NCBI GenBank assembly: GCA_016212275.1
Contig: JACRGR010000026.1
Coordinates: forward strand, 1 to 64,000
Direction: 5' to 3'
Source: Nitrospinota bacterium
GTDB taxonomy: Bacteria; Nitrospinota_A; UBA7883; JACRGQ01
Length of the DNA stretch: 64,000 bases
Part shown: piece by piece, positions 1 to 64,000 of the stretch
Numbering within the stretch: the stretch's first letter is position 1
Layout: every line of letters begins with the position of its first letter
Translations under genes and position numbers: made by a program
Notes under the pieces: generated by a model
Seen by the model: only the letters and a program-made list of their open reading frames with translations
What the model was told of the DNA's origin: nothing
The model's database searches: none

Positions 1-1410
1 CGCGGCACCTCCATTTACTTCGTGGCCGACCATGAGATATTCGGCAAGAACCTGAAGTTCAACTTCAAGACCATCTGCGACCGCGCGGAGAGCAAGGCGT
101 TCATCAACCGCGGCCTGAAATTACTCGTGACCGACACGCGCTCCGGCGAGGCCAAGCGGTTCCACTACGAAAACGGCATATTGGACTACCTGACGAAAGT
201 GCTCGGCGCGCAAAAGGGGATCATGCCCGCGCCGTTCTTCATCAGCGCCGAATCCCCCATCCGGTGCGACGCGGCCCTGCAATGGACGGAGCGCACGGAG
301 AGCCGGATTGAGAGCTACTGCAATTCCATCGCCACCGGCGACGGCGGCACACACGAAGCGGGCCTGCGCAACGCCATCGTGAAAACCCTGCGCGACGTCA
401 TGGAGCGCAAGGCACCGAAGGGCAAGGCAATCGCCATCACCGCGGACGACGCGAAGGAAGGGCTTACCGCCATCCTCTCCGTGCTGGTGGAGCAACCGCA
501 GTTCCAGGGGCAAACGAAAGACCGCCTGAACACGCCGGAAGTGGCGGGACAGGTGGAAAATATCGTCCGCCCCGCGTTCGAGAAGTACCTTATCGAAAAC
601 CCGTCGGTGGCGGACGCGCTCATCGCCCGCGTGGAACTGGCGGCGCGCGCCCGCATGGCAAGCCGTGCGGCGCGGGACGAAGTGCACCGCAAAGGGGCCA
701 TCAGCCACCGCCTCACCCTGCCCGGCAAACTGGCCGACTGCTCGTCCACCGATCCGGAAGACAGCGAACTGTTCATCGTGGAGGGCGACAGCGCGGGCGG
801 CAGTAGCAAACAGGCGCGCGACCGCAAAATACAGGCGATACTCCCGTTGCGCGGCAAGATACTGAACGTGGAGAACGCCGCCGACGCGAAACTGCAAGCC
901 AACGCGGAGATACAGGCTTTGGTGCTTTCCATCGGCACCGGCATCGGCCCGTCGTTCGACATTGCGAAACTGCGCTACAACAAGATCATCATCATGACGG
1001 ACGCCGACGTGGACGGCGCGCACATCAGCGCGCTTTTGCTCACGTTCTTTTTCCGCAATATGCGCCCCCTCATCGAAAACGGCCACATCCACCTGGCCTG
1101 CCCGCCGCTGTACCGCATCATGGTCGGCAAAGAAGAACATTACGCGGCGGACGACGCGGAAAAAGAAAAGATACTCGCCAAATACAAGGGGCGGCACATC
1201 GAAGTCTCCCGCTTCAAAGGATTGGGCGAGATGCCGATGAAAGTGCTGAAAGAGACAACCATGGATACCACCGCGCGCAAACTGATGCGCGTGGTGCTGG
1301 TGGACGAAACCGAAACGGAAAGCGCCTTCAGCCAACTGATGGGCAAGGACGTTCAGGCCCGCTTCAAATTCATACAGGAAAACGCCGCCGGCTTCGACCT
1401 CGATATTTAA
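1..1410 (+). CDS. parE: Type IIA DNA topoisomerase B subunit (ParE/GyrB), 3' part
   Basis: ATPase subunit of a type IIA topoisomerase, which with a ParC or GyrA partner passes duplex DNA through a double-strand break. The reading frame is open from base 1, so the N-terminal ATP-binding GHKL region lies outside the window. Visible are the transducer part (GGTHEAGLR, QTKDRLNTPEV) and the TOPRIM region with EGDSAGGS, the metal-binding DADVDG and LPLRGKILNV, then a C-terminal GLGEM segment. The GGTHEAGLR and LPGKLADCSSTDPE stretches look more like topoisomerase IV ParE than classical GyrB (which has GGTH-L-GF), but the two families are close and GyrB is possible. A GyrA with a GyrA box lies 5 kb downstream. 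Family certain, subtype uncertain. Confidence 0.85.
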   Translation, partial: RGTSIYFVADHEIFGKNLKFNFKTICDRAESKAFINRGLKLLVTDTRSGEAKRFHYENGILDYLTKVLGAQKGIMPAPFFISAESPIRCDAALQWTERTESRIESYCNSIATGDGGTHEAGLRNAIVKTLRDVMERKAPKGKAIAITADDAKEGLTAILSVLVEQPQFQGQTKDRLNTPEVAGQVENIVRPAFEKYLIENPSVADALIARVELAARARMASRAARDEVHRKGAISHRLTLPGKLADCSSTDPEDSELFIVEGDSAGGSSKQARDRKIQAILPLRGKILNVENAADAKLQANAEIQALVLSIGTGIGPSFDIAKLRYNKIIIMTDADVDGAHISALLLTFFFRNMRPLIENGHIHLACPPLYRIMVGKEEHYAADDAEKEKILAKYKGRHIEVSRFKGLGEMPMKVLKETTMDTTARKLMRVVLVDETETESAFSQLMGKDVQARFKFIQENAAGFDLDI

Positions 1411-1480
1411 CCCGGCATTGGTAAGCACTTTGGGGAAACTTTTCTGAAGAAAGCGCCCCCAAACAGCATTCCCCCAACGC

Positions 1481-1509
1481 TTGCCAAGCGGTAGCTTTTG
1501 CGCTACTAT
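1481..1509 (+). promoter_or_regulatory. Promoter of the orphan antitoxin gene
   Basis: TTGCCA at 1481-1486 and TACTAT at 1504-1509 are separated by exactly 17 bases and lie just upstream of a gene with a good ribosome binding site (GGAGAAAG). A small inverted repeat, GTAGC with GCTAC (1491-1506), sits between and across these boxes and could be the autoregulatory operator typical of antitoxin genes; that role is inference. Confidence 0.5.
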
Positions 1510-1529
1510 CAAACACAGGAGAAAGAAAA

Positions 1530-1829
1530 ATGCCGAAGACCTTAAGCTATAAAGACGAACTGATGAAGGTCATCAAGAAGCGCAAGGAAGCGGTGGCCTA
1601 TCTAAATGTAGCGCTGGAAGACGGCGACCCTGAAGTGTTCCTGCTCGCCCTGCGGGACGTGGCGGAAGCCCAAGGGGGAGTTCGCGGTTTGGCGCTCAAA
1701 AGCGGGCTGAACCGCGAGAACCTTTACCGGATACTTTCCAAAAAGGGAAACCCCGAACTCTCCAGCCTCCACACCCTACTCGAGGCGATGGGCTTGAAAT
1801 TCGAGATTAAACTCAAAAAGGCTGGGTAA
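1530..1829 (+). CDS. Putative addiction-module antidote protein (HigA-like, COG3636 type)
   Basis: A 99-residue DNA-binding protein matching the COG3636/TIGR02684 antidote family. An N-terminal AVAYLNVALEDGDPE segment precedes a helix-turn-helix around residues 50-80 (GLNRENLYRILSKKGNPELS), and the length is the family norm. These antidotes normally neutralise a RelE/ParE-fold toxin encoded immediately upstream. Here the 119 bases upstream contain only a promoter and no toxin, and the next gene downstream is a deacetylase, so this antitoxin appears orphaned. The start is supported by GGAGAAAG eight bases before ATG. It may now act as a simple transcriptional regulator. Confidence 0.75.
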   Translation: MPKTLSYKDELMKVIKKRKEAVAYLNVALEDGDPEVFLLALRDVAEAQGGVRGLALKSGLNRENLYRILSKKGNPELSSLHTLLEAMGLKFEIKLKKAG

Positions 1830-1856
1830 AATACAATTGAATCGGGCGATTACCCA

Positions 1857-2780
1857 ATGAAGTTCGGGTATTACTTCTCCCCGCTGTTCTTGGAGCATGA
1901 CACGGGGGAGCATCCCGAAAACGCCGAGCGGCTGGTGGCCATCAACCGCGAAATCGAGAAGATCGTCCCGCGCGCGGAATGGATCGTGCCGCCGGACGCC
2001 GCTTTCGAACAGATAGCCGCGATACACGATGGGGACTACATACATGCCGTGCGGGATGCGTGCGAGGCGGACATCCCCGCGCTGGACCTCGATACGCCGA
2101 TAAGCCCAGAAAGTTACTCTGCGGCGGTGCGCGCGGCGGGGGCGGCCTGCCCCGCGGCGGAATCGGTGATGGCCGGAAAACTTGGCCGCGCGTTTTGCGC
2201 GGTGCGTCCGCCAGGCCACCATGCCGAACGGGCGCGCGCGATGGGGTTTTGCCTGTTCAACAGCGTGGCCATCGCCGCCCGCCACGCGCAATCACGCGGC
2301 GCGAAGAAAGTGGCGATCATTGATTGGGACGTTCACCACGGCAACGGCACGCAACATTCGTTCGAGAGCGACCCGACCGTGATGTACGTCAGCACCCACC
2401 ATATCGGCATTTATCCCGGCACCGGCTACGAGCACGAGAACGGCACCGGCGCGGGGCGCGGGTTCACCGTCAACTACCCGTTGCCCGGCGGCAGTGGCGA
2501 TTCCACATACCTTTCGCTTTTCGAACATTCGCTCGTTCCCCACGTTCGCGCGTTCGCGCCGGACATCATTTTCATCTCCGCCGGGTTCGACGCGCACGAA
2601 TCCGATCCGCTGGGCGGGATGACGATCACCGACGGCGGCTACGCGGGGATGACGGCCCACCTCACCCGGCTTGCGGATGAAGTATGCGGCGGGCGGATAG
2701 TGTCGCTCCTCGAAGGGGGATATAATCTTGCCACGCTCGGCAAAACGGTTGCCGCGCATGTGAAAGGGCTGATGGGATGA
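1857..2780 (+). CDS. Histone deacetylase family protein (AcuC/HDAC-like amidohydrolase)
   Basis: A 307-residue zinc-dependent deacetylase of the arginase/HDAC fold, expected to be cytoplasmic and to remove acyl groups from lysine or polyamine-like substrates. The full signature is present: RPPGHHAE (tandem His charge relay), [10 protein letters not shown] (Asp and His zinc ligands), [16 protein letters not shown] (second Asp ligand) and the C-terminal LLEGGYN. Length is normal for bacterial class II HDAC-like proteins. It overlaps the next gene, a peptide-ABC ATPase, by four bases (ATGA), so the two are translationally coupled, although a functional link is not obvious. The substrate cannot be told from sequence. 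Confidence 0.93.
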
Positions 2781-3760
2781 GCGTGTTATCGGTGGAAGGG
2801 CTGAAAGCCGGATTCCAGACTGATGAGGGGTTCGGGCTGGCGGTGGACGGCGTTACATTTTCGCTGGAGGCGAACGAAACGCTGGGCATCGTGGGTGAAT
2901 CGGGATGCGGCAAGTCGGTCACGGCGCTTGCCATCCTGCGTCTCATCCCTGAACCGCCGGGCAAGATCACCGGCGGCAGGATACTGTTCGAGGGGAAAGA
3001 CATCCTCACCCTTCCGCCCGATGAACTGCGGACCATCCGCGGCAACCGGATAGCGATGATATTCCAGGAGCCGATGACGGCGCTGAACCCGGTGTTCACC
3101 ATCGGGAGCCAGATCGGCGAGGTGTTCCAGATACACCAGGGGGCGAACAAAAAAGAGGCGCGGGAGCGGGCCATCGAGATGCTCCGGCGCGTGAACATCC
3201 CCGACCCCGAAAAACGGGTGGATGACTACCCGCATCAGCTCAGCGGCGGCATGCGCCAGCGCGCCATGATAGCGATGGCGTTGGCGTGCAACCCGGCGGT
3301 GCTGATAGCGGACGAGCCGACCACCGCGCTGGACGTAACCATACAGGCGCAAATCCTCGACCTGATGGATGAGCTGAAGGAGAAGACCGGCACCTCCATC
3401 ATCCTCATCACGCACGACTTGGGGGTGGTGGCGCAACACGCGCAGAGGGTGGCCGTGATGTACGCGGGGAAAATAGTGGAGACCACCACCGTTTCGCAAA
3501 TATTCGCCAATCCGCTCCACCCGTACACCATCGGGTTGATGGAATCCATCCCCGCCATCACCGACGAAGAAGGCGCGCCGCCGAAACGGTTGAAGGAAAT
3601 TCCCGGTATCGTGCCCTCGCTCACCGCGATGCCCGCCGGGTGCCGCTTCAACCCGCGGTGCCCGCATGTGATGGATGTTTGCCGGTCGGTGGAGCCGCCG
3701 CTGGTGGAGATCTCGCCGGGACATTTCGTAGCCTGCCATTTGCACAAGAAATCCGGATAG
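2777..3760 (+). CDS. Oligo/dipeptide ABC transporter ATP-binding protein (OppD/DppD type)
   Basis: A 327-residue ATPase that would energise import of peptides or nickel-type substrates at the inner membrane. Walker A is GESGCGKS, the Q-loop is [10 protein letters not shown], the ABC signature is LSGGMRQR, Walker B is [12 protein letters not shown] and the switch His lies in LITHDLG. The C-terminal oligopeptide-transporter extension is present with its cysteines ([16 protein letters not shown]), which in DppD/OppD family members can bind an iron-sulfur cluster. No permease or substrate-binding gene is adjacent, and the usual OppF partner is absent here, so the rest of the transporter must lie elsewhere. 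Confidence 0.92.
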
Positions 3761-3806
3761 AGGCAAGGACTACCCTCCAAATTTCGGATTCCTACCCCTT
3801 GTGTGG

Positions 3807-3812
3807 TATCAT
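3807..3812 (+). promoter_or_regulatory. -10 element of pssA (leaderless configuration)
   Basis: Extended -10 TGG-TATCAT, followed by six bases and then the ATG at 3819. No Shine-Dalgarno sequence fits in that spacing, so transcription would begin at or next to the start codon. Confidence 0.55.
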
Positions 3813-3818
3813 TAGCGG

Positions 3819-4616
3819 ATGCTTGAAGACCAGCTACCTTCAAGGGACAATTCCCCCATGGGGCAAAGGCTCCGCAAGGGGATATTTATCCTCCCGTCGC
3901 TCATCACTACGTTCAGCTTTTTCAGCGGGTTCTACGCCCTGATTGCCGCTTTTAACGGCCTGTACTATAACGCGGCGGTCGCGATCATCCTGGCGGCGCT
4001 GTTCGACTTCCTTGATGGCAAGGTGGCCCGGCTGACCAATACAACCTCCCAATTCGGGATGGAATACGATTCGCTTTCCGACCTGATGTCCTTCGGCATC
4101 GCGCCGGGCTTTTTGGTCTATTCCTGGGCGCTTCAGCCGTTCGGACGCATCGGCTGGATGGCGGCATTCCTGTACGTCATCTGCGGCGCTTTGCGGCTGG
4201 CGCGGTTCAATACGCTGGCGGCCACCGGCAAGGCGTCGGGCCGGTTCGTGGGGCTTCCCATCCCGGCGGCGGCGATGGTGATAGCCTCAATGATCATCAT
4301 GACCAAAGACCTGCTCCTGTTGGAGAAGCTTAACCCATTCATCCTCGTCGGCACGGTGTATGTGCTGGCGTTTTTGATGGTGAGCAACGTGCGCTATTTC
4401 AGCGCCAAGCAACTCGATTTCCACCGGCGGAGGCCGTTCGGCATCCTGGTTTTCATGGTGCTTTCGGTTTACATACTGGCCGTTATACCGGAACTGATGC
4501 TCTTTATCGTGGCCATCGGGTACGCCGCTTCCGGCCCGGTGGAATGGTTCTGGGGCCTTTTACACGGCAAAAAGGAACCCGCCGACCCCTCCGAAGCCCT
4601 GCACCCGCATCAATAA
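3819..4616 (+). CDS. pssA: CDP-diacylglycerol--serine O-phosphatidyltransferase
   Basis: An integral membrane enzyme that makes phosphatidylserine from CDP-diacylglycerol and serine, the first step to phosphatidylethanolamine. The CDP-alcohol phosphatidyltransferase motif is complete: DG-x2-AR-x8-G-x3-D-x3-D, seen as DGKVARL through EYDSLSD (around residues 65-90). Several hydrophobic helices follow and the length (265 aa) is typical of type II PssA. The ATG at 3819 sits six bases after a TATCAT -10 box and lacks a ribosome binding site. An internal ATG at 3858 is the alternative start, but it also lacks a convincing one. A rho-independent terminator follows the gene. Confidence 0.9.
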
Positions 4617-4723
4617 CCGGTAATCGCATTTTCCAAGTTCATATACGCGGTGCAATCATTTAACTCATTCGCATTGAATGTTTTTTGGGACCGTTTCCCC
4701 CCTTTGAAGGGGGGGGGTAGAGT

Positions 4724-4754
4724 GTTGGGCCGCCCGGAGGCGGCCCAACCTTTT
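4724..4754 (+). terminator. Rho-independent terminator after pssA
   Basis: A perfect 11-bp stem (4724-4734 with 4739-4749), a CGGA tetraloop and then CTTTT. It lies between pssA and the convergent small minus-strand gene. A second G/C palindrome, CCCCCC-TTTGAA-GGGGGG, lies just upstream at about 4696-4714. Confidence 0.75.
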
Positions 4755-4777
4755 CAGGCCTGACGAGTGGGGACTTA

Positions 4778-4990
4778 TCAGGCCTTAATATTCATCTTCT
4801 TTTGAGGGGATCGGGCGTACTGCTCGGCCTTGTTGTTGAAGCTCTCGACCGTGCTTTTCACTACCTTTTCGTTCAGCTTTATGTTCTGGCCCATCTCCCG
4901 CAGACGCCCCGCCGGTTTTTGCACCCGCATAGCGCTACCGGAAAAAGTGTTCGGCACCCCGGTTCCCATAGTGGGCAGTTTTATTTGCAT
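4778..4990 (-). CDS. Small hypothetical protein (70 aa)
   Basis: Not a recognised family. ATG at 4990 is preceded eight bases upstream by AAAGGAG, an excellent ribosome binding site, so I prefer it over the GTG at 4999. The protein is basic and hydrophilic (M-QIKLPTMGTGVPNTF near the start, ending KKMNIKA), has no membrane segment or cysteine and could contain one amphipathic helix in the middle. A plus-strand reading frame over the same bases (4802-5065) has no initiation signal and is rejected. It is transcribed convergently with pssA and divergently from the FmdB-like gene. Confidence 0.6.
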   Translation of the reverse strand: MQIKLPTMGTGVPNTFSGSAMRVQKPAGRLREMGQNIKLNEKVVKSTVESFNNKAEQYARSPQKKMNIKA

Positions 4991-5094
4991 ATCGTTCACT
5001 CCTTTAAACGATGTCTTCCGGTTTCCCTATCGGCGGATAAAACAGGGAACTTGATAGTTAATTAAAAATGCGTACAATTTGTCTGGAGGCCAAT

Positions 5095-5337
5095 ATGCCA
5101 ATATACGAATACCGCCACTTGACAAAGCCGGATAAATGCAAGGAAGAGTTTGAATTAATTGAGACTATCTCCGCCACGCCGCTGAAAAATTGCCCCGAGT
5201 GCGGCCAGCCGGTAGAGCGGATGATGTCCCGGTTTTCCGCCAAGGATAATATCCTGGCCGATAACAACCTGAAGGACAAAGGGTTCACCAAACTGGTGCG
5301 GGACGACGAAAAAGGCGGCTACCGGAAAGTCGTCTAA
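5095..5337 (+). CDS. FmdB-family small zinc-ribbon protein
   Basis: An 80-residue protein beginning MPIYEYR, the hallmark of the FmdB/CxxC putative regulatory family (PF09723). GGAGG lies five bases before ATG 5095, and a likely promoter (TTGATA, then TACAAT 16 bases on) precedes it. The family normally has two CxxC knuckles. Here the second (CPECG) is present, but the first is reduced to a single Cys in PDKCKEEFE, so the zinc site is incomplete or shared between subunits. Function of the family is poorly defined; FmdB itself was linked to formamidase expression. Confidence 0.8.
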   Translation: MPIYEYRHLTKPDKCKEEFELIETISATPLKNCPECGQPVERMMSRFSAKDNILADNNLKDKGFTKLVRDDEKGGYRKVV

Positions 5338-5741
5338 GCCGGGTGCCACCCGGTAGGGATGACCGCAAAGCTGAAACGCGGAGCGCAACTTTTCTCCCGG
5401 TTCCCTTTTTTTAATCGCAACACTCGCCATCCGTCGCACGAAAAAAAGTCGGGGGCGTGATGTCCGGCGTTTGTAATCAAAGGTCGCGGACACCGGGCAG
5501 GTTCCGGCTTGTCAGGCGCAATCCAGTCCAAAGCCTTTCCGCCCCTTCCTTTGCCCACCGGTCATTACTCCGCTGGACATAACTTATTGATAGCAAAGAA
5601 TATACCACCGCCCCCTAATATTAAGTTATTAATAAACAATGGCTTGCCATCAGGGGGATTTCTGATATATCCGCATTTTTCGTAGCGGATTCCTTAAATT
5701 AATCCCCCGCCTACCGCCATTTTGCATGTTAAGATTTTGGC
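5338..5741. other. Intergenic region without a convincing gene
   Basis: About 400 bases. It starts with a short perfect hairpin (CCGGGT-GCC-ACCCGG, 5339-5353) directly after the FmdB-like stop. The rest has an A-rich run (5444-5450) and AT-rich sequence from 5580 on that probably contains the promoter of the NYN gene. Possible reading frames on the minus strand lack start signals. I compared it by eye with common riboswitches and saw no match. Confidence 0.5.
5730..5735 (+). promoter_or_regulatory. -10 element of the NYN gene (leaderless configuration)
   Basis: TGT-TAAGAT (extended -10, weak hexamer) followed by six bases and the GTG start at 5742, with no ribosome binding site. Confidence 0.4.
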
Positions 5742-6254
5742 GTGATAGACCAAAAGAAAATCAATAAATACCCGCGCAAATTCCTGGAGCACCAGAAGGT
5801 GGGCATCTTCGTGGATGCCGAGAACGTGGAGATGAGCGGGTTCAACATCTATGGCGGACGCACCGATTATAAAAAACTGGTCGAGACGATCGGCGGCGTT
5901 CGGCAGGTGATCCGGATAATTTATTACAAGCCGCAACACAAGGAAATCAGCGAGGACTTCAAGAAATTCTGGTTCGACCTCGGCGGCGAAATTAAACAGC
6001 CGGTGAAAAACGCCGACGCATTCCTCACCATTGACGCGGTGACGCTTGCGGACAAGCTGGACGTGATCGTCCTCGTCGGCGGAGACAAGGACTACCTTCC
6101 CCTGCTGTGGTATGTAAAATCGCGCGGGTGCAAAACGGAGGTTTGGAGCTACCCGGAGACGACCTCCGCCGTATTGCAAGAGGCCGCCGATTCCTATTAC
6201 GGGATGGATGAAACCTACATAATCAAGGACGCGCCGCGCCGGAAAAAGGCATAA
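5742..6254 (+). CDS. NYN domain protein (LabA/DUF88-like putative RNase)
   Basis: A 170-residue PIN-fold protein of the NYN family, predicted to cleave RNA in the cytoplasm with metal bound by conserved acids. Visible are the N-terminal GIFVDAENV (first Asp), a central LTIDAVTLADKLDVIVLVGG and the C-terminal GDKDYLPLL, where the two Asp complete the acidic pocket. Length and layout match LabA-type proteins (PF01936). The start is GTG, chosen because a TAAGAT box lies six bases before it, in the leaderless pattern seen elsewhere in this window. It is followed 117 bases later by gyrA. Confidence 0.88.
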   Translation: MIDQKKINKYPRKFLEHQKVGIFVDAENVEMSGFNIYGGRTDYKKLVETIGGVRQVIRIIYYKPQHKEISEDFKKFWFDLGGEIKQPVKNADAFLTIDAVTLADKLDVIVLVGGDKDYLPLLWYVKSRGCKTEVWSYPETTSAVLQEAADSYYGMDETYIIKDAPRRKKA

Positions 6255-6371
6255 CGTCCCTCCGGAGGCAATGGCCAATCCGGACAATCTCTATTTGCTT
6301 GAAAAGTATTCGATTACACCCCCAATTACCGCTGTTCAACACCCCCCCGGTTTGATAGACTACTGCGGATA

Positions 6372-8807
6372 ATGGAACACGAAAATCTGCGTCAAATCCC
6401 GGTAAACATCGAAGACGAAATGCGCTCTTCGTACCTCGATTACGCCATGAGCGTGATCGTGGGGCGCGCGCTTCCGGACGTGCGCGACGGGCTGAAGCCG
6501 GTGCACCGGCGCGCGCTATTCGCCATGCACGAGATGGGGAACACCCATTCGAAAGCGTACAAGAAATCGGCCCGCATCGTGGGCGACGTCATCGGCAAAT
6601 ACCATCCGCACGGCGACACGGCGGTGTACGACACCATCGTGCGGCTGGCGCAGGATTTTTCGATGCGCTACCCGCTGGTGGACGGACAGGGAAACTTCGG
6701 CAGTATAGACGGCGACGCGGCGGCGGCCATGCGGTACACCGAAGTGCGCATGCACCGCCTGTCGGACGAGATGACCGCCGACCTGGACAAGGACACGGTG
6801 GATTTTTCGCCGAACTACGACGCCTCGTTGCAGGAGCCGGTGGTGCTCCCGTGCCGGTTCCCGAACCTTTTGGTGAACGGGTCCTCCGGCATCGCGGTGG
6901 GCATGACGACCAACATTCCGCCGCACAACCTGGTGGATACCTGCAAGGCGGTAAACCACATAATAGACAACCCGGACTGCACCGTGGACGACCTCATCAA
7001 CATCGTGAAGGGGCCGGACTTCCCCACGGCGGGCATCATCCGCGGGCGATCCGGCATCTACTCCGCCTATCGCACGGGGCGCGGACACCTGACCATGCGC
7101 GCCCGCGTGGAGTTCGAGACCACCAAGCGCGGGAGTGAAAACATCATCATCACCGAGTTCCCCTACCAGGTGAACAAGGCGCGCACGCTGGAGCGCATTG
7201 CCGAACTGGTGCGCGATAAGAAGATCGTCGGCATCTCCGACATTCGGGACGAATCGGACCGCAACGGCATCCGCGTGGTGGTCGAGCTTAAACGAGACGC
7301 GGTGGCCAACGTGGTGCTCAATCAGTTGTACAAGCACACCCAATTGCAGGACACCTTCGGCGTCATCATGATCGCGCTGGTGAACCGCCAGCCGAAACTT
7401 TTGAACCTCAAGGAAATGCTCACCCATTTCATCGAGCACCGCCGCGTGGTCATCACCCGCCGGACGCTGTTCGACCTGGACAAGGCGAAAGCGCGCGAGC
7501 ACCTGCTGGAAGGGCTGAAGATCGCGGTGGACAATATAGACGAAGTGGTGGCGCTCATCCGCAAAAGCGCGTCGCCCGCCGAAGCGCAGACCGGCCTCAT
7601 GGCGCGCTTTTCGCTCTCCGAAGTGCAGGCCAAGGCGATACTCGACATGCGCCTGCACCGCCTCACCGGGCTGGAGCGGCAGAAGATCGTGGATGAACTG
7701 GCCGAAGTGCGCAAGGAGATCGAGCGGCTCATTTTCATCCGCGACAACGAGGCGGAAAAGTACAAGATCATCAAGCAGGAGTCGGACGAGATAGCGAAAA
7801 AGTTCGGCGACGAACGCCGCACCGCCATCGAAGAGGCGGACGGCGAAGAACTGCAGGACGAAGACCTGATAGCGGAAGAGGACGTGGTGGTCATCCTCAC
7901 GCAGGGGGGCTACATCAAGCGCGTGCCGCTGGACGTGTACCGCGCGCAAAGGCGCGGCGGCAAGGGCGTGAAGTCCATAGACGTGAAGGAAGAGGACGTG
8001 GTGGTGCGGGTGTTCGTGGCGTCCACCCATTCACATCTGCTCATTTTCACCTCGGCGGGAAAAGTGTACCGCGTGAAGGCGTGGGAAATACCCCCCGCCA
8101 GCCGGGTGGCGCGCGGCAAATCGCTGGTGAACTTCCTCGGCATCTCGGCGGAGGAAAAAGTCACGGGCGTTTTCTCCATCCGCGATTTCAACGAGGCCGG
8201 GCGCAACCTGGTGCTCGCCACGAAGAACGGCACGGTGAAAAAGACCGCGCTGGCCGAATACGCGAACATCCACACGAAAGGGATCATCGCCATTCTCCTG
8301 CAAGAGGGGGACGAACTGGCCGGCGTGGGCATCACCACCGGCGACAGTTGCATCTTCATCGGGTCGGCCCAGGGGCAGGCCATAAAGTTCCACGAAAAGG
8401 ACGCGCGCGCGATGGGGCGGCGGACCGCCGGCGTGCGCGGCATCGAACTGGACGAAGGGGACAGCGTGGTGGGGCTGGAAGTGATAACCCCCGACGACGT
8501 TATCCTCACCGTCACCGAAAACGGTTTCGGCAAGCGGACCCCCGTTTCCGAATACCGCCTGCAGTCGCGCGGCGGCAAGGGGGTCATAAACATCATCGCG
8601 TCGGAACGCAACGGCAAAGTGGTCAGCCTGAAATCGGTGAAGGACGACAACGAGATATTGCTCATCACCACCGACGGTCAGGCGATCCGCACCCGCGTGA
8701 ACGAAATTTCCGTCATCGGCCGGAACACGCAAGGGGTGAAACTATTGGACACCGAGGGGACCAGCAAGGTCATCTCCCTGGCGGTCATCGAAGAGGACAA
8801 GGACTGA
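6372..8807 (+). CDS. gyrA: DNA gyrase subunit A
   Basis: An 811-residue breakage-reunion subunit of gyrase. The N-terminal winged-helix contains [10 protein letters not shown] with the catalytic Tyr near residue 122. The quinolone-resistance region reads [17 protein letters not shown], with Thr (not Ser) at the usual Ser83 position and Asp in place of the Asp87 region residue. The C-terminal beta-pinwheel carries a GyrA box (QRRGGKG), the mark of true gyrase rather than ParC. A box-like SRGGKGV recurs near residue 735. The upstream region has TAGACT ten bases before the ATG and no ribosome binding site. The gene ends four bases before the TPR lipoprotein gene. Confidence 0.96.
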
Positions 8808-8811
8808 CGAA

Positions 8812-9588
8812 ATGCGCCGCTTGCTCTTCCTCGTTCTCGCCGTGGCGCTGACCGCCGGATGTTTCCGCGCCACCAACCTGATGCACGAGGCGGAAAGCCT
8901 GTACCTGCGGAACCAATACCGCGAGGCCGTGCGCGTCTTTTTACAGATCGTGGACCGCTACCCCGGAAGCCCTGAAGCGGAGACCGCGCTTTTGCGGGTG
9001 GGGCAGACCTTCATGCTGAACCTTGCCGACCCCCAAAACGCTCTGGAATACTTCGGCAGGCTGGTGAGCGAATACCCCAACGGCGAAAAGGCGGTGCAGG
9101 CGCATGAACTGATGGCACAGATATACGAGCGCACCCTGCGCGATTATGACCATGCGGTGGAACAATACCGCATCCTTCTGGACATGGGGGCCGGGCCGGA
9201 CCCGGAACGCTACATGCTCGGCATCGGCCGCTGTTTCTACCTGAAAGAGGACTACAAACAGGCGATCGCCGAATTCCGCAGGCTGGTGGACACCCGCCCA
9301 AGCAGTCCCTATGTGCCGGAAGCGGAATACCAGATAGCCAACTGCTACTTCGTGGCGAACAAGTGCGACGACGCGATAAAACAGTACAACAGGGTTCTGG
9401 AAAAATACCCGGCCACGAAATACAAGAACGACATCTTCCTCTCGCTCGGCGTGTGCATGGAGGACAAGGAAGACTACACCACCGCGCTGAAGTACTACCG
9501 CGACCTGGAGAACACCTACGAGAATAAGGCGCTCATAAAGAAACGGATAGATTCGGTGATGACCCGGATGCGGGACAAGCACCGGTAA
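8812..9588 (+). CDS. TPR-repeat outer-membrane-type lipoprotein (BamD/YbgF-like)
   Basis: A 258-residue lipoprotein. A signal peptide ends in LTAGC, so Cys17 would be lipidated. It is followed by five to six tetratricopeptide repeats (for example [27 protein letters not shown]-type helices, [15 protein letters not shown]). BamD and YbgF/CpoB share this layout, but diagnostic BamD features are not clear. It probably scaffolds protein contacts in the periplasm or outer membrane. It sits between gyrA (4-base gap) and serS (4-base gap), so the three are probably co-transcribed. Confidence 0.8.
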
Positions 9589-9592
9589 AGAC

Positions 9593-10861
9593 ATGCTTGA
9601 TATAAAACTGATCCGCAAAGACCGCCCCGCTTTTGAAAAGGGGCTCGCGCGCCGCAACGGGACTTACGACCTCGGGCCGCTAATGGAAGCCGAGGAACGG
9701 CGCGTGGCGATGCAGAGCGAATTGGACGGCATGCGCGCGCGCCTGAACGAGGTGTCCGGCGAGATTGGCAAACTGATGCGCGAGAAAAAGGACGCCACGG
9801 CGATCAAGGCGGAGATGAAGGGTCTCTCCGATTCCGTCAAGGAGCGCGAGACGGCATACCGCGCCGTTGAAAACGACATTACCGCCCTGGCCCTGATGAT
9901 ACCGAACGTGCCGGACGCCTCGGTGCCGGACGGCAAGAGCGAAGAAGAGAACGTGGTCGTCCGCTCGTGGGGCGAACCGCGGCAGTTCACCTTCACTCCC
10001 AAGAACCATCAGGAGATCGGCGAAACGCTGGGAATACTGGATTTAAAACGGGCCGCCAAGATCTCCGGCGCGCGGTTCGCGCTGTACCGCGGGCTGGGCG
10101 CGAAACTGGAGCGCGCGCTTATCTCCTTCATGCTGAATACCCACACCGCGAACGGGTATGAGGAAGTGCTCACGCCGTTTTTGGTCAACGCCAAATCCAT
10201 GACCGGCACGGGGCAACTCCCGAAATTCGAAGAGGATCTTTTCAAAATAGAGGGGGGGGAATACTACCTCATCCCGACCGCGGAAGTGCCGGTGACGAAC
10301 ATCTATGCCGACGAAGTGCTCGACGGCGCGGACCTGCCGAAAAAGTTCTGCGCCTACACCCCCTGCTTCCGCCGCGAGGCGGGCACCTACGGCAAGGTGA
10401 CGGCGGGCATCATCCGCCAGCACCAGTTCAACAAAGTGGAACTGGTGAAATTGGCGAAGCCGGAAGACGCGATGGCGGAATTGGAAGCGCTGACGGCGGA
10501 TGCGGAAGGCATATTGCAAAAACTGGAACTCCCCTACCGCGTGGTGGCGCTATGCACGGGCGACATGGGCTTTGCCAGCGCGAAAACCTACGACATCGAA
10601 GTATGGCTTCCCTCGATGAACCGGTATGTGGAGATATCCTCCTGCTCCAACTTCACCGATTTCCAGGCGCGGCGCGCGGGCATACGCTTCAAGCGTGACG
10701 CGAAAGCGAAGCCGGAGCTGGTGCATACGCTGAACGGAAGCGGACTTGCCGTGGGTCGCACCGTGGTGGCGTTACTTGAGAACTATCAACGCGAAGACGG
10801 AACCGTGGAAATCCCCAAAGCCCTGCGGCATTATGTGGGCGCGGACTCGATAGGGAAATAG
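9593..10861 (+). CDS. serS: Serine--tRNA ligase
   Basis: A 422-residue class II synthetase that charges tRNA-Ser. An N-terminal helical-hairpin arm (residues ~25-100) recognises the long variable arm. The catalytic core has [14 protein letters not shown], the TAEVP loop, motif 2 starting [10 protein letters not shown] and motif 3 [17 protein letters not shown]. The motif 2 loop reads [13 protein letters not shown], where most bacterial enzymes have G-x-DTRG-LIR-x-HQF, so the DTR residues are replaced by VTA. All other core residues look intact. A tRNA-Ser(TGA) gene lies 8 kb downstream. Confidence 0.95.
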
Positions 10862-10906
10862 CCGCCTCACGTTGCCGTTACGCGCCAGACCTCATTGAGG
10901 GACGTT

Positions 10907-11128
10907 ATGAGCGACCAAGAAGGCCCGCTGACCATCACCGGCAAGGATTCCATTTGGGCTTGCACCTGCATGCAGTCCGCGCACTGGCCGTTTTGCGACG
11001 CGTCGCACCATACCTTCGGGGGCGGCGAGCCGGTGGAAATACAACTGGACCCGCAAAAAACCTACCAGCTGTGCCAATGCTACAAAACGAAGAACCGGCC
11101 GTTCTGCGACGGCTCCCACAACAAGTAA
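10907..11128 (+). CDS. CDGSH-type iron-sulfur protein, two motifs
   Basis: A 73-residue cytoplasmic protein with two zinc-finger-like CDGSH motifs, each of which can hold a [2Fe-2S] cluster with three Cys and one His. The first reads C-T-C-x8-FCDASH and the second CQC-x8-FCDGSH. Such tandem mini-CDGSH proteins are common in bacteria and archaea and are thought to act in iron or redox handling. ATG at 10907 has GAGG seven bases upstream, which makes it a better start than the TTG twelve bases earlier. It follows serS at a short distance. Confidence 0.9.
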   Translation: MSDQEGPLTITGKDSIWACTCMQSAHWPFCDASHHTFGGGEPVEIQLDPQKTYQLCQCYKTKNRPFCDGSHNK

Positions 11129-11166
11129 CGCCTTAACGGTTGACCCCGGTCACGCCATCCCTATGG

Positions 11167-11472
11167 TCAACTTGGTTGTGGGCCTTCATATCCCTCGATG
11201 ATGACCAGATCGAGGGTAGACACGGGTTGCCGCAATTTGATCGCTCGCTGGTATTCAGGTGATTTCCAGCAATCAAGGGCCGCCTGATATGTTGGAAACT
11301 CAATTATGCCGTTGCGCGCACGGCTCATGCCCTCGGGGTTTTCGAACTGACCGGCCCGCGCAAGAATGCGGGCGCCGTATTTCTTGAGCGGCTCCGCATT
11401 GGCCTCAACATAAGCTTTGTACTTTTCCTGATCGGCGATGTCGACTCGTACGATCCAGTAACCCTTTGGCAT
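11167..11472 (-). CDS. DUF1330 domain protein
   Basis: A 101-residue protein of the DUF1330 family, a dimeric alpha-beta (ferredoxin-like) barrel fold. It has the family opening MPKGYWIVRVDI, the YKAYVEAN helix and the C-terminal EGYEG. The biochemical role of the family is not known. A good ribosome binding site (CAGGAGAG) precedes the ATG. It lies between convergent CDGSH and glucan phosphorylase genes and is probably a single-gene unit. Confidence 0.88.
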   Translation of the reverse strand: MPKGYWIVRVDIADQEKYKAYVEANAEPLKKYGARILARAGQFENPEGMSRARNGIIEFPTYQAALDCWKSPEYQRAIKLRQPVSTLDLVIIEGYEGPQPS

Positions 11473-11585
11473 AAGTCTCTCCTGTTTTTATTGGGGGGCA
11501 AGTGCGCTCTTGATGATGCCTAAAAGTTATCCGATTCGCTGTACATCGGACGGCGGGCGGGAATGTGGCACGCCCCTTCCCCTCC

Positions 11586-14147
11586 TCACCCCCACAGGAT
11601 GAGGCCGGGGATGATCTGCATCACCAGATGCTCGTGGCTCGGCAATACGCGCACCGCGAAGCCATGCAGGCCCGCATTGTCGCACGGGATGTGGCCCGTG
11701 AAGCGGAACAGGTTGTCGCGGTCCTTTCCCGTGCAGTCCAGCACCGTGCTCTTTCCTTCTTCGATGTTGCCCGCGGAGTCCATCGCGCCATAGTAGCATT
11801 CCACCACGATGTCTTTTGGCTCGATGGCGCCAAGCTGGATAAGGGCCGACACCTTTTTCTTGCCCCCCACCTTGAGCGAACCGCCCGCGCCATCGCTCAC
11901 TTCCACGATCCTCAGGCTTTTCCACTCCGCTTCCAGTTTGCGTTTCCACGCCGCCAGCGAACGGATAATGGCCTGGTCCATCTGCACATAGTTCTGCCAG
12001 CGCAGGCCGAGCGGCAGGTAGAATTTCTCGGTATATTCGCGAAGCATCCGGTTGGTATTGAACTGCGCGTTCAACTGGGTGAGGCTGTTCTTCATTTTTT
12101 CCACCCATCCGCGCGGCAGACCGTCCGCGCCACGTTCGTAGAACAGCGGCACCGCGTCGCGCTCCAATATGTCGTAAATGGCGCGGCTCTCCACCGAATC
12201 TTGCAGGTTCGGGTCCTCGTACACTTCGTCGCCGCCGATGGCCCAGCCCACTTCCGGCGTGTACCCTTCGTCCCACCATCCGTCCAGCACCGAAAGGTTC
12301 AGCGCGCCGTTGGCGGACGCCTTCATGCCGCTGGTGCCGCTTGCTTCAAGCGGCCTTCGGGGGTTGTTCAGCCATATATCGCACCCCTGCACCAGGTAAC
12401 GGGCCACGTCTATATCGTAACTTTCGATGAACACGATCTTCCGGCGGAACTCCTCTTTGGCCGCCACATGGATGATGTGCTTGATGATATTTTTGCCTTC
12501 CACGTCGCGCGGGTGCGCCATGCCAGCGATGACGATCTGCACCGGGCGTTCGCGGTTGTTGAGTATCTTCGACAGCCGTTCCTCGTCGCGCAGGATAAGG
12601 TTGCCGCGCTTGTAGGTGGCGAACCGCCGCGCAAATCCGATGGTCAGAGCCTCCGGATCCAAGGCCTCTTCCGCCTGCCGTATATCGGATTCCGACGCGC
12701 CGCGCCGCTTGAGCTGGTCCACCAGCCGCCTCCGGACGAACCCGACCATCCGCTCGCGCCGCCGCTCGTGGGTGCGCCACAGTTCGGAATCGGGGATCTT
12801 GGATATCCGCTTCCAGGTGGTGTCTTCGCCCGGTTTGTGAACCCAAGCCTCGCCCAAATACCTATCGAAAAGGTTGCGCATCTCCTCGGATATCCAGGTG
12901 CGAATGTGGATGCCGTTCGTGATGGAGCGGATGGGAACCAGGTTCACCGGCAGGTCGGGCCAGATGTTCTGCCACATTTTGCGCGACACCTCGCCGTGGA
13001 GGGCCGAAACGCCGTTGCTCGCGGCGGAAAGCCTCAGGGCCACCACCGGCATGCAGAACATTTCCTTGTCGTTCGCCGGGTTCTCGCGCCCAAGCGCTAT
13101 CAGGTCGGCGATTGAAAGGCCGCGGTTGTCCAGCACCGGCCCCATGTATTTTTCCAACAGCCACTTTTCAAACCGGTCGTTCCCGGCGGGCACCGGGGTG
13201 TGCGTGGTGAACACGGTGGAGGCGATAATGGCCTCGCGCGCCTCGTGAAAGGTGAACTTCTGCGTTTCCATCAGGCGCAGGAGCCGCTCGATGCTGGAAA
13301 ACGCGGCGTGCCCCTCGTTCATGTGGCACACCGATACGCTCACCTTCAGGGCTTCAAGCGCGCGCACGCCGCCCACGCCCAGCAGTATCTCCTGCTTGAT
13401 GCGCATCTCGTTGTCGCCGCCGTACAGTTGCGAGGTGAGGGCCTGGTCTTCCGGGCTGTTTTCCGGGATATTCGTATCCAGCAGGTACAGCGGCACGCGC
13501 CCCACCTGCGCCTTCCACATCTGCGCTTTCACGGTGCGCGCGGGGAACGGCACCTCGATCATCAGCGGAGAACCGTCCTCTTTCGTCACCAATTTCAGTG
13601 GAAGCAGGTAGAAATTGTTCTCCGGCAGGTCTTCCAGTTGCCAGCCGTCGCGGTTCAGGCGCTGTATGAAATAGCCATGCGTGTAGGCCAAGCCGACCCC
13701 GACGATGGGAATGCCCAGGTCGCTGGCGGATTTCAGGTGGTCGCCCGCCAATACGCCAAGGCCGCCGGAATATATCTGCAAACACTCGTCCAGACCGAAT
13801 TCAAAGGAGAAGTAGGCGATGTGGTTTTCCTTGTTCCAACTGGTGCAACAGAACTCCTCGAACCAGGTGCTGGACTTCATGTAATCCCGCAGTTCGCTCA
13901 GCACCATGTTCATGTGGGTCAGGAAGCCGTCGTCGTTTTCCATCTCGCGGATGCGCTCCTGCGAAACGGAACCGAGCACCCTGGTGGGGGTGTGATAATG
14001 CTTTTCCCACAGGTCGCGGTCAACGCGCCGCATGAGGTTGATGGCGTCGGGATGCCAGGTCCACCAAAGGTTATAGGCGATTTCGTTGAGCGGCTGAAGT
14101 TTCTCCGGCAACGACGGCTGGATGATGAATTTTCGGAAATTCGGCAT
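11586..14147 (-). CDS. glgP: Alpha-glucan (glycogen/maltodextrin) phosphorylase
   Basis: An 853-residue family GT35 enzyme of the TIGR02094 type, which removes glucose-1-phosphate from alpha-1,4-glucans with pyridoxal phosphate. The N-terminal DUF3417 segment is present (residues ~1-115, AYNLWWTWHPDA). The PLP lysine lies in SGTSGMKASANGALNL near residue 610, and NDNHA-like contacts appear in CHMNEGHAAF. Length agrees with the family. The upstream GGGGAGAGG supports the start. No glycogen synthase or branching gene is nearby. Confidence 0.94.
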   Translation of the reverse strand: MPNFRKFIIQPSLPEKLQPLNEIAYNLWWTWHPDAINLMRRVDRDLWEKHYHTPTRVLGSVSQERIREMENDDGFLTHMNMVLSELRDYMKSSTWFEEFCCTSWNKENHIAYFSFEFGLDECLQIYSGGLGVLAGDHLKSASDLGIPIVGVGLAYTHGYFIQRLNRDGWQLEDLPENNFYLLPLKLVTKEDGSPLMIEVPFPARTVKAQMWKAQVGRVPLYLLDTNIPENSPEDQALTSQLYGGDNEMRIKQEILLGVGGVRALEALKVSVSVCHMNEGHAAFSSIERLLRLMETQKFTFHEAREAIIASTVFTTHTPVPAGNDRFEKWLLEKYMGPVLDNRGLSIADLIALGRENPANDKEMFCMPVVALRLSAASNGVSALHGEVSRKMWQNIWPDLPVNLVPIRSITNGIHIRTWISEEMRNLFDRYLGEAWVHKPGEDTTWKRISKIPDSELWRTHERRRERMVGFVRRRLVDQLKRRGASESDIRQAEEALDPEALTIGFARRFATYKRGNLILRDEERLSKILNNRERPVQIVIAGMAHPRDVEGKNIIKHIIHVAAKEEFRRKIVFIESYDIDVARYLVQGCDIWLNNPRRPLEASGTSGMKASANGALNLSVLDGWWDEGYTPEVGWAIGGDEVYEDPNLQDSVESRAIYDILERDAVPLFYERGADGLPRGWVEKMKNSLTQLNAQFNTNRMLREYTEKFYLPLGLRWQNYVQMDQAIIRSLAAWKRKLEAEWKSLRIVEVSDGAGGSLKVGGKKKVSALIQLGAIEPKDIVVECYYGAMDSAGNIEEGKSTVLDCTGKDRDNLFRFTGHIPCDNAGLHGFAVRVLPSHEHLVMQIIPGLILWG

Positions 14148-14201
14148 GACGCGGTTCCTCTCCCCGTTCCTTCACGCGGCAATGTGCCGCGGTTTTGCTT
14201 T

Positions 14202-15155
14202 CTACCCTACGATCAGCCGCCCATGGTGGCGGCTGTTCTCTATAAACACCGTGTTACAGTTTATCCCAGCGGACACCGACCCCGCAAGGTGCAGTCCGGC
14301 CACGTTGGTCTCCATGGTTTTAGGGTCGTATGCCGGCACGAACGTCACGGGGTCGAAGGTAATCCCGCACGAATGCATGAACCCCACATCGGGCCGGTAG
14401 CCGGTGAGGGCGAACACGAAATCGTTTTCCAGGATTTCCTCGGTGCCTTCCATGCGCACCGTGATGGCATCCGGCCCAATTTGCGCGATCGAGGCATTGA
14501 ACAATGCCCTTATCTTTCCGTCCTCCAGCCGTTTCTCGATGTCCGGGCGTATCCAATACTTCACCGCGTCGTTCAACGCCGGGCCGCGATGGATGAGCGT
14601 CACGCGCGCTCCCGCCCGGTACAGCGCCAACGCCGCCTCGGCCGCCGAGTTTTTTCCGCCGATCACCGCCACTTTCTGCCCGTAGTACGGATGGGGCGAG
14701 CCATAATAATGGGACACCTTGGGAAGTTCCTCCCCCGGTATGCCCAAGGGATTCGGATTGTCGTAATAGCCGGTGGCCAGCGCCACTTTGCGGGAAGTGT
14801 ATCTTTCCTCCCGGCCATTGACGTGACGCGCGGCAACGGCGAACACGCCATCGCGCTTTTCGATGGCGGTCACGCGCCGGTACAGCGCGAGCTTCAGCCG
14901 GTAATGCTTCGCCAATGAAACGTAATAGTGGAGCACCTGCGTGCGCGTGGGGCGGAACTGCTCGGTAACGAACGCCAGGTCGCCTATCCGCAAAAGGTCG
15001 GGGGTGGAAAAGAACGTCATCCCCTCCGGAAAATGGAAAATGGAGTTGACCACGCACCCCTTGTCCAACACGAGGTACGAAAGCGATTTTTTTTCGCATT
15101 CGATGGCGCAGGCCAGCCCGGCGGGCCCGGCCCCCACGATGATGAAATCCAGCAT
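14202..15155 (-). CDS. ypdA: YpdA-type FAD/NAD(P) reductase (putative bacillithiol disulfide reductase)
   Basis: A 317-residue flavoprotein of the thioredoxin-reductase-like superfamily. The FAD-binding GAGPAGLACAIE lies at the N-terminus, the NAD(P)-binding IGGKNSAAEAALAL near residue 170, and the closing FAD motif AGSVSAGINCNTVFIENSR at the end. It lacks the redox CxxC of thioredoxin reductase, as YpdA (Bdr) does. In Firmicutes YpdA reduces bacillithiol disulfide. I see no bacillithiol biosynthesis gene here, so the substrate is uncertain. The start chosen is the ATG at 15155, because a perfect TATAAT (15163-15168) lies seven bases upstream and would overlap the earlier ATG at 15164. Confidence 0.88.
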   Translation of the reverse strand: MLDFIIVGAGPAGLACAIECEKKSLSYLVLDKGCVVNSIFHFPEGMTFFSTPDLLRIGDLAFVTEQFRPTRTQVLHYYVSLAKHYRLKLALYRRVTAIEKRDGVFAVAARHVNGREERYTSRKVALATGYYDNPNPLGIPGEELPKVSHYYGSPHPYYGQKVAVIGGKNSAAEAALALYRAGARVTLIHRGPALNDAVKYWIRPDIEKRLEDGKIRALFNASIAQIGPDAITVRMEGTEEILENDFVFALTGYRPDVGFMHSCGITFDPVTFVPAYDPKTMETNVAGLHLAGSVSAGINCNTVFIENSRHHGRLIVG

Positions 15156-15162
15156 TGGAGAC

Positions 15163-15168
15163 ATTATA
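15163..15168 (-). promoter_or_regulatory. -10 element of ypdA (leaderless configuration)
   Basis: On the minus strand TGG-TATAAT (extended -10), seven bases, then ATG at 15155. The nearer upstream ATG overlaps this box, which decides the start. Confidence 0.6.
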
Positions 15169-15229
15169 CCAATTCACCAAATGGGAAAGGAAAATCCCCC
15201 CCTAGCGGAGGGACGCGGGGTGGGGAAGG

Positions 15230-15889
15230 CTACAGCCGCTGGCCGGAGGCCTTGAACCGGTGGTAGTGCGAGTACACTTTTCCCGCATAGCCGGTTCCCA
15301 CCTCGTCCCCATCTTCCAACTGCTGGTGCAATTGGCTGGGGCCCCGGTTATAGGCTTCCAGTGCGAGGTCCAAGCTCCCGAACCGCCGGATGAGTTTTGC
15401 GAGATATTTCGTTCCCAGGCTGATGTTCAGTTCGTTGTCGTCCATCAGCGCGTCCGCGTTTTCCACGGCCAGTTCCATGCCGGGGGCGATGAAGTCCGCC
15501 GTGTGCGGGCGCAGTTGCATCAGTCCCAGCGCCCCTTTCGGCGATACCGCGCGGCTGTTGAAACTGCTCTCCGCCTGGATGACCCCAAGTATAAGGTACG
15601 GGTCTATGCCGTACTGCCCGCTTTTCACCATTATCAACTCCGCCAGCAACGACGGGTTGTGGCGTAGCGAACCGCTGAACCGGGCGAGGATGGTGGAAAT
15701 CCGGGCGCGCGTTTCTATCCGATGGGCGTTTTGGGCGTTGTACTCCCGCTGAGCGGCGATCTTCGCCTCCAGTTCATCCCCCACCCGTTCAGATGCGGCA
15801 ATTTTCGCCTTGTAGTATTCCGCCGCCTGGAAGCAGGCTACACCCGCCACCAGCAAAGCCACAGAAAGGCATTTAGTTACCGGTCTCAT
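15230..15889 (-). CDS. Lytic transglycosylase (SLT domain)
   Basis: A 219-residue peptidoglycan lyase. An N-terminal hydrophobic segment (CLSVALLVAGVACFQAA) acts as signal or anchor, followed by a helical region and the SLT/goose-lysozyme-like domain from about residue 85. The catalytic Glu lies in IQAESSFNSRAVS, followed by KGALGLMQL and AYNRGPSQ, all diagnostic of family 1 lytic transglycosylases. It would cleave the glycan strand in the periplasm. ATG 15889 has AAAGGGG at good spacing and is preferred over the ATG at 15907. Could serve wall turnover or insertion of secretion or flagellar structures. Confidence 0.92.
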   Translation of the reverse strand: MRPVTKCLSVALLVAGVACFQAAEYYKAKIAASERVGDELEAKIAAQREYNAQNAHRIETRARISTILARFSGSLRHNPSLLAELIMVKSGQYGIDPYLILGVIQAESSFNSRAVSPKGALGLMQLRPHTADFIAPGMELAVENADALMDDNELNISLGTKYLAKLIRRFGSLDLALEAYNRGPSQLHQQLEDGDEVGTGYAGKVYSHYHRFKASGQRL

Positions 15890-16203
15890 ATTAGTACCCC
15901 TTTCCAAACTGCTATGTGCATTGATGCCTGATCAAGTTGTCTCAATCCAGTTGGCCTTGAGCGGCCAAATTTTCGCTATATATTCGTTATGCGTATTTTC
16001 TGTTTTTATTTAATGCAATTTTACCGATTAGGTATGGTTCTTGAGTTATATACTGGTGGCAAGAGGAATGTTAGAGGAGTTGGACCGAAAGGTCAAGCAT
16101 AAAAAATAGAGGTTATTTTAAAACGCATTATTTTACAAAAGGTTGCATTTTTTGATTTTGGTTTTGCCAGAGGGCGAAACGTCAGGGAGTTGACGCGAAC
16201 GTT
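15890..16203. other. AT-rich divergent intergenic region
   Basis: About 310 bases between the transglycosylase and the divergent repeat-protein gene. It is clearly AT-richer than its surroundings and likely holds both promoters. A short hairpin (TTGGCC-TTGAGC-GGCCAA, 15951-15968) followed by ATTTTC is visible. No coding potential is seen. Confidence 0.5.
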
Positions 16204-19148
16204 ATGGTTTTGACCTGTCCGAAGTGTTTGAGCCGGTACGAGGTGGATGCTTCGTCCATCCCGGAAGAGGGAAGTTACGCCCGTTGCGCCACCTGTGAAA
16301 ATATATTTTTTGTCAAAAAGAAGAAAAAATCGGCGAAAAAACCGGCCGTTCAGGAACTGGCCCCTGAGCCGGTAGTGGCAAAAGAACCGGCTGTTTCACC
16401 CCCCCCCCCCCTGAATCGCCGCCCCAAGCTGAAACTTTGCCCCCGGAGGAGCCAACCGTCCCTCCCGCGGCACTGCCGGAAACGCCTCCCCCCGCAATGG
16501 CGGAACAGGCGGCAATGCCTGCACGCCCGGCCACTTCCGCATCCTCCGCCCAATCAGATATTGATGCGTTGTTTGGAGGCGCGGCCAAGGTGGAAACGCC
16601 ACCCCCCGCACCTGCTCCCCAGCCGGTTCAGGTTGCCACAGAGGACAAGGGCGCATCGCCCGCCGATATTGACGCGATCTTCGCCGCCGCATCCGCGCCA
16701 AAGGCGGAACCGGCCAAACCGGAAGTCGCTTCGGCCTCAGACATAGACGCGATCTTCGCAAGCGCGCAGGTCGCCAAACAGGAGGCACCCCCTCCCCCGA
16801 TAGCTAAAGAAGCTGTCAAAGAAAAGGAATCGCTCAAGCCGGGCGACATAGAGGCCATTTTGGCAAATGTAAGCCCCGTGGTGGATAACAACGCGAAATC
16901 CGCCGCCCAAAACGATATTGACGCGCTTTTCAATAATGCGCCCAAAGCGGAGCCAAAACCGCAACCTGCACCCGTTAGCTCCACGGCAAGCGCAAGCGAT
17001 ATTGATGCCATCTTCGCCAGCGTCGCGGCACAAAAACCGGAACCGATCAAAACAGATGCACCCAAAAACGAGGCCGCCAGCGCGGCGGATATTGACGCGA
17101 TCTTCGCCGCCGCATCCGCTCCAAAGGCCGAACCGTCGAAGCCGGAGGTCGCCTCCGCAGATGACATTGACGCCATCTTCGCCGCCGCATCCGCGCCAAA
17201 GGCCGAACCGTCGAAGCCGGAGGTCGCCTCGGCCTCCGACATAGATGCGATCTTCGCCGCCGCATCCGCTCCAAAGGCCGAACCGGCAAAACCGGAGGTC
17301 GCATCGGCCTCCGACATAGATGCGATCTTCGCCGCCGCATCCGCTCCAAAGGCCGAACCGGCAAAACCGGACATCGCCTCGGCCTCCGACATAGATGCGA
17401 TCTTCGCCGCCGCATCCGCTCCAAAGGCCGAACCGGCAAAACCGGACATCGCCTCGGCCTCCGACATAGACGCGATCTTCGCCGCCGCATCCGCGCCAAA
17501 GGCCGAACCGGCCAAACCGGAGGTCGCATCGGCCTCCGACATAGACGCGATCTTCGCCGCCGCATCCGCGCCAAAGGCCGAACCGGCAAAAACCGAGGCC
17601 CCCGCAATGGCCTCGCAGGATGATATTGACTCGCTCTTTGGAAACGCGAAAGAAACCGCGGCCCCTGATGATATTGACGCGATCATGGCCGCGGCGCAAG
17701 CCCCCGCTCCGGCGGCCAGCGCCCTTCCGGCGGAACCGGCGGGTGGCACACAGGCGCTCTCCAACGACGATATAGACGCGATATTGGCGGGCGTTCCGGC
17801 CAGCAAGGAAGCCGAAATTCCCACGCCCACCACTGCGTCCGATGAAATTGTTTCGCAAGCGGATATGGACAGCCTTCTTTCCCAGGCCACACAACCGGCA
17901 AAAGAAGAAAAAGCCGCCGCCACCGGTGAGCCATACATTTCGCAAGACGACCTCGACTCGTTGTTAGGCGAAACAAAGGCCGCAATCGAGAAAAAGGAAC
18001 CGGCCATAAGCCAAGAAGATTTGGATACCCTTTTCACCGAAGCGCCCGCCGGGGCCGCGGCCCCCGCATCCGGCGCACAGAGCAACGTGATGGACCTGAT
18101 GGCGCAGGACGACGCCGAACTTGAATCGCTGTTCGCCAGCGAAGCCAGCGCTACCACCGGCGCCCCGAAAGCCGCGGCCCCCGCCGCCGCCACCCAAGCG
18201 CCCAAGGCCGAAGCGGAAGCCGGCATTGACACCTCGATGTTCGAGGGACTGGATAAAGAGGAAGCGGCCCCGATACCTGGCGAAGGCGTAAGCACAAGGA
18301 CTCAAGCGGGTGATACCGCACCCATACTCGAAGAAACGGGGGAGAAGAAGCCCGGAAAACTCGTCATTCTCGCGGCGTTCATTAAATCCAAACTGCCCAA
18401 GCGGAAGAAAAAAGAGTCGGCCCCCGCCGCCGAAGCCCCCGCGGAACCCGTGGCGGAAGCGCCCGGAGAAGAAACGGGACAAAAACCAAAAAAGAAATGG
18501 AAAAAAGCGCTGGCGCCCCTTGCGGCCATGTTGTTGGTAGCCGTCGGCGCGGGGATATATTTCTATCCCAAACTTGCGCCAAAGGCGGTCACAGTGGCAA
18601 AACATGAACCGGCCCCCGCCGCGAAGCCGGAAGAAACAAAACCGGTTGAAACGCCCAAAGCCGGAGAGCCAAAACCGGCGGAACAGGCAAAGATCGAGCC
18701 GACCCCGGTAGCGCCGGTGGAAACGGCAAAAGCCGCCGAACCGGCACCAGTACTTCCCGCACCTTTGCCGCCCGCGCCCGTTGCCCCGGTGGTCACGGCG
18801 CAGGTTGCGCCACCAACCCCGGCGGAGCCCGCCCTGCCTGAACAGAGAACTCTCAACCTCGGCATTATCGTGCCGGTGGACTTCAACACGCAGGTGGTGA
18901 AGGTGCTCTCCGCCGACGTGGAACTTCTGTTCACCGACGAAAAACAGAAGGCGATGGCGGAGAAAAAGCAGTTTCTGTACGAGGTGGCGATAGAGCAGGA
19001 GATAGAATTGTTCTTCAAGGACAAGTTCTACGAAGACACCCACTATGTGCAGGACAAGCTGATGGCCTACCTGTTCGACCGGTTCAAAAAGCGGGGCGAC
19101 ATGGAAAAGCTGTCCGGCGTGAACCTTCAGAACTTCTCCCTGAAGTAA
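16204..19148 (+). CDS. Zinc-ribbon membrane protein with ~20 FliM-like 'DIDAIF' motifs, split by a 13-C homopolymer frameshift
   Basis: The first 65 codons (ATG 16204) encode an MJ0042-type zinc ribbon (CPKC ... CATC), as found at the N-terminus of many deltaproteobacterial membrane proteins. At a run of 13 C (16399-16411) the frame is lost; one more C, or two fewer, restores a 900-residue frame that runs to 19148. That part carries about 19 clear copies of a [SAD]-D-I-D-A-[IL]-[FL] motif in Ala/Pro-rich linkers. Eight of these are near-identical 25-residue repeats, and later forms read SQDDIDSLF, SQADMDSLL and SQDDLDSLL. They resemble the FliM N-terminal CheY-binding peptide (LSQ-x-EIDALL). 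A basic stretch and one membrane helix (KALAPLAAMLLVAVGAGIYF) precede a Pro-rich linker and a C-terminal domain of about 100 residues, which may be FliL-like. Function unknown. Confidence 0.75.
17085..17612 (+). repeat. Seven tandem 75-bp coding repeats
   Basis: Units begin at 17088, 17163, 17238, 17313, 17388, 17463 and 17538 (first Asp codon of each DIDAIF), exactly 75 bases apart and differing by only a few bases. An eighth isolated unit begins at 16667. Each encodes DIDAIFAAASAPKAEP plus KPEVASAS-like linker. The near-identity points to recent expansion or gene conversion. Confidence 0.95.
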
Positions 19149-19223
19149 GCCGCTTCATTCCCCCGCCATACCCGAAGTTTATAGGAACGCTGGAATTTCT
19201 TTTGGTTTATGATACCGGCACGC

Positions 19224-19309
19224 GGAGGGGTGGCCGAGCGGTTTAAGGCGGCGGTCTTGAAAACCGTTGAACGAAAGTTCCGGGGGTTCGAATCCCTCCC
19301 CCTCCGCCA
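19224..19309 (+). tRNA. tRNA-Ser(TGA), CCA encoded
   Basis: Acceptor stem GGAGGGG with CCCTCC (7 bp), D-arm with GGTTTAAGGC, anticodon loop CTTGAAA giving TGA, long variable arm typical of type II tRNA, T-loop TTCGAATCC, and an encoded CCA at 19307-19309. Immediately downstream lies a repeat element that copies the 3' end of this gene. Confidence 0.96.
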
Positions 19310-19493
19310 TAACAAAAATCGCTCCCCGCGGGGGAGTATTTTTTATTACGGAGAGGGATTCGAAAGCGAGCTTCCGTACGCGAGCGATAAGCAAGCGTTA
19401 TCCGGCATGGATGCCGGATAAGGAAGCGAATCGGGCCTGATGGAGCCCGCGCGTGATGCGCGGGCGAGAGTAGGCGATCCCTCCCCCTCGGCC
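19310..19493 (+). repeat. tRNA-tail element A (structured, after tRNA-Ser)
   Basis: Non-coding element. In order: a terminator-like hairpin (19322-19336); an inverted copy of the tRNA-Ser T-arm (GGAGAGGGATTCGAA, 19350-19364); an internal fold with outer stem CTTCC/GGAAG (19371-19375, 19422-19426), a perfect 11-bp hairpin (19398-19421), a 21-nt conserved linker (19426-19446) and a 7-bp hairpin with GTGAT loop (19446-19464); then a direct copy of the tRNA 3' end (GATCCCTCCCCCTCGG, 19476-19491). The distance from tRNA 3' end to its copy is ~185 bases. It matches element C (63439-63625) in order, spacing and linker sequence, while the stems differ by compensatory changes. Confidence 0.7.
19322..19342 (+). 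terminator. tRNA-Ser terminator
   Basis: CTCCCC/GGGGAG stem (19322-19327, 19331-19336) followed by TATTTTTTA, right after the tRNA-Ser 3' end. Confidence 0.75.
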
Positions 19494-19580
19494 CGCCTCG
19501 CCTGCCCGATAAACGGGAACCGGCGCGGAAAGGCAAACTGCCAAAGAACCTGTCAAAAATGCCGGCTCGGATTTTATGAA

Positions 19581-19602
19581 GGCCAAAAGCGGCCATTTTT
19601 TT
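19581..19602 (+). terminator. Possible short terminator
   Basis: GGCC-AAAAGC-GGCC followed by a T-run (ATTTTTTTTG). The stem is short, so strength is doubtful. Confidence 0.4.
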
Positions 19603-19670
19603 TGAAAGAATTAAATATTTTTGCTATCGTAGCGTTGTAATCAGCCTAGCGAAAGCAATGATATCAACGC

Positions 19671-19877
19671 ATTGAAACTATAGCATCGATTGGCAAGAAC
19701 ATAAAAAAAGCACGAAATAAGCTTGGCTTGACCCAAGACGACATAGTGAGAAAGTCCGGCGTAAAGCACACAACCCCAACCAAAATTGAAAGTGATGTTG
19801 TTATCAAGCCAAGCGTTGAGACGGTCGCCAAAATTGCTAAAGCATTGGGTGCTCCAATGGAAGATTTGGTAGGATAA
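19671..19877 (+). pseudogene. Small XRE-family helix-turn-helix gene, probably frameshifted at its start
   Basis: The sequence SIGKNIKKARNKLGLTQDDI, followed by KIESDVVIKPSVETVAKIAKALG, is a complete XRE/Cro-type HTH of about 60 residues ending MEDLVG. No ATG/GTG/TTG opens this frame: it is open only from 19662, with ATT at 19671. The natural-looking ATG at 19658 is one base out of frame. Removing a single C (ATGATATCAACG|C|ATTGAAACT) would give a normal N-terminus. Either an indel has broken the gene, there is an assembly error, or ATT is used. A TTP in place of the usual TTL in the recognition region also hints at decay. Confidence 0.65.
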
Positions 19878-19915
19878 ATGGAAGATATAGTGAAATACCA
19901 CTAACGGGGGAATAT

Positions 19916-20401
19916 ATGACAGCAAAAAGTAAATTGCTACGGATGGACAACGTCGGAATCGTTGTCAACGACCTCAAGGCCACCATTGCGTTCTTTGTCG
20001 AGCTTGGCCTGGAGCTGGAGGGTGAGATGACAGTTGAGGGGCAATGGGTAGACCGCATCGTCGGACTCAACGGTGTCCAAAACGACATCGCCATGATGCG
20101 GACCCCGGACGGTCACAGCAAACTTGAGATCATGAAGTTCCACACGCCAACTGTGATCGAGGGCGAGCCAAAAAACGCGCCTGCGAACACGCTAGGGATA
20201 CGTCGGATCATGTTCGCCGTCACTGATATCAATGACACCATTGCCCGCCTCAAAAAACACGGAGCAGAACTTATCGGAGAGGTGGTGAACTATGAGGATA
20301 TATATTTACTCTGCTATCTTCGTGGCCCTGAAGGAATCATGATTGCCCTCGCCGAACAGCTTGGGGAAAAATCCGTAAAGGATGTTTTAAGAAAATCTTG
20401 A
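19916..20401 (+). CDS. VOC (glyoxalase/bleomycin-resistance) family protein
   Basis: A 161-residue protein of the vicinal oxygen chelate fold with the paired beta-alpha-beta-beta-beta modules: MDNVGIVVNDLKATIAFFVE at the N-terminus and RRIMFAVTDINDTIARLKKHGAELIGEV in the second half. Metal-ligand positions are only partly obvious (E in KLEIMKF, E in GPEGIMIALAEQ), so glyoxalase I activity cannot be claimed. Many such proteins are dioxygenases or resistance proteins. GGGGGA upstream supports the ATG. Its base composition is lower in GC than neighbouring genes, so it may have been acquired together with the adjacent HTH gene. Confidence 0.88.
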   Translation: MTAKSKLLRMDNVGIVVNDLKATIAFFVELGLELEGEMTVEGQWVDRIVGLNGVQNDIAMMRTPDGHSKLEIMKFHTPTVIEGEPKNAPANTLGIRRIMFAVTDINDTIARLKKHGAELIGEVVNYEDIYLLCYLRGPEGIMIALAEQLGEKSVKDVLRKS

Positions 20402-20541
20402 CGAAAGAATTTTCCGCCAAAGAAAAACTTGAAATCGTCTTTTCCGTTCCGGTTCAAGGCGAAGCGGGCGGAAGGGGGAGTGTGGGGGGAATTCCACCCG
20501 CCGATCCCAACCAGTTCCGTTCGGATATTTTCAAACAGACA

Positions 20542-20738
20542 CCGCCATAACAAAAAAGCTCCCCTGCGGGGAGCGATTTTTGTTATGGCGGAGGGAGAGG
20601 GATTCGAAAGGTGACGTTCGGCCCGAACGAGGAGGGAGGGCAATTACACATGATGTGCAATTAGAACGCCACCGGGGGGCAAGCGGTTGCATGGACGTAA
20701 CCGCGCGTGTGGCCGAATCATTTCCCTCCCCCTCCGCC
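20542..20738 (+). repeat. tRNA-tail element B (orphan, divergent copy)
   Basis: The same architecture as elements A and C but without a tRNA gene in front. It begins with a tRNA-like end CCGCCA (20542-20547). Next is a long hairpin that joins it to its complement (CCGCCATAACAAAAA ... TTTTTGTTATGGCGG, to 20591), then an inverted tRNA-Ser T-arm (GAGAGGGATTCGAAAGG), three internal hairpins (CGTTCG-GCC-CGAACG; an imperfect AATT-CACA/TGTG-AATT; GCGGTT/AACCGC), and last a direct copy CCCTCCCCCTCCGCC ending at 20738. The overall length (~195 bases) matches A and C. The inner part differs except for the first ~25 bases, which align with C. Confidence 0.6.
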
Positions 20739-20743
20739 CGTGA

Positions 20744-20749
20744 TAAAAT
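20744..20749 (+). promoter_or_regulatory. -10 element of the YdeI-like gene (leaderless configuration)
   Basis: TGA-TAAAAT (extended -10), six bases, then the GTG start at 20756; no ribosome binding site. Confidence 0.5.
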
Positions 20750-20755
20750 ATTTTC

Positions 20756-21031
20756 GTGAAAAATACCACTTTACCATCCCGGCTCAAAAGACCCCGCCAC
20801 CCTCTGCCCACTTTCATGCGGGACGCACTCAACAAGCGCGGCCTCGCCGATGCCTACCGCGCCCGTCCGCCATACCAGCGGAACGATTACATCGGCTGGA
20901 TCACCCGCGCTAAACGGGAGGAAACGCGGCAAAAGCGGCTCACCCAAATGCTGGACGAACTGGCCCGCGGCGACCGCTACATGAAGATGGCATACCGTCC
21001 AAAATCCCCGATGTCAGTCCATTGCCGTTAG
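20756..21031 (+). CDS. YdeI/OmpD-associated family short protein
   Basis: A 91-residue protein resembling the C-terminal part of the YdeI/OmpD-associated (bacteriocin-protection) family, PF13376: RPRHPLPTFMRDALNKRGL at the start, then ARPPYQRNDYIGWITRAKRE and RLTQMLDELARGDRYMKM. It is basic and has no membrane segment or signal. Function is unknown; the family name comes from E. coli YdeI and antimicrobial peptide resistance. The GTG start is chosen because a TAAAAT box precedes it by six bases and the RPRHP segment before the internal ATG (20816) is family-like. Confidence 0.7.
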   Translation: MKNTTLPSRLKRPRHPLPTFMRDALNKRGLADAYRARPPYQRNDYIGWITRAKREETRQKRLTQMLDELARGDRYMKMAYRPKSPMSVHCR

Positions 21032-21088
21032 AGGTCGCTCACCCCCGGCAATCCCTTTCGCGTATTGTGCGCTCGCCGGTCAAGCGGG

Positions 21089-21094
21089 TATGAT
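21089..21094 (+). promoter_or_regulatory. -10 element of the MEMO-like gene (leaderless configuration)
   Basis: TATGAT with six bases to the ATG at 21101; TTGTGC (21065-21070) sits 18 bases upstream as a -35. No ribosome binding site fits. Confidence 0.6.
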
Positions 21095-21100
21095 GGCCCC

Positions 21101-22324
21101 ATGGAATCCACGCCGCTACGGCCATTGGCGCGCTATGTGGAGCCTATCCCCTTCGAGCATGACGGGATGCGCTTTGTTCAACTGCACGACCCCCTGCGCT
21201 ATTCGGACGGCGCCCTTTCCGTTTCGCTCCCAGCGTTCATCCTTATGACCATGATGGACGGGCAAACGACGCTCGAAACGATCCGCGCGGAATTCAACGC
21301 GAACTACAACGCCGGCATCACCATCGCGGAAATCGCATCCCTCGTGAAGGACCTGGACAAACAATTCCTGCTCTCCAACGGCAATTTCGAAGCACAAAAG
21401 AAAAAACTGGCGGACGAATTCGCCGCGCAAAAAGTCCGCCCCTCCTCGCTTGCGGGAAAAAGCTACCCCGCCGATCCGGCGGAGCTATCCGCCCTCCTGA
21501 ACGGTTTTCTCAAGGAGGATGGCGGCCCGGCACCGTTCGCCATCGTCGCCCCACACATTGACCTGCACGCGGGGGGAGCGGTGTTCGGCGCGGCATATGC
21601 GCGGCTCAAACATTCCACGGCGGAAACATTCGTCATCCTCGCCATCGGCCACGCTCTGGACGGCGATTTCTTCGCTTGCATAGACAAGGATTTTCAAACG
21701 CCGCTCGGCGCCAGCCCGGTTGACCGCGCGTTCCTTTCCGGCCTTGAAGCCGGTTTCGGCGAGCCGCTCTTCGCAAATGCGTACGCACACAAAAATGAAC
21801 ACTCGGCGGAATTCCAAGTGCTCCTTTTGCAAAAATTATTTGCCGGGCAACCGGCGCGCAAGGTCGTTCCCATCCTTTTCTCGTTTCCGGAAACCATCGA
21901 GGACCTCGACCACCCCGCATACAACAAGCAACGGGTGGATCGCTTCATCCGCGCCTTGCGAACGGAGATCAAGCGGCGGCCGGGAAAGATATGCCTTATC
22001 GCCGGGGTGGACTTAAGCCATATCGGACGGCGTTTCAATCAGGAAGAAGGGGCCGCGGAACAACGCCTGCAAGAGACCGAAACGGACGACCGGAACCTTC
22101 TGCGCCTCGTGGCGGAAGGGAATAAACCGGAGTTCGTCCGCTTTATGAAAGAAACCAACCCACGCAACAACGTATGCGGCTTCCCGGCGCTGTACGTCCT
22201 CCTGGATCTTCTGGACGGACGCAAAGGGGAACTGCTCGACTACCGGCAAAACGTGGAGCCGGATACCGACTCCATGGTCTCCTTCGCCGCTATGTCCTTC
22301 CCCGGCGCGGCCGGGAGCGAATGA
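21101..22324 (+). CDS. amrB: AmmeMemoRadiSam system protein B (MEMO1 family) with N-terminal extension
   Basis: A 407-residue protein. From about residue 115 it is a MEMO-family domain (PF01875): VRPSSLAGKSYPADPAEL, IVAPHIDLHAGG (metal-ligand His), ILAIGHALDGDF, EHSAEFQVLLLQ and IAGVDLSHIGRRF. Bacterial members are usually part of a three-gene AmmeMemoRadiSam set with an AMMECR1 protein and a radical SAM enzyme; neither partner is here. The first ~110 residues (PLARYVEPIPFEHDGMRFVQL, then a MMDGQTTLETI segment) are an extra module resembling a small winged-helix or PqqD-like domain. The TTG 36 bases upstream is rejected because the promoter overlaps it. Confidence 0.87.
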   Translation: MESTPLRPLARYVEPIPFEHDGMRFVQLHDPLRYSDGALSVSLPAFILMTMMDGQTTLETIRAEFNANYNAGITIAEIASLVKDLDKQFLLSNGNFEAQKKKLADEFAAQKVRPSSLAGKSYPADPAELSALLNGFLKEDGGPAPFAIVAPHIDLHAGGAVFGAAYARLKHSTAETFVILAIGHALDGDFFACIDKDFQTPLGASPVDRAFLSGLEAGFGEPLFANAYAHKNEHSAEFQVLLLQKLFAGQPARKVVPILFSFPETIEDLDHPAYNKQRVDRFIRALRTEIKRRPGKICLIAGVDLSHIGRRFNQEEGAAEQRLQETETDDRNLLRLVAEGNKPEFVRFMKETNPRNNVCGFPALYVLLDLLDGRKGELLDYRQNVEPDTDSMVSFAAMSFPGAAGSE

Positions 22325-22402
22325 CGGCACAGCCGGAACGCGGAAACGGGCGATATTTATTTCCCGGCGCTCACCGCGCCATCATCGGGCGCTAAAAAGC
22401 GC

Positions 22403-23575
22403 CTAACAGAGGAAGCGCCGGACGCGCGGGATAAGGTCGTTGGGGTCCGCCGCTTTGTCCACGAAATCGTTTGCCCCCAGCGCGAACACCTTGTCTTTCA
22501 CTTCCATTTTCGCGTCCGAGGTGATGACGATGAGCGGGAGCGCGTTGAGCGCGGCGTTGCTCCGCACGCTCCTGATGAGTTCAAATCCGTCCATGAGCGG
22601 CATATTGATGTCGGTGATGACAACGTGGGGCGAAACCTTTTCAATCATGGCCAGCGCCTTCAGCCCGTTTTCCGCTTCGGCAAAGTCCACATCGAGCGTT
22701 TCCAGATAATCGCGGAAGATATCGCGTACCATCTCGTGGTCGTCCACCAGCAGGATCATAGGGCGCACATCGGGGAGAGTTACGAAAAACGAGCTACCCT
22801 TGCCGGGTTCCGACTCCACCCGGATCTCGCCGCGGTGCGAGGACATGATCTCACTGCAAAAAGGCAGGCCCAACCCGGTGCCGCGTTCCCCGGCGGTGCC
22901 GGTGGTGGAGGTTTTCACTTCCGCCTTGAAAAGGTCGCCGATGATGCGGGGGTTGATCCCCACGCCGTCATCCGTTACCGCAAAGGACGATTTTTTTCCG
23001 TCCGGCACATACAATTGGACCTTGCCCCCGTTTTTGCCGAACTTGATGGCGTTCGACACGAGGTTCATGAAGACCTGCTGGAGAAGGCCGCCGTCCGCAT
23101 AGGCCCGCGCCCCCGCGGGGATGCTGTTTTCGATGGCGATCCCTTTCATCTGCGCCGCTCCCGCAAGCGTATCCACCACGCCACCGGCGATGAGCGACAT
23201 ATCATGGAAACGCAATTTCGGAACGATGTTGCCGGTGCTCAACCTGCTGAGGTCCAGCAGGCGCTCCACGATCTTCGCCAACTGTTCGGCGCTCTCCCGC
23301 GAACGTTTCAGCAGTACACTGTGCTCCGCGGACAGGCGGCCATTCGTTTCGGACTCGAACAGGCGCAAGAGGGAAACGATGGCGGCTAGTGGCGCGCGCA
23401 GGTCATGCGAGACCAGCGACACGAATTTATCTTTTAAAAGGGTGGCCTCCTCGGCCTTCCGTTTTGAGTTCAACAAGGCTGATTCCCCCTCGCGGAGAAT
23501 ATCAAGCAAAACGGATTTTTCCTGGTCCGGCAAAACGGCGGCCAGGATCGCTTCTTTCAAACGGTCAAACCCCAT
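22403..23575 (-). CDS. Soluble hybrid histidine kinase with C-terminal receiver
   Basis: About 390 residues with no membrane segment. The HisKA dimerisation box contains the phospho-His (VSHDLRAPLAAIVSL). The HATPase domain has the N-box NLVSNAIKF, G1 TDDGVGIN and G2 GTGLGLPF. The C-terminal receiver has its phospho-Asp in VITDINMPLMDG and the Lys in VDKAADP. No sensor domain is evident in the short N-terminal helix, so it probably takes its signal from a partner. The ATG at 23575 with GGAAAGG upstream is preferred to a TTG at 23626 that lies inside aspC. It is last in a tkt-coaD-aspC transcription unit. Confidence 0.88.
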   Translation of the reverse strand: MGFDRLKEAILAAVLPDQEKSVLLDILREGESALLNSKRKAEEATLLKDKFVSLVSHDLRAPLAAIVSLLRLFESETNGRLSAEHSVLLKRSRESAEQLAKIVERLLDLSRLSTGNIVPKLRFHDMSLIAGGVVDTLAGAAQMKGIAIENSIPAGARAYADGGLLQQVFMNLVSNAIKFGKNGGKVQLYVPDGKKSSFAVTDDGVGINPRIIGDLFKAEVKTSTTGTAGERGTGLGLPFCSEIMSSHRGEIRVESEPGKGSSFFVTLPDVRPMILLVDDHEMVRDIFRDYLETLDVDFAEAENGLKALAMIEKVSPHVVITDINMPLMDGFELIRSVRSNAALNALPLIVITSDAKMEVKDKVFALGANDFVDKAADPNDLIPRVRRFLC

Positions 23576-23606
23576 CCCCTTTGCCTTTCCTTCCTCTATT
23601 GGAAAA

Positions 23607-24797
23607 TCAGGATAGTTTCGCGGCAAAAGCGCGGAGCCGCTGAATCCCCTCTTCTATCTGGGCCATCGAGAGCGCATACGAGAACCGCAAGAAGTTCTCC
23701 GCGCCGAACGCCACGCCCGGCACCGGGCCGACGCCCGCCTTGTCTATCAGCAGGTTCGTCAAATGGACCGAATCCTTGATCGCCTCGCCGTCTATGCTCT
23801 TGCCGATCCAGCCGGAAAAATCCGGGAAGGCGTAGAACGCCCCGGCGGGGTTCACGCACGCCACCCCTTCCAGCGCGTTGAACGCGGCCACCATCGCGTC
23901 GCGCCGTTTGCGGAACTCCTCCACGCGCGGCGCGAGGAACGAAAGGTCCTTCAGCGCCGCCACGGAAGCGAACTGCATGGGGGTCACGGGGTTCGAGGTG
24001 GACTGCCCCTGGAGCTTCGTCATCGCGGCCACCAGCGGCGCCGGGCCGAGCGCATACCCCATCCGCCAACCGGTCATGGAGAACGTTTTGGAAAAACCGT
24101 TCACCAACACCGTGCGGCGTTTCACGTCGTCCCCCAGCGTAACGGGAGAAAGCGGGCGCGCGCCTTCGTACACGATGGCGTCGTATATCTCGTCCGAGAT
24201 GAGATAGACGTCGTCGTTCACCGCGATCTCCGCTATCTTGCGGATGGTCTCGGCGCTGAACACCGCCCCGGTGGGGTTGCACGGCGAATTGATGATGATC
24301 GCCTTGGTGGCGGAAGTTATCTTCGCTTTCAGGTCTTCAATATCCGGGTTGAACCCGTTCGCCGCCGGGCAATTGACGAACACCGGCTTGGCCCCCGCAA
24401 GGAGCACCTGGTTGGGGTAGCTGACCCAGTACGGCGAGAAGATGATCACCTCGTCCCACTCGTCGAACAACGCCTGCGAAATGTTGTACAGCGAGTGCTT
24501 GGCGCCCAGCGAAGCGATCACCTCGTTCTTCTGATATTCCACGCCGAGCGTCTTTTTGGTGAATTCGATGATGGCGGTTTTGATCGCGTCGTTGCCCGCC
24601 ACGGGGGTGTACTTGTTCAGTCCGTCGCGTATCGCCTTGATCGCGGCTTCCTTGATGAAGTCCGGGGTGTCGAAATCCGGCTCGCCCGCCGCGAAGCTGA
24701 TGACGTTTTTCCCCTGCGCGTTCAATTGGGCTATCCGCCCGGCCACCTCCATCGTGGCGGATTCGGCGAATGATTCCATTCTCCTCGCCAGGTTCAT
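23607..24797 (-). CDS. aspC: Aspartate aminotransferase (class I/II PLP aminotransferase)
   Basis: A 396-residue PLP enzyme of subgroup I-gamma. Visible are AAGEPDFDTP at the start, GAKHSLYN, the substrate-binding NSPCNPTGAVF, the DEIYDAIVY stretch with the Asp and Tyr that contact PLP, and the Schiff-base lysine in NGFSKTFSMTGWRMGY near residue 235. The final Arg that binds the alpha-carboxylate lies in LRFSYALS. It interconverts aspartate and oxaloacetate, possibly also prephenate. Its ATG overlaps the coaD stop by four bases. Confidence 0.94.
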   Translation of the reverse strand: MNLARRMESFAESATMEVAGRIAQLNAQGKNVISFAAGEPDFDTPDFIKEAAIKAIRDGLNKYTPVAGNDAIKTAIIEFTKKTLGVEYQKNEVIASLGAKHSLYNISQALFDEWDEVIIFSPYWVSYPNQVLLAGAKPVFVNCPAANGFNPDIEDLKAKITSATKAIIINSPCNPTGAVFSAETIRKIAEIAVNDDVYLISDEIYDAIVYEGARPLSPVTLGDDVKRRTVLVNGFSKTFSMTGWRMGYALGPAPLVAAMTKLQGQSTSNPVTPMQFASVAALKDLSFLAPRVEEFRKRRDAMVAAFNALEGVACVNPAGAFYAFPDFSGWIGKSIDGEAIKDSVHLTNLLIDKAGVGPVPGVAFGAENFLRFSYALSMAQIEEGIQRLRAFAAKLS

Positions 24798-25294
24798 TTT
24801 CCGCTCCTTTTCATCGCCTTGAACTTTTCCTTTAAAGCCTTGACCACACCCGGAGGCACCAGTCCGCTCACATCGCCGCCCAATCCCGCCACCTCTTTTA
24901 TGATCTTCGAGCTGATGAAATTGTACTCCTCGCTGGGCATCATGAACACCGTTTCCACCTTTTTGTCCAGGGTGCGGTTCATCTGGCTCAATTGCAGTTC
25001 ATACTCGAAATCCGACACCGCCCGCAGGCCGCGCACCACGGTGTAGGCCTTCTTCCGCACGCAAAAGTCCACCAGCAGGGTATCGAACGATTCCACGCGC
25101 ACCCCGCGGTGGCGGCTGGTGGCCGTTTTTATCATCTCCACCCGCTCATGGGTGGAAAACAGAGGACGCTTGCCGGGGTTCACCGCCACGGCAACGATCA
25201 CCGCGTCGAACACCGAAAGGGAGCGCGTGATAAGATCCAAATGTCCATACGTTACCGGATCGAATGTGCCGGGATATACCGCGGTGGTCTTCAT
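24794..25294 (-). CDS. coaD: Phosphopantetheine adenylyltransferase
   Basis: A 166-residue nucleotidyltransferase that catalyses the fourth step of coenzyme A synthesis. The (T/H)xGH signature is YPGTFDPVTYGHLDLI, and the ISSKIIKEVA motif near residue 130 is intact; RGLRAVSDFEYELQ is present as well. Length is normal. It overlaps by four bases both the transketolase C-subunit upstream and aspC downstream, so it is translationally coupled on both sides. Confidence 0.97.
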   Translation of the reverse strand: MKTTAVYPGTFDPVTYGHLDLITRSLSVFDAVIVAVAVNPGKRPLFSTHERVEMIKTATSRHRGVRVESFDTLLVDFCVRKKAYTVVRGLRAVSDFEYELQLSQMNRTLDKKVETVFMMPSEEYNFISSKIIKEVAGLGGDVSGLVPPGVVKALKEKFKAMKRSGK

Positions 25295-26253
25295 TCCCGT
25301 ACCCGTACGGGATGCTTTTTGAGGGTAACGGCACGCAACGCCGCCTCTTTAAGGCCGACTGTAGTGAGGCCGCACGCTTCCAGAAGTTCTTCGGGAGAAC
25401 CCGACGAAAAATAGGTATCGGGTATGCCCACCCGCACCACCGGAACCGGGCGGCTTTCGCCGATGGTTTCGGCAATCGCGCTACCCAGACCGCCAATGAC
25501 CGTGTGTTCCTCGGCGGTAACGATGGCGCCGCTCTCTTGAGCGGCCAAAATCACCGCGCTAACGTCCAGCGGTTTTATTGTAGGCATGTCCACCACACCC
25601 GCGGAAACCCCTTCCGTCTCCAGTTCGGCGGCGGCACGCAGGGCGGTCTCGGTCATAAGCCCGCAGGTGATGAACGTAACCTCATTCCCCTTGCGCAGAA
25701 GCGTGGCTTTGCCAATCTCAAAGGTCTTTCCTTCCTTGTACACCACCGGGAACTTGTCGCGAGGGAGGCGCAGGTACACCGGCCCCCGGTATTCCACCAC
25801 CGCCCGCACCGCCGCCGCCGTTTCGTACGCGTCGGCGGGGACTATCACCGTCATATCGGGTATCGCCCGCATGATGGCGATATCCTCCCCCGCCTGGTGC
25901 GAGGGGCCGTCCGGCCCGACGGTTATCCCGCCGTGCGAAGCCACGACTTTCACGTTCGCGCGGGGATAGGCGACCGACTGGCGGATCTGCTCCCAGGCGC
26001 GGCCCGATGCGAACATCGCGAAGGTGGAGGCGAACGGTATTTTGCCGCCCGCCGCAAGCCCCGCCGCGGTGCCGATCATGTCCTGCTCCGCCACTCCCAT
26101 ATTGAAGAAGCGGTCCGGGTACGCCTTGGCGAATAACGATGTGCGGGTGGAGCCGGAAAGGTCGCAGTCCAGCACCACTATGTCCTTGTTCGTTTTTCCC
26201 AGTTCGACGAGCGTTTTGCCGTAAAAATCGCGCGGGGCCAGCATCTCAACCAT
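25291..26253 (-). CDS. tktB: Transketolase, C-terminal subunit
   Basis: A 320-residue half-transketolase holding the pyrimidine-binding and C-terminal domains. The catalytic Glu lies in the GVAEQDMIGTAAGLAAGG segment, with HGGITVGPDGPSHQ and LRLPRDKFPVVY following. With the adjacent N-terminal subunit it would form the thiamine diphosphate enzyme of the non-oxidative pentose phosphate path. Split transketolases are common in archaea and some bacteria. It overlaps the upstream subunit by eight bases and coaD by four. Confidence 0.94.
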   Translation of the reverse strand: MVEMLAPRDFYGKTLVELGKTNKDIVVLDCDLSGSTRTSLFAKAYPDRFFNMGVAEQDMIGTAAGLAAGGKIPFASTFAMFASGRAWEQIRQSVAYPRANVKVVASHGGITVGPDGPSHQAGEDIAIMRAIPDMTVIVPADAYETAAAVRAVVEYRGPVYLRLPRDKFPVVYKEGKTFEIGKATLLRKGNEVTFITCGLMTETALRAAAELETEGVSAGVVDMPTIKPLDVSAVILAAQESGAIVTAEEHTVIGGLGSAIAETIGESRPVPVVRVGIPDTYFSSGSPEELLEACGLTTVGLKEAALRAVTLKKHPVRVRE

Positions 26254-27076
26254 TGGCGTTCACCTCCGCTAGCGCTTTTTTCAATTCATCGGCGTTGGGG
26301 GCCGTGCCGTGCCATTTCGCCAGGCGTTCCATGAACGAAACTCCCTTGCCCTTCACCGTGTGGCACCAGATAAGCGAGGGCTTGTCCGTGACCGTTTTCG
26401 CCTTGTCGATCGCGGCGAGTATTTGGGGGAAGTCGTGGCCGTCGATCTCCTGCACATGCCAGCCAAATGACTCCCATTTCTTGCCGATCGGCTCGATGTT
26501 CATCACGTCTTTCACCCAGCCGTCAATTTGAAGCTCGTTGTTGTCCAAAAACGCGATCAACTTTCCCAGCCGGTAATGCGCGGCGGTCATGGCCGCCTCC
26601 CACACCTGCCCTTCCTGCGTTTCGCCGTCGCCCAGCAGGCAGTAAACGTACGAATCGTGGCCATTCAATTGGGCGGCAAGAGCCAGACCATTGGCCTGCG
26701 AAAGCCCCTGGCCCAACGAACCGGTGGTTATTTCCACGCCCGGCGTGGAAGGGGCGTAAGGATGGCCGCTAAGGAAGCTGTCGAACTTGCGCAAACGCGC
26801 CAATTCCTCTTTCGGGAAATAGCCGCAATTCGCCAGCACGGCGTATAGCGCCGGAGCGCCATGCCCTTTGGAAAGCACGAACTTGTCCCGCACTTCTTCC
26901 GGCTTGCGCGTGGGGGAATGATCCATCTTCGCAAAGTACAGCGCGGCGAGGATTTCCACCGCGGAAAGCGAGCCGCCGGGATGCCCGGTGCCGGCCGTGT
27001 GGATCATTGTCAGGATGTCCGTCCGCAGGCCGCGGGCGAGCGCCTTCAACTCGTCAATGTCTTCAGTTCTCTTCAA
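26246..27076 (-). CDS. tktA: Transketolase, N-terminal subunit
   Basis: A 276-residue thiamine-diphosphate-binding half. The GDG-x-NN motif is GDGETQEGQVWEAA through LIAFLDNNELQIDG. Substrate-contact residues are visible in HTAGTGHPGGSLSAVEIL and SKGHGAPALYA. The start is TTG with GGGGGTAAC before it. It is the first gene of the tkt-coaD-aspC-kinase unit. Confidence 0.94.
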   Translation of the reverse strand: MKRTEDIDELKALARGLRTDILTMIHTAGTGHPGGSLSAVEILAALYFAKMDHSPTRKPEEVRDKFVLSKGHGAPALYAVLANCGYFPKEELARLRKFDSFLSGHPYAPSTPGVEITTGSLGQGLSQANGLALAAQLNGHDSYVYCLLGDGETQEGQVWEAAMTAAHYRLGKLIAFLDNNELQIDGWVKDVMNIEPIGKKWESFGWHVQEIDGHDFPQILAAIDKAKTVTDKPSLIWCHTVKGKGVSFMERLAKWHGTAPNADELKKALAEVNANG

Positions 27077-27186
27077 TTGTTACCCCCGTTTTTGGAACCG
27101 CCACATTATCACACACCCCGATTTTGGCGCAATCGGCACTTTAATAGTACACTTGGCGAACAACCTCACTTGAAAGGAGATGCACC

Positions 27187-27591
27187 ATGCTGAAAGAACA
27201 AACGCAGTCGAACACATTATCAACAGACGCGGAAAAGCTCCGGCGGCTGAATATGTACAAAGGGCTGTTGGTGATACTTGGCGTCATTTCCGCCCTCGTG
27301 GCGCTGGGGGGGCGCGACCTCCTCTCCAAAGGTGGGACGGTGCCGAAGACGAACGAGATCGCCCTCCAAACCGCCATCGAACGCAAACCGATGACACAGA
27401 TCGCCAACCTTCTCGGAGCGCAAAAAGATGTTCCCGCGGCGGAGCGTGCGCCCACCGCCGAAAACATCAGGGACTACCAAATCCTGGCGAACGCCATCGT
27501 CCTGCCATTCGCACTGATTTCGCTGGGTCTTTTCGGGGGCGCGGCGGCACTCCACGTTTCGGCGAGAAAAATGGGAAAAGACCGGAACTAA
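27187..27591 (+). CDS. Hypothetical two-helix membrane protein (134 aa)
   Basis: No family recognised. A short N-terminal cytoplasmic stretch precedes a first membrane helix (GLLVILGVISALVALGG). An external loop of about 55 residues, rich in charged residues, follows, then a second helix (ILANAIVLPFALISLGLFGG) and a basic tail. The ATG has an excellent AAAGGAG ribosome binding site. It is a single gene flanked by oppositely oriented units. Confidence 0.7.
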   Translation: MLKEQTQSNTLSTDAEKLRRLNMYKGLLVILGVISALVALGGRDLLSKGGTVPKTNEIALQTAIERKPMTQIANLLGAQKDVPAAERAPTAENIRDYQILANAIVLPFALISLGLFGGAAALHVSARKMGKDRN

Positions 27592-27612
27592 ATAGGAAGC
27601 CGAAGCGGAGGA

Positions 27613-28095
27613 CTACCCTTCGGCGTTTTCCACCATCCCCGCGCGCTTGCCATACAGCGCGGAGAATACCGCCGCCAGAATGGCCAGCCCCGCGGGGATG
27701 AGGTAATTCCCATACCAGCTTCCCACAGCGGTGGCCAGGAAAACGCCGCCCCACAGCGCGGAAAGCAAATTGTACTTTCTCAACGGGGGGACACCCTCTT
27801 CGGCGAAATACTGCTGAATGAACGTCACTTTTCCCAGCGCCAGCGGAATGAGCGCAACCCCGGCCAGCCACACGAAGGACAAGTGCAGTTCCAGGTCGGC
27901 ATAGTTGAAGATAAGCATGGCGATGAAGAAGAACGGCGTGGTGACCACTTCCAGAAGTTTGGGGTTGTTGGCATGGCGCAGGTTGAGAAAGATGGCGATG
28001 GAAACCGCCAGAAACCCGCCCAGCTTGTATTGGCACGGCACGGCAAACGCCCAGTACACCGCCCACGGAATGAAGGAAATTAAAAGTTTCGCCAT
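27613..28095 (-). CDS. Hypothetical multi-pass membrane protein (160 aa)
   Basis: Not assigned to a family. About five hydrophobic helices are visible (LLISFIPWAVYWAFAVPCQYKL; FFFIAMLIFNYADLEL; FVWLAGVALIPLALGKVTF; LSALWGGVFLATAVGSWYG; LAILAAVFSALYG). It has TAGGAGG upstream and follows secA by nine bases, so it is probably co-transcribed with it. Nothing links it to translocation apart from position. Confidence 0.75.
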   Translation of the reverse strand: MAKLLISFIPWAVYWAFAVPCQYKLGGFLAVSIAIFLNLRHANNPKLLEVVTTPFFFIAMLIFNYADLELHLSFVWLAGVALIPLALGKVTFIQQYFAEEGVPPLRKYNLLSALWGGVFLATAVGSWYGNYLIPAGLAILAAVFSALYGKRAGMVENAEG

Positions 28096-28104
28096 CTCTG
28101 CCTC

Positions 28105-30771
28105 CTATTTTCCGTGGCACTTCTTGTATTTTTTGCCGCTCCCGCACGGGCACGGGTCGTTGCGCCCCACCTTGTCGTGGTCGCGTTTCACCGTGTGCGG
28201 CTCCTCTGCCATCGTCACGTCGCCCCGGTGCTCCACCGTGCGGGTGGGCGTCTTGCGCTGAAGCGGCGCTTCCGCCGCCCGCTCCTCGACCTCCACCTTG
28301 AACAGCGCCGCCGTCACCTCCTGCCGGAAGCGCGCTATCATCTCCTCGAAAAGGCCGTGCCCTTCCCGCTTGTATTCGTTGAGCGGGTTCTTCTGCGCGT
28401 AGCCGCGGAAGCTGATCCCCTCTTTCAGGTGATCCATGATAAGCAGATGCTCTTTCCACTGGTTGTCCACCACGTTGAGCATGACGTACTGCTGGAAATC
28501 GCGGTACCGCGCCGCGCCGATGGCCCGTTCCTTCTCCTCGTACAGAGCTTCCAGTTCCTTTTCCGCCGCGTCCAGCACCTCTTCGGGGAGCATGGTCTTG
28601 TAATCAAGCTTGTGGCTTGCGCCGATGAGCAGGTTTTTATCCCCATCCTGCTCCACACGCAGGCCGAAGTGCGTGGTGAACCTGGCTTTCAGCCCCTCCA
28701 GGTCCCACTCCTCCGGGTGCGCTTTTTCGTCCATGGTCTCCGCTATGAACTCCTGCGCCGTTTCGTCCGCCATGTCCAAAAGGGTCGCCTTCAGATCCGC
28801 CCCTTCCAGTATCATCCGGCGCTGGCTATAGATCACCTCGCGTTGCTTGTTCATCACGTCGTCGTATTCCAGCAGGTGTTTGCGGATGTCGTAGTTGTGC
28901 CCTTCCACCCGCTTTTGCGCGTTCTCCAGCGCCTTTGTCACCATGCCGTGCTCGATAGGCTCGCCGCGCTCCATGCCCAGCTTTTCCATGATGGTGGAAA
29001 GCCGTTCGGAGCCGAAAATGCGCATCAGGTCGTCTTCCAAGGACAGGTAGAACCGCGATGCGCCGGGGTCCCCCTGCCGTCCGGAGCGCCCGCGAAGCTG
29101 GTTGTCTATGCGCCGGCTTTCGTGCCGCTCGGTGCCGATGATCTTCAGCCCGCCCGCCGTCAGCACCTCGCCGCGCTCCGTTTCGCATTGCGTTTTCAGT
29201 TCCGCCATCCGTTCTTCGTACCCTTCGTCCTCCGGGGCCAACTCTTCACTCTTCATCAGCATCTCGGCGTTGCCGCCCAGGATGATGTCGGTGCCGCGGC
29301 CCGCCATATTGGTGGCGATCGTCACCGCGCCTTTGCGACCGGCCTGCGCCACGATCTCCGCCTCGCGCTCGTGCTGTTTCGCGTTGAGCACGTTGTGCTT
29401 GACCCCCTTGCGCTTGAGCAGGGTGGAAAGCGTTTCGGATTTTTCTATCGAGATGGTGCCCACCAGCGAGGGTTGGCCCTTTTTGTTCGTGGCCACGATC
29501 TCGTCAATGATCGCCTCGTACTTCTCTTCCGCCGTGCGGTAGATCAGGTCCGCGTGGTCCAGCCGCACCATCGGGCGGTGGGTGGGGACGATGATGACCT
29601 CCAGCTTGTAGATGTCGTTGAACTCCGACGCCTCGGTGTCCGCCGTGCCGGTCATACCGGCCAGTTTGTTGTACAGGCGGAAAAAATTCTGGAACGTGAT
29701 GGTGGCCAGCGTCTGGTTCTCGTTCTCTATTTTCACCCGCTCCTTGGCTTCCAGCGCCTGGTGCAGGCCGTCGCTGAACCGCCGCCCGGGCATCAGGCGC
29801 CCCGTGAATTCGTCCACGATGAGCACCTGCCCGTCCTTCACCACATAGTCCACGTCCAGCTTGAACAGCACATGGGCCTTCATCGCCTGATTGACGTGGT
29901 GGAGTATCTCCACGTTGCGCGGGTCGTACAGATTCCCCACGCCCAGGAGTTCCTCGGCCTTCGTCACCCCTTCTTCGTTGAGGGCAACGGTGCGCGCCTT
30001 TTCATCCAGCGTGTAGAACACTTCCTTTTTCAAAAGTTGCGGCATGATGCGGTCCACCGTCTCGTACTTGTCGGTGGATTCCTCCGCCGGGCCGGAGATG
30101 ATGAGCGGCGTGCGCGCCTCGTCTATCAATATGGAGTCCACTTCGTCCACCAGCGCGAAGTTCAGCTCGCGCTGAACGCACGAGGCGAGGTCGAATTTCA
30201 TGTTGTCGCGCAGGTAATCGAACCCGAACTCGTTGTTCGTGCCGTAGGTCACGTCGCTCCCGTAGGATTCCTGCCGCTGGGCGTCGCTCAGGCCGTGCTG
30301 GATAACGCCCACGCTCATGCCGAGGAACCGGTAAATTTTCCCCATCCATTCGGCGTCGCGCCGGGCCAGGTAGTCGTTCACGGTTATCAGGTGCGCCCCC
30401 TTGCCGGTGAGCGCGTTCAGGTAGATCGGGAGCGTTGCCACCAGCGTTTTGCCTTCGCCGGTCTTCATCTCGGCTATTTTCCCTTCGTGGAGCACGATGC
30501 CGCCGATGAGTTGCGCGTCGAAGTGCCGCATGTTCAGCGTCCGCTTGCCCGCCTCGCGGCAGACGGCGAACGCCTCCGGCAACAGCGCGTCCAGCGCCTC
30601 GCCGTTGGCCAGCCGCTGGCGGAACTCCGCCGTTTTGCCTTGCAGAGCCGCGTCGTCCAGCGCCGCTATGCCGGCCTCCAGCGCGTTTATCTTTTCCACC
30701 GTCAGCCGGATGCGGGCCAGCTCGCGGTCGTTCCTGCTCCCGAATAATTTCTTTACAATCGTGCCGATCAT
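28105..30771 (-). CDS. secA: Preprotein translocase ATPase SecA
   Basis: An 888-residue motor that drives unfolded proteins through SecYEG. NBD1 has Walker A in [11 protein letters not shown] and the DEAD-like [18 protein letters not shown]2 shows [15 protein letters not shown] and [15 protein letters not shown]. The C-terminal zinc-binding tail [14 protein letters not shown], a ligand for SecB and phospholipid, is intact. The ATG at 30771 is chosen because TATAAT lies seven bases before it and the encoded [12 protein letters not shown] is typical. The open frame that continues upstream through the rel gene on the opposite strand is not coding. Confidence 0.97.
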
Positions 30772-30778
30772 GGCGGCT

Positions 30779-30784
30779 ATTATA
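30779..30784 (-). promoter_or_regulatory. -10 element of secA (leaderless configuration)
   Basis: Perfect TATAAT on the minus strand, seven bases before the secA ATG, no Shine-Dalgarno. A palindrome CCGAATTTCGG (30793-30803) lies in the 43-base divergent gap towards the cupin gene and could be an operator. Confidence 0.6.
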
Positions 30785-30814
30785 TATGGACACCGAATTT
30801 CGGGAGAAATATTT

Positions 30815-31195
30815 ATGGCTGACGCCATCCGCACCGTGGAAGACCCGCGCGGGACGCTCGTGTTCCCGCTGGAACAGGCGCGGCACCTCCGCGCGTTCCG
30901 GGCCGGCGACGCGCGCCTGTTCCACATAGCCACGCTCAAGCCCGGCGCGGTGCGCGGCAACCACCGCCACCCCACGCATGTGGAATATATCCTCATCATC
31001 GGCAAGGGGGGGCGGCTGGTGACGAAGGAACGCGGTAAAATAAAGCGCATGGCCACGAATGGAAGCATCGTAAAAGTGCCGCGCAACGTGCCGCACGCCG
31101 TGGTAAACCGCGGGAAGGGCGAGGTCGTCATCCTGTGCTGGTACGGCGGCCCCGCCCGCAAAAAGATCGAACGCATCCGCGAGGAGATAGCCTGA
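30815..31195 (+). CDS. Cupin-fold small protein
   Basis: A 126-residue single-domain cupin. The two beta-barrel motifs read [19 protein letters not shown] (metal-binding His and Glu) and [13 protein letters not shown]. It resembles the cupin part of WbgF/CapF-like sugar-modifying proteins, but the substrate is not evident. ATG 30815 has GGGAG at good spacing; a longer upstream frame is antisense to secA and is not used. Its TGA overlaps the ATG of rel by one base, so rel is translated by coupling to it. Confidence 0.82.
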
Positions 31196-33369
31196 TGCAG
31201 GCGCTGAAAGGGATACACCTCGAAGACGTGATCGAGGGACTGCGCGAATATCAGCCGGACGCGGAGGCGGACAAACTGCTGGGGGCCTACGCATTCGCCA
31301 GCAAGGCGCACAAGGGGCAGGTGCGGCTCTCCGGCGAGCCGTACATGAGCCACCCGATGGAAGTGGCGATGATACTCACCCGGATGAAGATGGATCCCGC
31401 CGTCATTTCCGCCGGGCTGTTGCACGACACGTTGGAAGATACCGACGCCACCCCCCAGCAGATAGAGGAATCGTTCGGCACGGAGATCACCACGCTGGTG
31501 GAGGGAATGACCAAGCTGAGCATGATCAGCTTCTCCAGCAGGGAAGAATCGCAGGCCGAAAACGTGCGGAAGATGATTCTGGCGATGTCCAAGGACATCC
31601 GCGTGGTGCTCATCAAGCTGGCCGACCGCCTGCACAACATGCGCACGCTGGACTTCCTGCCCCCCGCGCGCCAGAAGAACATCGCGCAGGAAACGATGGA
31701 CATCTACGCACCGCTGGCCTCGCGCCTGGGCCTGCACTGGATAAAGGTGGAGCTGGAAAACATCGCCTTCAAGTACCTCCTCCCGTTCGAGTACCACCGC
31801 ATCACCGGCCTGATGGCCGAGCGGCAGGAAGAACTGGACAAGTTCCTCCTCTCCATCTGCAACCAAACGCGCGACTTGTTGCTGAAAGAGCGCATCGCGG
31901 CGCAGGTGACGGGGCGGTTCAAGCACTTCTACGGCATCTACCGCAAGATGAAGGAGCAAAACCTGGACTTCGACCAGATCTACGACCTCATCGGGGTGCG
32001 CATCATCACCAATTCGCTGATGGACTGCTACAAAACCCTGGGGCTGGTACATAACCGCTGGAAGCCTATCCCCGGAAAGTTCAAGGACTACATCGCCCTG
32101 CCGAAGGAAAACATGTACCGCTCCATCCACTCCACACTGCTCACGAACACCGGGCGGCGCGTGGAATTTCAGATACGCACCCAGCAGATGCACCGCCACA
32201 GCGAAGAGGGGATCGCCGCGCATTTCCGCTACAAGGAAGGCAAGCAAACGGACAAGCACGACGATCACTTCATCTGGGTGCGGCGATTGCTGGAACTGGG
32301 AATGAGCGTGGACAACCCGCAGGAGTTCCTGGAAAACCTGAAGGTGGACCTCTTTCCGGACGAGGTGTATGTGTTCACCCCCAAGCAGGAGGTGAAGGCG
32401 TTCCCCACCGGCGCCACGCCCATAGACTTCGCCTACGCGGTGCACACCCAGGTGGGCAACCACTTCCTGGGCGCGATGGTGAACGGCAAGCCGGTGCCCG
32501 CCGACACCCGCCTGCGCAACGGCGACGTGGTGGAGATACTCACCGCCGACGACCAGCGCCCGGCGCGCGAATGGCTGAAGATCGCCGTCACCTCGCACGC
32601 GCGTTCCAAGATCAAGGCCCATATCCGCAACTCGCAAAAGGCCGACGCCCTGCGGCTGGGCCGCGAGATAGTGGAGCAGGAGCTAACGCGGCACGGCATC
32701 ACCGCCGAGCAATACCTCGCGCGGCAACTGCTGGAACCGGCGGCGGTGGCGCTGGGGTTCAAGAATACTGAAACGCTGTTCGAACGGATAGGGATGAGCA
32801 TGTTCTCGGTGTACAACCTCCTGCAAAAACTCCTGCCGCCCGCCGAATGGCGCAAGGTGGAGGATACGCGCCGGACCTACCTGAAAGACGTGCCGCAGGA
32901 AACCGGCGTGCGCGTGGGCAATATTCACGACATGGCGATCCGCTTCGCCGGCTGTTGCAACCCCGTGCCGGGCGACCCGATATTGGGCTACATATCGGCG
33001 GGGCACGGCCTCGTGATCCACAACAAGTCCTGCCCCATGATCAAGGTGCTGGAGAGCGACCCGGAAAAGATCGTCGAAGCGCGCTGGGAAGCGGTCACCA
33101 CCAAACAGATGCGCCCGGTGCGGATACTGGTGTACTGCCTCAACCAGCCGGGCATACTGGCACGCGTGACCGCCGCGATAGCCGATTGCGGCGCGAATAT
33201 CTCCGCCGCCAACGTCTCTTCCACCGACCATATCGGCGGCGAGATAGACTTCACGGTGGAGATAGAGGACCTGAACCACCTGCAAAAGATCATCGAGGCG
33301 ATTCGAACGGTGGACGGCGTGCGGAGCGTGGAGCGCATCATGGACGCCAGCCGCGCCGGGAAGAAGTAG
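31195..33369 (+). CDS. rel: Bifunctional (p)ppGpp synthetase/hydrolase (Rel/SpoT)
   Basis: A 724-residue stringent-response enzyme. The hydrolase HD domain is intact ([32 protein letters not shown]). The synthetase domain has [28 protein letters not shown] and [15 protein letters not shown] domain ([20 protein letters not shown]) and a C-terminal ACT domain follow. Both catalytic halves look functional, so a single enzyme probably makes and degrades ppGpp. The canonical GYQSLHT is here MYRSIHS, a mild variant. Confidence 0.95.
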
Positions 33370-34410
33370 CTATCCTCCGAAAAACCCGCTGGCGCGGTAC
33401 TCCTGTTCGGCGTGTTTCCAGAGTACCTTCAGCACCGCCGCCACCGGCACGGCGGCAATGACGCCGACGATGCCGAAAAAGATGCCGCCCACGAACACCG
33501 CCATCATGATCGCCACGGGATGAAGCCCAACAGACAACCCCATGACCCGCGGCGTGAGGAACAATCCCTCGAACACCTGCGCCCCCGCGAACAGGGCCAA
33601 CACCAGCAGGGGATGCAACGCATCGCCGAAGTGAAGCCATGCCAGCGCCAGCGACGGCAAAAGCCCCGCCGCCAGCGGCAGGTATGGGACCACATTCGCA
33701 AAGCCGGAGAAAATGCCGATAAAAACTCCCATCGGCACGCCGATGAGCCACAGCCCCAGCGCGAGCAGTGTGGCAAGAGTCCCCACCACCATCAATTGCC
33801 CGCGCACATACGCGGAAAGCACCGTGTTGATGTCCGCGACGATCTCTCTTACCCGCGGATGGTGGCGCGGGGGAACCAGCGACATCATCCGTTCGGTTAT
33901 CCCGGCGTAATCCCGCATGAAATAGAACGCCGCCACCGGAATAATGACGAGGCTCAACAGGGTTCCCGCGAACGACGCCACCGATGAAACGGCTCCCGCC
34001 GCGAACCCATAAGCCCATTTCAGGGCCTCCATCGGGATCGCGCCCAGCTTTTCCACCGCCGCGCGCAGGGCCGTATCGGCGTCGTACCCGGTATAGGTGG
34101 CGGCTCTTTCCAGTAACGGCCTCAGCCGCTCCGCAAGCGTGTGGGCGTAAGCGGGAATTTCCCGCGCCACGGTCATGGCCTCGCTTTCTACCACCGGCCA
34201 CAACAGGAGAAACGCGCCGCCCACTACCCCCGTAGCTGAGGCAAGGATGAAAATGATGCCGAGTGTGCGCGGTATCTTGCGCGCCTCCATCCAAAAGAGG
34301 AACGGCTCCAGCGCGTACGCGATGAGGAACGCGATGACGAACGGCGCGAGCGCCTTTTGCGCCAGCCACGCCGCGAGGAAAATCCCCGCGCCGAAGGCGG
34401 CGTACCTCAA
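33370..34410 (-). CDS. AI-2E family transporter (PerM/UPF0118)
   Basis: A 346-residue membrane protein with six to eight helices, including two long N-terminal ones (FGAGIFLAAWLAQKALAPF; IIFILASATGVVGGAFLLL), a soluble segment, and the conserved second half ending GIFFGIVGVIAAVPVAAVL. This is the widespread AI-2E/PerM exporter family, with suggested roles in signal, ion or peptide export. The TTG at 34410 is used, with AGAAGGGG six bases upstream and overlap with the preceding gene's stop. Substrate not determined. Confidence 0.88.
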   Translation of the reverse strand: MRYAAFGAGIFLAAWLAQKALAPFVIAFLIAYALEPFLFWMEARKIPRTLGIIFILASATGVVGGAFLLLWPVVESEAMTVAREIPAYAHTLAERLRPLLERAATYTGYDADTALRAAVEKLGAIPMEALKWAYGFAAGAVSSVASFAGTLLSLVIIPVAAFYFMRDYAGITERMMSLVPPRHHPRVREIVADINTVLSAYVRGQLMVVGTLATLLALGLWLIGVPMGVFIGIFSGFANVVPYLPLAAGLLPSLALAWLHFGDALHPLLVLALFAGAQVFEGLFLTPRVMGLSVGLHPVAIMMAVFVGGIFFGIVGVIAAVPVAAVLKVLWKHAEQEYRASGFFGG

Positions 34411-35357
34411 TTCGTCCCCTTCTCCGCCGGGGGAGCGGACTGCGGGGGCGTTTGCGCTGGCGCGGGCGGCGCCGCGGGTGCCGGGGCCGCCTTGCGGGCC
34501 GCCAGGAACTCGATTAATAGCGCGTCCATTTTTTCCACTCCGGCGCGCACCGCGCGGAATTTGTCCGCCCCGGTCTGCCCCGGAACTTTCTCCACCACTT
34601 CTTTCGCCCACACGGATGCGCCGGTCTTCGCGTCATAAATGTTCACCGATACCGTCCCTTCGGTATCCATCGTCTTTTCCGCCTGCTTCGCGCGGGTGGA
34701 GCCGATCACCACAAACTCCGCCCCGCACTGCGCCGCCAGCCACTTCAACGCGGCGGCGTCGCCGCCTACCGCTTTTAGCGATTCAGCGTCGTTTTTCAGC
34801 GACCGCACCTTTGCGCGCCCGAACGCCTTGAACCCGGCGTCTCCCAGCGTTTCCTTGAAAAGTTCTTCGGTGGCGGACGGCGTGATCAACAGCCCGGAAT
34901 CACCCAACAGCCCCATCGCCCGCTCGTCCACTATCACCACCGCCTTTGGCTTTTCGGCGACTTTCAGCCCCCCCTTTTCCAGATGCTTCGTTATGTGGTC
35001 GGTGAAAAAACTGAATTCCATCGCCACGCGGTAGGTGTGCGTTTCCTGATTGATGGTCTCCTCGGAGAACCGGTAACTGTGGACGAAGGTCATCCCCTTC
35101 GAGACGATGGCGGCATTGAGCGCCTCTTTGCTTTTATCCGCCTGCTCCTGCGACGAAAGCGCGGCGATTGCTTTCCATAGCGCCTGCTCCATCGCCCTGT
35201 CGCGCGCCCGTTGCCGGGCCGCGATGTAGTCCCCCCCTTCGATGGAGGCTTCCCCCACGCCAGACATGGTCACCAGCTCGAACCGCTTTTGCTTCGCCTC
35301 GGCGGGAAACGCCGCCAACGACAGCAACGCGCAGAAAAACAAAAGGTATTTCGCCAT
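34407..35357 (-). CDS. Periplasmic FlgT/LPP20-like protein with Pro-rich tail
   Basis: A 316-residue exported protein. A signal peptide (LLFFCALLSLAAFPAEA) precedes a domain around residues 25-125 (SIEGGDYIAARQRARDRAME) resembling the N-terminal domain of flagellar assembly protein FlgT or LPP20 lipoproteins. A second alpha-beta domain follows (KAVVIVDERAMGLLGDSGLL; AQCGAEFVVIGSTRAKQ), similar to the FlgT middle domain that adopts a TolB-like fold. The end is Ala/Pro-rich. FlgT proteins build the H-ring of the flagellar motor in vibrios; assignment here is tentative. The ATG lies six bases after TATAAT. Confidence 0.65.
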   Translation of the reverse strand: MAKYLLFFCALLSLAAFPAEAKQKRFELVTMSGVGEASIEGGDYIAARQRARDRAMEQALWKAIAALSSQEQADKSKEALNAAIVSKGMTFVHSYRFSEETINQETHTYRVAMEFSFFTDHITKHLEKGGLKVAEKPKAVVIVDERAMGLLGDSGLLITPSATEELFKETLGDAGFKAFGRAKVRSLKNDAESLKAVGGDAAALKWLAAQCGAEFVVIGSTRAKQAEKTMDTEGTVSVNIYDAKTGASVWAKEVVEKVPGQTGADKFRAVRAGVEKMDALLIEFLAARKAAPAPAAPPAPAQTPPQSAPPAEKGTN

Positions 35358-35363
35358 CGGCGT

Positions 35364-35369
35364 ATTATA
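35364..35369 (-). promoter_or_regulatory. -10 element of the FlgT-like gene (leaderless configuration)
   Basis: Perfect TATAAT on the minus strand, six bases to the ATG at 35357. A GGGAGG lies further upstream of the box and would not be in the transcript. Confidence 0.6.
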
Positions 35370-35423
35370 ACCTCCCGCAAAATCCCCTAAAGCAAAAAGA
35401 ACGGCCCGCCGATACGAATTATT

Positions 35424-36302
35424 ATGAAGGTTGACGGTAGCAACGCGGCGCGCCCATCGCGCCCTGTAACGCCGGCTCCGCAAGACAATACCTCAAGTTC
35501 ACTTGCGGGCGGGACCGGGGATACACCGCCCCCGGTCCCCGCGCCATCATCCGGCCTGTTGCCTCCCCCTCCCCCCGAAGCGGGCCGGCTTGTGGCCGGG
35601 AGCCTTTCCCTTGAACTGCACTTCTCGCTTTCGCAAATGTACTCTTCCACCGAAACGGCCAAAACGGCGAACGGCTACCAGCAGTTCCGTACCACCGTGC
35701 AAAACAGCTTCCAGGCGGACTACTCGTTCGACATGGCGTTCCTCGCGAAGATGGACGCCACCGCGCAAAAAATTGGGAGCATCGGCACGGACGTGCTGGG
35801 CCAATTCGTGGAGGCGGCAAACGGCCTTCTTTCGGGCAACGAAGGGGACCTGAAAAAGTTCATGGAGGCCACCGACAAGCTGTTCAACGAGCTTTCCGGC
35901 GCCATCGGCGGCGGCAACGCGCTGGACGGCGCGAAGGAACTGCTGAAAGGCTCGGTGAGCGATTTTATCCACATGGTAAAGGACGCATCGCAAAACATGG
36001 GCCTCTCGGAAGGAATGGCTCCCCCGGTCGCGGGTGCTTTGCCTCCGCCTCCGCCTCCCCCTCCCCCACCGCCGCCGGGCGAAGGGGGCAATGCCGGGGC
36101 GATAGACTTCAGCAAGCTGTACAACGAAGTGACGCAAAACTTCGATGCGGCATACGCGGACCTTTTGCAAGGCATGACGGCGGACGCGGGGAAGATGATC
36201 AACGACAACATAAAGTCCTTCATGGAAGAACTGAAGAAGGTACAGGAAAAACAAAAGGACAACCCCGACCAGCGGCAACTGCCGGAAAAGTCCGCCGCCT
36301 GA
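35424..36302 (+). CDS. Hypothetical proline-rich protein (292 aa)
   Basis: Not a family I can name. An N-terminal disordered Pro/Ser region (residues 1-55) precedes a helical segment (LSLELHFSLSQMYSS ... GYQQFRTTVQNSFQADYSFD), then more helices. A striking run of twelve prolines (near residue 210) leads to a C-terminal amphipathic coiled-coil region ending EELKKVQEKQKDN. There is no signal peptide or membrane helix. The helical parts resemble small domains (such as DUF5610) found in proteins near flagellar genes, but I cannot confirm this. The codon usage is ordinary for the genome. Confidence 0.65.
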   Translation: MKVDGSNAARPSRPVTPAPQDNTSSSLAGGTGDTPPPVPAPSSGLLPPPPPEAGRLVAGSLSLELHFSLSQMYSSTETAKTANGYQQFRTTVQNSFQADYSFDMAFLAKMDATAQKIGSIGTDVLGQFVEAANGLLSGNEGDLKKFMEATDKLFNELSGAIGGGNALDGAKELLKGSVSDFIHMVKDASQNMGLSEGMAPPVAGALPPPPPPPPPPPPGEGGNAGAIDFSKLYNEVTQNFDAAYADLLQGMTADAGKMINDNIKSFMEELKKVQEKQKDNPDQRQLPEKSAA

Positions 36303-36314
36303 CATCCCCTCTCT

Positions 36315-36344
36315 TTGCCAGCATAGCCGCCGATTCCCTATAAT
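36315..36344 (+). promoter_or_regulatory. Promoter of queH (leaderless configuration)
   Basis: TTGCCA (36315-36320), 18 bases, TATAAT (36339-36344), then six bases to the GTG start at 36351. This is the best complete promoter among the leaderless genes of the window. Confidence 0.7.
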
Positions 36345-36350
36345 ATCCCC

Positions 36351-36938
36351 GTGAACGACAACCGCTTTCTCCTGCACGTCTGTTGCGCCCCGTGCGCGCC
36401 GCACCCGCTCCGCACGCTCAAAAAGCAGTTTGCGCTGACGCTCTATTTTTTCAATCCGAACATCCATCCGAAAAAGGAATACCAAAGGCGGCTGGACGAA
36501 ACGCGCACATTGGCCGAGATGGAAGGAGTGGGATTCATCGAAGGGGAATACCACCCAAAGGAGTGGCTAAAGAAAGCGCGGCAATGGAAGGACGAGCCGG
36601 AAAAAGGGAAGCGGTGCGAGGCCTGCATCGGCGCGCGGCTGGACGAAACGGCGCGCATGGCGGAAGAGCTTGGCATTCGCCGGTTCGGCACGGTGCTCAC
36701 CATCTCGCGAAGGAAAAGCTCCATCATGGTCAACCGCATGGGTAGCCTCGCCGCCAAAAAATTCCCCGGCATCGCGTTCAGCGAGGCGGACTGGAAAAAA
36801 GCGCACGGGGAACGGTTCTCCGAAAAGATCAGCGCGGAATACGGTTTTGAGCGACAAAACTACTGCGGGTGCGTGTACAGCCGAATTCAGGCGCGGGAAA
36901 AAGAAAAACGGCGCGCCGCCGCTTGCGTTGCTAAATGA
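36351..36938 (+). CDS. queH: Epoxyqueuosine reductase QueH
   Basis: A 195-residue enzyme (former DUF208) that reduces epoxyqueuosine to queuosine in tRNA, replacing QueG. The cysteine ligands for the [4Fe-4S] cluster and the neighbouring metal are all visible: HVCCAPCAPH at the N-terminus, RCEACIGARL in the middle and QNYCGCVYS at the end. Length is typical. The start is GTG, fixed by a TATAAT box six bases upstream. The nitroreductase gene follows with a possible ATGA overlap. Confidence 0.93.
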   Translation: MNDNRFLLHVCCAPCAPHPLRTLKKQFALTLYFFNPNIHPKKEYQRRLDETRTLAEMEGVGFIEGEYHPKEWLKKARQWKDEPEKGKRCEACIGARLDETARMAEELGIRRFGTVLTISRRKSSIMVNRMGSLAAKKFPGIAFSEADWKKAHGERFSEKISAEYGFERQNYCGCVYSRIQAREKEKRRAAACVAK

Positions 36939-36949
36939 AAGGGGAAAGC

Positions 36950-37612
36950 ATGGACGCGATTGAATGCATCGTCACCCGGAAAAGCATACGGAAGTTCCTG
37001 CCCGGCCCGGTGCCGAAAGAGATTTTGCGGGAGGTCATCGCCGCCGCTTTGCGTAGCCCCTCGTACCTCAACACCCAGCCGTGGGAGGCGGTGGTGGTCT
37101 CCGGCGCGAAAAAGGATGCGCTGGCCGAAATGCTGGCGGGCCTGATCGAACGGGACGCGCCGGTAAGCTCCGACCTGCCGAAGCCGGGGCCGTGGCCCGC
37201 CGTGAACGACGCGCGGATAAAGGACAACGCCGCCAAGCGCGCGCAAGCGCTGGGACAAAATAATTCCGCCCCCGATTTCCGCAAACAGGTGCGGATCGCC
37301 AACTCCCGCTTTTACGGCGCGCCGCACGGCATTTTCCTTTATCAAGATACCACCCTGCCGCCGTGGTCGCTGATGGACATTGGAGGTTTCGCCCAAACAT
37401 TGATGCTTGCCGCCCACGCCAAGGGGCTGGGCGCGGTGCCGCAAGGGTATTTGACGGAGTATTCGCCGGAAGTGAAGGCGTTTTTGGGCATACCCGAATC
37501 GAAACGACTGGTACTGGGGATGTCCATCGGCTATCCGGACCTTTCGGCCCCCGCGGCGAAGTATCAAAGCCCCCGCGCCAGTGTGGACGAGATCGTCCGG
37601 TGGGTGGAGTGA
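36950..37612 (+). CDS. Nitroreductase family protein
   Basis: A 220-residue FMN-dependent oxidoreductase. FMN contacts appear in TRKSIRKFLPGPVPKE, the RSPSYLNTQPWE segment, and the C-terminal KGLGAVPQGYL with LGMSIGYPD. Such enzymes reduce nitroaromatics, quinones or flavins with NAD(P)H. ATG 36950, with AAAGGGG before it, is preferred over ATG 36935, which overlaps the queH stop. Substrate unknown. Confidence 0.9.
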   Translation: MDAIECIVTRKSIRKFLPGPVPKEILREVIAAALRSPSYLNTQPWEAVVVSGAKKDALAEMLAGLIERDAPVSSDLPKPGPWPAVNDARIKDNAAKRAQALGQNNSAPDFRKQVRIANSRFYGAPHGIFLYQDTTLPPWSLMDIGGFAQTLMLAAHAKGLGAVPQGYLTEYSPEVKAFLGIPESKRLVLGMSIGYPDLSAPAAKYQSPRASVDEIVRWVE

Positions 37613-37715
37613 AATTGGCAAAAAGGGGCCAAACTGACGAACCGATTTTGCGGTCAATTTCCGGTTGCGTCTCCCGGTTAAAGCCGCTATCATACCCCCT
37701 TTATCCCGGCGGCTA

Positions 37716-37745
37716 TTAACAAGCGCCGGGCGATTATTGTATAAT
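37716..37745 (+). promoter_or_regulatory. Promoter of tRNA-Val/infC
   Basis: TTAACA (37716-37721), 18 bases, TATAAT (37740-37745), with the tRNA-Val 5' end at 37760. A second candidate pair lies upstream (TTGCGT 37665-37670, 17 bases, TATCAT 37688-37693). Confidence 0.6.
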
Positions 37746-37759
37746 CGCTAACGGTTTAT

Positions 37760-37835
37760 AGGCGCGTAGCTCAGGGGTTAGAGCACTTGCTTGACACGCA
37801 AGGGGCCGGCGGTTCGAGACCGCCCGTGCCTACCA
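37760..37835 (+). tRNA. tRNA-Val(GAC), CCA encoded
   Basis: Acceptor AGGCGCG with CGTGCCT, D-arm GCTC-AGGGGTTA-GAGC, anticodon loop TTGACAC giving GAC, T-arm GGCGG-TTCGAGA-CCGCC, CCA at 37833-37835. infC begins about 70 bases downstream and is probably co-transcribed. Unlike tRNA-Ser and tRNA-Arg, no repeat element follows. Confidence 0.96.
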
Positions 37836-37906
37836 TATAAACCGGGGAGGGCCGCCCATGCGTGGGGCGCCCATGGGCGAAACAGAGGATTTTTGCAGGA
37901 GTATTT

Positions 37907-38533
37907 ATCGCATACGAAAAAGACGGGTTAAGGGTTAACCACAAGATACGGGTTCCGGAAGTAACGGTCATAGACGACACAGGCTTGAACATCGGCGCCG
38001 TTCCGACCGCCAAGGCGGTGGAGATGGCGCAAAGCCGCGGGCTGGACCTTGTGGAAGTGGCCCCGATGGCCAAACCGCCGGTCTGCCGCTTCATGGACTA
38101 CGGGAAATTCAAGTACCGGAAGAACAAGAAGGCGCACGAGGCCAAGCGGAACCAGAAAATAATCCGTGTGAAAGAAGTGAAGATGACCCCGCGCACCAGC
38201 GAGCATGACTACCAGTTCAAGCTGAACCACGCGAAGCGGTTCCTGGGCGAGGGAAACAAGGCGAAAGTGACGGTATATTTTAAAGGAAGGCAGATTGACC
38301 ACAAGGAACTGGGCCAGGCGATGCTGGACCGGTTCCTGGAAGACACGAAGGAATTCGCCGTGGTGGGGCAGACCCCGAAGCTGGAAGGACGCGCGCTGAG
38401 CATGATCCTGGAGCCGAAGGGAAAAATAAAAATGACCCCGCACCCGGCGCAGAAGCATGACGACGACGATGATGATGACGACGATCTGACGAAGGACATT
38501 TTGGAAAAAGGAGAGAGCAGTGCCGAAGATTAA
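37907..38533 (+). CDS. infC: Translation initiation factor IF-3 (ATC start, poly-Asp tail)
   Basis: A 208-residue factor that binds the 30S subunit and monitors the start codon. It shows the family sequence RVNHKIRVPEVTVIDDTG, AQSRGLDLVEVAP, CRFMDYGKFKY and VKEVKMTPRTSEHDYQFKL. No ATG, GTG or TTG suits the N-terminus. CAGGAG lies six bases before an ATC at 37907, matching the well-known AUU/AUC start used for IF-3 autoregulation in other bacteria. The C-terminus is extended by a run of nine Asp and an acidic tail (DILEKGESSAED) not seen in the core family. It overlaps rpmI by 14 bases. Confidence 0.9.
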   Translation: MAYEKDGLRVNHKIRVPEVTVIDDTGLNIGAVPTAKAVEMAQSRGLDLVEVAPMAKPPVCRFMDYGKFKYRKNKKAHEAKRNQKIIRVKEVKMTPRTSEHDYQFKLNHAKRFLGEGNKAKVTVYFKGRQIDHKELGQAMLDRFLEDTKEFAVVGQTPKLEGRALSMILEPKGKIKMTPHPAQKHDDDDDDDDDLTKDILEKGESSAED

Positions 38534-38720
38534 AACAAAGCGGTCCGCCAAAAAACGGTTCAGCGTGACCGCGAAAGGGAAAGTGAAAATGAAAAAAGCG
38601 TTTTTGCGCCATTGCCTCACCTGCAAGGACGCGAAACGCAAGAGGGACTTGCGCCAAGGCGGCCTGGTGGCCGAAGTGGACGCGAAACGGGTTCGGCGGT
38701 TTTTGCCGTACGAGTTTTAA
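38520..38720 (+). CDS. rpmI: 50S ribosomal protein bL35
   Basis: A 66-residue basic ribosomal protein with the family pattern PKIKTKRSAKKRF ... KMKKAFLRHCLTCKDAKRKR and ending FLPYEF. The start is GTG with AAAGGAG upstream, inside the end of infC, so its translation is coupled to that of IF-3. Confidence 0.96.
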   Translation: MPKIKTKRSAKKRFSVTAKGKVKMKKAFLRHCLTCKDAKRKRDLRQGGLVAEVDAKRVRRFLPYEF

Positions 38721-38729
38721 GGAGGAATC

Positions 38730-39095
38730 ATGGCGAGAGTTAAGGGCGGCCCCGCCTCCCATCAACGGAAAAGAAAAACACGCAAGCAGGCCGAAGGTTT
38801 TGTCGGTTCGCGCAGGGCGACTTACGTCCACGCGAAACAGACCGTCATCCGGGCCGGCGTATATGCCTTCCGCGACCGCCGGGTGCGCAAGCGCGACTTC
38901 CGCTCCCTGTGGATCGTCCGCATAAACGCCGCGGTGCGCTCCGAGGGGCTTTCGTACAGCCAGTTCATCAACGGCCTGAAAAAGGTCGGCGTGGAACTGG
39001 ACCGCAAGGTGCTGGCGGACATGGCGGTGAACGAACCGCAAGCGTTCGGCAAGATCGTGGGCAAGGCCAAAGAAGGTTTGAAGAAAGCCGCCTGA
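38730..39095 (+). CDS. rplT: 50S ribosomal protein bL20
   Basis: A 121-residue 23S rRNA-binding protein needed early in 50S assembly; pattern [34 protein letters not shown] and [17 protein letters not shown] precedes the ATG. In other bacteria bL20 represses its own operon by binding the leader. Confidence 0.97.
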
Positions 39096-39104
39096 GGTCC
39101 ACCC

Positions 39105-40136
39105 TTGGCGGCGCAAACCCTTATCGAACGGCTCCAGGGACTCAAGGCCCAAGTTGCGTCCCTGCCCTCCCCCGCCGACGAGCGGGAACTGGAGGCGCTC
39201 CGCGTAAAATACCTCGGCAAAAAGGGGACCGTCTCGCTTCTTTCGCAGGAGATGGCCTCCGCGCCGAAGGATGAAAAGCCCGTTGCGGGAAAACTCCTGC
39301 AGGAAGTGCGCGGCGGGCTGGAGACCATGCTGGAGCAGGCCCGTGTGCGCCTGACGCGCGAAAAAATCCAGAAAGAGATAGAACAGGAGTTCTTCGACAT
39401 CTCCCTGCCCGGAAGCGAGCCGGAGTTCGGCGCGCGCCACCCGATAGCCGCCGTGATGGACGAGATCGTGGACATCTTCACCGGCATGGGTTTCCAGGTG
39501 GAAGAAGGGCCGGAGGTGGAAAGCGACTACTACAACTTCGAGGGACTGAACTTCCCCGCCGAACACCCCGCGCGCGACATGCAGGACACCTTCCATCTCA
39601 CGAACATCGAGCGGCTCCTGCGCACACACACCTCGCCGGTGCAGGTGCGCGCAATGCAAAAATACGGGCCGCCGCTTTCCGTCATCGCCCCCGGCAAGGT
39701 GTACCGGTGCGACGCGGACATCACCCACTCGCCGATGTTCCATCAGATCGAGGGGTTCACGATAGACAAGAAAATAACGATGGGCGACCTGAAAGGGACG
39801 CTCCAGACGTTCATCCAGCGCCTGTACGGGCCGAAGACCGCCATCCGCCTGCGCCCCTCGTTCTTCCCGTTCGTGGAGCCGGGTGCCGAGGTGGACGTTT
39901 CGTGCGTCATCTGCGGCGGCAAGGGGTGCCGGGTGTGCAAGCACACCGGCTGGCTGGAAATATTGGGCGCGGGGATGATACACCCGAACGTGATGCGCGC
40001 GTCGAAAATAGACCCGGCGCAATGGAGCGGATTCGCGTTCGGCATGGGCATCGAACGTATCGCCATGCTGAAGTACGGCGTGGACGACATCCGCCTGTTC
40101 TTCGAAAACGACCTCCGCTTTTTAAGGCAGTTCTGA
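39105..40136 (+). CDS. pheS: Phenylalanine--tRNA ligase alpha subunit
   Basis: A 343-residue catalytic subunit: N-terminal coiled coil (ERELEALRVKYLGKKG), motif 2 (APGKVYRCDADITHSPMFHQIEG), FFPFVEPGAEVDVSC and motif 3 (GFAFGMGIERIAMLKYG). The start is TTG with TGAGG seven bases upstream. pheT begins two bases after its stop. The cysteine cluster CVICGGKGCRVCKHTG is expanded relative to many homologues. Confidence 0.96.
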   Translation: MAAQTLIERLQGLKAQVASLPSPADERELEALRVKYLGKKGTVSLLSQEMASAPKDEKPVAGKLLQEVRGGLETMLEQARVRLTREKIQKEIEQEFFDISLPGSEPEFGARHPIAAVMDEIVDIFTGMGFQVEEGPEVESDYYNFEGLNFPAEHPARDMQDTFHLTNIERLLRTHTSPVQVRAMQKYGPPLSVIAPGKVYRCDADITHSPMFHQIEGFTIDKKITMGDLKGTLQTFIQRLYGPKTAIRLRPSFFPFVEPGAEVDVSCVICGGKGCRVCKHTGWLEILGAGMIHPNVMRASKIDPAQWSGFAFGMGIERIAMLKYGVDDIRLFFENDLRFLRQF

Positions 40137-40137
40137 C

Positions 40138-42513
40138 ATGAAACTCAGTTACCTGTGGCTGAACGAATGGGTGGAGCATTCCCTGCCGCCCGAAAAGCTG
40201 GCCGAGGGGCTTACCGGGCTGGGGTTGGAAACGAATATCGTGGAAGACCGCCGGGGCGCGTTCAAGAACGTGGTCGTCGGCAAAGTGGAATCGGTCAAGC
40301 CGCACCCGAACGCCGACAACATCCGCCTGACCACCGTGAACGCGGGAACGGAAACGCTCCCTATCGTGTGCGGCGCGAAAAACGTGGCCGAGGGGCAAAC
40401 GGTGGCGGTGGCGCTCATCGGCGCGGCGCTCCCCAACGGAATGAAAATAGAACTGCGCAAAATACGCGGCGAGACCTCTTGCGGCATGATCTGCTCCGAA
40501 ACGGAGCTAGGGTTGGGCGCGGAATCCTCCGGCATCATGGTGTTGGACGATTCATTGAAACCGGGAACGCCCCTTGCCGAGTGCATCGAGATAGAAGACA
40601 CGCTATTTGAAGTGGACCTCACGCCGAACCGGGGCGACTGCCTGAGTGTGCTGGGCGTGGCCCGCGAGGTGGCGGCCCTTACCGGCGGAAAACTGAAAGT
40701 CCCCGCCCTTACCCCTCCCGCAAGTGGCATAGCGGGGCTGACAGTGAAGATAGAAAACGCTTCCGCCTGCCCGCGTTACACGGCGCGCGAGATCAGCGGG
40801 GTGAAGATAGCCCCCTCGCCGCTGAAAATCCGGCGCAGGCTTTCCGCGTGCGGCATCCGCCCGATCAATAACGTGGTGGACGTCACCAATTACATCCTGC
40901 TGGAAACCGGCCACCCGCTCCACGCCTTCGACCGGCGCGACATCAGCGGCGGAACTATCGTCATCCGCAACGCGGCGGAAAACGAACCGTTCACCACGCT
41001 GGACGGAAAAACCCACACGCCGGGCGAGGGCGCGCTTCTCATCGCGGACGCCGCGCGCGGCGTGGCGCTGGCTGGCATTATGGGCGGTCAGAACTCCGAA
41101 GTGAAAAACGACACCGCCGATGTGATCTTGGAAACGGCCTACTTCAATCCGGTAGCCGTGCGCAAAACGGCAAAGAAACTCGGCATCGGCACGGAGTCCA
41201 GCTACCGTTTCGAGCGCGGGGTGGACCCGGACGGTGTTCCGCTGGCCAGCGCGCTCGCCGCGAAGATGATGGAAGAGATCGCGGGCGGAAAAGCGGGCGG
41301 GTTCATTGACCAGTATCCGGGCATGGCCCCGCGCCCCGCCATCACGCTCTCCACCGCGCGGTGCAACGATATGCTGGGGCTGGACCTGAAAGACGGGGAG
41401 ATGGAAAACTATCTTTCCCGGCTCGGCTTCGCCTGTAAAACGGCGGGCGGCGCCCTATCCGCCAAAGTGCCCAGCCACCGCCACGACATCAAGGAAGAAA
41501 TTGACCTCATCGAGGAGATATGCCGCCTGCACGGGTTCACCAACATCCCCGGCACGCTCCCGCGCCTGGCCCAGCACCAAGTGGGAACGGGCGGCGATAT
41601 GTATGCGCGGCGGCGCGAACTGAACCGACTGCTTTCGGCAAGCGGCTTTTACGAGACCATCAATTACTCGTTCATCAACCCGCTGTGGCGCACCCAGCTG
41701 GAGATGGCGGACGCGCGGGCCGCGGCGATGGAAAACCGGATAAACGCGGATTTGAGCGAACTGCGCACCTCGCTTTTGCCGGGGCTTTTGACCGTCACCG
41801 CGTTCAACCTGAAACAGGGGGCGGAAAACGTGACGCTGTACGAAACCGGCACGGTGTTCCGCATGGACGGCAACGGCGTGCTGGAAGAATTTTTGTCGGC
41901 GGGCGTTATGACCTGCGGCGACGAAGAGATTTTCGGCGCGAAGCTGGAACGCGGGTTCCACCGGCTGAAAGGCATTTTGACGAAAGTGATAAAGGCCATC
42001 ACTGGCACCGCGCCGGAATTCGCGCGCCCTTCCGCTCCCCGCAAGTATTTATACGACCACCGGCAGGCGGAAATAACCGTGGGCGGCCAAGTTGTCGGCA
42101 TCATGGGGCAGGCGCATCCGCTGGCGCTGGAGGCCTTCGACATTGATTGCGGGCTGGTGGGCTTTGAAATGTCCGTCAACGCTCTGGTACAATCCGGGGC
42201 AAAGGGTATGCGGGTGACCGCCATCCCGCGGTTCCCCGGCATAAAGCGCGACGTGGCTTTGCTGGTGGACGAGCGTACCGGGGCGGGCGCGGTGATGGAA
42301 ACGATACTGAAGACCGATCCGGCGAAGATACGCAGTTGCCGGTTGTTCGACCTGTACCACGGCCAGCAGGTGCCCGAAGGGAAAAAGAGCCTTGCGTTCC
42401 GGCTGTTTTTCCTGGACACTGAAAAAACCCTGACCGACGCGGCGGGGGATGCGATAATGAACGCGATACTGGCGCGGGTAAAGGAAACGCACGGGGCGGA
42501 AATAAGGGGATAG
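40138..42513 (+). CDS. pheT: Phenylalanine--tRNA ligase beta subunit
   Basis: A 791-residue subunit with an EMAP-type tRNA-binding domain at residues ~40-150 (VGKVESVKPHPNADNIRLT), the B3/B4 editing domain (NNVVDVTNYILLETGHPLHAFD), the B5 domain, the catalytic-like core, and the C-terminal FDX-ACB anticodon-binding domain (IPRFPGIKRDVALLVDE; LAFRLFFLDTEKTLTD). Complete and of normal length. Confidence 0.96.
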   Translation: MKLSYLWLNEWVEHSLPPEKLAEGLTGLGLETNIVEDRRGAFKNVVVGKVESVKPHPNADNIRLTTVNAGTETLPIVCGAKNVAEGQTVAVALIGAALPNGMKIELRKIRGETSCGMICSETELGLGAESSGIMVLDDSLKPGTPLAECIEIEDTLFEVDLTPNRGDCLSVLGVAREVAALTGGKLKVPALTPPASGIAGLTVKIENASACPRYTAREISGVKIAPSPLKIRRRLSACGIRPINNVVDVTNYILLETGHPLHAFDRRDISGGTIVIRNAAENEPFTTLDGKTHTPGEGALLIADAARGVALAGIMGGQNSEVKNDTADVILETAYFNPVAVRKTAKKLGIGTESSYRFERGVDPDGVPLASALAAKMMEEIAGGKAGGFIDQYPGMAPRPAITLSTARCNDMLGLDLKDGEMENYLSRLGFACKTAGGALSAKVPSHRHDIKEEIDLIEEICRLHGFTNIPGTLPRLAQHQVGTGGDMYARRRELNRLLSASGFYETINYSFINPLWRTQLEMADARAAAMENRINADLSELRTSLLPGLLTVTAFNLKQGAENVTLYETGTVFRMDGNGVLEEFLSAGVMTCGDEEIFGAKLERGFHRLKGILTKVIKAITGTAPEFARPSAPRKYLYDHRQAEITVGGQVVGIMGQAHPLALEAFDIDCGLVGFEMSVNALVQSGAKGMRVTAIPRFPGIKRDVALLVDERTGAGAVMETILKTDPAKIRSCRLFDLYHGQQVPEGKKSLAFRLFFLDTEKTLTDAAGDAIMNAILARVKETHGAEIRG

Positions 42514-42521
42514 GAAAAAGA

Positions 42522-42800
42522 ATGGAATCTCGCATCACGGAGCTTTCAGCGCGCGTGGAGCGGCTTTCAAAGGATTTGGTTGCGGTCAACAAGGACGTGG
42601 CGCGCCTGCGCCGCCTGCTGTTGGCCGCCGAAGCGAAGATCAAGGAACTTTCAGCCCCGGGCGGCAACGGGAACGGCGAGGGGGCGAACATCCTGGAGCT
42701 TACCCGGCAAGTCGAAAAATTCAAGCAAGAGCGCAAGACCATCAAGGACAAAGTGGAAAAGATGTCGGCCAAACTCGAAAAATTCTATCAGGGGGAATGA
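42522..42800 (+). CDS. Small coiled-coil protein (ZapB-like position)
   Basis: A 92-residue, almost entirely helical protein with heptads (ITELSARVERLSKDLVAVN; RLRRLLLAAEAKIKEL; VEKFKQERKTIKDKVEKM) and a short Gly/Asn break in the middle. It resembles ZapB or a septum-associated coiled coil and sits directly before zapA, which fits a division role. Sequence identity to ZapB is not visible by eye, so the name is positional. Confidence 0.65.
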   Translation: MESRITELSARVERLSKDLVAVNKDVARLRRLLLAAEAKIKELSAPGGNGNGEGANILELTRQVEKFKQERKTIKDKVEKMSAKLEKFYQGE

Positions 42801-42801
42801 G

Positions 42802-43158
42802 ATGCAACCGAAAGACATTACCGTAACCCTCCACGGGCGCGAATACCGCATCCGGAGTCCGTTCGAGAAAGAATACACGATGAAGCTGGCGAAGTACTGC
42901 GATTCCCTGATGAAGAATATCGGCTCCGCCACCGGCTCCACCGACTACCTTGGCCTTTCGGTGCTCACGCTATTGCAACTGGCGCACAACTACCACCAGC
43001 AGGCGGAACTGGCGCAAAAGCCGAACGCCAGCGTGGAAGCGGAGATCACGCGGCTGATAAACCTGCTGGACCAAGCGGAGCGGGACGCGGCATCGCACCA
43101 GGGCGCGCCGTTCGTGGAACCGCCGCCGCCCCCCGTCCACAGCGCCAACACGCTGTAA
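42802..43158 (+). CDS. zapA: Cell division protein ZapA
   Basis: A 118-residue FtsZ-ring stabiliser. The N-terminal beta-hairpin (KDITVTLHGREYRIRSP) is followed by the globular helix and a long coiled coil (NASVEAEITRLINLLDQAE). The C-terminal tail is Pro-rich and variable. The gene follows the coiled-coil gene by one base, and together they close the infC-pheT cluster. No 6S RNA is seen downstream, although zapA-ssrS linkage is common in Proteobacteria. Confidence 0.88.
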   Translation: MQPKDITVTLHGREYRIRSPFEKEYTMKLAKYCDSLMKNIGSATGSTDYLGLSVLTLLQLAHNYHQQAELAQKPNASVEAEITRLINLLDQAERDAASHQGAPFVEPPPPPVHSANTL

Positions 43159-43211
43159 TCCGGTCCGCAAACCGGCGCCCCCCCACGCCCCGCTTCTATT
43201 GCGGCATACAC

Positions 43212-43232
43212 AAATATGTGTTACACATATTT
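43212..43232. promoter_or_regulatory. Palindromic operator upstream of vapBC
   Basis: Perfect inverted repeat AAATATGTGT-T-ACACATATTT, 27 bases before the antitoxin start, the position expected for autorepression by a VapB/VapC complex. Confidence 0.65.
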
Positions 43233-43258
43233 ATGTGGAATAACCGTTGGAGGTCCCC

Positions 43259-43504
43259 GTGGAAAAACAGAACATCACCCTTTCGCTCCCCAAGACGCTT
43301 TTAAAAAAAGCCAAATCAATGGCCGCGATCAAAGGTAGCTCCATCAGTGAGATCGTCAAAGAAACCCTTGAGGAAAAGATCGGCGCCGAAAGCGGCTATC
43401 AGGGAGCCAAGAACAGGCAAATAGCCCTGATGAAAAAGTGCGCCAGCCTCGGCGGCAGGGGACGCATTCCCGTTTCGAGGGACGAACTCCATGAAAGGCG
43501 GTAA
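43259..43504 (+). CDS. Ribbon-helix-helix-type antitoxin (VapB-like)
   Basis: An 81-residue DNA-binding antitoxin: QNITLSLPKTLLKKAKSMAA and SSISEIVKETLEEKI form the ribbon-helix-helix core seen in DUF6364/CopG-like antitoxins. The C-terminal part would wrap the toxin. GTG at 43259 with TTGGAGG upstream is preferred to the TTG at 43247. It overlaps the PIN toxin gene by 14 bases. Confidence 0.85.
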   Translation: MEKQNITLSLPKTLLKKAKSMAAIKGSSISEIVKETLEEKIGAESGYQGAKNRQIALMKKCASLGGRGRIPVSRDELHERR

Positions 43505-43916
43505 GGTCTTCGTAGATACAAACATCATTGTTTACGCCTACGACCCATCCGCGGGGGAAAAACACCTGAAAGCCGCCGAGGTCATGTCCGGCCTTTGGGA
43601 ATCCGGGAACGGCGTTGTCAGCATTCAGGTGTTGCAGGAATTCTTTGTGACGGCGACAAGGAAGATGGGCAAGCCGATGGACGCCAAAACGGCGAAAACG
43701 ATTGTCGGCGACCTGCTCAAGTGGAAAACCGTTACGCCAAGCGGCGAGACGCTTCTGGATGCCATAGATATTTGCGGCAAACATCAATGCTCCTTTTGGG
43801 ACGCTATGATCATCTCATCGGCTTTGGAGGGGGGCGCGGAAAAGATATTGACGGAAGACTTCACCCACGGCCAGAAAATACGGGGCCTCCAACTCGAAAA
43901 CCCGTTCAGGGAATAG
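43491..43916 (+). CDS. vapC: PIN-domain toxin VapC
   Basis: A 141-residue PIN-domain RNase. The metal-binding acids are visible in FVDTNIIVYAYD (first Asp), the central E of VLQEFFVTA, and SFWDAMIISSA with LTEDF. VapC toxins cut tRNA or rRNA and are held by the antitoxin encoded just upstream. Confidence 0.93.
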   Translation: MKGGKVFVDTNIIVYAYDPSAGEKHLKAAEVMSGLWESGNGVVSIQVLQEFFVTATRKMGKPMDAKTAKTIVGDLLKWKTVTPSGETLLDAIDICGKHQCSFWDAMIISSALEGGAEKILTEDFTHGQKIRGLQLENPFRE

Positions 43917-43953
43917 CAACCATCCTCGCGTCCATCACCAGCGCCAACACGCT

Positions 43954-44217
43954 TTAGCGCGGCGGCCAGTTGCCTATAATTTGCAAGATAAAACCAAGCA
44001 AAAGGAATACCATGCCCCGTTTGGCGTTTTTTGATTGCTCAAGCCTATCTTTTACCGGAGGAAGCTCATCGTTTTCTTCCTCCTTATCCCCACAATAATA
44101 CGACTGACCAAGTTAAATCGCCTTTTCCTCCGAGATGATCAAGCCGTAGGAAAGAAAAATTACGCCGACCATATCCAGACAAAGACCGGCGATATTGCAC
44201 CACTTAAGAAAAGCCAT
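43954..44217 (-). pseudogene. Small two-helix membrane protein interrupted by one in-frame TAA
   Basis: From ATG 44217 the frame encodes MAFLKWCNIAGLCLDMVGV, then LSYGLIISEEKAI, and stops at TAA (44113-44115). The same frame then continues without another stop: LGQSYYCGDKEEENDELPP, VKDRLEQSKNAKRGMVF, LLLGFILQIIGNWPPR, ending at 43954. Two membrane helices flanking a charged loop make a coherent 87-residue protein, so the TAA probably replaced a GAA (KAIELG-like). A single nonsense mutation is the simplest reading; a sequencing error is possible. Confidence 0.7.
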
Positions 44218-44234
44218 ACTATTTGATTCGACCT

Positions 44235-44561
44235 TCACCCTTTCCCCGAATAGAGCACTTCGCCGTTGCGGGCGAAATCGGCGATCATCGAATCGCCGCG
44301 CTCCCATTCCTCCGGCGTCATGGCGACCGCCTCAATCGGCTGAAACACCACATAAACCGCTTTCGCCAGTATTTCGATCCTCTCCCAGAAATCTTTTCCG
44401 GCAAAATCCCTTGAAATCACCACCAGATCAATATCGCTGTCTTCCCTGAACGTACCGGTGGCGTATGAACCGTATAGGATTACTTTTTGCGGGTAAACGC
44501 CTTGCGCCTCGATCTCCCGGCAAAAGCGTTTGACGATTTCTTCTACTGCTTTTTTATCCAT
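44235..44561 (-). CDS. Minimal nucleotidyltransferase (MNT) domain protein
   Basis: A 108-residue protein of the polymerase-beta-like fold. The GS-x-DxD motif is intact (LYGSYATGTFREDSDIDLVV). It overlaps the upstream HEPN gene by 19 bases; HEPN/MNT pairs are two-component toxin-antitoxin modules in which MNT AMPylates its partner. Start: ATG inside the HEPN end. Confidence 0.9.
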   Translation of the reverse strand: MDKKAVEEIVKRFCREIEAQGVYPQKVILYGSYATGTFREDSDIDLVVISRDFAGKDFWERIEILAKAVYVVFQPIEAVAMTPEEWERGDSMIADFARNGEVLYSGKG

Positions 44562-44920
44562 GTCACCACCTCTGTGCTTTTAACAATAATATCCCTGACC
44601 CGTGCTTCATGGAAAGCAGTTTGCATTTTCTCCATATCCTCCGGATAACGGGTGGGAATCCCGGATTCGCTTAGCGTGGCAATGAACATGCCTACCCCTT
44701 CGGGAGGAGTAATGCCTATCAGGGTCATAAGCCGTACAAGGTTATGAGTCTTCGGAGGAATTGCGTTGAGTTTTTCGCTATAGAGTCCCTTCAGAGCCTT
44801 TTCGACCGCGAGATGGCATAGGAAAACGGAGTAGATATTCCGCCCGCCCTTGAGCATGTATTCGGCGGATTCAAGGTCGTAATCGGACTGCCGGAACCAT
44901 TCAGCGGTACGCTTTTCCAT
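44543..44920 (-). CDS. HEPN domain protein
   Basis: A 125-residue all-helical partner of MNT: EWFRQSDYDLESAEYMLKGG, FLCHLAVEKALKGLYSEKL and THNLVRL are typical of the HEPN/YutE family. The Rx4-6H motif of RNase-active HEPN toxins is not obvious, so catalytic activity is uncertain. TATTAT lies nine bases before the ATG. Confidence 0.88.
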   Translation of the reverse strand: MEKRTAEWFRQSDYDLESAEYMLKGGRNIYSVFLCHLAVEKALKGLYSEKLNAIPPKTHNLVRLMTLIGITPPEGVGMFIATLSESGIPTRYPEDMEKMQTAFHEARVRDIIVKSTEVVTWIKKQ

Positions 44921-44972
44921 ACTCGCTCAATAATAACAGTGTGACCGGTTAAAACCAATTTTCAGGTTATCT

Positions 44973-45692
44973 TTATCCCTTCAATAAGTCGCTGTGGAGG
45001 GGAAGCACCACGCCGCTGACGCCGGACGATTCCGGCCCCGCAAGGAACGCAATCGCGGAGGCCACCTGCTCCGGGGAGAGCATAACAAAGTCGGAGTTGG
45101 GGAACGCCGAATGCAACATCGCGGTGTTCACCGCGCCGGGCGCCACCACGTTGGCGCGGATGCCGTACTTCTTCCCCTCCACCGCCAGCACTTCGGTCAG
45201 CCCCACCACGCCGAATTTCGAGACGGTGTACGCGCCGAAACCGGGAAACTTCTCCACCCCCTGCACACCGGCAAGGGACGACACGTTCACGATGCTCCCC
45301 CCCTTGCCTTTCATCAGGTTGAACGCCTCGCGGCAACACAGGAAAACCCCGGCGGTGTTCACCGCGAACACGCGGTTGAATTCCTCCAGCGAGGTGTTTG
45401 CCACGAATGTCCCGCCAAAAACACCGGCGTTGTTCACCAATATGTCCAGCCCGCCGAATTCCCGTTGAACTCCTTCGAAAAGTTTTTTTACCTGCGCTTC
45501 GTCCGAAACGTCGCAGGTAAATCCTTTTGCCACTCCCCCTTTGGCGGCGATGAGTTTCACCGTTTCGTCCACTTCGCCCGCCGTCCGCGCGCACACGGCA
45601 ACCTTCGCGCCGCGCTCCGCCAGCAGTTGGGCCGTCGCGCGCCCTATTCCCCTGCCACTCCCCGTCACCAGCGCCGTTTTTCCTTTCAGCAT
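44973..45692 (-). CDS. SDR-family 3-oxoacyl-ACP reductase-like oxidoreductase
   Basis: A 239-residue short-chain dehydrogenase. The NAD(P)-binding TGSGRGIGRATA, NNAGVFGG and catalytic Ser (VNVSSLAGV) with YTVSKFG (Tyr-Lys) are all present; APGAVNT follows. It is FabG-like in sequence but lies alone after a glycosyltransferase gene, so fatty-acid synthesis is not assured. ATG 45692 lies two bases after the glycosyltransferase stop, with GGGGGTGG upstream. Confidence 0.9.
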   Translation of the reverse strand: MLKGKTALVTGSGRGIGRATAQLLAERGAKVAVCARTAGEVDETVKLIAAKGGVAKGFTCDVSDEAQVKKLFEGVQREFGGLDILVNNAGVFGGTFVANTSLEEFNRVFAVNTAGVFLCCREAFNLMKGKGGSIVNVSSLAGVQGVEKFPGFGAYTVSKFGVVGLTEVLAVEGKKYGIRANVVAPGAVNTAMLHSAFPNSDFVMLSPEQVASAIAFLAGPESSGVSGVVLPLHSDLLKG

Positions 45693-45694
45693 CG

Positions 45695-46762
45695 TCACCA
45701 CCCCCGCAAATATTCCATCAATGGTTGAGCGGTCTTTTCCCACTTAAATTCTTTCATCGCCCGCTCTTTCCCGGACGCCCCCATTTTCTCACGCAATTGA
45801 CCATCGCGCAGAAGGGAAACGATGGCTTCCGCCAGTTCCGTTTCATCCCTCACCAGCAGTCCGTCCACGCCGTTGCGCACCACTTCCGGCGCCGCGGTTG
45901 AATCCAATGCCACCACCGGCTTTCCCGCCGCCATCGCCTCCAGAAACACCAGCCCGAACGTCTCGTGCCTGCTCGGCAAACAAAACAGGTCGCACCCCGC
46001 ATACAGCGCCGCCAGTTTCAGGCGCGAGGTGACATCCCCTTCAAACCGGACACTTTTTCCAATTCCCAACTCTTTCGCCATTGAATTAAGCCGCGCAAAT
46101 TCCAGCCCGCCCCCCGCTATCATCAGAACAGCCTCCGGCACCTTCTCCAAAACCCCCGGCCAAGCGCGCAGGAGCATATCCACCCCTTTCCGCCGGTAGA
46201 GCCGCGCCACGCACAGCACCGTGGGCGGACGCTTCGCATCCACAATGGCGTTTTTCACCAGCGCGGACCACTCGTCAAAAAAAATGCCGTTCGGCATGAC
46301 TTCCGCCTTCGCGGATGCAATGCCGTACAGCGCGCACACCCTTTGCGCCGCGAACCGGCTCGGCACGAATATCCGCCGGGCCTTACGCGCCGCTTTTCCC
46401 TCCAACGCCGCCATAAGCCGCACCGCCTGTTTTACCGCGCCGGTTTCAAACTGGATGATGTCCCCCGCCACCCCCTGATTGATGGAGACGAATGGGACAT
46501 GCGGCGGAAACGTGAATCCGTCGAAATCGAACGAAACCACCGGCCCCGTGGTGGAAGCAATGCGCCGCGCAATGCGGTAATTGAACCAGACGCGGCGAAC
46601 GCCGGTGGCAAGATACCCGCCCGAAGGATAATCCGCTTCGACAAGCTCCGCGGGAATCCCGCCGTGACTGATGATGCGCTGAAAGGCGCGCGCCACCTGC
46701 GCCACCCCGCTCCCTATGCCGCTATCCAGCGGCCACGAGGTGACGATCCTGCACGCGCCCAT
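45695..46762 (-). CDS. Glycosyltransferase family 4 protein
   Basis: A 355-residue GT-B fold enzyme using a nucleotide-sugar donor. The C-terminal half has FVPSRFAAQRV, VMPNGI, LCVARLYRRKGVDMLLRAW, CDLFCLPSRHETFGLVFLEAMA (E-x7-E motif) and GKPVVALDS. The acceptor is unknown; surface polysaccharide or glycolipid is likely. It is in an operon with the SDR gene. Confidence 0.92.
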   Translation of the reverse strand: MGACRIVTSWPLDSGIGSGVAQVARAFQRIISHGGIPAELVEADYPSGGYLATGVRRVWFNYRIARRIASTTGPVVSFDFDGFTFPPHVPFVSINQGVAGDIIQFETGAVKQAVRLMAALEGKAARKARRIFVPSRFAAQRVCALYGIASAKAEVMPNGIFFDEWSALVKNAIVDAKRPPTVLCVARLYRRKGVDMLLRAWPGVLEKVPEAVLMIAGGGLEFARLNSMAKELGIGKSVRFEGDVTSRLKLAALYAGCDLFCLPSRHETFGLVFLEAMAAGKPVVALDSTAAPEVVRNGVDGLLVRDETELAEAIVSLLRDGQLREKMGASGKERAMKEFKWEKTAQPLMEYLRGW

Positions 46763-46780
46763 TGCGTATCGGGGGGAGCG

Positions 46781-47320
46781 CTAGTTCTTCTTCATCAGGC
46801 CGGTGAAGTAATCTATGATCAGCGGGTCGGTCCACTCCCGCCCGCCCAGCGCCTGCGCCACCACCACGCCGCGCGGATTGATGATGAACGTGGAGGGGAG
46901 CGAGTACACGCCGAACTTTTGCGATGCCTCGCTTTCGGGGTCGTGGAACACTTCGAAGGTGATCCCCTTTTTCTTCACGAAATCCGCTACCCGCGTGGCG
47001 TCGCCGTGATCCAGCGAGACCGCCAGCATGGTCATGTTCTTATCTTTGAATTTTTTGTGGAACGATTCCATCGAAGGCATTTCCTGAAGGCAAGGGACGC
47101 ACCAGGTGGCCCAAAAATTCAAAAAGACCCACTTCCCCCGGTAGTCGCTCAGCTTCACATCGCCACCGCCGAGCTTGTGGAGGATCAGTTCCGGAGCCAT
47201 CTCATTGGAGGCGGCTTCCACCGTCGACTCCGGGTACGCGGCGATCCCGGCCAAGTACCCCACCGCCAGGACGGCGGCATACAAAAAGAGGCGCCGGGTA
47301 TTTCTACCGAATCTGCTCAA
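46781..47320 (-). CDS. TlpA/ResA-like thioredoxin, membrane-anchored
   Basis: A 179-residue protein with an N-terminal anchor ([18 protein letters not shown]) and a periplasmic thioredoxin domain: [17 protein letters not shown] is the CxxC active site and [11 protein letters not shown] contains the cis-Pro. It reduces disulfides, for example in cytochrome c maturation. It overlaps the NifU-like gene by four bases. Confidence 0.93.
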
Positions 47321-47538
47321 AATACCTGTTCCACTTCCTTCACGCCGGGGACCTTTTCCTTGAGTATCCGCTCGATGCCCAGCTTAAGGGTGTAGGTGGA
47401 GCTGGGGCATGCGCCGCACGCGCCCATCAGGCGCACTGCCACAACGCCGTCCTGCACGTCCACCAGTTCCACGTCGCCGCCATCGGCGTTAAGCGCGGGG
47501 CGGATGGTTTCCAAAACCGCTTCAATCTGCTCTTTCAT
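47317..47538 (-). CDS. NifU C-terminal-domain iron-sulfur scaffold protein
   Basis: A 73-residue stand-alone NifU/Nfu domain: [13 protein letters not shown] and [13 protein letters not shown] with the cluster-binding CxxC. It would carry or transfer Fe-S clusters. CAAGGAGAA precedes the ATG. Coupled with the TlpA-like gene. Confidence 0.92.
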
Positions 47539-47673
47539 TCCGTTCTCCTTGAATAATCCAAATCTCTCTTTTCAGTGTAACTTTACCTTTTGCATTTATC
47601 AAGAATAAGTGATGTTGGGGCAGAAGTGCGTTAACCGCAACCCCTTGAACATCAATATATTCATTCATTGAAA

Positions 47674-48327
47674 TTATTGTAATAAGCTGGCGATTCCCGC
47701 CATGCGCTTGAACTCCTCCACCCCGGCCTCTTCCACGATGCGCCCCAGCCTCGCCTTTTCATCCCGCGTTTCCAAAAAGGCGATCACGCGCCCGATAACC
47801 TCCAAAACGCCATCCATCGTGGACACAATTCCCAGGCTTTTCGCGATCCTCGGCTCCAGCCCGGCGCTCCCGCCAGCCAGCAGTTCATACCCTTTCGGGT
47901 GGCCGATGATGCCAATATCCTTCGTGGCCGGTTCACTGCACGAGCGCTGGCACCCCGCCACGCCGATCATCATCTTGCGCGGCAGGGGGGTGTCCTTGAA
48001 CCGCTCGTCGATCTTCTTTGCCAACGCCACCACCGGTTGCTGATAACGGCGGCAAAAGACCTCGGCGGAACAGGTGCGCACGGGCCGCACCGCGCTGGCC
48101 TTGAAACTGTTGGCGTGCCAACGCCCGTTTTCCCGCACCGATTCCGGGAGGTCCGGCACGTCCCACACGAACACCATCTCGCCGGTGAGCTTGACGGTTT
48201 TCGCCCCCGCGGCGCGCATCTCGTCCAGCAAATGCACCAGTTCGTCCGCCGTGATCGCCCCGGCGGGCAGGTAGGGGCAAAAGGTGGCGGGGCGCGGCTT
48301 TTTCATCGGCATCGCACTAGTATCCAT
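47674..48327 (-). CDS. Small siroheme-type nitrite/sulfite reductase-like ferredoxin-domain protein
   Basis: A 217-residue protein containing one ferredoxin-like half-domain and one 4Fe-4S domain of the nitrite/sulfite reductase family. The cluster cysteines appear as TCSAEVFC (C-x5-C) and GVAGCQRSCSEP (C-x3-C). Full-length siroheme reductases have two such halves, so this single-unit form is closer to the short proteins seen near dissimilatory pathways. Substrate is not evident and no siroheme genes are adjacent. ATG 48327 lies seven bases after TACACT with no ribosome binding site. Confidence 0.8.
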   Translation of the reverse strand: MDTSAMPMKKPRPATFCPYLPAGAITADELVHLLDEMRAAGAKTVKLTGEMVFVWDVPDLPESVRENGRWHANSFKASAVRPVRTCSAEVFCRRYQQPVVALAKKIDERFKDTPLPRKMMIGVAGCQRSCSEPATKDIGIIGHPKGYELLAGGSAGLEPRIAKSLGIVSTMDGVLEVIGRVIAFLETRDEKARLGRIVEEAGVEEFKRMAGIASLLQ

Positions 48328-48334
48328 AAATCGC

Positions 48335-48340
48335 AGTGTA
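48335..48340 (-). promoter_or_regulatory. -10 element of the reductase-like gene (leaderless configuration)
   Basis: TACACT on the minus strand, seven bases (GCGATTT), then ATG. Confidence 0.45.
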
Positions 48341-48377
48341 AAGCCACTTCTTTTGCGCGGATATGATTTTCGTCATC

Positions 48378-48386
48378 TGCTATACT
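48378..48386 (+). promoter_or_regulatory. Extended -10 of purD
   Basis: TGC-TATACT, ten bases before the purD ATG at 48396; no Shine-Dalgarno. The transcript leader would be at most a few bases long. Confidence 0.5.
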
Positions 48387-48395
48387 TCCTCCAAT

Positions 48396-49661
48396 ATGAA
48401 AGTGCTACTGGTCGGCGGCGGCGGGCGCGAGCACGCCATCGCCTGGAAACTGGCGCAAAGCCCTCGGATAACAAAGCTTTACTGCGCCCCCGGCAACGCC
48501 GGGATAGCGGACGTGGCGGAGATCGTGCCTATCACCGCGGACGACATTCACGCGCTCCTTGCCTTTGCGCAAAAGGAGAACATCGGCTTCACCGTGGTGG
48601 GACCGGAAGCCCCGCTGGTCAAAGGGATCGTGGACCTGTTCACCCAAAACGGCCTCCGCATTTTCGGCCCCACCGCCGCCGCCGCGCGACTGGAAGGGAG
48701 CAAGGTCTTCATGAAGGAAATGCTGGTGAAGGCGAACATCCCCACCGCCCATTACCGCACGTTTTCGGATGCACAGTCCGCGATGGACTACCTCGGCACG
48801 GCGCAATTCCCTCTCGTGATAAAGGCGGATGGCCTTGCGGCGGGCAAAGGGGTACTGGTGACGGCGGATCCGAAAGAGGCCGGGGAATTCATTGCCGGAA
48901 CCATGTCGGAAAAAATGTTCGGCGCGTCCGGCGACAAAATTATTATTGAGCAATTCCTCGACGGCGAGGAGGCATCATATATCGTCGTTGCCGACGGCGC
49001 CAACTTCGTGCCGATGGCAACCGCGCAGGACCATAAGCGCGCCTTTGATGGCGACAAGGGGCCGAACACGGGCGGCATGGGAGCATATTCCCCCGCGCCG
49101 GTCGTTACGCCGGAGGTGGACGAAAAAGTGAGAACACGGATCATCGCCCCGCTCCTTGAAACAATGCAAAGAGAGGGATGCCCGTTCCGCGGCTTCCTCT
49201 ACGCCGGGCTGATGATCGAAAAAGGCGAGCCTTACGTCCTGGAATTCAACGTGCGCCTGGGAGACCCCGAAGCGCAACCGCTACTGTTCCGTTACGAAAG
49301 CGACCTTTTGGACCTGCTGGAAGCCAGTGCCAACGGTAACGTGGAAAAGATCGCACCGCGCTGGAGCGAGGGAGCGTCGGTCTGCGTGGTCATCGCATCG
49401 GGCGGTTACCCCGGCGATTTCAAAAAAGGATTTCCCATCGAGGGGCTTTCCTCTTGCGGCAACGATGCGGTGGTGTTCCACGCCGGGACAAAGAGGGAAG
49501 GCGGAAAGGTACTTACCACTGGCGGGCGCGTTTTAGGAGTGACCGCCAACGCGCCCACGGTGGCCGAGGCGGTGAAAAAGGCGTATGAGTGCGCCGGAAA
49601 AATAAAGTTCGAGGGAATGTTTTACCGCAAAGACATCGCCCGCCGCGCGATTGAGCGCTAA
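48396..49661 (+). CDS. purD: Phosphoribosylamine--glycine ligase
   Basis: A 421-residue ATP-grasp enzyme that makes glycinamide ribonucleotide in purine synthesis. Visible are VLLVGGGGREHAIAWKL, YCAPGNAGIA, PEAPLVKGI, KADGLAAGKGVLVT, the GEEASYIVVADG loop, DHKRAFDGDKGPNTGGMGAY and EFNVRLGDPEAQ. Normal length. ATG 48396 is chosen over an earlier in-frame ATG because the promoter overlaps the latter. Confidence 0.97.
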   Translation: MKVLLVGGGGREHAIAWKLAQSPRITKLYCAPGNAGIADVAEIVPITADDIHALLAFAQKENIGFTVVGPEAPLVKGIVDLFTQNGLRIFGPTAAAARLEGSKVFMKEMLVKANIPTAHYRTFSDAQSAMDYLGTAQFPLVIKADGLAAGKGVLVTADPKEAGEFIAGTMSEKMFGASGDKIIIEQFLDGEEASYIVVADGANFVPMATAQDHKRAFDGDKGPNTGGMGAYSPAPVVTPEVDEKVRTRIIAPLLETMQREGCPFRGFLYAGLMIEKGEPYVLEFNVRLGDPEAQPLLFRYESDLLDLLEASANGNVEKIAPRWSEGASVCVVIASGGYPGDFKKGFPIEGLSSCGNDAVVFHAGTKREGGKVLTTGGRVLGVTANAPTVAEAVKKAYECAGKIKFEGMFYRKDIARRAIER

Positions 49662-49682
49662 CCGTCCCCTTGCCCGCGAATC

Positions 49683-49718
49683 CAAAAAACGGGCTGGCCC
49701 GCCCGATGGCCGGCCCGT
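49683..49718 (-). terminator. Rho-independent terminator of the PEGA/FN3 gene
   Basis: Strong stem ACGGGC ... GCCCGT with inner GGCC/GGCC (49689-49718), followed on the minus strand by TTTTTTGG. It also separates the convergent purD gene. Confidence 0.8.
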
Positions 49719-49725
49719 CCATGAC

Positions 49726-52700
49726 TTATTGTTGCTGTTTCTCTTCCTTGGGGGTTTTCACGTCAACGCTCGGCGAGGGCTTGCTCTCAAGCCCGGTAGC
49801 GTCCACCGCCGTCACATAGAAGGTAAACGACTTGTCCGGCTTCACGTCTTTCGTGATCTCCACCGAATCGCCATCCGATGAGCCGACCAGCGACGCGGAG
49901 AAAAACGACTTCGCGTACACATTATATTTCACCACATCCGACGTGGGGGATTTCGCCCACGAGAGTTTTATTACGGTCTGCGTCGCCTCGGCTGTCGGCG
50001 CGCCAGGCGCCCCCGGGAGCGGCTTGGTGGCAATGCTCACCGTTTCGGTCTGCGGGCTTTCCAGCCCGTCGGCATCCACCGCGCTGATCCGGTAGTAATA
50101 GGCCTTGCCGTCCTCCAGCTTCAGGTCGTTGTGCGAAATCCCCTTCACTTTCGCAACATCGTCAAACCCCTTGTCCGCCTTTTCGCTCCGCCACACCACA
50201 TACTCCTTTATGTCGCTTTCGGGGTTGGCCTGCCACGAAAGGTGGGTCTGCTTCACCTCGCCGCTGGCGGCGGAAAGGCCTGACGGTTTCACGGGGGCCG
50301 GCTTGGTGCTCCCTTCGGCCACGCCGCTTAAAGGGCTTTTCACGTCCACGATGTTATAGGACGCCACTTTGTAGTAGTAGGTCTTGCCGTCCGCCAGCTT
50401 CGACTTGTCGGAATATTCCGTTTTTTCTTTCGCCCCTTGTTTCCTGATGGAAACGAACTTCTCGCCGTCGTCGCTCCGGAATATCTCGTACCCCGCTATT
50501 TCCTCGCGGGCCACCGGGGACCACTTCAACGGCACCTCGCGGAACTTGCCGGAACCGGCGGTAAGCGATTCGGGCGCGGGGGGCGGACCGAAGGTGGTGC
50601 CCTGCGCCGCTTCGGAAGGATCGCTTTCCACGTTCCCTTTCAGGTACGCCGTCACATAGTATTCATAGGTAATGGCATCCCCCAAGTCGCGCCCGCCATC
50701 GGTTAACTTTGTTTCAGTCGGCTTGCCCGCCGTCCCCACCTTCTTGGCTTCTTTATCGCCCGGGGCCTTGCGGTACACGATATACCCTTCCATGTCCTTC
50801 TCCGGGCTTTGCGTCCACGTCAGGCCGATGCTCCGCACATATTCCTTGGCAACTTTCAGGCCCGTGGGCGGCTTTGGTTTCTCGCGCGTGGCCGCCTCTT
50901 CAACGCCGGAAGGCTTGCCCGCTTTGCCCACCTTGTTGAACGCGAGGACGCGGAAATAATATTTTTTGCCGTCCTCCAGCGGGACGTCCTTGGAATATTT
51001 CAGCGCCGCCTGCGTATCGTCGCCCTTGGTCCGCAACGTCTCCGTGAATGCGCCTTCCGGCGTTTCGGCGCGCTCGATGATATGCCCGGTGGCATCGGCA
51101 TCCGTGTTTTTCGCCCACGAGAAGGTGATCTGCCGGATCTCGCCGGAAGAGGCCTTGAAGCCCGACGGCGCCGAAGGGCCGCCCCGGGTGGTGGCGGAGG
51201 CCGGAAGCGATTTTTCTCCCTCCACCTTGTTATCACCTATCGCGGCGATAGCGTAGAAATACGCCGTTTCGTCGTTCAGCGCCTTAATATCGTTATCCAC
51301 GAAGGTCGTCGTCGCTCCGCCTTGCACATCCTTCACCTTCGTCCACGGCCCTTGCGGGGCCAGACCGCGGTAAACGGCGTAACCGGCGGTCTCCGGTTCC
51401 GGGCTTTGAACCCATGAAAGCTCGATCTCGCGCACCCGCTTGCTGGATGCGGAAAGGCCGGTGGCCTTGCCCAAGTGCAGGCGCACGAATTGCTTTGCCT
51501 CCACTTTCGATTTTTCGTCCTCTTTCACGATCATGGCGGCGGAACTGCGCGCCGACGGGGAGGTCACTTTTATTTTCCCGACCACCGACTGCCCGATATG
51601 CAATACCTCGCCGGTGGCGGGGTCGACATCGCGGTCCCCTTCGCTGAAAACGGTCAACACATCGTCCTTTTTCAGCCCTTGCATCGTTCCGAGGTTGATG
51701 GTCACTTCCGCCCCCGGCTTGCCGTCTTTCATCTTCCGTTCGAGGACCACTCCTTCCGAATACGGCTGGACCTTTACCGTGGCAACGCGATGCGGGGAAT
51801 CCGGTTTGCCGGAGTACCCCTTGTTGCCGGAAGAGTCGCTCACCTCGATGTAATACTCCACCGCGTCGGCTTTGGCCAGGACATCGGAGGAGATGCCGTA
51901 GATGAACGTCCCCGGCTCTCCGGCGGTCATCGGTTCGGTGAGAAACTCGGCGTCTCCCAGTTTGCGGAAAGCGATCTCGGCCCCGCCAAGTTCGCCGCTG
52001 TTGTCCTTCGCTTTTGCCTTTACCGTCAGCACCGAAGCATCACTGATATTTTTTAGAGGCTCGTGAAACACCTTGGGCGGCTCGCGGTCCGGCGGAATGA
52101 TCTTCACCTCAAAGGGGTCTTCCGGGCCACGGTCGCTGGAGGTATTGCCGGAGAAATCCTCCGCCGCGATGTAATACTGCAGTGTTTCTCCTTTCAGCAT
52201 TCCGCTGGTGGCCACCGCCTCGTATACCCCCTCCTCCACTTTCATTGCCGGAATTTTCGTGAATTCGATGGCGCCGGGTTGGGCGCGAAAATAAATCGCC
52301 ACTTCCTTCACCCCTCCGTTGTCCCGCACTCCGGTGCGTACCGCATAAGAGCTCCCTTCGCGCGCCGACCCCCCTTTTGAATGGAGGATCTGCGGGGGCA
52401 CCTTGTCTTCCACCACCAGTTCCACGGTGATCTGTGCCATGTCGGCCCCGGGAACGACGATCTTCTGCTCGTTGTCGGGGTATCCCTGTTTGGCCACTTT
52501 GAGGGCGTGCTCGCCCGCCAATAGTTTATCGACCGTTAGCGGGGTGGTGCCCCGTATCTGTCCGTCAATATAGACTTTCGCCTCGGAGGGCACGGACGAA
52601 ACCGCTACGGCGCCATATACCATCGCCTTGCGCTTATGGTACAGTTTCAGCGCGCCGGAGGAATATTTCTGTTCGTTTACATCCAGGTCGTACTGCAATT

Positions 52701-53055
52701 TGATGGATTGGGAAAAATCCTCTTCCGCCTGCTTGGAATTCCCCAGTGAAAAATTGACGGCCCCCAGGAGGAAATAGGCCTTCGCTTTTTCCGCATCATC
52801 CGTTAACGAGGAAAACGTCTCGCCTACCAGCGTCTTCGCCTCTTCCGCCTTCCCGCCCTCCAAGAGGTCTTCCGCGGCGGCTAGTTTTTCCGGGATCGTC
52901 AGCGGTTTGGGGGGGAGCTTAGGCGCCACCGGGGCGGGTTGTTCCACCGGGGTTGCGGGCGGCTCCTGAGCAGGAGGTGTTTCCGGCGCGGTTTCGGCAA
53001 AAGCGGATACGCAAAACGCGAAAAAAGCGATACAAGCAAGTTTCTTCACCACCAA
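49726..53055 (-). CDS. Exported TPR-PEGA-fibronectin type III protein (1109 aa)
   Basis: A large exported protein. The signal peptide is KLACIAFFAFCVSAFA. A short TPR-like region (residues ~55-140) precedes a PEGA domain (VPSEAKVYIDGQIRGTTPL), two Ig-like domains and a small beta-domain resembling FlgT-C (INLGTMQGLKKDDVLTVF). Six fibronectin type III repeats follow from about residue 545 to the end, each with the SWxxxP and YYYRV-type core. It probably sits in the periplasm or outer surface and binds wall or polymer. Start TTG 53055; GTG 53049 gives a more standard M-K-K signal peptide. It lies downstream of the chemoreceptor gene. Confidence 0.82.
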   Translation of the reverse strand: MVVKKLACIAFFAFCVSAFAETAPETPPAQEPPATPVEQPAPVAPKLPPKPLTIPEKLAAAEDLLEGGKAEEAKTLVGETFSSLTDDAEKAKAYFLLGAVNFSLGNSKQAEEDFSQSIKLQYDLDVNEQKYSSGALKLYHKRKAMVYGAVAVSSVPSEAKVYIDGQIRGTTPLTVDKLLAGEHALKVAKQGYPDNEQKIVVPGADMAQITVELVVEDKVPPQILHSKGGSAREGSSYAVRTGVRDNGGVKEVAIYFRAQPGAIEFTKIPAMKVEEGVYEAVATSGMLKGETLQYYIAAEDFSGNTSSDRGPEDPFEVKIIPPDREPPKVFHEPLKNISDASVLTVKAKAKDNSGELGGAEIAFRKLGDAEFLTEPMTAGEPGTFIYGISSDVLAKADAVEYYIEVSDSSGNKGYSGKPDSPHRVATVKVQPYSEGVVLERKMKDGKPGAEVTINLGTMQGLKKDDVLTVFSEGDRDVDPATGEVLHIGQSVVGKIKVTSPSARSSAAMIVKEDEKSKVEAKQFVRLHLGKATGLSASSKRVREIELSWVQSPEPETAGYAVYRGLAPQGPWTKVKDVQGGATTTFVDNDIKALNDETAYFYAIAAIGDNKVEGEKSLPASATTRGGPSAPSGFKASSGEIRQITFSWAKNTDADATGHIIERAETPEGAFTETLRTKGDDTQAALKYSKDVPLEDGKKYYFRVLAFNKVGKAGKPSGVEEAATREKPKPPTGLKVAKEYVRSIGLTWTQSPEKDMEGYIVYRKAPGDKEAKKVGTAGKPTETKLTDGGRDLGDAITYEYYVTAYLKGNVESDPSEAAQGTTFGPPPAPESLTAGSGKFREVPLKWSPVAREEIAGYEIFRSDDGEKFVSIRKQGAKEKTEYSDKSKLADGKTYYYKVASYNIVDVKSPLSGVAEGSTKPAPVKPSGLSAASGEVKQTHLSWQANPESDIKEYVVWRSEKADKGFDDVAKVKGISHNDLKLEDGKAYYYRISAVDADGLESPQTETVSIATKPLPGAPGAPTAEATQTVIKLSWAKSPTSDVVKYNVYAKSFFSASLVGSSDGDSVEITKDVKPDKSFTFYVTAVDATGLESKPSPSVDVKTPKEEKQQQ

Positions 53056-53160
53056 GGCTCCCTCTCCTCAAAATATACTGCTGTAAACGGATCCTAGCAC
53101 AAGCCATCCGCCTCCGGCAGTAAGGCTATTTCCGTTCGCCGGGGGATGACAAGATAAAAA

Positions 53161-54843
53161 CTACACCTTGAAGTGGGCGATCTTCTCCGTGATCTGCACC
53201 GTCAGGCGCGACATCTCTTCCAAGCCGGCGGCGGCAAGTTCAGCGCCCTCGGTGGTGTTCTTCGCGATGTCGCTCACGCCCACCACTTTTTGCGAGATCT
53301 CATGCGTCACATGCGCCTGCTGTTCCACCGTTTGAGTGATCTGGGAGATGACCCCCGCGGCATTCTCGATCTTGTGGATGATCTCGTCGTACGAAAGCCC
53401 CGCCTGCTCCGAGAGCCGCAATCCCTTGCCCGCCAGCCCGTTGACGTTCTTGATCTGATTGATGGCTTCGCCCGTGTCCTTCTGTATGCTCTTGATGGTC
53501 GTGGCTATCTGCTTGGTGGCCGTCATGGTCCGTTCGGCCAGCTTACGCACTTCGTCCGCCACCACCGCGAACCCGCGCCCTTGTTCACCGGCGCGCGCGG
53601 CCTCTATGGCGGCGTTGAGCGCCAGCAGGTTCGTTTGGTCCGCGATGTCGTTGATCACCAGCACCACTTCGCCGATCTCGCTGGAACGCTTGCCCAGCGT
53701 GTTGATAACCTCGGCGGAAGTCTTGGCGGATTCATCTATGCGCCGCATTTCCTGAATCGTATTGAGGATGTCTCCCCGCCCGCTTGTGGCGGCCTGCAAA
53801 ACCTCGCCGGACGACTGGCCCGCCGCGTCGGTGTTCTGCTTCACCCCTTCCATGGAGGTGGAAAGCTCCTCGATAGCGGTGGCCATCTGCTCCGTCTGGG
53901 CGAGTTGGCGTTGCACGTCGCGCGAGAGGTCCGAGGCGAAGGTCTGCACCATTCCGGCGGAGGTTTTGATCATTTCCGATAACTGCTTTATTTCAACGGA
54001 CTGCCGGTTCAGGTTCACCACCATCGTATTGAAGTCGGTGGCCAGGTCCCCCAACTCGTCGTTGGAGTCCACGGGAATTGAGACCGTCAGGTCGCCTTCA
54101 GCGGTGCGCTTCACCCCGTCGCCGATCTTGCGAATGGGCGTGATGACGAACTTGCGGAGGATGAGTTGCATGACCGCCAGCACCACGATAACGGTGGCCG
54201 CGGAGAGAAGGAACATGTTCCGCGTGGTGCGGCCCACGTCCGCTTCCATCGCGGCGGTCGGCACCGAGAGCCGTATCACCGCCCGAACGGGATGGCTATC
54301 GTAGCCGTGGCAGGCGTTGCACTCCTCCAGCTTTTTGATGGGGGCGAACGTGGTCATCACCCGGTGGTTGTTGAGGGTTTCAAAAAAAGTGACCGGTTTT
54401 TGCTTATCAAGCGCCTCGTTGAATTTTTCCTTGTTAACCGGGAACAGGTTGAAACCCGGGAAATCCTCGGTCTTGGCGAATGTGGAGTCGGCGTGGGGAG
54501 TGAACGCGGTGGAATCGAGGTGCTGGTTCACATGGGCGATGGTCGAGTTGTCCGCGAACGCCTCGGTGCCGTCCTTGCGGAGCACCTGCACCGCGGTGAC
54601 CCCCTCCATCTTTTTGAGTCCCTTGATCCAGTCGAGCACGATCATCGCGTTTCCGGTGACCATCATATCCACGATGCTGGTGGTCATGGAATTCGCCAAC
54701 ATGATGGAGCGGGTCTCCATGTTCGCCTGGTAGTCGCTCTTGGTCACTCCGGTGACGACCACCGTAAGCACGCCCAAGCCAAGAAGAAGCGTGATAAGGA
54801 TGGCGATGGAAAGTTTCTTCCCCAGTGACCTGATTGAACCCAT
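53161..54843 (-). CDS. Methyl-accepting chemotaxis protein with a c-type heme motif
   Basis: A 560-residue chemoreceptor. TM1 is at residues ~11-33 and TM2 at ~214-236; HAMP follows ([21 protein letters not shown]), then a signalling domain with the hairpin tip [41 protein letters not shown] (abridged motif: residues [16 protein letters not shown]). The periplasmic sensor (residues ~34-213) has CNACH at residues 175-179, a covalent heme site, as in DUF3365/Tll0287-type heme sensors. It could sense redox state, oxygen, NO or CO. The two genes upstream encode an 80-aa protein and a di-iron oxygen-binding protein. Confidence 0.92.
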
Positions 54844-54941
54844 CGTTTAGTTGTGTTCTCGCGCCCGCCGTGCTGGCGGCGACGCGGAATATCCCCCTTC
54901 AATTACCGTAACGCAATCCCGGGCAACAGCTTTGTCAAAAT

Positions 54942-54968
54942 GCGGCGGCACCCCCAGGTTGCCGCCGC
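54942..54968 (-). terminator. Hairpin between the 80-aa gene and the chemoreceptor gene
   Basis: Nine-bp stem GCGGCGGCA/TGCCGCCGC with a nine-base loop, followed on the minus strand by ATTTTG. It may attenuate rather than stop transcription into the chemoreceptor gene. Confidence 0.5.
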
Positions 54969-54990
54969 ACGGCACAATCACGCTGTTGCC

Positions 54991-55233
54991 TTATATCGTC
55001 AGACCCGCCTTGCGGACGATCTGCTTGGCGCTGATCTTCACCACCGCCATTTCGGAAAGGTTGTCCATCAACGATTTCAGGGCGGCCAGTGGATCGCCGT
55101 TAACGCTGGCGACCTTCCCGTTCCCGTCGACGTTGATGCCGGATTTCTGGAAAATGCCCTTGATCCGGTCCTTTTCGAGGCTCAGCTTTTGGGCCGTATC
55201 CAGTATCTCTTCAATAACCGCTTTCGGATTCAT
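54991..55233 (-). CDS. Small conserved-looking protein (80 aa) coupled to the di-iron protein
   Basis: Not assigned to a family. MNPKAVIEEILDTAQKLSLE is helical; a middle VDGNGKVASVNGDPLAAL is followed by a helix and basic end (VVKISAKQIVRKAGLTI). The start has GGAGGGAGAG. It begins two bases after the di-iron protein stop, so both are translated from one message, and it precedes the chemoreceptor gene. Confidence 0.72.
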   Translation of the reverse strand: MNPKAVIEEILDTAQKLSLEKDRIKGIFQKSGINVDGNGKVASVNGDPLAALKSLMDNLSEMAVVKISAKQIVRKAGLTI

Positions 55234-55234
55234 C

Positions 55235-56026
55235 TTACTCTCCCTCCAACTTGATGCCGTGCTTGGCCGCCAAGGCATCAACCTCGCCGCCGACATGCAG
55301 GTTGTGGGCGGCTTCAAGATAGGTCGGGATCTGTTCCTTCTTTATGACGCACCCGTGTTGGGGACAGATCATGTCAATTCCGTATTTCTCGGCCACCTGT
55401 TCCAGGCGCTTGAGCGCGTATTCCAGCGCGCGCTTGGAGCCGAGGTATTGGCCGAGGAAGGAGGTCAGCTGTATCGGATAGTCCGGGCCCGCGTACAGGT
55501 CCGTCATGCCGGTGAATCCGCCGAAGGCGTCCGACGAGAACACGATCTTGCGGTTCACGTCGTAAGTCACCATCGAGCCGATAAAATGGCAGTAGGGGGT
55601 CATGGCGAATACGAAGGTGTGGTTGTTGCCGAATACCAGCGTGTCGCCGTCATCGAGCGGGTGCAGTTTCGCCTTGAAACCGTAATGCTGGACAAGCACT
55701 TTCGATTCCAGCGGGGCATGCACCGTAAGGTCCGGGCTACAGTACGGCTCCACCAGAGGGATGGCGGCGCACAGGTCCGGATCCTGGTGCTGGACGATGA
55801 TGTGCTTGATCTTTTTCAGGTCGCCGTTGAGCGCCTTTTGCAGTTTGCCCAGCACAACGTCGAAGAACTCTTTTTTGGCGGAACCCGGGTCTATCAGCAC
55901 CGCGTCGTTTCCGTCCACTATGAGGTACGGGATGTTATTGAAGCTGTTCGGCCTGTCCTGCACCCCCAAGTGGAATACGCCGGGCGCTATCTCTATCGGA
56001 TCTGTAGGATTATAACTTTCAGCCAC
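55235..56026 (-). CDS. Oxygen-binding di-iron protein (ODP-like, metallo-beta-lactamase fold)
   Basis: A 263-residue protein with the flavodiiron-type MBL core but no flavodoxin domain. Metal-site residues visible: H80, D82 and D84 in VQHQDPDL, H147 in PYCHFIG, D166 in FSSDAFGG and H224 in CPQHG. The final His of the classic HxExDH is Leu here. This matches the oxygen-binding di-iron (ODP) family, which in Treponema denticola senses oxygen for chemotaxis. Gene context (CheY upstream, receptor downstream) supports a sensory role over an enzymatic one. GGGGGAGAA precedes the start. Confidence 0.85.
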   Translation of the reverse strand: MAESYNPTDPIEIAPGVFHLGVQDRPNSFNNIPYLIVDGNDAVLIDPGSAKKEFFDVVLGKLQKALNGDLKKIKHIIVQHQDPDLCAAIPLVEPYCSPDLTVHAPLESKVLVQHYGFKAKLHPLDDGDTLVFGNNHTFVFAMTPYCHFIGSMVTYDVNRKIVFSSDAFGGFTGMTDLYAGPDYPIQLTSFLGQYLGSKRALEYALKRLEQVAEKYGIDMICPQHGCVIKKEQIPTYLEAAHNLHVGGEVDALAAKHGIKLEGE

Positions 56027-56287
56027 TGTTTTCTCCCCCTCTAAATATGTTGTCGTACCGTTAATAGGTTATTGACACTGGAAAAAGGACATGAATTTCA
56101 GGCCCTCCCTCTAATATTGTTCCCTCCGGCTGTACGCCATGAATTCCCCTTGCATATTCTACCCTAATGGAAATCTATTATAGGGAAACCCGGCTGGATG
56201 TCAAAAGCTTTCTCCCCCTCTTGCCGGGGCCGGGCATGAGGCAATCCCGCCCCCCCCTAAACCGCCACTAATTTACAAAGGTGATTG

Positions 56288-56665
56288 TTATTTCAAAAGC
56301 CGTTCTATTTCCGCTTTCAATGCCTGCGGTTTGAACGGTTTGCTCAAGTACCCTTCGGCCCCCAGCTTCAAGGCGCGCTCCTTGTCCTCTTCCTTCCCCT
56401 CGGTGGTGAGCATGATGATGGGGATGCCCTTGAGCTTTTCGTCGGTTTTCACTGCCTTGAGGAATTCAAGACCGTTCATGTTCGGCATATTCACGTCGCA
56501 GACCATCAGGTCAACGCGGTTTTTCGCCAGCGCGTCCAGCGCCTCAAGGCCGTCGCCCGCCTGAAGTTCCATCCCGAAATCGGCGATCTTTTTCAGGGCG
56601 AAGCTCACCATCGTTCGGAACGTCGGCGAATCGTCAATTATCAGTACCGTCCTTTTATTTCCCAT
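56288..56665 (-). CDS. cheY: Chemotaxis response regulator CheY
   Basis: A 125-residue single receiver domain: VLIIDDSPTFRTMV with the acidic pair, the phospho-Asp in LMVCDVNMPNMNGLEF, the Thr of IIMLTTEG and the Lys of YLSKPFKP. No output domain, so it acts by binding the flagellar switch or another partner. The many FliM-like motifs in the 16-19 kb protein are possible targets. Confidence 0.93.
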   Translation of the reverse strand: MGNKRTVLIIDDSPTFRTMVSFALKKIADFGMELQAGDGLEALDALAKNRVDLMVCDVNMPNMNGLEFLKAVKTDEKLKGIPIIMLTTEGKEEDKERALKLGAEGYLSKPFKPQALKAEIERLLK

Positions 56666-56712
56666 ATCTCCGCCACCATTCTACCGTTCAATTGCCCGCC
56701 GTAACCACCGGT

Positions 56713-57786
56713 TTATAACTCATCAATGATCGCGCCGGGGATCTCCCCCAGCCCGGCCACCCTGTCGATCAGCCCCGCCTCGATGGCGGACTTCGGCATT
56801 CCGTACACCGCGCAGGTGTCTTCCGATTGGGCGATGGCAAACGCGTGGCGGGCCTTTAACGCCCTCAAACCGCGGGTGCCGTCGTTCCCCATGCCGGTCA
56901 TGATCACCGGAAGCGCGCGCGCGCCATACAGCTCCGCCGCCGATTCTAGCAATACGTTCACGCTGGGGAAATACGGCTCTTCGGCGGGCTTGCCGGTTAT
57001 GTGCGCCACCTTTGCGCCAAATTTTTCGCGGAACATCAGGTGCATCCCGGAGCGCGCCACCAAAACCCTGCCGGGGATTATAACATCTCCCTCTTCCGAC
57101 TCCTTTACTTCTATCTTGCTGGCCCGGTTCAGCCGCTCCGCCATGGACTTTGTGAACCCCGGTGGCATGTGCTGGGCAATGACCACCGCGGCGGGAAAGT
57201 CCGCCGGGAGCAGGGGGATGATCTGCTGGAGCGCGGGCGGACCGCCGGTGGAAATGCCTATCAGCACCACCTCCACCCCCCGTTTCCCGGAGGGAGCGGC
57301 TAGCGGCTTGCCAAGCGCGGCGGGCGGCTCCTTGCGGCGAAGCGCCACCCGCGCCTTGAGCTTGTGGGTCGAAACGCGGGCGGCGACCATGATCTTATCC
57401 ATCAGGTCCCGTTGCAGGTGGGCGATGTCCATCCCCATCAACGATGACGGCTTGGTGATGAAATCCACCGCGCCCTCGTCCAGCGAGGAAAGGGTAATGT
57501 CCGCCCCTTCGGTGGTGAGCGAACTGACCATGATGCAGGGCACCGGCGCCGCCCCCGCCATGATCGCCTTGAGCGTTTCCAGCCCGTTCATCTGGGGCAT
57601 TTCCACGTCCAGGGTGATCACATGCGGGGTGAGCGCGGGAATTTTTTCCAACGCCTCCACCCCGTTGCGGGCGGTGCCCACCACCTGTATCCCCTCGTGG
57701 CTTTCCAGCATCCGGGTGATCGCCATCCGCATGAACGGCGAATCGTCCACCACCAATACCCGTATCTTTTCCGCTTCAGCGCCCAT
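56713..57786 (-). CDS. cheB: Chemotaxis protein-glutamate methylesterase CheB
   Basis: A 357-residue response regulator with a receiver (VLVVDDSPFMRMAITRML; phospho-Asp in ITLDVEMPQMNGLE) and a C-terminal methylesterase domain with Ser in LIGISTGGPPALQQI, His in VVIAQHMPPGFT and Asp in VIMTGMGNDGTRGL. It demethylates receptors for adaptation. The ATG at 57786 overlaps the cheR stop region; GGGGGA precedes it. Confidence 0.96.
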   Translation of the reverse strand: MGAEAEKIRVLVVDDSPFMRMAITRMLESHEGIQVVGTARNGVEALEKIPALTPHVITLDVEMPQMNGLETLKAIMAGAAPVPCIMVSSLTTEGADITLSSLDEGAVDFITKPSSLMGMDIAHLQRDLMDKIMVAARVSTHKLKARVALRRKEPPAALGKPLAAPSGKRGVEVVLIGISTGGPPALQQIIPLLPADFPAAVVIAQHMPPGFTKSMAERLNRASKIEVKESEEGDVIIPGRVLVARSGMHLMFREKFGAKVAHITGKPAEEPYFPSVNVLLESAAELYGARALPVIMTGMGNDGTRGLRALKARHAFAIAQSEDTCAVYGMPKSAIEAGLIDRVAGLGEIPGAIIDEL

Positions 57787-57787
57787 A

Positions 57788-58648
57788 TTATTTTCCCCCG
57801 CCCGGCGGCGCGGACGGCTTTTGATAAAGAAGCACATTCGTCATCGGAACGATGGTGTACAAGGTTGTGACCTTGAAAAGCGATTCCGTTTGACCGATGA
57901 CAAGGTAGCCCGACGGGGCAAGGGAATCATGGAACATCTCGCTCACCTCCCGTTTTCCCTCGGTATCAAAATAGATCAGTACGTTCCGGCAGAAAATGGC
58001 GTCCATATCCCGCATCAGCCGCATCTGTGCGCGGTTGTGGAGGTTCATCTGCGAGAACTTGACCATTTTTTTCACTTCGTCCCGTATTTCCCACTGGCCG
58101 GCGCCCGCAGGAGTAAAATATTTTTTTCGCAATGCCTCGTCCGTGCCGCGGAAGGCGGGTACGCCGAACATCCCTTTGCGGGCCGCCTGCACCACTTCGC
58201 TGTTGATGTCGGTGCCGAATATCTCCACCTTCCAGCCGCCCGCCTGAAACAGGCCGCTCTCCAACACCAGCATCGCCAACGTGTATGGTTCCGCGCCGTT
58301 CGAGCAGGCCGCCGACCATATCCGCACGGTCTTTTCCCGCGAACGCCGCTCCTTCAACGCCGGCAACAGCTCGCGCGACACCATCTCGATCTGCGGGGTC
58401 TCGCGGAAGAAGTACGTCTCGTTGACCGTCAGGAGGTTTATCAGTTCGCGCATCTCGTCGTCGCGCCGGGGATCGAACCGCAGGAAGTGGTAATACTCGC
58501 GCGCGCTCACCAGCTTGTTGGCGTCCATCCGGCGTTTGATGCGCTTTTGAAACAGGTATTCCTGCGCGCCGGAAAACACCAGCCCCGCATATCCGCGCAC
58601 GCAGTCGGAAAGAAGCTTTTGCTCCTCTTCCGTCATCTGGAATGACAC
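57788..58648 (-). CDS. cheR: Chemotaxis protein methyltransferase CheR
   Basis: A 286-residue SAM-dependent enzyme that methylates receptor glutamates: N-terminal helical domain (FQKRIKRRMDANKL), TVNETYFFRE, the SAM-binding IWSAACSNGAEPYTLAM, and CRNVLIYFDTEGKREV. The start is GTG 58648 with GGGGAGAGGGGG; an ATG 12 bases in is the alternative. Confidence 0.96.
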   Translation of the reverse strand: MSFQMTEEEQKLLSDCVRGYAGLVFSGAQEYLFQKRIKRRMDANKLVSAREYYHFLRFDPRRDDEMRELINLLTVNETYFFRETPQIEMVSRELLPALKERRSREKTVRIWSAACSNGAEPYTLAMLVLESGLFQAGGWKVEIFGTDINSEVVQAARKGMFGVPAFRGTDEALRKKYFTPAGAGQWEIRDEVKKMVKFSQMNLHNRAQMRLMRDMDAIFCRNVLIYFDTEGKREVSEMFHDSLAPSGYLVIGQTESLFKVTTLYTIVPMTNVLLYQKPSAPPGGGK

Positions 58649-58680
58649 GCGCCCCCTCTCCCCTTACTACAGGACCGCTG

Positions 58681-59013
58681 TCAGAAGCTTCCCAGGGCTT
58701 CTTCGCTGGTGCCGTACACTTCGAACTGGGGCAATAGCCCCGTGATCTCGAACGGCACCTTCACCTCCTGCTTCATCCCCGCCAGTTTCAGGGAGCCGCC
58801 CCGCTCCTTGATGCTCCGGTTGGTGGTGACGAGCACGCCCAACCCGTAGCTGGAAACGAACCGCACCTTCTGCATGTCCAGCACTATGTTCGCCTCCCCG
58901 GCCGCCACCAGTTCTTCCAATAGCTCCAGCACCATCGGGGTGGAGTGGACGTCCAGCTTTCCGTCCAGGTGCAAAAGCTTTACGTTCCCGTTCGTCTCCT
59001 GAGTTATCTTCAA
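58681..59013 (-). CDS. STAS-domain anti-sigma factor antagonist
   Basis: A 110-residue SpoIIAA-like protein: VKLLHLDGKLDVHSTPMVL and NIVLDMQKVRFVSSYGLGVLV, with the phosphorylatable Ser in VSSYGLG. It overlaps the HEAT gene by four bases and lies before cheR, which suggests that a partner-switch regulates the chemotaxis set. No anti-sigma kinase is nearby. Confidence 0.93.
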   Translation of the reverse strand: MKITQETNGNVKLLHLDGKLDVHSTPMVLELLEELVAAGEANIVLDMQKVRFVSSYGLGVLVTTNRSIKERGGSLKLAGMKQEVKVPFEITGLLPQFEVYGTSEEALGSF

Positions 59014-61442
59014 TGTCCCTCCGCGGAATTAAAATGTTTGCGAATTATTTCCTTCACCCAAAAATCGCCGTCCGCCGCCGTGCGGCCCGCCGTCGCGCGT
59101 GCGCGGGATATATCCTGCTTCACAATGGCGAACCATGCCGCCCGCCGCACCGAAGGGTAGGTATCTGAAAGGAACTGCTCCAAGTCGTCACCCGCGCCCG
59201 TACCGTTCACCAGCGCTATCACCGAGCAAACCAAACGCCGCGACGCGGGATCGGCGATCCGGTCCGGGCCGCACGGAGTCCGCTCCCGGCTCCATATCCC
59301 TTTCAACGCGCCGAACGCCTCGTACTGGCACTTGGGGTCGCCCAACAACTCTATGACCGCGGATGCCTGTGCTCCGCCACCGATCTTTCCCAGCACCCGC
59401 AGACATGCCCGACGGAGCAACTGCCCCTCGTCGCCGGATGTCTGCTTCCGCATAAACCCTTCCAACCGGCCCGCGGCGGAAACCGCACCCAGTTCGGCCA
59501 GCGCGGCAACCGCCGCGTCCTTTATGATCCACGAGTCCGCCTCCAGATGCGGCAGAATATCCTCCACCGCCCCTTCCCCTCCGATGCGCCCCCGCGCGGC
59601 AATCGCCTCCGCGGCAAGTTCCGGGGTCGGCGCCTCCATCAAGCGCAATAGGTGCGGCACGGCCTCCGCGCCGCCGCACTGGCCCAACGCGGAACAAATG
59701 AATATCAATTGCTCGATGTCCTGCTCCCGCTCGGCCAGCCGGCATAACGCCGGCGCGGCGGCGGCGAGACGGCACTTGCCCGCCGCGCGGATGGCGTGCG
59801 CCTGCACCTCGCGGTTCTCCCGCTCCAGCATGTCCAAAAGGAACTGGTGGGTGCGCGGGTGGTTGATGCGCGCGAAGGCCAGCACCGCCTCTATCCGCAC
59901 CTCCTTGTCCTCGTCCAGAACCAAATGGCTGACCGGGGTGAAATAAGCGGGGTTCTCCACTATTTTCGCGTTGTTCACCCCCACATATCCCAACGACTGC
60001 ACGGCGGCGGCACGCGCGTTCGCCGATTCGTCCGCAAGCCCGGCAATCAAAATCTCCAGCGCTTCCACGGAAGACAGGAATCCCAAAATGCGATAGCCGC
60101 CGCGCCGCACCAGATCATCGCCGGAGTTCACAAGCCCAATGACCTTTTGGAGCATTTCCCCCTTTTTCTGCAGGAGCGCTATCCCCCCCACCGCCGCGTT
60201 GCGGATGTCCGCGTCCGGCGAGGCCAAAAGCTCCGTCATCCTGCCGAAACAATCCGCGGCGTTCATCATGCCCAACGCCTTCAGCGTGTCGCACACCGTT
60301 TCCGGCGAGTCGCTTTCCAGCAATGGCGTCAACGCGAGCACCTCGGCGGAAGAACCAACGAAACCCAATATTCGTATCAACTGGTTGTCCCGGCCGCCGG
60401 CCCCCTTTCCCAGGGCGGCGATAACGGCGGGCACCGCGGCGGCCCCCTGCCGCATGATAATGTCGCGCACATCCTCTTCCAGCGTTTCGTCCGCCATCAG
60501 GGGAAAGAGTTGCTCCACCGGCACATGCCCCTTCACCAACCGCAAGAGGGACAGCGCGGGTTTCACCTCGTTCGCGTCTCCCCCCAGCGCCATCTCGATC
60601 AAAAGGGAAATGAGCCACGGATCGTCGAACTTTTTTAATTCCTCCACGGCGCGCGCATGGAAAAATCCCTGCCGCTCCACCTTGGACATGTAGGCCGTCT
60701 TGCGCTCAACCTGCGCCAGGCATACCAGCGCGGCGCGGGCCACATCCGGCTCCGGCCGGTTCCGCAAAAGCGTGGCCACCGGATATAGGGCCGATACGTC
60801 CCCCACCTGCCCCAACGCGGTGACGGCGGGAAAACAGAGTATGGGGTCGTCCAGCATTTCGATGAGCGCCGGGCAGGCGCGCTCGTCGCCAACAAGCCCC
60901 AGCGCGGCGATATACGGGAACATGGACCATGTTTCTTCCCGCTTCATCGCCTCGATAAGCGGCGTGACCGCCTCGGCATACCCCAGCCTGCCCAGCCCTT
61001 CGGCACAGGCGTAGCGAACATTTTCGTCGGTGTCGGCAAGCCCCTCCACCAAGCCCGGCACCGCCTCGCGCCGCCGGAGCCTGCCGAGGGTATTGGCGCT
61101 GAAAATGCGCACGTCTTCGGAAGGGTCGCCGCGCAATAGGCTGGCAAGGGGCGCGGCCACATCTTCCCCCAATTCGTTGAGCACCGACATGGCGGAATTG
61201 CGTACGCCGGGATCCTCGTCGCGCAGGCAGTCGACAAGATGGGCGATGGAGGTGTTGTCGCGTATCTTTATCAGCGAATCCACGACCGTGTTTCGCACCT
61301 GCCAGTAATCGTCCCCCAACAGTTGCAGGAGGGGCTTGATACCGGCGGGATCGCCCAGATGGCCCAGCATTTCGGCGGAAAGGCGGCGGGTGGGAAAATC
61401 GTGGGCCGCGAGCCGCCCGATGTGAAACTCTATCTCATTCAT
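59010..61442 (-). CDS. HEAT-repeat scaffold protein (810 aa)
   Basis: An 810-residue protein made almost wholly of about 20 HEAT/PBS-lyase-type repeats (for example PAGIKPLLQLLGDDYWQVR, AIPVLIEAM-like helices, DPVRAAALQSLGY). It forms a solenoid and has no catalytic or membrane segment. It is the first gene of the HEAT-STAS-cheR-cheB series and could scaffold a chemotaxis complex; that is inference. ATG 61442 has GGCAAAGGA before it. Confidence 0.88.
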   Translation of the reverse strand: MNEIEFHIGRLAAHDFPTRRLSAEMLGHLGDPAGIKPLLQLLGDDYWQVRNTVVDSLIKIRDNTSIAHLVDCLRDEDPGVRNSAMSVLNELGEDVAAPLASLLRGDPSEDVRIFSANTLGRLRRREAVPGLVEGLADTDENVRYACAEGLGRLGYAEAVTPLIEAMKREETWSMFPYIAALGLVGDERACPALIEMLDDPILCFPAVTALGQVGDVSALYPVATLLRNRPEPDVARAALVCLAQVERKTAYMSKVERQGFFHARAVEELKKFDDPWLISLLIEMALGGDANEVKPALSLLRLVKGHVPVEQLFPLMADETLEEDVRDIIMRQGAAAVPAVIAALGKGAGGRDNQLIRILGFVGSSAEVLALTPLLESDSPETVCDTLKALGMMNAADCFGRMTELLASPDADIRNAAVGGIALLQKKGEMLQKVIGLVNSGDDLVRRGGYRILGFLSSVEALEILIAGLADESANARAAAVQSLGYVGVNNAKIVENPAYFTPVSHLVLDEDKEVRIEAVLAFARINHPRTHQFLLDMLERENREVQAHAIRAAGKCRLAAAAPALCRLAEREQDIEQLIFICSALGQCGGAEAVPHLLRLMEAPTPELAAEAIAARGRIGGEGAVEDILPHLEADSWIIKDAAVAALAELGAVSAAGRLEGFMRKQTSGDEGQLLRRACLRVLGKIGGGAQASAVIELLGDPKCQYEAFGALKGIWSRERTPCGPDRIADPASRRLVCSVIALVNGTGAGDDLEQFLSDTYPSVRRAAWFAIVKQDISRARATAGRTAADGDFWVKEIIRKHFNSAEGH

Positions 61443-61509
61443 TCCTTTGCCACCCTTTGTTCCGGCACATCCCGTTTCAAAAACTCCCCCCAAGGAATTA
61501 TGACTTTTC

Positions 61510-61515
61510 ATTATA
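61510..61515 (-). promoter_or_regulatory. Possible -10 of the HEAT/che operon
   Basis: Perfect TATAAT on the minus strand, ~70 bases before the HEAT start; no clear -35 partner and no sigma-28 consensus. Confidence 0.4.
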
Positions 61516-61731
61516 CCGTGAACGGTGGCAAATACAGCCGCGTTTTGCCGGACGGCCAAGGTTAGGGTTTGACCGGTAGCAACGGACTGAATGAGACGTG
61601 AAATTACTTTTCGATCCGCGCCGGAAATTGCCCGAAACCAACATTGTGAATTTGATGCGGGGAAACTTTAATTATGCGGAAAAAGGTGCTAGTATTCCCC
61701 CCTTGCCACGGTTGCGTGGCGAGGCGGGTGC

Positions 61732-61807
<76 letters not shown>

Positions 61808-62178
61808 TTTTCCCCCCTGAGCGCGGTGTCGCTGGATAATCACCGTCACTGCACACTCTATTTAGCGCGAACAATGGCTTTACAATTTGATCTCCACCTG
61901 GAATTCTTATGGAGAACAAGGTACAGCTTACTTCCATTCCGTCGGCGACCATTCGATGTATCAATAGCCACGTGGAAACCTACCGAGTGAGTGCTTCTGC
62001 AAATCATATTCCCTCGGTCATTGCTCTTTTTCAGCAACCCAATCGCGGCAATGGGTTAAAGGCTCTACCTTCGGCGGGCGGGATCAGGCAATCGCGTACC
62101 AAGCGCCACGGTCAGCGCCATGAATATCGTCCAAAATGCAGTGGCATTGCATTTTGGACGCTCCTTAATGGCCCCTTA
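61808..62178. other. Intergenic stretch after tRNA-Phe
   Basis: About 370 bases of lower GC with no supported gene. It contains a perfect 12-bp inverted repeat (GTCCAAAATGCA with TGCATTTTGGAC, 62129-62159, seven-base loop) just downstream of the vapC stop. Its composition and position after a tRNA suggest the remnant of an inserted segment, but no integrase or tRNA duplication is seen. Confidence 0.45.
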
Positions 62179-62583
62179 TCAAGACCGTTTTAAATGAGCA
62201 ATAAGCGCTTCGTCGAAAGTGAAAAGGACGGCTTTAGACTTCCTGGCTTTTGCGCTTAATATGCAGTCGACAATGCCGAGCGATGGTTTTTGAGCGAAAA
62301 GGGACAAGGCTTCAACCAATTCCGCACGGTCGCCATTTGCGATGCCCTTATAGTGCAAAAGATCCCTGAGTTTCCCGGCGGATTCATCTTTGGGAACCTT
62401 GTAAAACTTCGTCAAAACGTAAACGCATTCCACCAGCACGCTCTCAAGGATCACGGCCTTTTCGGCACCCGTTCTCACTTTTTCAAAGAATTTGGCGGCC
62501 TTCTCGTGCTGTTGTGGTTCGTCCGCGAGAAGGTATCGGAGGATAACGTTGGTATCAGGCAGTCTTTTTGCCGGTTCTTTCAC
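62179..62583 (-). CDS. vapC: PIN-domain toxin VapC (second locus)
   Basis: A 134-residue PIN RNase: LPDTNVILRYLL (first Asp), SVLVECVYVL, GIVDCILSAKA and the late D of TFDEALI. The GTG at 62583 lies inside the end of the antitoxin gene (29-base overlap); an upstream ATG at 62616 is also possible. Confidence 0.88.
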   Translation of the reverse strand: MKEPAKRLPDTNVILRYLLADEPQQHEKAAKFFEKVRTGAEKAVILESVLVECVYVLTKFYKVPKDESAGKLRDLLHYKGIANGDRAELVEALSLFAQKPSLGIVDCILSAKARKSKAVLFTFDEALIAHLKRS

Positions 62584-62800
62584 GCGCAACCTCTTCCCAC
62601 ACCTTCTCCCGCACATCCTTCACCGGGACGTGCTTTTTAGAATAGCGGCTTAACGACCCGCCCACGCTTTCAACCGGCTTGATGACCACCACTCCCTCGA
62701 TTACGTCGAATTCGATGACGTTGCTCTTAAGGTGCGCCCGAATCTCCTTCGGGATTGTCGTCTGTCCCTTGGAAGTGATCCTCGCTGTTTTTATCGCCAT
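62555..62800 (-). CDS. vapB: AbrB/MazE-type antitoxin (VapB)
   Basis: An 81-residue swapped-hairpin DNA-binding protein: KTARITSKGQTTIPKEIRAH, FDVIEGVVVIKPVESV. The C-terminal part would bind VapC. The gene starts with GTGAAGCGG upstream and has its own AT-rich operator region. Confidence 0.9.
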   Translation of the reverse strand: MAIKTARITSKGQTTIPKEIRAHLKSNVIEFDVIEGVVVIKPVESVGGSLSRYSKKHVPVKDVREKVWEEVARERTGKKTA

Positions 62801-62833
62801 AAATTCCGCTTCACCTTACTTTCATATATTGCA

Positions 62834-62852
62834 TTACTTAATTCAATAGTAA
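62834..62852. promoter_or_regulatory. Imperfect palindrome upstream of the second vapBC
   Basis: TTACT ... AGTAA arms nine bases apart within an AT-rich promoter region, with TTGACT (minus strand) nearby; candidate autoregulatory site. Confidence 0.35.
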
Positions 62853-63034
62853 GTCAAACGGAATGAACCGTCAACTACATAGCTCTTTGCGCACATCCCC
62901 GGCTATTTGCACAAATGACCGCGAGATTTGTGCGCATCGGAAAAATCATGCCTAAGCCACTACACCCAATTCCACGCCCATTTACACCCATTTATGAATT
63001 GCCGCTAAATCCAAAGGGGGAGAGGCGCGAGCGA

Positions 63035-63370
63035 TCATCTGCCGGTATCCGCCGGATAGAAGTCGCACCCGTGGGCGGTAGCAAGTCCGCGAGAAAAATA
63101 CCGTCCGGCCATTTTGCGTAACAGGCGGGGGATGTACCAGATGTGGCGGTCGGGGGCGATCACCAGTCCGCACCGGTACCGTTTCTCCCCATCGTGCCAT
63201 TCCAGCGCGCTACACCATCCCTCTTCCTGCCACAGGCGCACTTGGGCCATGGGGCACGGAGCATAGGCGCAACAAAGGCCGCACCCGTTGCATGGTTCGC
63301 CGACCTTCGGGCGCGGCGGCGCATCCTTGTGCATATCCAGGTCTTCCACGCGGCGGGAGGGGGCGCTCAT
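63035..63370 (-). CDS. Small cysteine-cluster (putative Fe-S) protein
   Basis: A 111-residue protein with a dense cysteine motif CNGCGLCCAYAPCPMAQ, then WCSALEWHDGEKRYRCGLV, and a final C in HGCDFYPAD. This resembles a YkgJ-like or ferredoxin-like cluster-binding region, but the spacing does not match a standard 2x4Fe-4S ferredoxin. The ATG has AAAGGAAG six bases upstream; a longer in-frame extension is rejected because it runs into the repeat element. Confidence 0.75.
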   Translation of the reverse strand: MSAPSRRVEDLDMHKDAPPRPKVGEPCNGCGLCCAYAPCPMAQVRLWQEEGWCSALEWHDGEKRYRCGLVIAPDRHIWYIPRLLRKMAGRYFSRGLATAHGCDFYPADTGR

Positions 63371-63438
63371 GTATTTCTTCCTTTCAGTACCATCCGCGGG
63401 CCATTCTACCAATTCATAATAGACCGATGGCATATTTC

Positions 63439-63625
63439 TGGTGCGCCCGGCGGGACTCGCCTCCTCTCGCGGCAACCTCACGTTGCCGCTCCATCAGGCG
63501 CGATTCGCCTTCTAGTCCGCCTTCCCTGGCGGACTGCGCTCCGCACTGCTCGCGCCGAAGGCTCACTTTCGAGTCCCGCAAACAAACCAATAAGGAGCAG
63601 GTTCAAAAGTGAACCGGCTCCTTAT
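63439..63625 (-). repeat. tRNA-tail element C (structured, after tRNA-Arg)
   Basis: Read on the minus strand from tRNA-Arg: a terminator-like hairpin starting at the tRNA CCA (AATAAGGAGC ... GCTCCTTATT); an inverted T-arm copy (GCGGGACTCGAA); an outer stem GCCTTC/GAAGGC (63507-63512, 63557-63562); an eight-bp hairpin (63514-63535); a 21-nt linker (63488-63508) identical to that of element A at 20 positions; an eight-bp hairpin with GTGAG loop (63469-63489); GCGAGAGGAGGCGA; then a 21-base perfect copy of the tRNA-Arg 3' end (63439-63459 equals 63626-63646). The distance between the two copies is 187 bases. Confidence 0.75.
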
Positions 63626-63702
63626 TGGTGCGCCCGGCGGGACTCGAACCCACGACCTACGGATTAGAAATCCGGTGCTCTATCCGACTGAGCTACGGGC
63701 GC
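63626..63702 (-). tRNA. tRNA-Arg(TCT), CCA encoded
   Basis: Acceptor GCGCCCG/CGGGCGC, D-arm GCTCAGTCGGATAGAGC, anticodon loop TTTCTAA giving TCT, T-loop TTCGAGT, CCA encoded (63626-63628 on the plus strand). Confidence 0.97.
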
Positions 63703-63846
63703 AAACCTTCCTCCGGAATATATCACGCGGCGGCGCGGGAAAATAATTCCGGATCATCCGAGAGGTTATAACAACCACCCCTTTTTCCCCTCCTTGAAAA
63801 GGAGGGGGAGAAAGCAGGTTGCCACCGCCATGAGTCCCCCGGGGAA

Positions 63847-63883
63847 AATAAAAAAGCCGCTTGCCGGAAACCCGGCAAACGGC
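63847..63883 (-). terminator. Terminator of the peroxiredoxin gene
   Basis: Long stem (63856-63867 with 63872-63883, one mismatch) followed on the minus strand by TTTTTTA. A further G/C palindrome (CCCCTCCTT-GAA-AAGGAGGGG) lies at 63787-63807. Confidence 0.8.
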
Positions 63884-63903
63884 CATCCAAAACAAAACGG
63901 GAC

Positions 63904-64000
63904 TTATTTGTCCTTGAACCACTCCTTCAGGCCGCCCTGGTCCGGCTTCATGCCTTTCTGGCCTTCCGTCCAGTTCGCGGGACACACCTCGCCGTACTTT
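63904..64000 (-). CDS. 2-Cys peroxiredoxin, C-terminal fragment
   Basis: The last 32 codons of a peroxiredoxin that runs out of the window: YGEVCPANWTEGQKGM contains the resolving Cys motif (GEVCPANW), followed by a short tail ending LKEWFKDK. The enzyme would reduce hydrogen peroxide and organic peroxides. Confidence 0.88.
   Translation of the reverse strand, partial: KYGEVCPANWTEGQKGMKPDQGGLKEWFKDK

Follow-up and report, generated by a model that had tools for sequence, protein, structure and literature searches.

A Nitrospinota protein family with FliM-like motif arrays on a membrane anchor and a distribution that follows the flagellum

In the textbook account of chemotaxis, the sole contact of CheY-P with the flagellar motor is a single peptide on each FliM subunit. 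CheZ, a protein outside the motor, likewise uses a short acidic/hydrophobic peptide to bind CheY. Membrane proteins with an MJ0042-type zinc ribbon include GltJ of the Myxococcus gliding machine and the DUF3426 proteins. The FliM sequence LSQxEIDxLL is a widely conserved CheY-binding motif, and changing its Ile-Asp pair in Caulobacter abolishes both binding of the CheY-like protein and motor reversals (PMC5677366). At the stators, the MotB linker is surrounded by arcs or rings of FliL (PMC12222027), and in E. coli the binding of CheY-P is tuned by the recruitment of stators (PMC8440544).

Motif scanning of the 64,000-nucleotide stretch of Nitrospinota DNA analysed here (the window) identified 18 exact copies of D-[ILM]-D-[AST]-[ILM]-[FLM] and two near copies (DIEAIL at 16845 and ELESLF at 18117) between positions 16557 and 18134 of the forward strand, all within an open reading frame of 903 codons (16437-19148, forward strand, 903 amino acids; stop codon at 19146-19148). 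One thousand residue shuffles of the same protein gave a mean of ~0 motifs and a maximum of 1, which bears out the ~19-20 FliM-like copies proposed in an earlier note on this DNA. The statement that many of them stand in the context SQ-x-D-[IL]-D-S-L was too generous: SQ precedes only four copies (17613, 17853, 17940 and 18009) and AQ two more, while approximately nine copies belong to near-identical 75-nt tandem units and carry AS. These units, 6.7 of which were delimited by Tandem Repeats Finder at 17094..17598 (forward strand, 93% matches), are the recently amplified portion of the array. The copies outside them sit in unrelated linkers and include, in the non-tandem C-terminal portion (17613..18035, forward strand), the four that come closest to FliM (SQDDIDSLF, SQADMDSLL, SQDDLDSLL and SQEDLDTLF, one of them with M at a hydrophobic position). 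The linkers are rich in Ala, Pro, Lys and Glu and presumably disordered, and the array as a whole would be cytoplasmic.

Judged by sequence, the array motif is a good match both to LSQxEIDxLL and to the N-terminus of the FliM encoded in the same genome (MSQVLSQEEVDALLRGV); the pattern SQx[DE][ILV]Dx[LI][LF] is followed by the four SQ copies and, in its core, by 18 copies. A six-frame scan of the genome for SQx[DE]h[DE] returned four sites in the array protein, one in FliM and one in a glycine-cleavage gene (C25:3722), the last of which, within glycine cleavage P protein, was dismissed as fortuitous. No match to the middle or C-terminal domains of FliM was found in the array protein, the only FliM match in the genome being on contig 79. 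Across the family, 112 unique motif copies gave a logo of S (46%), Q (55%), D (51%), [DE] (100%), I (61%) or L (32%), D (84%), A (58%) or S (25%), L (60%) or I (34%), and F (53%) or L (40%). Single repeat peptides such as ASQDDIDSLFGNA exemplify a motif that may bind CheY, and SQDDIDSLFGNA, SQDDLDSLLGET and ASDIDAIFAAA are candidate CheY ligands; a cheY gene lies in the window at 56288-56665. The array nevertheless uses D-[IL]-D where FliM of this clade invariably has E-V-D, and its partner could therefore differ from CheY.

Silent-site divergence of the motif copies equals that of the linkers (pS 0.5-0.8), so conservation of the motif is not merely a consequence of recent duplication. The ratio pN/pS was 0.17-0.38 in motifs and 0.64-0.94 in linkers, a contrast biased towards constraint because the copies were chosen by pattern. 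Motif number varies from 2 to more than 20 across the family, with 9, 11 and 16 copies within a single genus.

The N-terminal zinc ribbon described in the earlier note is present, albeit outside the open reading frame to which it had been assigned. An MJ0042-type ribbon (CPKC...CATC; 16204..16311, forward strand) was recognised by PF13717 (2.2e-10, 40.7 bits against a cut-off of 30.3) and by TIGR02098 (32.6 against a curated cut-off of 20.9), and all four of its cysteines are invariant in 15 relatives. It begins at ATG 16204 in a different frame from the array (ORF 16204-16746), and the two frames part at a tract of 13 C (16399..16411, forward strand); a length of 11 or 14 C would bring them together. 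In nine relatives whose gene is complete on a single contig, one unbroken frame runs through ribbon, array, helix and C-terminal domain; on this comparison of reading frames we take the true gene to be 16204-19148, starting at ATG 16204 and frameshifted in this assembly at the 13-C tract. As the ribbon reaches the array frame only across the C run, TTG 16437 is not a credible start. The tract is the longest C/G run in the 2.19-Mb assembly and a candidate phase-variation (contingency) tract, sequencing or assembly slip, or lesion; it is absent from the copies of the gene in relatives, and comparison with them gave no DNA-level cause. The only other C run of at least 11 in the assembly (G000:C53:4149-4159) falls either at the beginning of a predicted nucleotidyltransferase-like ORF or shortly before it. 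In one relative (G011) the array gene is split differently, by an indel at a repeat junction (L035:8440-8560) that represents either repeat collapse in the assembly or a true lesion. A tRNA-Ser (tga) gene follows directly downstream of the window's gene, at 19224-19309.

The one membrane helix that had been noted was found at ~18507..18563 (forward strand; hydropathy 2.1 over 19 residues) after the Lys-rich flank KPKKKWKK, and by the positive-inside rule its N-side would face the cytoplasm. Beyond it, at 18849..19145 (forward strand), alignment, AlphaFold2 models and Foldseek delimit a C-terminal domain of ~99 residues, predicted to be periplasmic. The window domain (pLDDT 76) and its most distant homologue (pLDDT 88) were both modelled in the order b-b-a-a-b. 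FliL structures made up the first 10 PDB matches of the former and the first 11 of the latter, with TM-scores of ~0.55-0.78 and best E-values of 2.5e-3 and 4.2e-5, respectively. The matched structures were Helicobacter 7sgn, the fragments 6ahp/6ahq, and chain O of the Campylobacter motor scaffold 9hmf, taken to be Campylobacter FliL from PMC12222027; after FliL, it was mainly SPFH-domain proteins (stomatin, prohibitin) that matched.

The earlier suggestion of a possibly FliL-like domain therefore stands for the fold and fails for sequence profiles. The FliL Pfam profile (PF03748) did not match the window domain and matched only one of 15 family members, at E 0.075; hhalign of the domain against FliL gave P 0.041, whereas a control alignment of the two ordinary FliL families of these genomes (FliL with FliL2) gave 2.7e-18. 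The HMM comparison proposed in the note thus did not join the two, and the sequence comparisons yielded no proof of homology to FliL. On the models, we take the domain to be of FliL fold and probably a remote relative, rather than a member of PF03748. Two ordinary FliL proteins are encoded in the genome as well, and an ordinary fliL gene adjoins fliM on another contig.

The design of ribbon, array, single helix and FliL-like domain holds as that of a family, with 2 to more than 20 motifs per member, which in our searches was confined to Nitrospinota. Scanning 84,980 species with the C-terminal domain yielded 10 loci, all from entries titled Nitrospinota, Nitrospinales or Nitrospinaceae, or from 'Nitrospirae' MAGs; two of the 'Nitrospirae' MAG loci coincide with genomes placed in the family and class of the window. 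Clusters of the motif were not found in any of 265 genomes sampled from other phyla, each of which had at most two scattered pattern matches. Within the phylum, FliM was detected in 18 of 24 genomes and the C-terminal domain in 16, and the domain was present in 16 of the 18 genomes with FliM and in none of the six without it (hypergeometric 2e-4, calculated by hand for 24 related draft genomes and ignoring their relatedness). Assembly gaps seem to account for the two exceptions, since in one (G020) the ribbon stands at a contig end and the contig stops inside the gene, and in the other (G004) the close lytic transglycosylase neighbour is missing as well. Two genomes devoid of both FliM and the array gene (G015 and G016) still have 15 CheW matches each, which argues that the gene follows the motor rather than chemosensory systems. 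Association of the family with flagella is, in our view, well supported.

Losses can be seen at the locus itself. The conserved syntenic marker is a divergent gene for a membrane-anchored lytic transglycosylase (SLT; 15230..15907, reverse strand, PF01464 1.8e-25), which adjoins the array gene in 10 of 17 loci compared. Relatives of SLT were found in all 24 genomes, and SLT was rejected as a flagella-specific partner because flagella-less genomes keep it. Where G011 has the order SLT-array-gatB, a 99% complete genome without FliM (G014) has an empty site, with the dksA-like gene and SLT followed directly by gatB; likewise, G015 and G016 retain the dksA-like gene and SLT, and the array gene is gone. 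In the flagella-less G006, the flanks seen in the window (glucan phosphorylase, FAD oxidoreductase and SLT) surround a gene that has kept the ribbon and helix; its motif-like matches number two at most, and the FliL-like domain is missing. These same-locus losses in flagella-less relatives show that the presence of the array and of the FliL-like domain tracks that of the flagellum. The earlier note would have counted against its proposal homologues that lacked the motifs in flagellated relatives while keeping their context; what we found is the reverse, with motifs kept in flagellated relatives and lost, in the same gene context, where flagella are absent. A place beside flagellar loci, which the note suggested looking for, was seen in none of the relatives examined, the neighbours being SLT, the dksA-like gene, gatB and glucan phosphorylase.

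The degenerate orthologue of the flagella-less relative (L136:2580-4184) consists of the ribbon, an acidic tail and a C-terminal membrane helix, and its ribbon region shows a weak match to the GltJ profile (NF033761, 9.4e-6, far below cut-off).

Other chemotaxis loci were noted in the genome. On the reverse strand of the window, 53161-58648 holds a cluster of cheR, cheB, cheY, a metallo-beta-lactamase-fold protein of the ODP family (PF19583, 1.3e-41) and an MCP. In spirochaetes, ODP proteins bind oxygen and serve as chemotaxis sensors, and by analogy the cluster may be an oxygen-taxis system in Nitrospinota. On a short contig (L109; G000:C7:1-8530), genes for a HEAT-repeat protein, a histidine kinase and a CheY-TPR protein come before that of a second FliL-like protein, with DUF3334/CheX and CZB-CheW genes nearby, and this may be a signalling-motor cluster.

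Considering these data collectively, we propose, with about even confidence, that the family forms a motor-associated, multivalent docking platform for CheY-P in Nitrospinota. The protein would be a single-pass inner-membrane component of the flagellar motor, probably placed near the stators by its periplasmic FliL/SPFH-like fold, with a long cytoplasmic tail serving as a flexible string of FliM-N-type peptides (SQxDIDxLF). These peptides would dock CheY-P or closely related receivers, with the ribbon, at the extreme N-terminus, probably serving as another docking module. Many CheY-P molecules could in this way be held beside the switch ring and, because each array site resembles the site in FliM, be buffered or concentrated locally, which would set the strength of the motor response; the platform may be a reservoir, making delivery sharper, or a sink, damping it. 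A more specific version, in which a FliL-fold scaffold around the stators offers a tunable number of CheY-P sites, with sensitivity set by repeat number (which would evolve quickly by tandem duplication) and perhaps switched on and off at the poly-C tract, is put forward tentatively; it would be a kind of motor component not described before. Multiplication of the FliM peptide up to twenty-fold on a motor-linked protein, in copy numbers that differ among close relatives, would be a natural experiment on how the local concentration of CheY-P and multivalency determine switching sensitivity, and the protein would be an example of a FliL-fold protein linking the signalling and stator sides of the membrane.

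Several other readings share part of this evidence. So large a number of sites per chain would also suit a plain sink, which titrates CheY-P off FliM and damps or shortens signals, possibly handing CheY-P over to a CheX-type phosphatase. This is consistent with the failure to find the CheZ domain (PF04344) in the array protein or in any of the 24 phylum genomes (the E. coli control was positive), and with the DUF3334/CheX-like protein encoded on the same short contig as the second FliL-like gene. CheZ, however, is also absent from the flagella-less genomes, and CheX-like phosphatases could replace it; moreover, a conserved periplasmic domain of FliL fold is more than a plain sink requires, and we consider this reading rather unlikely. 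It seems similarly improbable that the peptides serve a partner other than CheY, be it another receiver or a C-ring component, so that the protein is a flexible tether from the FliL-like element to the switch or export apparatus. The consistent D-[IL]-D would fit such a partner, further receivers do exist (including the CheY-TPR protein beside FliL2), and the zinc ribbon suggests a second partner; yet the motif fits the CheY-binding consensus over nine positions, SQ included.

The remaining two readings deny the array a function, in general or in this organism. Slippage could have amplified a low-complexity spacer whose motif does nothing, as the 6.7 near-identical units, the differing copy numbers among close relatives and the frames broken in two genomes by the poly-C tract or a repeat-junction indel might indicate. 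Against this, the motif persists throughout the phylum in unrelated linkers with silent divergence as high as theirs, has been lost only where flagella were lost, and has no comparable clusters in the genomes sampled from other phyla; this reading, already disfavoured, can be given hardly any credence. That this organism carries the gene as a pseudogene, with ribbon and array put into different frames by the 13 C, is suggested by the parting of the frames at 16399-16411 and is in our opinion very unlikely: past the tract the frame stays open for 903 codons, with motif codons that look constrained, nine relatives have the gene intact, and a homopolymer miscall or a phase-variable tract would explain the break equally well. 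A docking platform for CheY-P at the motor remains our preferred reading.

Each part of the protein can be set beside a described system. It shares with FliM-N the core SQ-x-[DE]-[ILV]-D-[AS]-L-[LF] in a presumably disordered context, and FliM has the one further functional occurrence of this pattern in the genome; it differs from FliM in carrying many copies per chain with D-[IL]-D, in being membrane-anchored and in having none of the FliM core domains. CheZ is likewise distinct, as the array protein has no CheZ domain and is multivalent and membrane-bound. Like the MJ0042 proteins, it has an N-terminal ribbon, a long low-complexity linker and one membrane helix; unlike them, it has no GltJ or DUF3426 match beyond the ribbon, and its array and FliL-like domain are specific to the family. 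No Pfam or NCBIfam model covers the array or the anchor, and the open-access literature yielded nothing relevant on multi-copy CheY-binding proteins, in agreement with the earlier remark that no described protein of this design was known to its author. With FliL (PF03748) it has in common a predicted periplasmic domain of the order b-b-a-a-b, for which FliL structures are the best matches and which would lie beyond one membrane helix; it is set apart from FliL by escaping FliL profiles, by a long, presumably cytoplasmic tail with ribbon and array, and by its position outside the flagellar operon. The parts are thus known, and their combination appears to be new.

Follow-up and report, generated by a model that had tools for sequence, protein, structure and literature searches.

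A C13 tract divides the reading frame of a repeat-protein gene that appears to be linked to flagella in Nitrospinota

Reading frames at the locus

The window, the whole stretch of DNA that was analysed, comprises positions 1 to 64,000 of contig JACRGR010000026.1 from a Nitrospinota bacterium (assembly GCA_016212275.1), and the gene described here lies on its + strand. From an ATG at 16204, the upstream coding part (16204-16398) encodes a zinc ribbon of the MJ0042/Zn_ribbon_4 type, recognized by Pfam and NCBIfam profiles, followed by a linker rich in Lys, Pro and Ala. The linker runs into a homopolymer of 13 C residues, read as proline codons (C13; 16399-16411), whose first base is also the first base of codon 66 in the ATG-16204 frame. 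A second frame, referred to here as the repeat frame, is open from 16368 and extends from its first TTG over 16437-19148, a distance of 903 codons without a stop. With 13 C in the tract, translation is taken out of the repeat frame and into an Arg/Pro-rich tail (16412-16746) that ends at a stop, so that as written only a 180-residue stub is encoded (16204-16746). Both the tract and this truncated outcome had been claimed in a preliminary description of the DNA, and both are present in the sequence.

To follow the frame arithmetic, the C count alone was varied from 9 to 17. The resulting ORF was 980, 981 and 982 aa long at 11, 14 and 17 C, 179, 180 and 181 aa long at 10, 13 and 16 C, and 68, 69 and 70 aa long at 9, 12 and 15 C. 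Accordingly, the earlier proposals that 11 or 14 C would join the zinc-ribbon frame to the repeat frame, and that a full-length protein would be encoded at certain tract lengths alone, hold in this series, with 17 C as a further length that joins the frames. The locus therefore shares with contingency loci a long coding repeat whose length sets the frame.

The sequence and this length variation place the frame change at the tract, as does a composition model, based on the amino-acid composition of linkers from seven intact relatives, in which the most likely frame-switch point was 16399-16412, with 16393-16418 falling within 2 log units. In a codon-score scan with 150-base windows, the zinc-ribbon frame led to 16425 and the repeat frame led from 16501; in the scan windows 16351-16500 and 16426-16575 neither of these frames led, and antisense frames scored slightly higher.

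The zinc ribbon is formed by the first 36 residues and scores above the curated cut-offs of both profiles (Pfam PF13717, 40.7 bits with a cut-off of 30.3; NCBIfam TIGR02098, 32.6 bits with a cut-off of 20.9). The likeness to MJ0042/Zn_ribbon_4 proteins is confined to these N-terminal residues, and the domain is uninformative about the remaining protein. Of 22 other genomes in this class, 15 gave matches to the 65-aa N-terminal stretch, the match in G006, a genome without FliM, being a different zinc-ribbon protein. Pfam and NCBIfam hits to the repeat frame were weak, all of them below cut-off, and were taken as composition noise.

A single frame in the orthologues

To place these two frames in context, ten other genomes of the same family were searched. 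In all seven that gave a match, one ORF of 561-1591 codons covers the zinc ribbon together with the repeats and the C-terminal domain. Single ORFs were also found in G012 (same class), in G023 (same phylum) and on a Nitrospinota contig (L063), and these three together with the seven family members make up the ten intact orthologues referred to below. The orthologues of G013, G017, G018, G019, G020 and G021 were fragmentary or located at contig ends, and were left out of the count of intact and broken genes. Nine relatives are Nitrospinota, Nitrospinales or (two) Nitrospirae MAGs, several of them from groundwater.

The divergent neighbour at 15230-15907, probably a lytic transglycosylase as read by eye from its sequence, adjoins this gene at 10 of 15 loci compared (L044, a further locus, was left out of this comparison). 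The single ORF in 10 of 10 intact orthologues and the conserved neighbour both favour the earlier claim that the two frames are coding parts of one protein, and on this comparative evidence the zinc-ribbon and repeat frames are one broken gene, not two. The alternative, in which a small zinc-ribbon protein and a repeat protein with its own start are encoded by different genes, is compatible with the fact that each frame is open by itself, but it is barely credible in view of the undivided ORF in every intact orthologue, and by eye no convincing ribosome-binding site precedes the TTG at 16437 or the ATG at 16497.

It might also be supposed that function has been lost for good, leaving a pseudogene in this lineage, since the frame is broken in the record and the gene of G011, from another family of the same class, is also broken, within the repeats. 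However, the 903-codon frame has no stop, and the C-terminal domain retains 52-62% identity to its counterparts in the seven family members, making fixed loss of function very unlikely. The break in G011 (an assembly of 4 contigs) was the only other one seen; it lies in L043 (G011:C4) at ~5490-5500 and consists of seven bases absent between two near-identical repeats, which may be genuine or a repeat-collapse error.

Around the gene, no flagellar gene was recognized among the translations next to the locus, an Rfam search over 15850-19500 returned the downstream tRNA alone, and a promoter and terminator scan of the locus was uninformative.

Repeated motifs resembling the FliM N-terminus

A pattern search of the repeat frame detected 20 motifs of the type D-I-D-A-(I/L)-(F/L) (16557-18134), spaced 16-36 residues apart, compared with a maximum of 2 in 500 shuffles, the pattern having been written after the repeats were seen. 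The motif often follows S-Q-D, so that the repeats read SQDDIDA(I/L)(F/L). Within this motif array there is a 75-bp in-frame tandem array (17094-17598) of 6.7 copies with 93% matches. Nine intact orthologues carry 2 to 24 motifs each, with little or no excess over shuffles in G002 (2 motifs, shuffle maximum 1) and G023 (3 motifs, shuffle maximum 3), and the L063 gene has 0 pattern matches and one LSQEEMNKLL.

The repeated motif resembles the start of FliM, a region that binds CheY; PMC9126983 names 'EIDALL' as the motif, conserved in FliM and FliY, that binds CheY-P. In this genome FliM has the N-terminus MSQVLSQEEVDALL, and an N-terminus of that type is present in 17 of 18 FliM loci, the eighteenth, L125, having no pattern match. 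Judged by a post hoc pattern and by these FliM N-termini, the repeats thus contain an EIDALL-like motif of the FliM type. The arrangement differs from that in FliM, where one copy stands at the end of a C-ring protein, whereas here 20 copies, of putative CheY-binding function, stand in a likely membrane protein. No description of such a FliM-like motif array was found in the open literature searched, including searches with EIDALL/DDIDALL-type strings longer than 'EIDALL'.

Predicted membrane helix and FliL/SPFH-like fold

Downstream of the motifs, a likely membrane-spanning segment (18516-18570) was identified by eye from the translation, and an AlphaFold2 model predicts a FliL/SPFH-like fold for the C-terminal domain (18843-19145). 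The last 101 residues were modelled with a pLDDT of 88.7, and their best structural match was H. pylori FliL (7sgn_A; Z 11.3, rmsd 2.5 over 95 residues), with another FliL structure, 6ahq_A, at Z 10.5 and SPFH proteins from Z 9.8 down. FliL was ranked first by Foldseek as well, and on its predicted structure the domain has the FliL/SPFH fold.

Sequence comparisons gave a different outcome. When the FliL profile PF03748 was run against this genome at E up to 10, there were two matches, neither of them to this protein; Pfam at E up to 1 gave no FliL match for any of 10 C-terminal domain sequences; and hhalign against 15 FliL proteins of the phylum returned a probability of 0.1. Membership of FliL (PF03748) by sequence was rejected, the profile match being absent in all three tests, and since sequence methods find no relation to FliL, the claim made here is one of shared fold and not of membership. 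The protein is therefore like FliL in its predicted C-terminal fold and in the apparent single membrane helix before the domain (a helix seen by eye), and unlike FliL in having no sequence-level match and in its long N-terminal zinc ribbon and repeat region.

The C-terminal domain has no Pfam match. Two FliL-family genes exist separately in this genome, and besides the one adjacent to FliM there is a second, more distant FliL-family match (L130; G000:C7:6871-7146). Weaker second FliL-family matches were seen in many relatives too.

Co-occurrence with FliM

Across the 24 genomes of the phylum, the C-terminal domain was found in 16 and FliM in 18. FliM is present in all 16 domain-bearing genomes and in 2 of the 8 without the domain, leaving 6 genomes with neither (one-sided Fisher p = 2.1e-4, a value that ignores kinship). 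Four of the six FliM-less genomes belong to one family (f4), and G010 and G022, also among the six, are only 78% and 81% complete. In G020, which has FliM and no C-terminal match, the N-terminal part of the gene lies at a contig end, and G004, the other FliM genome without a C-terminal match, is an assembly in 410 contigs. A link to motility, as suggested in the preliminary description, gains support from this distribution (FliM in 16 of 16 genomes with the domain; the domain in 0 of 6 genomes without FliM), and on the pattern of gene presence the protein appears to be flagellum-linked.

The repeats and the fold raise the possibility that the protein is a membrane-anchored array of CheY-P-binding peptides, kept at the flagellar motor by its FliL-like domain. 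Taken alone, without any slippage switch, such an array is a tentative but reasonable suggestion, to which we would give about one chance in three. A more elaborate scheme, in which a membrane-anchored array of ~20 CheY-P-binding peptides with a FliL-like motor anchor would tune switching by soaking up or concentrating CheY-P, and in which slippage in the C run would toggle the array from one cell to another in this species, is quite unlikely in its entirety. The protein nevertheless seems to us to matter more than the tract, with its apparent combination of many FliM-like, putatively CheY-binding motifs and a predicted FliL-fold domain, and its apparent tendency to accompany flagella across the phylum, which makes a motor-tuning role directly testable.

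Long C and G runs in the window, the genome and its relatives

The frequency of long C/G runs expected by chance was estimated with Markov chains. A first-order chain fitted to the window predicts ~0.013 runs of at least 13 per window and ~0.43 per 2.19 Mb, and a third-order chain predicts ~0.02 per window and ~0.7 per genome; C13 is unusual locally and unsurprising as a genome's longest run. The genome, which is 83% complete, contains 4 C/G runs of at least 10 (lengths 13, 11, 10 and 10), compared with ~16 expected from the first-order and ~21 from the third-order chain. Only one of the four, C13 itself, is intragenic, the other three lying outside genes as judged by eye on open frames.

A long run at the position of the tract is missing from all ten intact orthologues. 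In the nine that were tabulated, runs do not exceed 9, a length reached by a C9 in G007 that lies some four fifths of the way into the gene, and the L063 gene has no runs of at least 8. Neither the orthologues nor several genes of this genome thus show a tract of the kind that selection would be expected to keep. Outside 16399-16436, CCC accounts for 37 of the 115 proline codons of the gene; at this usage the odds of four CCC in a row are ~1 in 93 per five-proline stretch, and a proline-rich linker can therefore yield the tract by accident.

Runs of at least 7 number 26 in the window, and 16 of these (all 7-8 long) lie within called open frames, the 10 others, including C13, lying outside. The 16 runs inside open frames give no sign of general indel noise, which counts against the explanation favoured below, but the test is a weak one: gene calling selects open frames in the first place, and the 16 runs all fall far short of 13. 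In the ten family relatives there are 16 C/G runs of at least 12, all of which were inspected by eye on open frames. Three are in coding-like frames (L135, L137 and L145), each open through the tract, the L141 run is in a coding-like frame at a contig end, and the remaining runs are intergenic-looking or unclear.

No copy with a different tract length was found from the same species or genus, the search including the 24 phylum genomes (of which only G000 is in the genus) and a scan of genome contigs, which gave nine relatives, eight of them outside this genus and the ninth being L063. An exact search of viral contigs with the left flank of the tract gave 0 matches. Two MutS-family matches are present in this genome, so that loss of mismatch repair is not indicated.

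Interpretation of the tract

One alternative, which takes up the earlier proposal of phase variation, is an evolved contingency locus, at which slipped-strand mispairing would turn the protein on at 11, 14 or 17 C and off at other lengths, generating variants in motility or chemotaxis. Such a switch is possible: tract length toggles the ORF, the tract comes within the first 7% of the gene, an early position at which a switch would work efficiently, the gene co-occurs with flagellar FliM, and phase variation is known among flagellum-linked proteins (PMC3711429). There is also a close precedent in the sortase-pilus genes bbr_0113 and bbr_1889 of Bifidobacterium breve, where a long G/C run likewise breaks one CDS into two ORFs, and where the reference carries G11 and the population ~60% G12 and ~37% G11, so that the recorded frame differs from that of many cells (PMC9187656). 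In contrast to the B. breve tracts, which recur in the genus and whose lengths were measured, the present tract occurs in one genome and is known from the record alone. An evolved switch is yet unsupported, because the tract is absent from all ten intact orthologues, C13 is by eye the sole intragenic run of at least 10, and the genome has fewer long C/G runs than expected from composition; the presence of MutS-family genes also speaks against it. We consider it unlikely, and of the phase-variation proposal we retain the part in which length decides the full frame and not the part in which the locus is a selected one. No paper on phase variation in Nitrospinota was found in the open literature searched, and mixed lengths in reads, if found, would constitute a case of it in this phylum.

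Some full-length protein could instead arise by recoding, if transcription slipped at the C run or ribosomes shifted there by -1. Such a homopolymer may be slippery, and a shift of -1 would restore the frame; PMC5009743 describes C_CCA_AAG, a -1 heptamer that starts with C_CC, as prone to shifting in E. coli. The utilized CCC sites shown in the available part of this review are, however, of the +1 type, for example CCC_UGA, and slippage runs are usually A or T according to PMC3711429. The site is also without conservation in the orthologues, and downstream RNA structure was rejected as a frameshift stimulator, since its folding is not unusual (z -0.77, with 42 of 200 shuffles folding as well). 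Recoding is accordingly highly improbable.

The explanation we favour, with a probability of roughly 0.65, is that a gene for a protein of ~980 residues has come, by accident, to contain a run of proline codons that is prone to slippage. One gene would produce a membrane protein consisting of a zinc ribbon, a Pro-rich linker, FliM-peptide-like repeats, a likely membrane helix and a FliL-fold domain, and in this genome record the linker would hold an incidental C13 made of proline codons. Because such a run is prone to slippage, the recorded 13 could be a true slip allele among the cells sampled, acting as an on/off toggle that is not under selection, or it could be short by one base through an undercount during amplification or assembly; PMC3711429 regards sequencing errors or indel mutations as the likely origin of frame-shifted genes that occur as singletons. 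The two frames, the switch point and the tract-free single ORFs of the orthologues are observed; this cause of the tract length, and the full protein as the normal state, are what we infer. A homopolymer frameshift is a familiar kind of event, and its use here is chiefly to caution that gene callers will cut this gene in two.

Long C runs were noted at other places in these assemblies. In the relatives, the L141 and L143 runs are at contig ends and the L140 run is followed by N, and some of these may be assembly products; G005 (L140-L143) has runs of up to 24 C and G021 has 106 overlapping 10-C matches, which are possible assembly or read artefacts. In the genome under study, the three other C runs of at least 10 are at L052 4149-4159, L053 4884-4893 and L054 7029-7038. 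The L052 and L054 runs lie shortly upstream of open frames, and by eye the L054 frame resembles a LuxR-type regulator.

Follow-up and report, generated by a model that had tools for sequence, protein, structure and literature searches.

The tyrT locus of Escherichia coli holds a unit of 178 bp repeated 3.14 times (rtT), a repeat that was reportedly described as a 178-bp element by Egan and Landy in 1978 (rtT/rttR). We find that the layout there is a tRNA-Tyr tail, a spacer (X), the inverted tail GGGGAAGGAT, a GA-rich hairpin core and ATCCTTCCCCCACCACCA, with several units of 178 bp in succession, and that the locus matches the Rfam family RtT (RF00391). This family contains a tandem GA motif (PMC7657543). 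The wider class of tRNA-linked repeats (TLRs), first seen in 1978 and treated by Rudd in 1999, comprises 22 copies at ten loci in strain K-12, each with a 3' end in which 18-19 bp are identical to the upstream tRNA or 5S rRNA (PMC8144298). TLRs in tRNA operons are without known function, and for the tyrT repeats a phenotype has been retracted and no function is agreed, whereas the TLRs behind 5S rRNA are transcribed, processed and bound by Hfq and CsrA (PMC8144298).

Our searches place RtT in 4695 of 5426 complete E. coli genomes. Behind tRNA-Pro, in both E. coli and Salmonella, its ends read GAGGAT...ATCCTC and a truncated or second unit is present, while behind tRNA-Arg in Salmonella it has a decayed form. 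At E. coli proK (L280, L281 and L282) the flanks are shared between strains but the number of RtT units is not, the difference being exactly one unit of 168 bp, and these strains thus provide a natural assay for the gain and loss of units.

The locus studied here lies in a window of 64,000 nt on one contig (C6) of a Nitrospinota genome assembly of 2.19 Mb in 81 contigs. The first-pass annotation described, at 20542-20738, a long hairpin, an inverted T-arm, internal hairpins and a direct tRNA-Ser tail with no tRNA attached, and we find every one of these features in place (Table 1); ARAGORN predicts no tRNA there, the tRNA-Ser gene lying 1.29 kb away. The left part of this orphan, taken as its reverse complement, is 91% identical over 65 nt to the tail and terminator of tRNA-Ser(tga) (E 1.6e-18), a likeness too close to be due to chance. 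Its direct tail shares 15 bases with the tRNA-Ser tail and has an ATT insertion. The core, of ~105 nt, had been said to differ from that of element C. It is indeed divergent, the nearest other core being 66% identical, but the covariance model R1 still places it in the same family. The orphan is thus of the same class as elements A and C while standing apart from a tRNA, as had been proposed. A search of the whole window with Rfam returned tRNAs only, and weak low-threshold matches were rejected as chance. Elsewhere in the window, a long open frame of FimV-like appearance at 16437-19148 (+) contains about ten near-identical repeats of 23 residues (ASDIDAIFAAASAPKAEPAKPEV), which give rise to long antisense open frames.

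Table 1. Positions within the window of the orphan, of elements A and C, and of the genes beside them.
Feature	Position	Strand	Basis
tRNA-Ser(tga), parent of element A and, by its ends, of the orphan	19224..19309	+	ARAGORN, Rfam
Element A, gap X: terminator-like hairpin and outer part of inverted tail	19310..19354	+	sequence
Element A: inverted tail GGGATTCGAA, folded core, start of direct tail	19355..19482	+	model R1, 119.4 bits, E 2e-26
Decayed direct tRNA-Ser tail behind A, CGATCCCTCCCCCTCGGCC	19475..19493	+	sequence
XRE-type HTH open frame without clear ATG, between A and orphan	19671..19877	+	Pfam HTH_3, E 1.7e-11
VOC/glyoxalase-like gene, between A and orphan	19916..20401	+	Pfam Glyoxalase_4, E 2.6e-11
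Orphan, palindrome X, CCGCCATAACAAAAA..TTTTTGTTATGGCGG	20542..20591	+	sequence; first bases CCGCCA (end of tRNA-Ser tail), last TGGCGG
Orphan, inverted tRNA-Ser tail TGGCGGAGGGAGAGGGATTCGAA	20586..20608	+	sequence
Orphan, folded core with P1 closing stem	20599..20721	+	covariance model R1, 89.6 bits, E 6e-19 (one of the nine sequences used in building R1)
Orphan, direct tRNA-Ser tail CGAATCATTTCCCTCCCCCTCCGCC (CGAATC-ATT-TCCCTCCCCCTCCGCC)	20714..20738	+	sequence
Direct tRNA-Arg tail behind C, CGAGTCCCGCCGGGCGCACCA, 21/21 nt identical	63439..63459	-	sequence
Element C, behind tRNA-Arg(tct)	63452..63577	-	model R1, 114.6 bits
tRNA-Arg(tct), parent of element C	63626..63702	-	ARAGORN

We inspected all 32 tRNA matches of the source genome and found the same layout behind nine of them: the tRNA, a gap X, an inverted copy of its own tail, the core and a direct copy of its own tail. 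Model R1 was built from nine source-genome copies, with the tmRNA, C60 and Arg(tcg) copies left out of the building, so that the scores of source-genome copies are partly high by construction. It recognizes 12 copies in this genome, of which two are orphans (the window orphan and C60:1298-1424) and the others lie behind Ser(tga), Ser(gct), Arg(tct), Arg(tcg), two Met, Val(tac), Glu and Gln(ctg) tRNAs and tmRNA. The search for the core in other genomes that had been suggested for this locus reveals copies throughout the GTDB family of the window, in all 11 of its genomes among the 117 searched (7 genera, 2-22 copies each). The carriers with named records are groundwater metagenome-assembled genomes (MAGs) of Nitrospinales/Nitrospinota and MAGs of a deep-sea collection that bear the label Nitrospirae. 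By contrast, R1 has matches in none of 106 genomes outside the family, 12 of them of the same class. A pattern search of viral contigs for the core gave no match, and pattern matches in contigs of Verrucomicrobia, Pseudohalocynthiibacter, Latescibacterota, Methylopila and Thermoleophilia were rejected for want of support from the model.

The ~90 copies in all occupy some 20 tRNA types plus tmRNA. They follow a tRNA or tmRNA gene of their own strand, mostly at a distance of 20-75 nt, apart from second tandem units, copies at contig ends and a handful of orphans. Several contigs end inside or beside an element (G006:C120, C215, C106 and C75; G008:C37; G003:C20). Since many contigs stop at elements, the assemblies are evidently broken by these repeats and the copy numbers should be taken as minimum values. 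Several tRNAs are also followed by another hairpin repeat, GCGGACAGCCGC..GCGGGTGTTCCG..TTTT..ACACTCGCATTT..AAATGCGAGTGTAA, which in some cases lies nested within the elements (G000:C78:~4440-4540 at Arg(tcg), G000:C60:~1200-1290, G000:C35 at tRNA-Glu, L038 at tRNA-Leu, and G010:C147).

The tails that flank the core follow the host gene. The portion copied corresponds to tRNA nucleotides ~57-76, and at many loci the match extends over a full tail of 20 nt. When the copies at 64 loci are scored against 41 distinct tails, with ties allowed, the own tail is top-scoring in 53 loci for the direct copy and in 37 for the inverted copy, a match that is partly given by the conserved T-loop and in which ties are frequent. 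The mean alignment scores are 15.0 for the own tRNA versus 6.4 for other tRNAs (direct copy) and 9.2 versus 5.7 (inverted copy). The gap X is alike on the left and right sides in only 22 of the 64 loci, although in just 1% of controls. At many of these 22 loci the right-hand X runs on into P1 and a truncated core, and so forms part of a decayed second unit; for this reason we reject the idea that X is a true target duplication at every locus. Intact tandem units are spaced ~165-210 nt apart, and there are arrays in which the last unit is truncated.

The fold is closed by a stem (P1) in which the inverted tail pairs with the direct tail. Stem P2 leads to a three-way junction formed with P2a and a variable hairpin, P2b, and P3 is a long hairpin. 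P2a has the form GCGC-GA-CC-GATGA-GG-GA-GCGC, and its internal loop is GA/GA in 88 of the 93 elements. Across 90 distinct copies, both sides have changed in 39 of 43 base pairs, and the covariation score of 0.57 compares with 0.17 for shuffled and at most 0.10 for slid alignments. The fold is therefore conserved and covarying, and the character of the exchanges bears on the level at which it is maintained. G.U pairs are few: in the inner stems of the elements we count 49 G.U, 21 A.C and 2528 Watson-Crick pairs, and in the tRNA stems of the same genomes 70 G.U, 2 A.C and 1366 Watson-Crick pairs, giving G.U to A.C ratios of 2.3 and 35, respectively, in counts that come from related, non-independent sequences and for which we claim no p-value. 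A constraint acting on RNA only should strongly favor G.U over A.C, and a DNA palindrome should favor neither; the data therefore lean towards DNA, with the element stems appearing nearer to a DNA palindrome than to tRNA stems. Some constraint at the RNA level is possible, as G.U is still 2.3-fold above A.C.

These features closely parallel those of the enterobacterial repeats. As in the TLRs of E. coli and Salmonella, an inverted tail, a hairpin core and a direct tail are followed by a truncated last unit, and as in E. coli there are one to several units per locus and many loci per genome. Position directly downstream of the RNA gene holds for A, for C and for nearly all of the ~90 copies, the stretch of 18-19 bp identical to the 3' end of that gene is present (21/21 in C), and the tandem units end in a partial one. 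RtT, in particular, shares a P1 made of inverted tail GGGGAAGGAT and direct tail ATCCTTCCCC, the tandem GA motif, the tandem units, and an occurrence at tRNA-Pro and tRNA-Arg as well, with ends that follow that tRNA. The two groups differ in that the E. coli TLRs have another core and are also found behind 5S rRNA, which is not seen for the Nitrospinota elements, whereas the latter also stand behind tmRNA and reach up to 22 copies in genomes of 2-3 Mb. R1 gives only 6-7 bits on E. coli tyrT and does not match the proK and arg loci either, and the RtT model finds no match, all scores being below its gathering threshold, in the window and the relatives. Since neither model recognizes the other family, the Nitrospinota elements are, as judged from sequence, the same kind of element as the E. 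coli TLRs in a separate sequence family. Other known systems are more distant. REP/REPIN elements with their Y1 transposase (RAYT) are likewise short palindromic repeats with paired changes, but the Nitrospinota elements have a far longer, multi-stem fold and are bound to tRNA tails, and one carrier genome (G006) is without a Y1 transposase. Integron attC cassettes and tRNA-integrated islands resemble the elements in their direct repeats of tRNA 3' ends, folded palindromes and arrays; the elements differ in having no apparent dedicated integrase in five carriers and an inverted copy that matches each target.

The relationships between cores differ within and between genera. Cores of one genus usually have their closest match at the corresponding tRNA (19 cases, identities of 69-95%), the pattern that vertical descent would give. 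When the closest match comes from another genus, it belongs to a different tRNA in 24 cases and never to the tRNA of the same name; 2 cases pair one orphan with another. In G003 and G006 the nearest core is often in the same genome at another tRNA, with up to 88% identity. P1 nevertheless fits each host, pairing AAGACTTGAA with CAAGTCTT at Arg(tct), GGGGATCGAA with CGATCCCC at Ala(ggc) and AGGATTCGAA with CGAATCCT at Arg(gcg). Closely similar cores at different tRNAs, each with a P1 fitted to its host, together indicate that cores have moved and that their ends have been re-matched. A sister species (G009) has Leu(caa) and Val(tac) loci without an element, a state compatible with either gain or loss, and has remnants at Val(cac) and Met; at Val(cac) the tail and the inverted tail have changed together between G005 and G009. 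At one further locus (G007:C104:11568-11885, minus strand) the body of a tRNA-Ala(ggc) passes at TTCG straight into the inverted tail and has its own tail beyond the core, the tRNA seemingly being broken by the element.

The other orphans clarify how an element may come to lack its tRNA. On G010:C164 (L119) a tRNA-Ala and its element are followed by a segment of ~1.9-2 kb, then by GGGGTTCGATCCCCCTCTGCTCCACCA and a 98% identical element that is preceded by a piece of tRNA-Ala running from the T-arm to the CCA. The segment carries an open frame for an AAA-ATPase of 538 aa; this protein has an OLD-like look and is the single cargo, possibly of a small defence island. The orphans on G008:C66 and G010:C256 follow the 3' halves of a tRNA-Glu and a tRNA-Gly, respectively, each beginning near the anticodon. 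Such 3' pieces are as expected if an integrating island took the 5' half, and these loci look like islands inserted in or beside a tRNA that carried the element's side away. Upstream of the window orphan the remainder consists only of CCGCCA and a terminator hairpin. Because only six bases of tail are left, we infer the parting from tRNA-Ser from the ends of the orphan together with the better-preserved orphans of relatives. The most fitting reading is that the ~1 kb XRE-VOC segment has cut the orphan off from a tRNA-Ser(tga) array of which it was a unit. Thus, of the three origins considered in the first-pass annotation, separation from a tRNA fits best, while a second class sharing only the ends does not agree with a core that belongs to the family. 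At the orthologs of the downstream gene in eight relatives, the compared flank contains no tRNA, element, VOC or YdeI gene; gene order around the orphan is not conserved in the relatives, and a clean empty site is accordingly not available. A plain remnant of a duplicated tRNA-Ser gene, to which the matching tRNA-Ser ends might point, is refuted in practice, as the orphan has no tRNA body and its core matches a family found behind a dozen other tRNAs and tmRNA.

A search of 385 genomes with the pattern GGATTCGAA, gap, CGAATCC (one tail type), together with sequence searches, uncovered, in other bacteria, two further families that have the layout but other cores. One (f78) has copies behind Val, Ser, Met and Tyr tRNAs and a tmRNA-like tail (in G094, G364 and G235), and the other (f74) has four copies in G090, at two Ser tRNAs, an Asp tRNA and a contig end. 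In both families X is carried by the element and is similar at the different tRNAs. Wherever the gene does not encode CCA, the tail copies are without it as well, so the tail would be copied from gene DNA or from an unprocessed transcript. With R1, one copy of f74 reaches 26 bits (E 9e-5), hinting at a distant kinship of f74 with the Nitrospinota family.

The reading that we favor, with a probability of roughly 0.6, is that the orphan is a tRNA-linked repeat, a non-coding hairpin that colonizes tRNA and tmRNA 3' ends and moves or is copied as DNA, with its ends re-matched to the new host. The unit spans ~180 nt, made up of the tRNA tail, the gap or terminator X, the inverted tail and a core of ~110 nt. 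As a palindromic hairpin of DNA it would move or be copied, with the target tRNA gene as the source of its tail copies; template switching or hairpin-templated repair would then bring the inverted tail into agreement with the direct tail. Recombination between tails would raise or lower the copy number, and the duplicated tails may double as landing sites for islands. What is new here is the mobility and, above all, the re-matching of the ends, the mechanism being our interpretation. Among the reverse transcriptases and Y1 transposases of the 11 family genomes and the tyrosine recombinases of five carriers we find no convincing candidate for a mobilizing enzyme. The Y1_Tnp domain is present in 10 of the 11 and missing from G006, which has 12 elements. 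A short gene with a Y1_Tnp domain (~148 aa) precedes tRNA-Arg(tcg) by ~700 nt in three congeneric species (G008:C53:18288-18545, G005:C43:42430-42669 and G010:C159:2427-2681).

We consider two alternatives to this proposal of a mobile DNA hairpin possible but doubtful. The element could be chiefly an RNA, co-transcribed with the tRNA and folded from inverted to distal tail, its spread being incidental; it would then act either as a stable sRNA (compare rtT and the 5S-linked RrB) or in tRNA 3' maturation through competition between tails. The strict same-strand placement behind tRNAs, the conserved fold with its tandem GA motif, the terminator-like gaps and the processed, protein-bound transcripts of the 5S-linked E. 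coli TLRs all suit such a role. They have to be weighed against a G.U to A.C ratio unlike that of the tRNAs of the same genomes, the absence of the element from many tRNAs and from sister species, the position of many copies beyond a strong terminator-like hairpin and, in E. coli, the TLRs of tRNA operons that lack a known function (PMC8144298). Alternatively, passive template switching during replication, with no dedicated mobility, could build each new copy: the strand would fold back at the end of X, copy the tail backwards, switch at the T-loop TTCGAA into another core and return at CGAATCC. A single event of this type would yield the inverted tail, the direct tail, the repeated X and the ends in the T-loop, quasi-palindrome correction would yield paired changes with few G.U steps, and the path agrees with our seeing no element-specific enzyme. 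It does, however, demand three switches each time, repeatedly, in a single orientation and always at stable-RNA 3' ends, and in f74 and f78 X is borne by the element and accompanies the core, which is what a defined mobile unit would show.

Recombination of an integron-like or phage-like cassette, with an attC- or attP-like folded site and a tyrosine recombinase acting at the tRNA T-loop, would account for direct tail repeats like those at attL and attR, for the folded palindromic site, for the arrays and for the genes that separate element copies both in the window and on G010:C164. We judge it improbable: five carriers with 3-20 elements, the source genome included (G000, G002, G006, G007 and G008), have just two tyrosine recombinase genes (PF00589) each, the number expected for XerC and XerD, which we take these putatively to be; moreover, X, where repeated on both sides, differs between loci, and the left tail always fits its own tRNA. 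An integron-like array with the genes as cargo is weakened by this census of recombinases and by the locus-specific X. More improbable still is a retroelement that uses the tRNA 3' end as primer or template for reverse transcription. The inverted tail resembles a retroviral primer binding site and the last copies are 3'-truncated, but a reverse transcriptase (PF00078) is present in only one of the 11 genomes, and the template could not be CCA-finished tRNA, since copies are without CCA where the gene does not encode it.

More broadly, and at somewhat less than even odds, we suggest that the E. coli TLRs may be one branch of a bacteria-wide group of hairpins, mobile at the DNA level at stable-RNA 3' ends, that re-template both ends for each new host tRNA, with the Nitrospinota family, f74 and f78 indicating that the class is old or has evolved repeatedly. 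The ~90 Nitrospinota copies, the sister species with and without them, the covarying fold and the rule that the ends follow the host supply what was lacking in E. coli, and the nature of tRNA-linked repeats, DNA mobility as against RNA function, thereby becomes testable. For annotators, the implication is that repeats of tRNA tails near islands need not be attachment sites.
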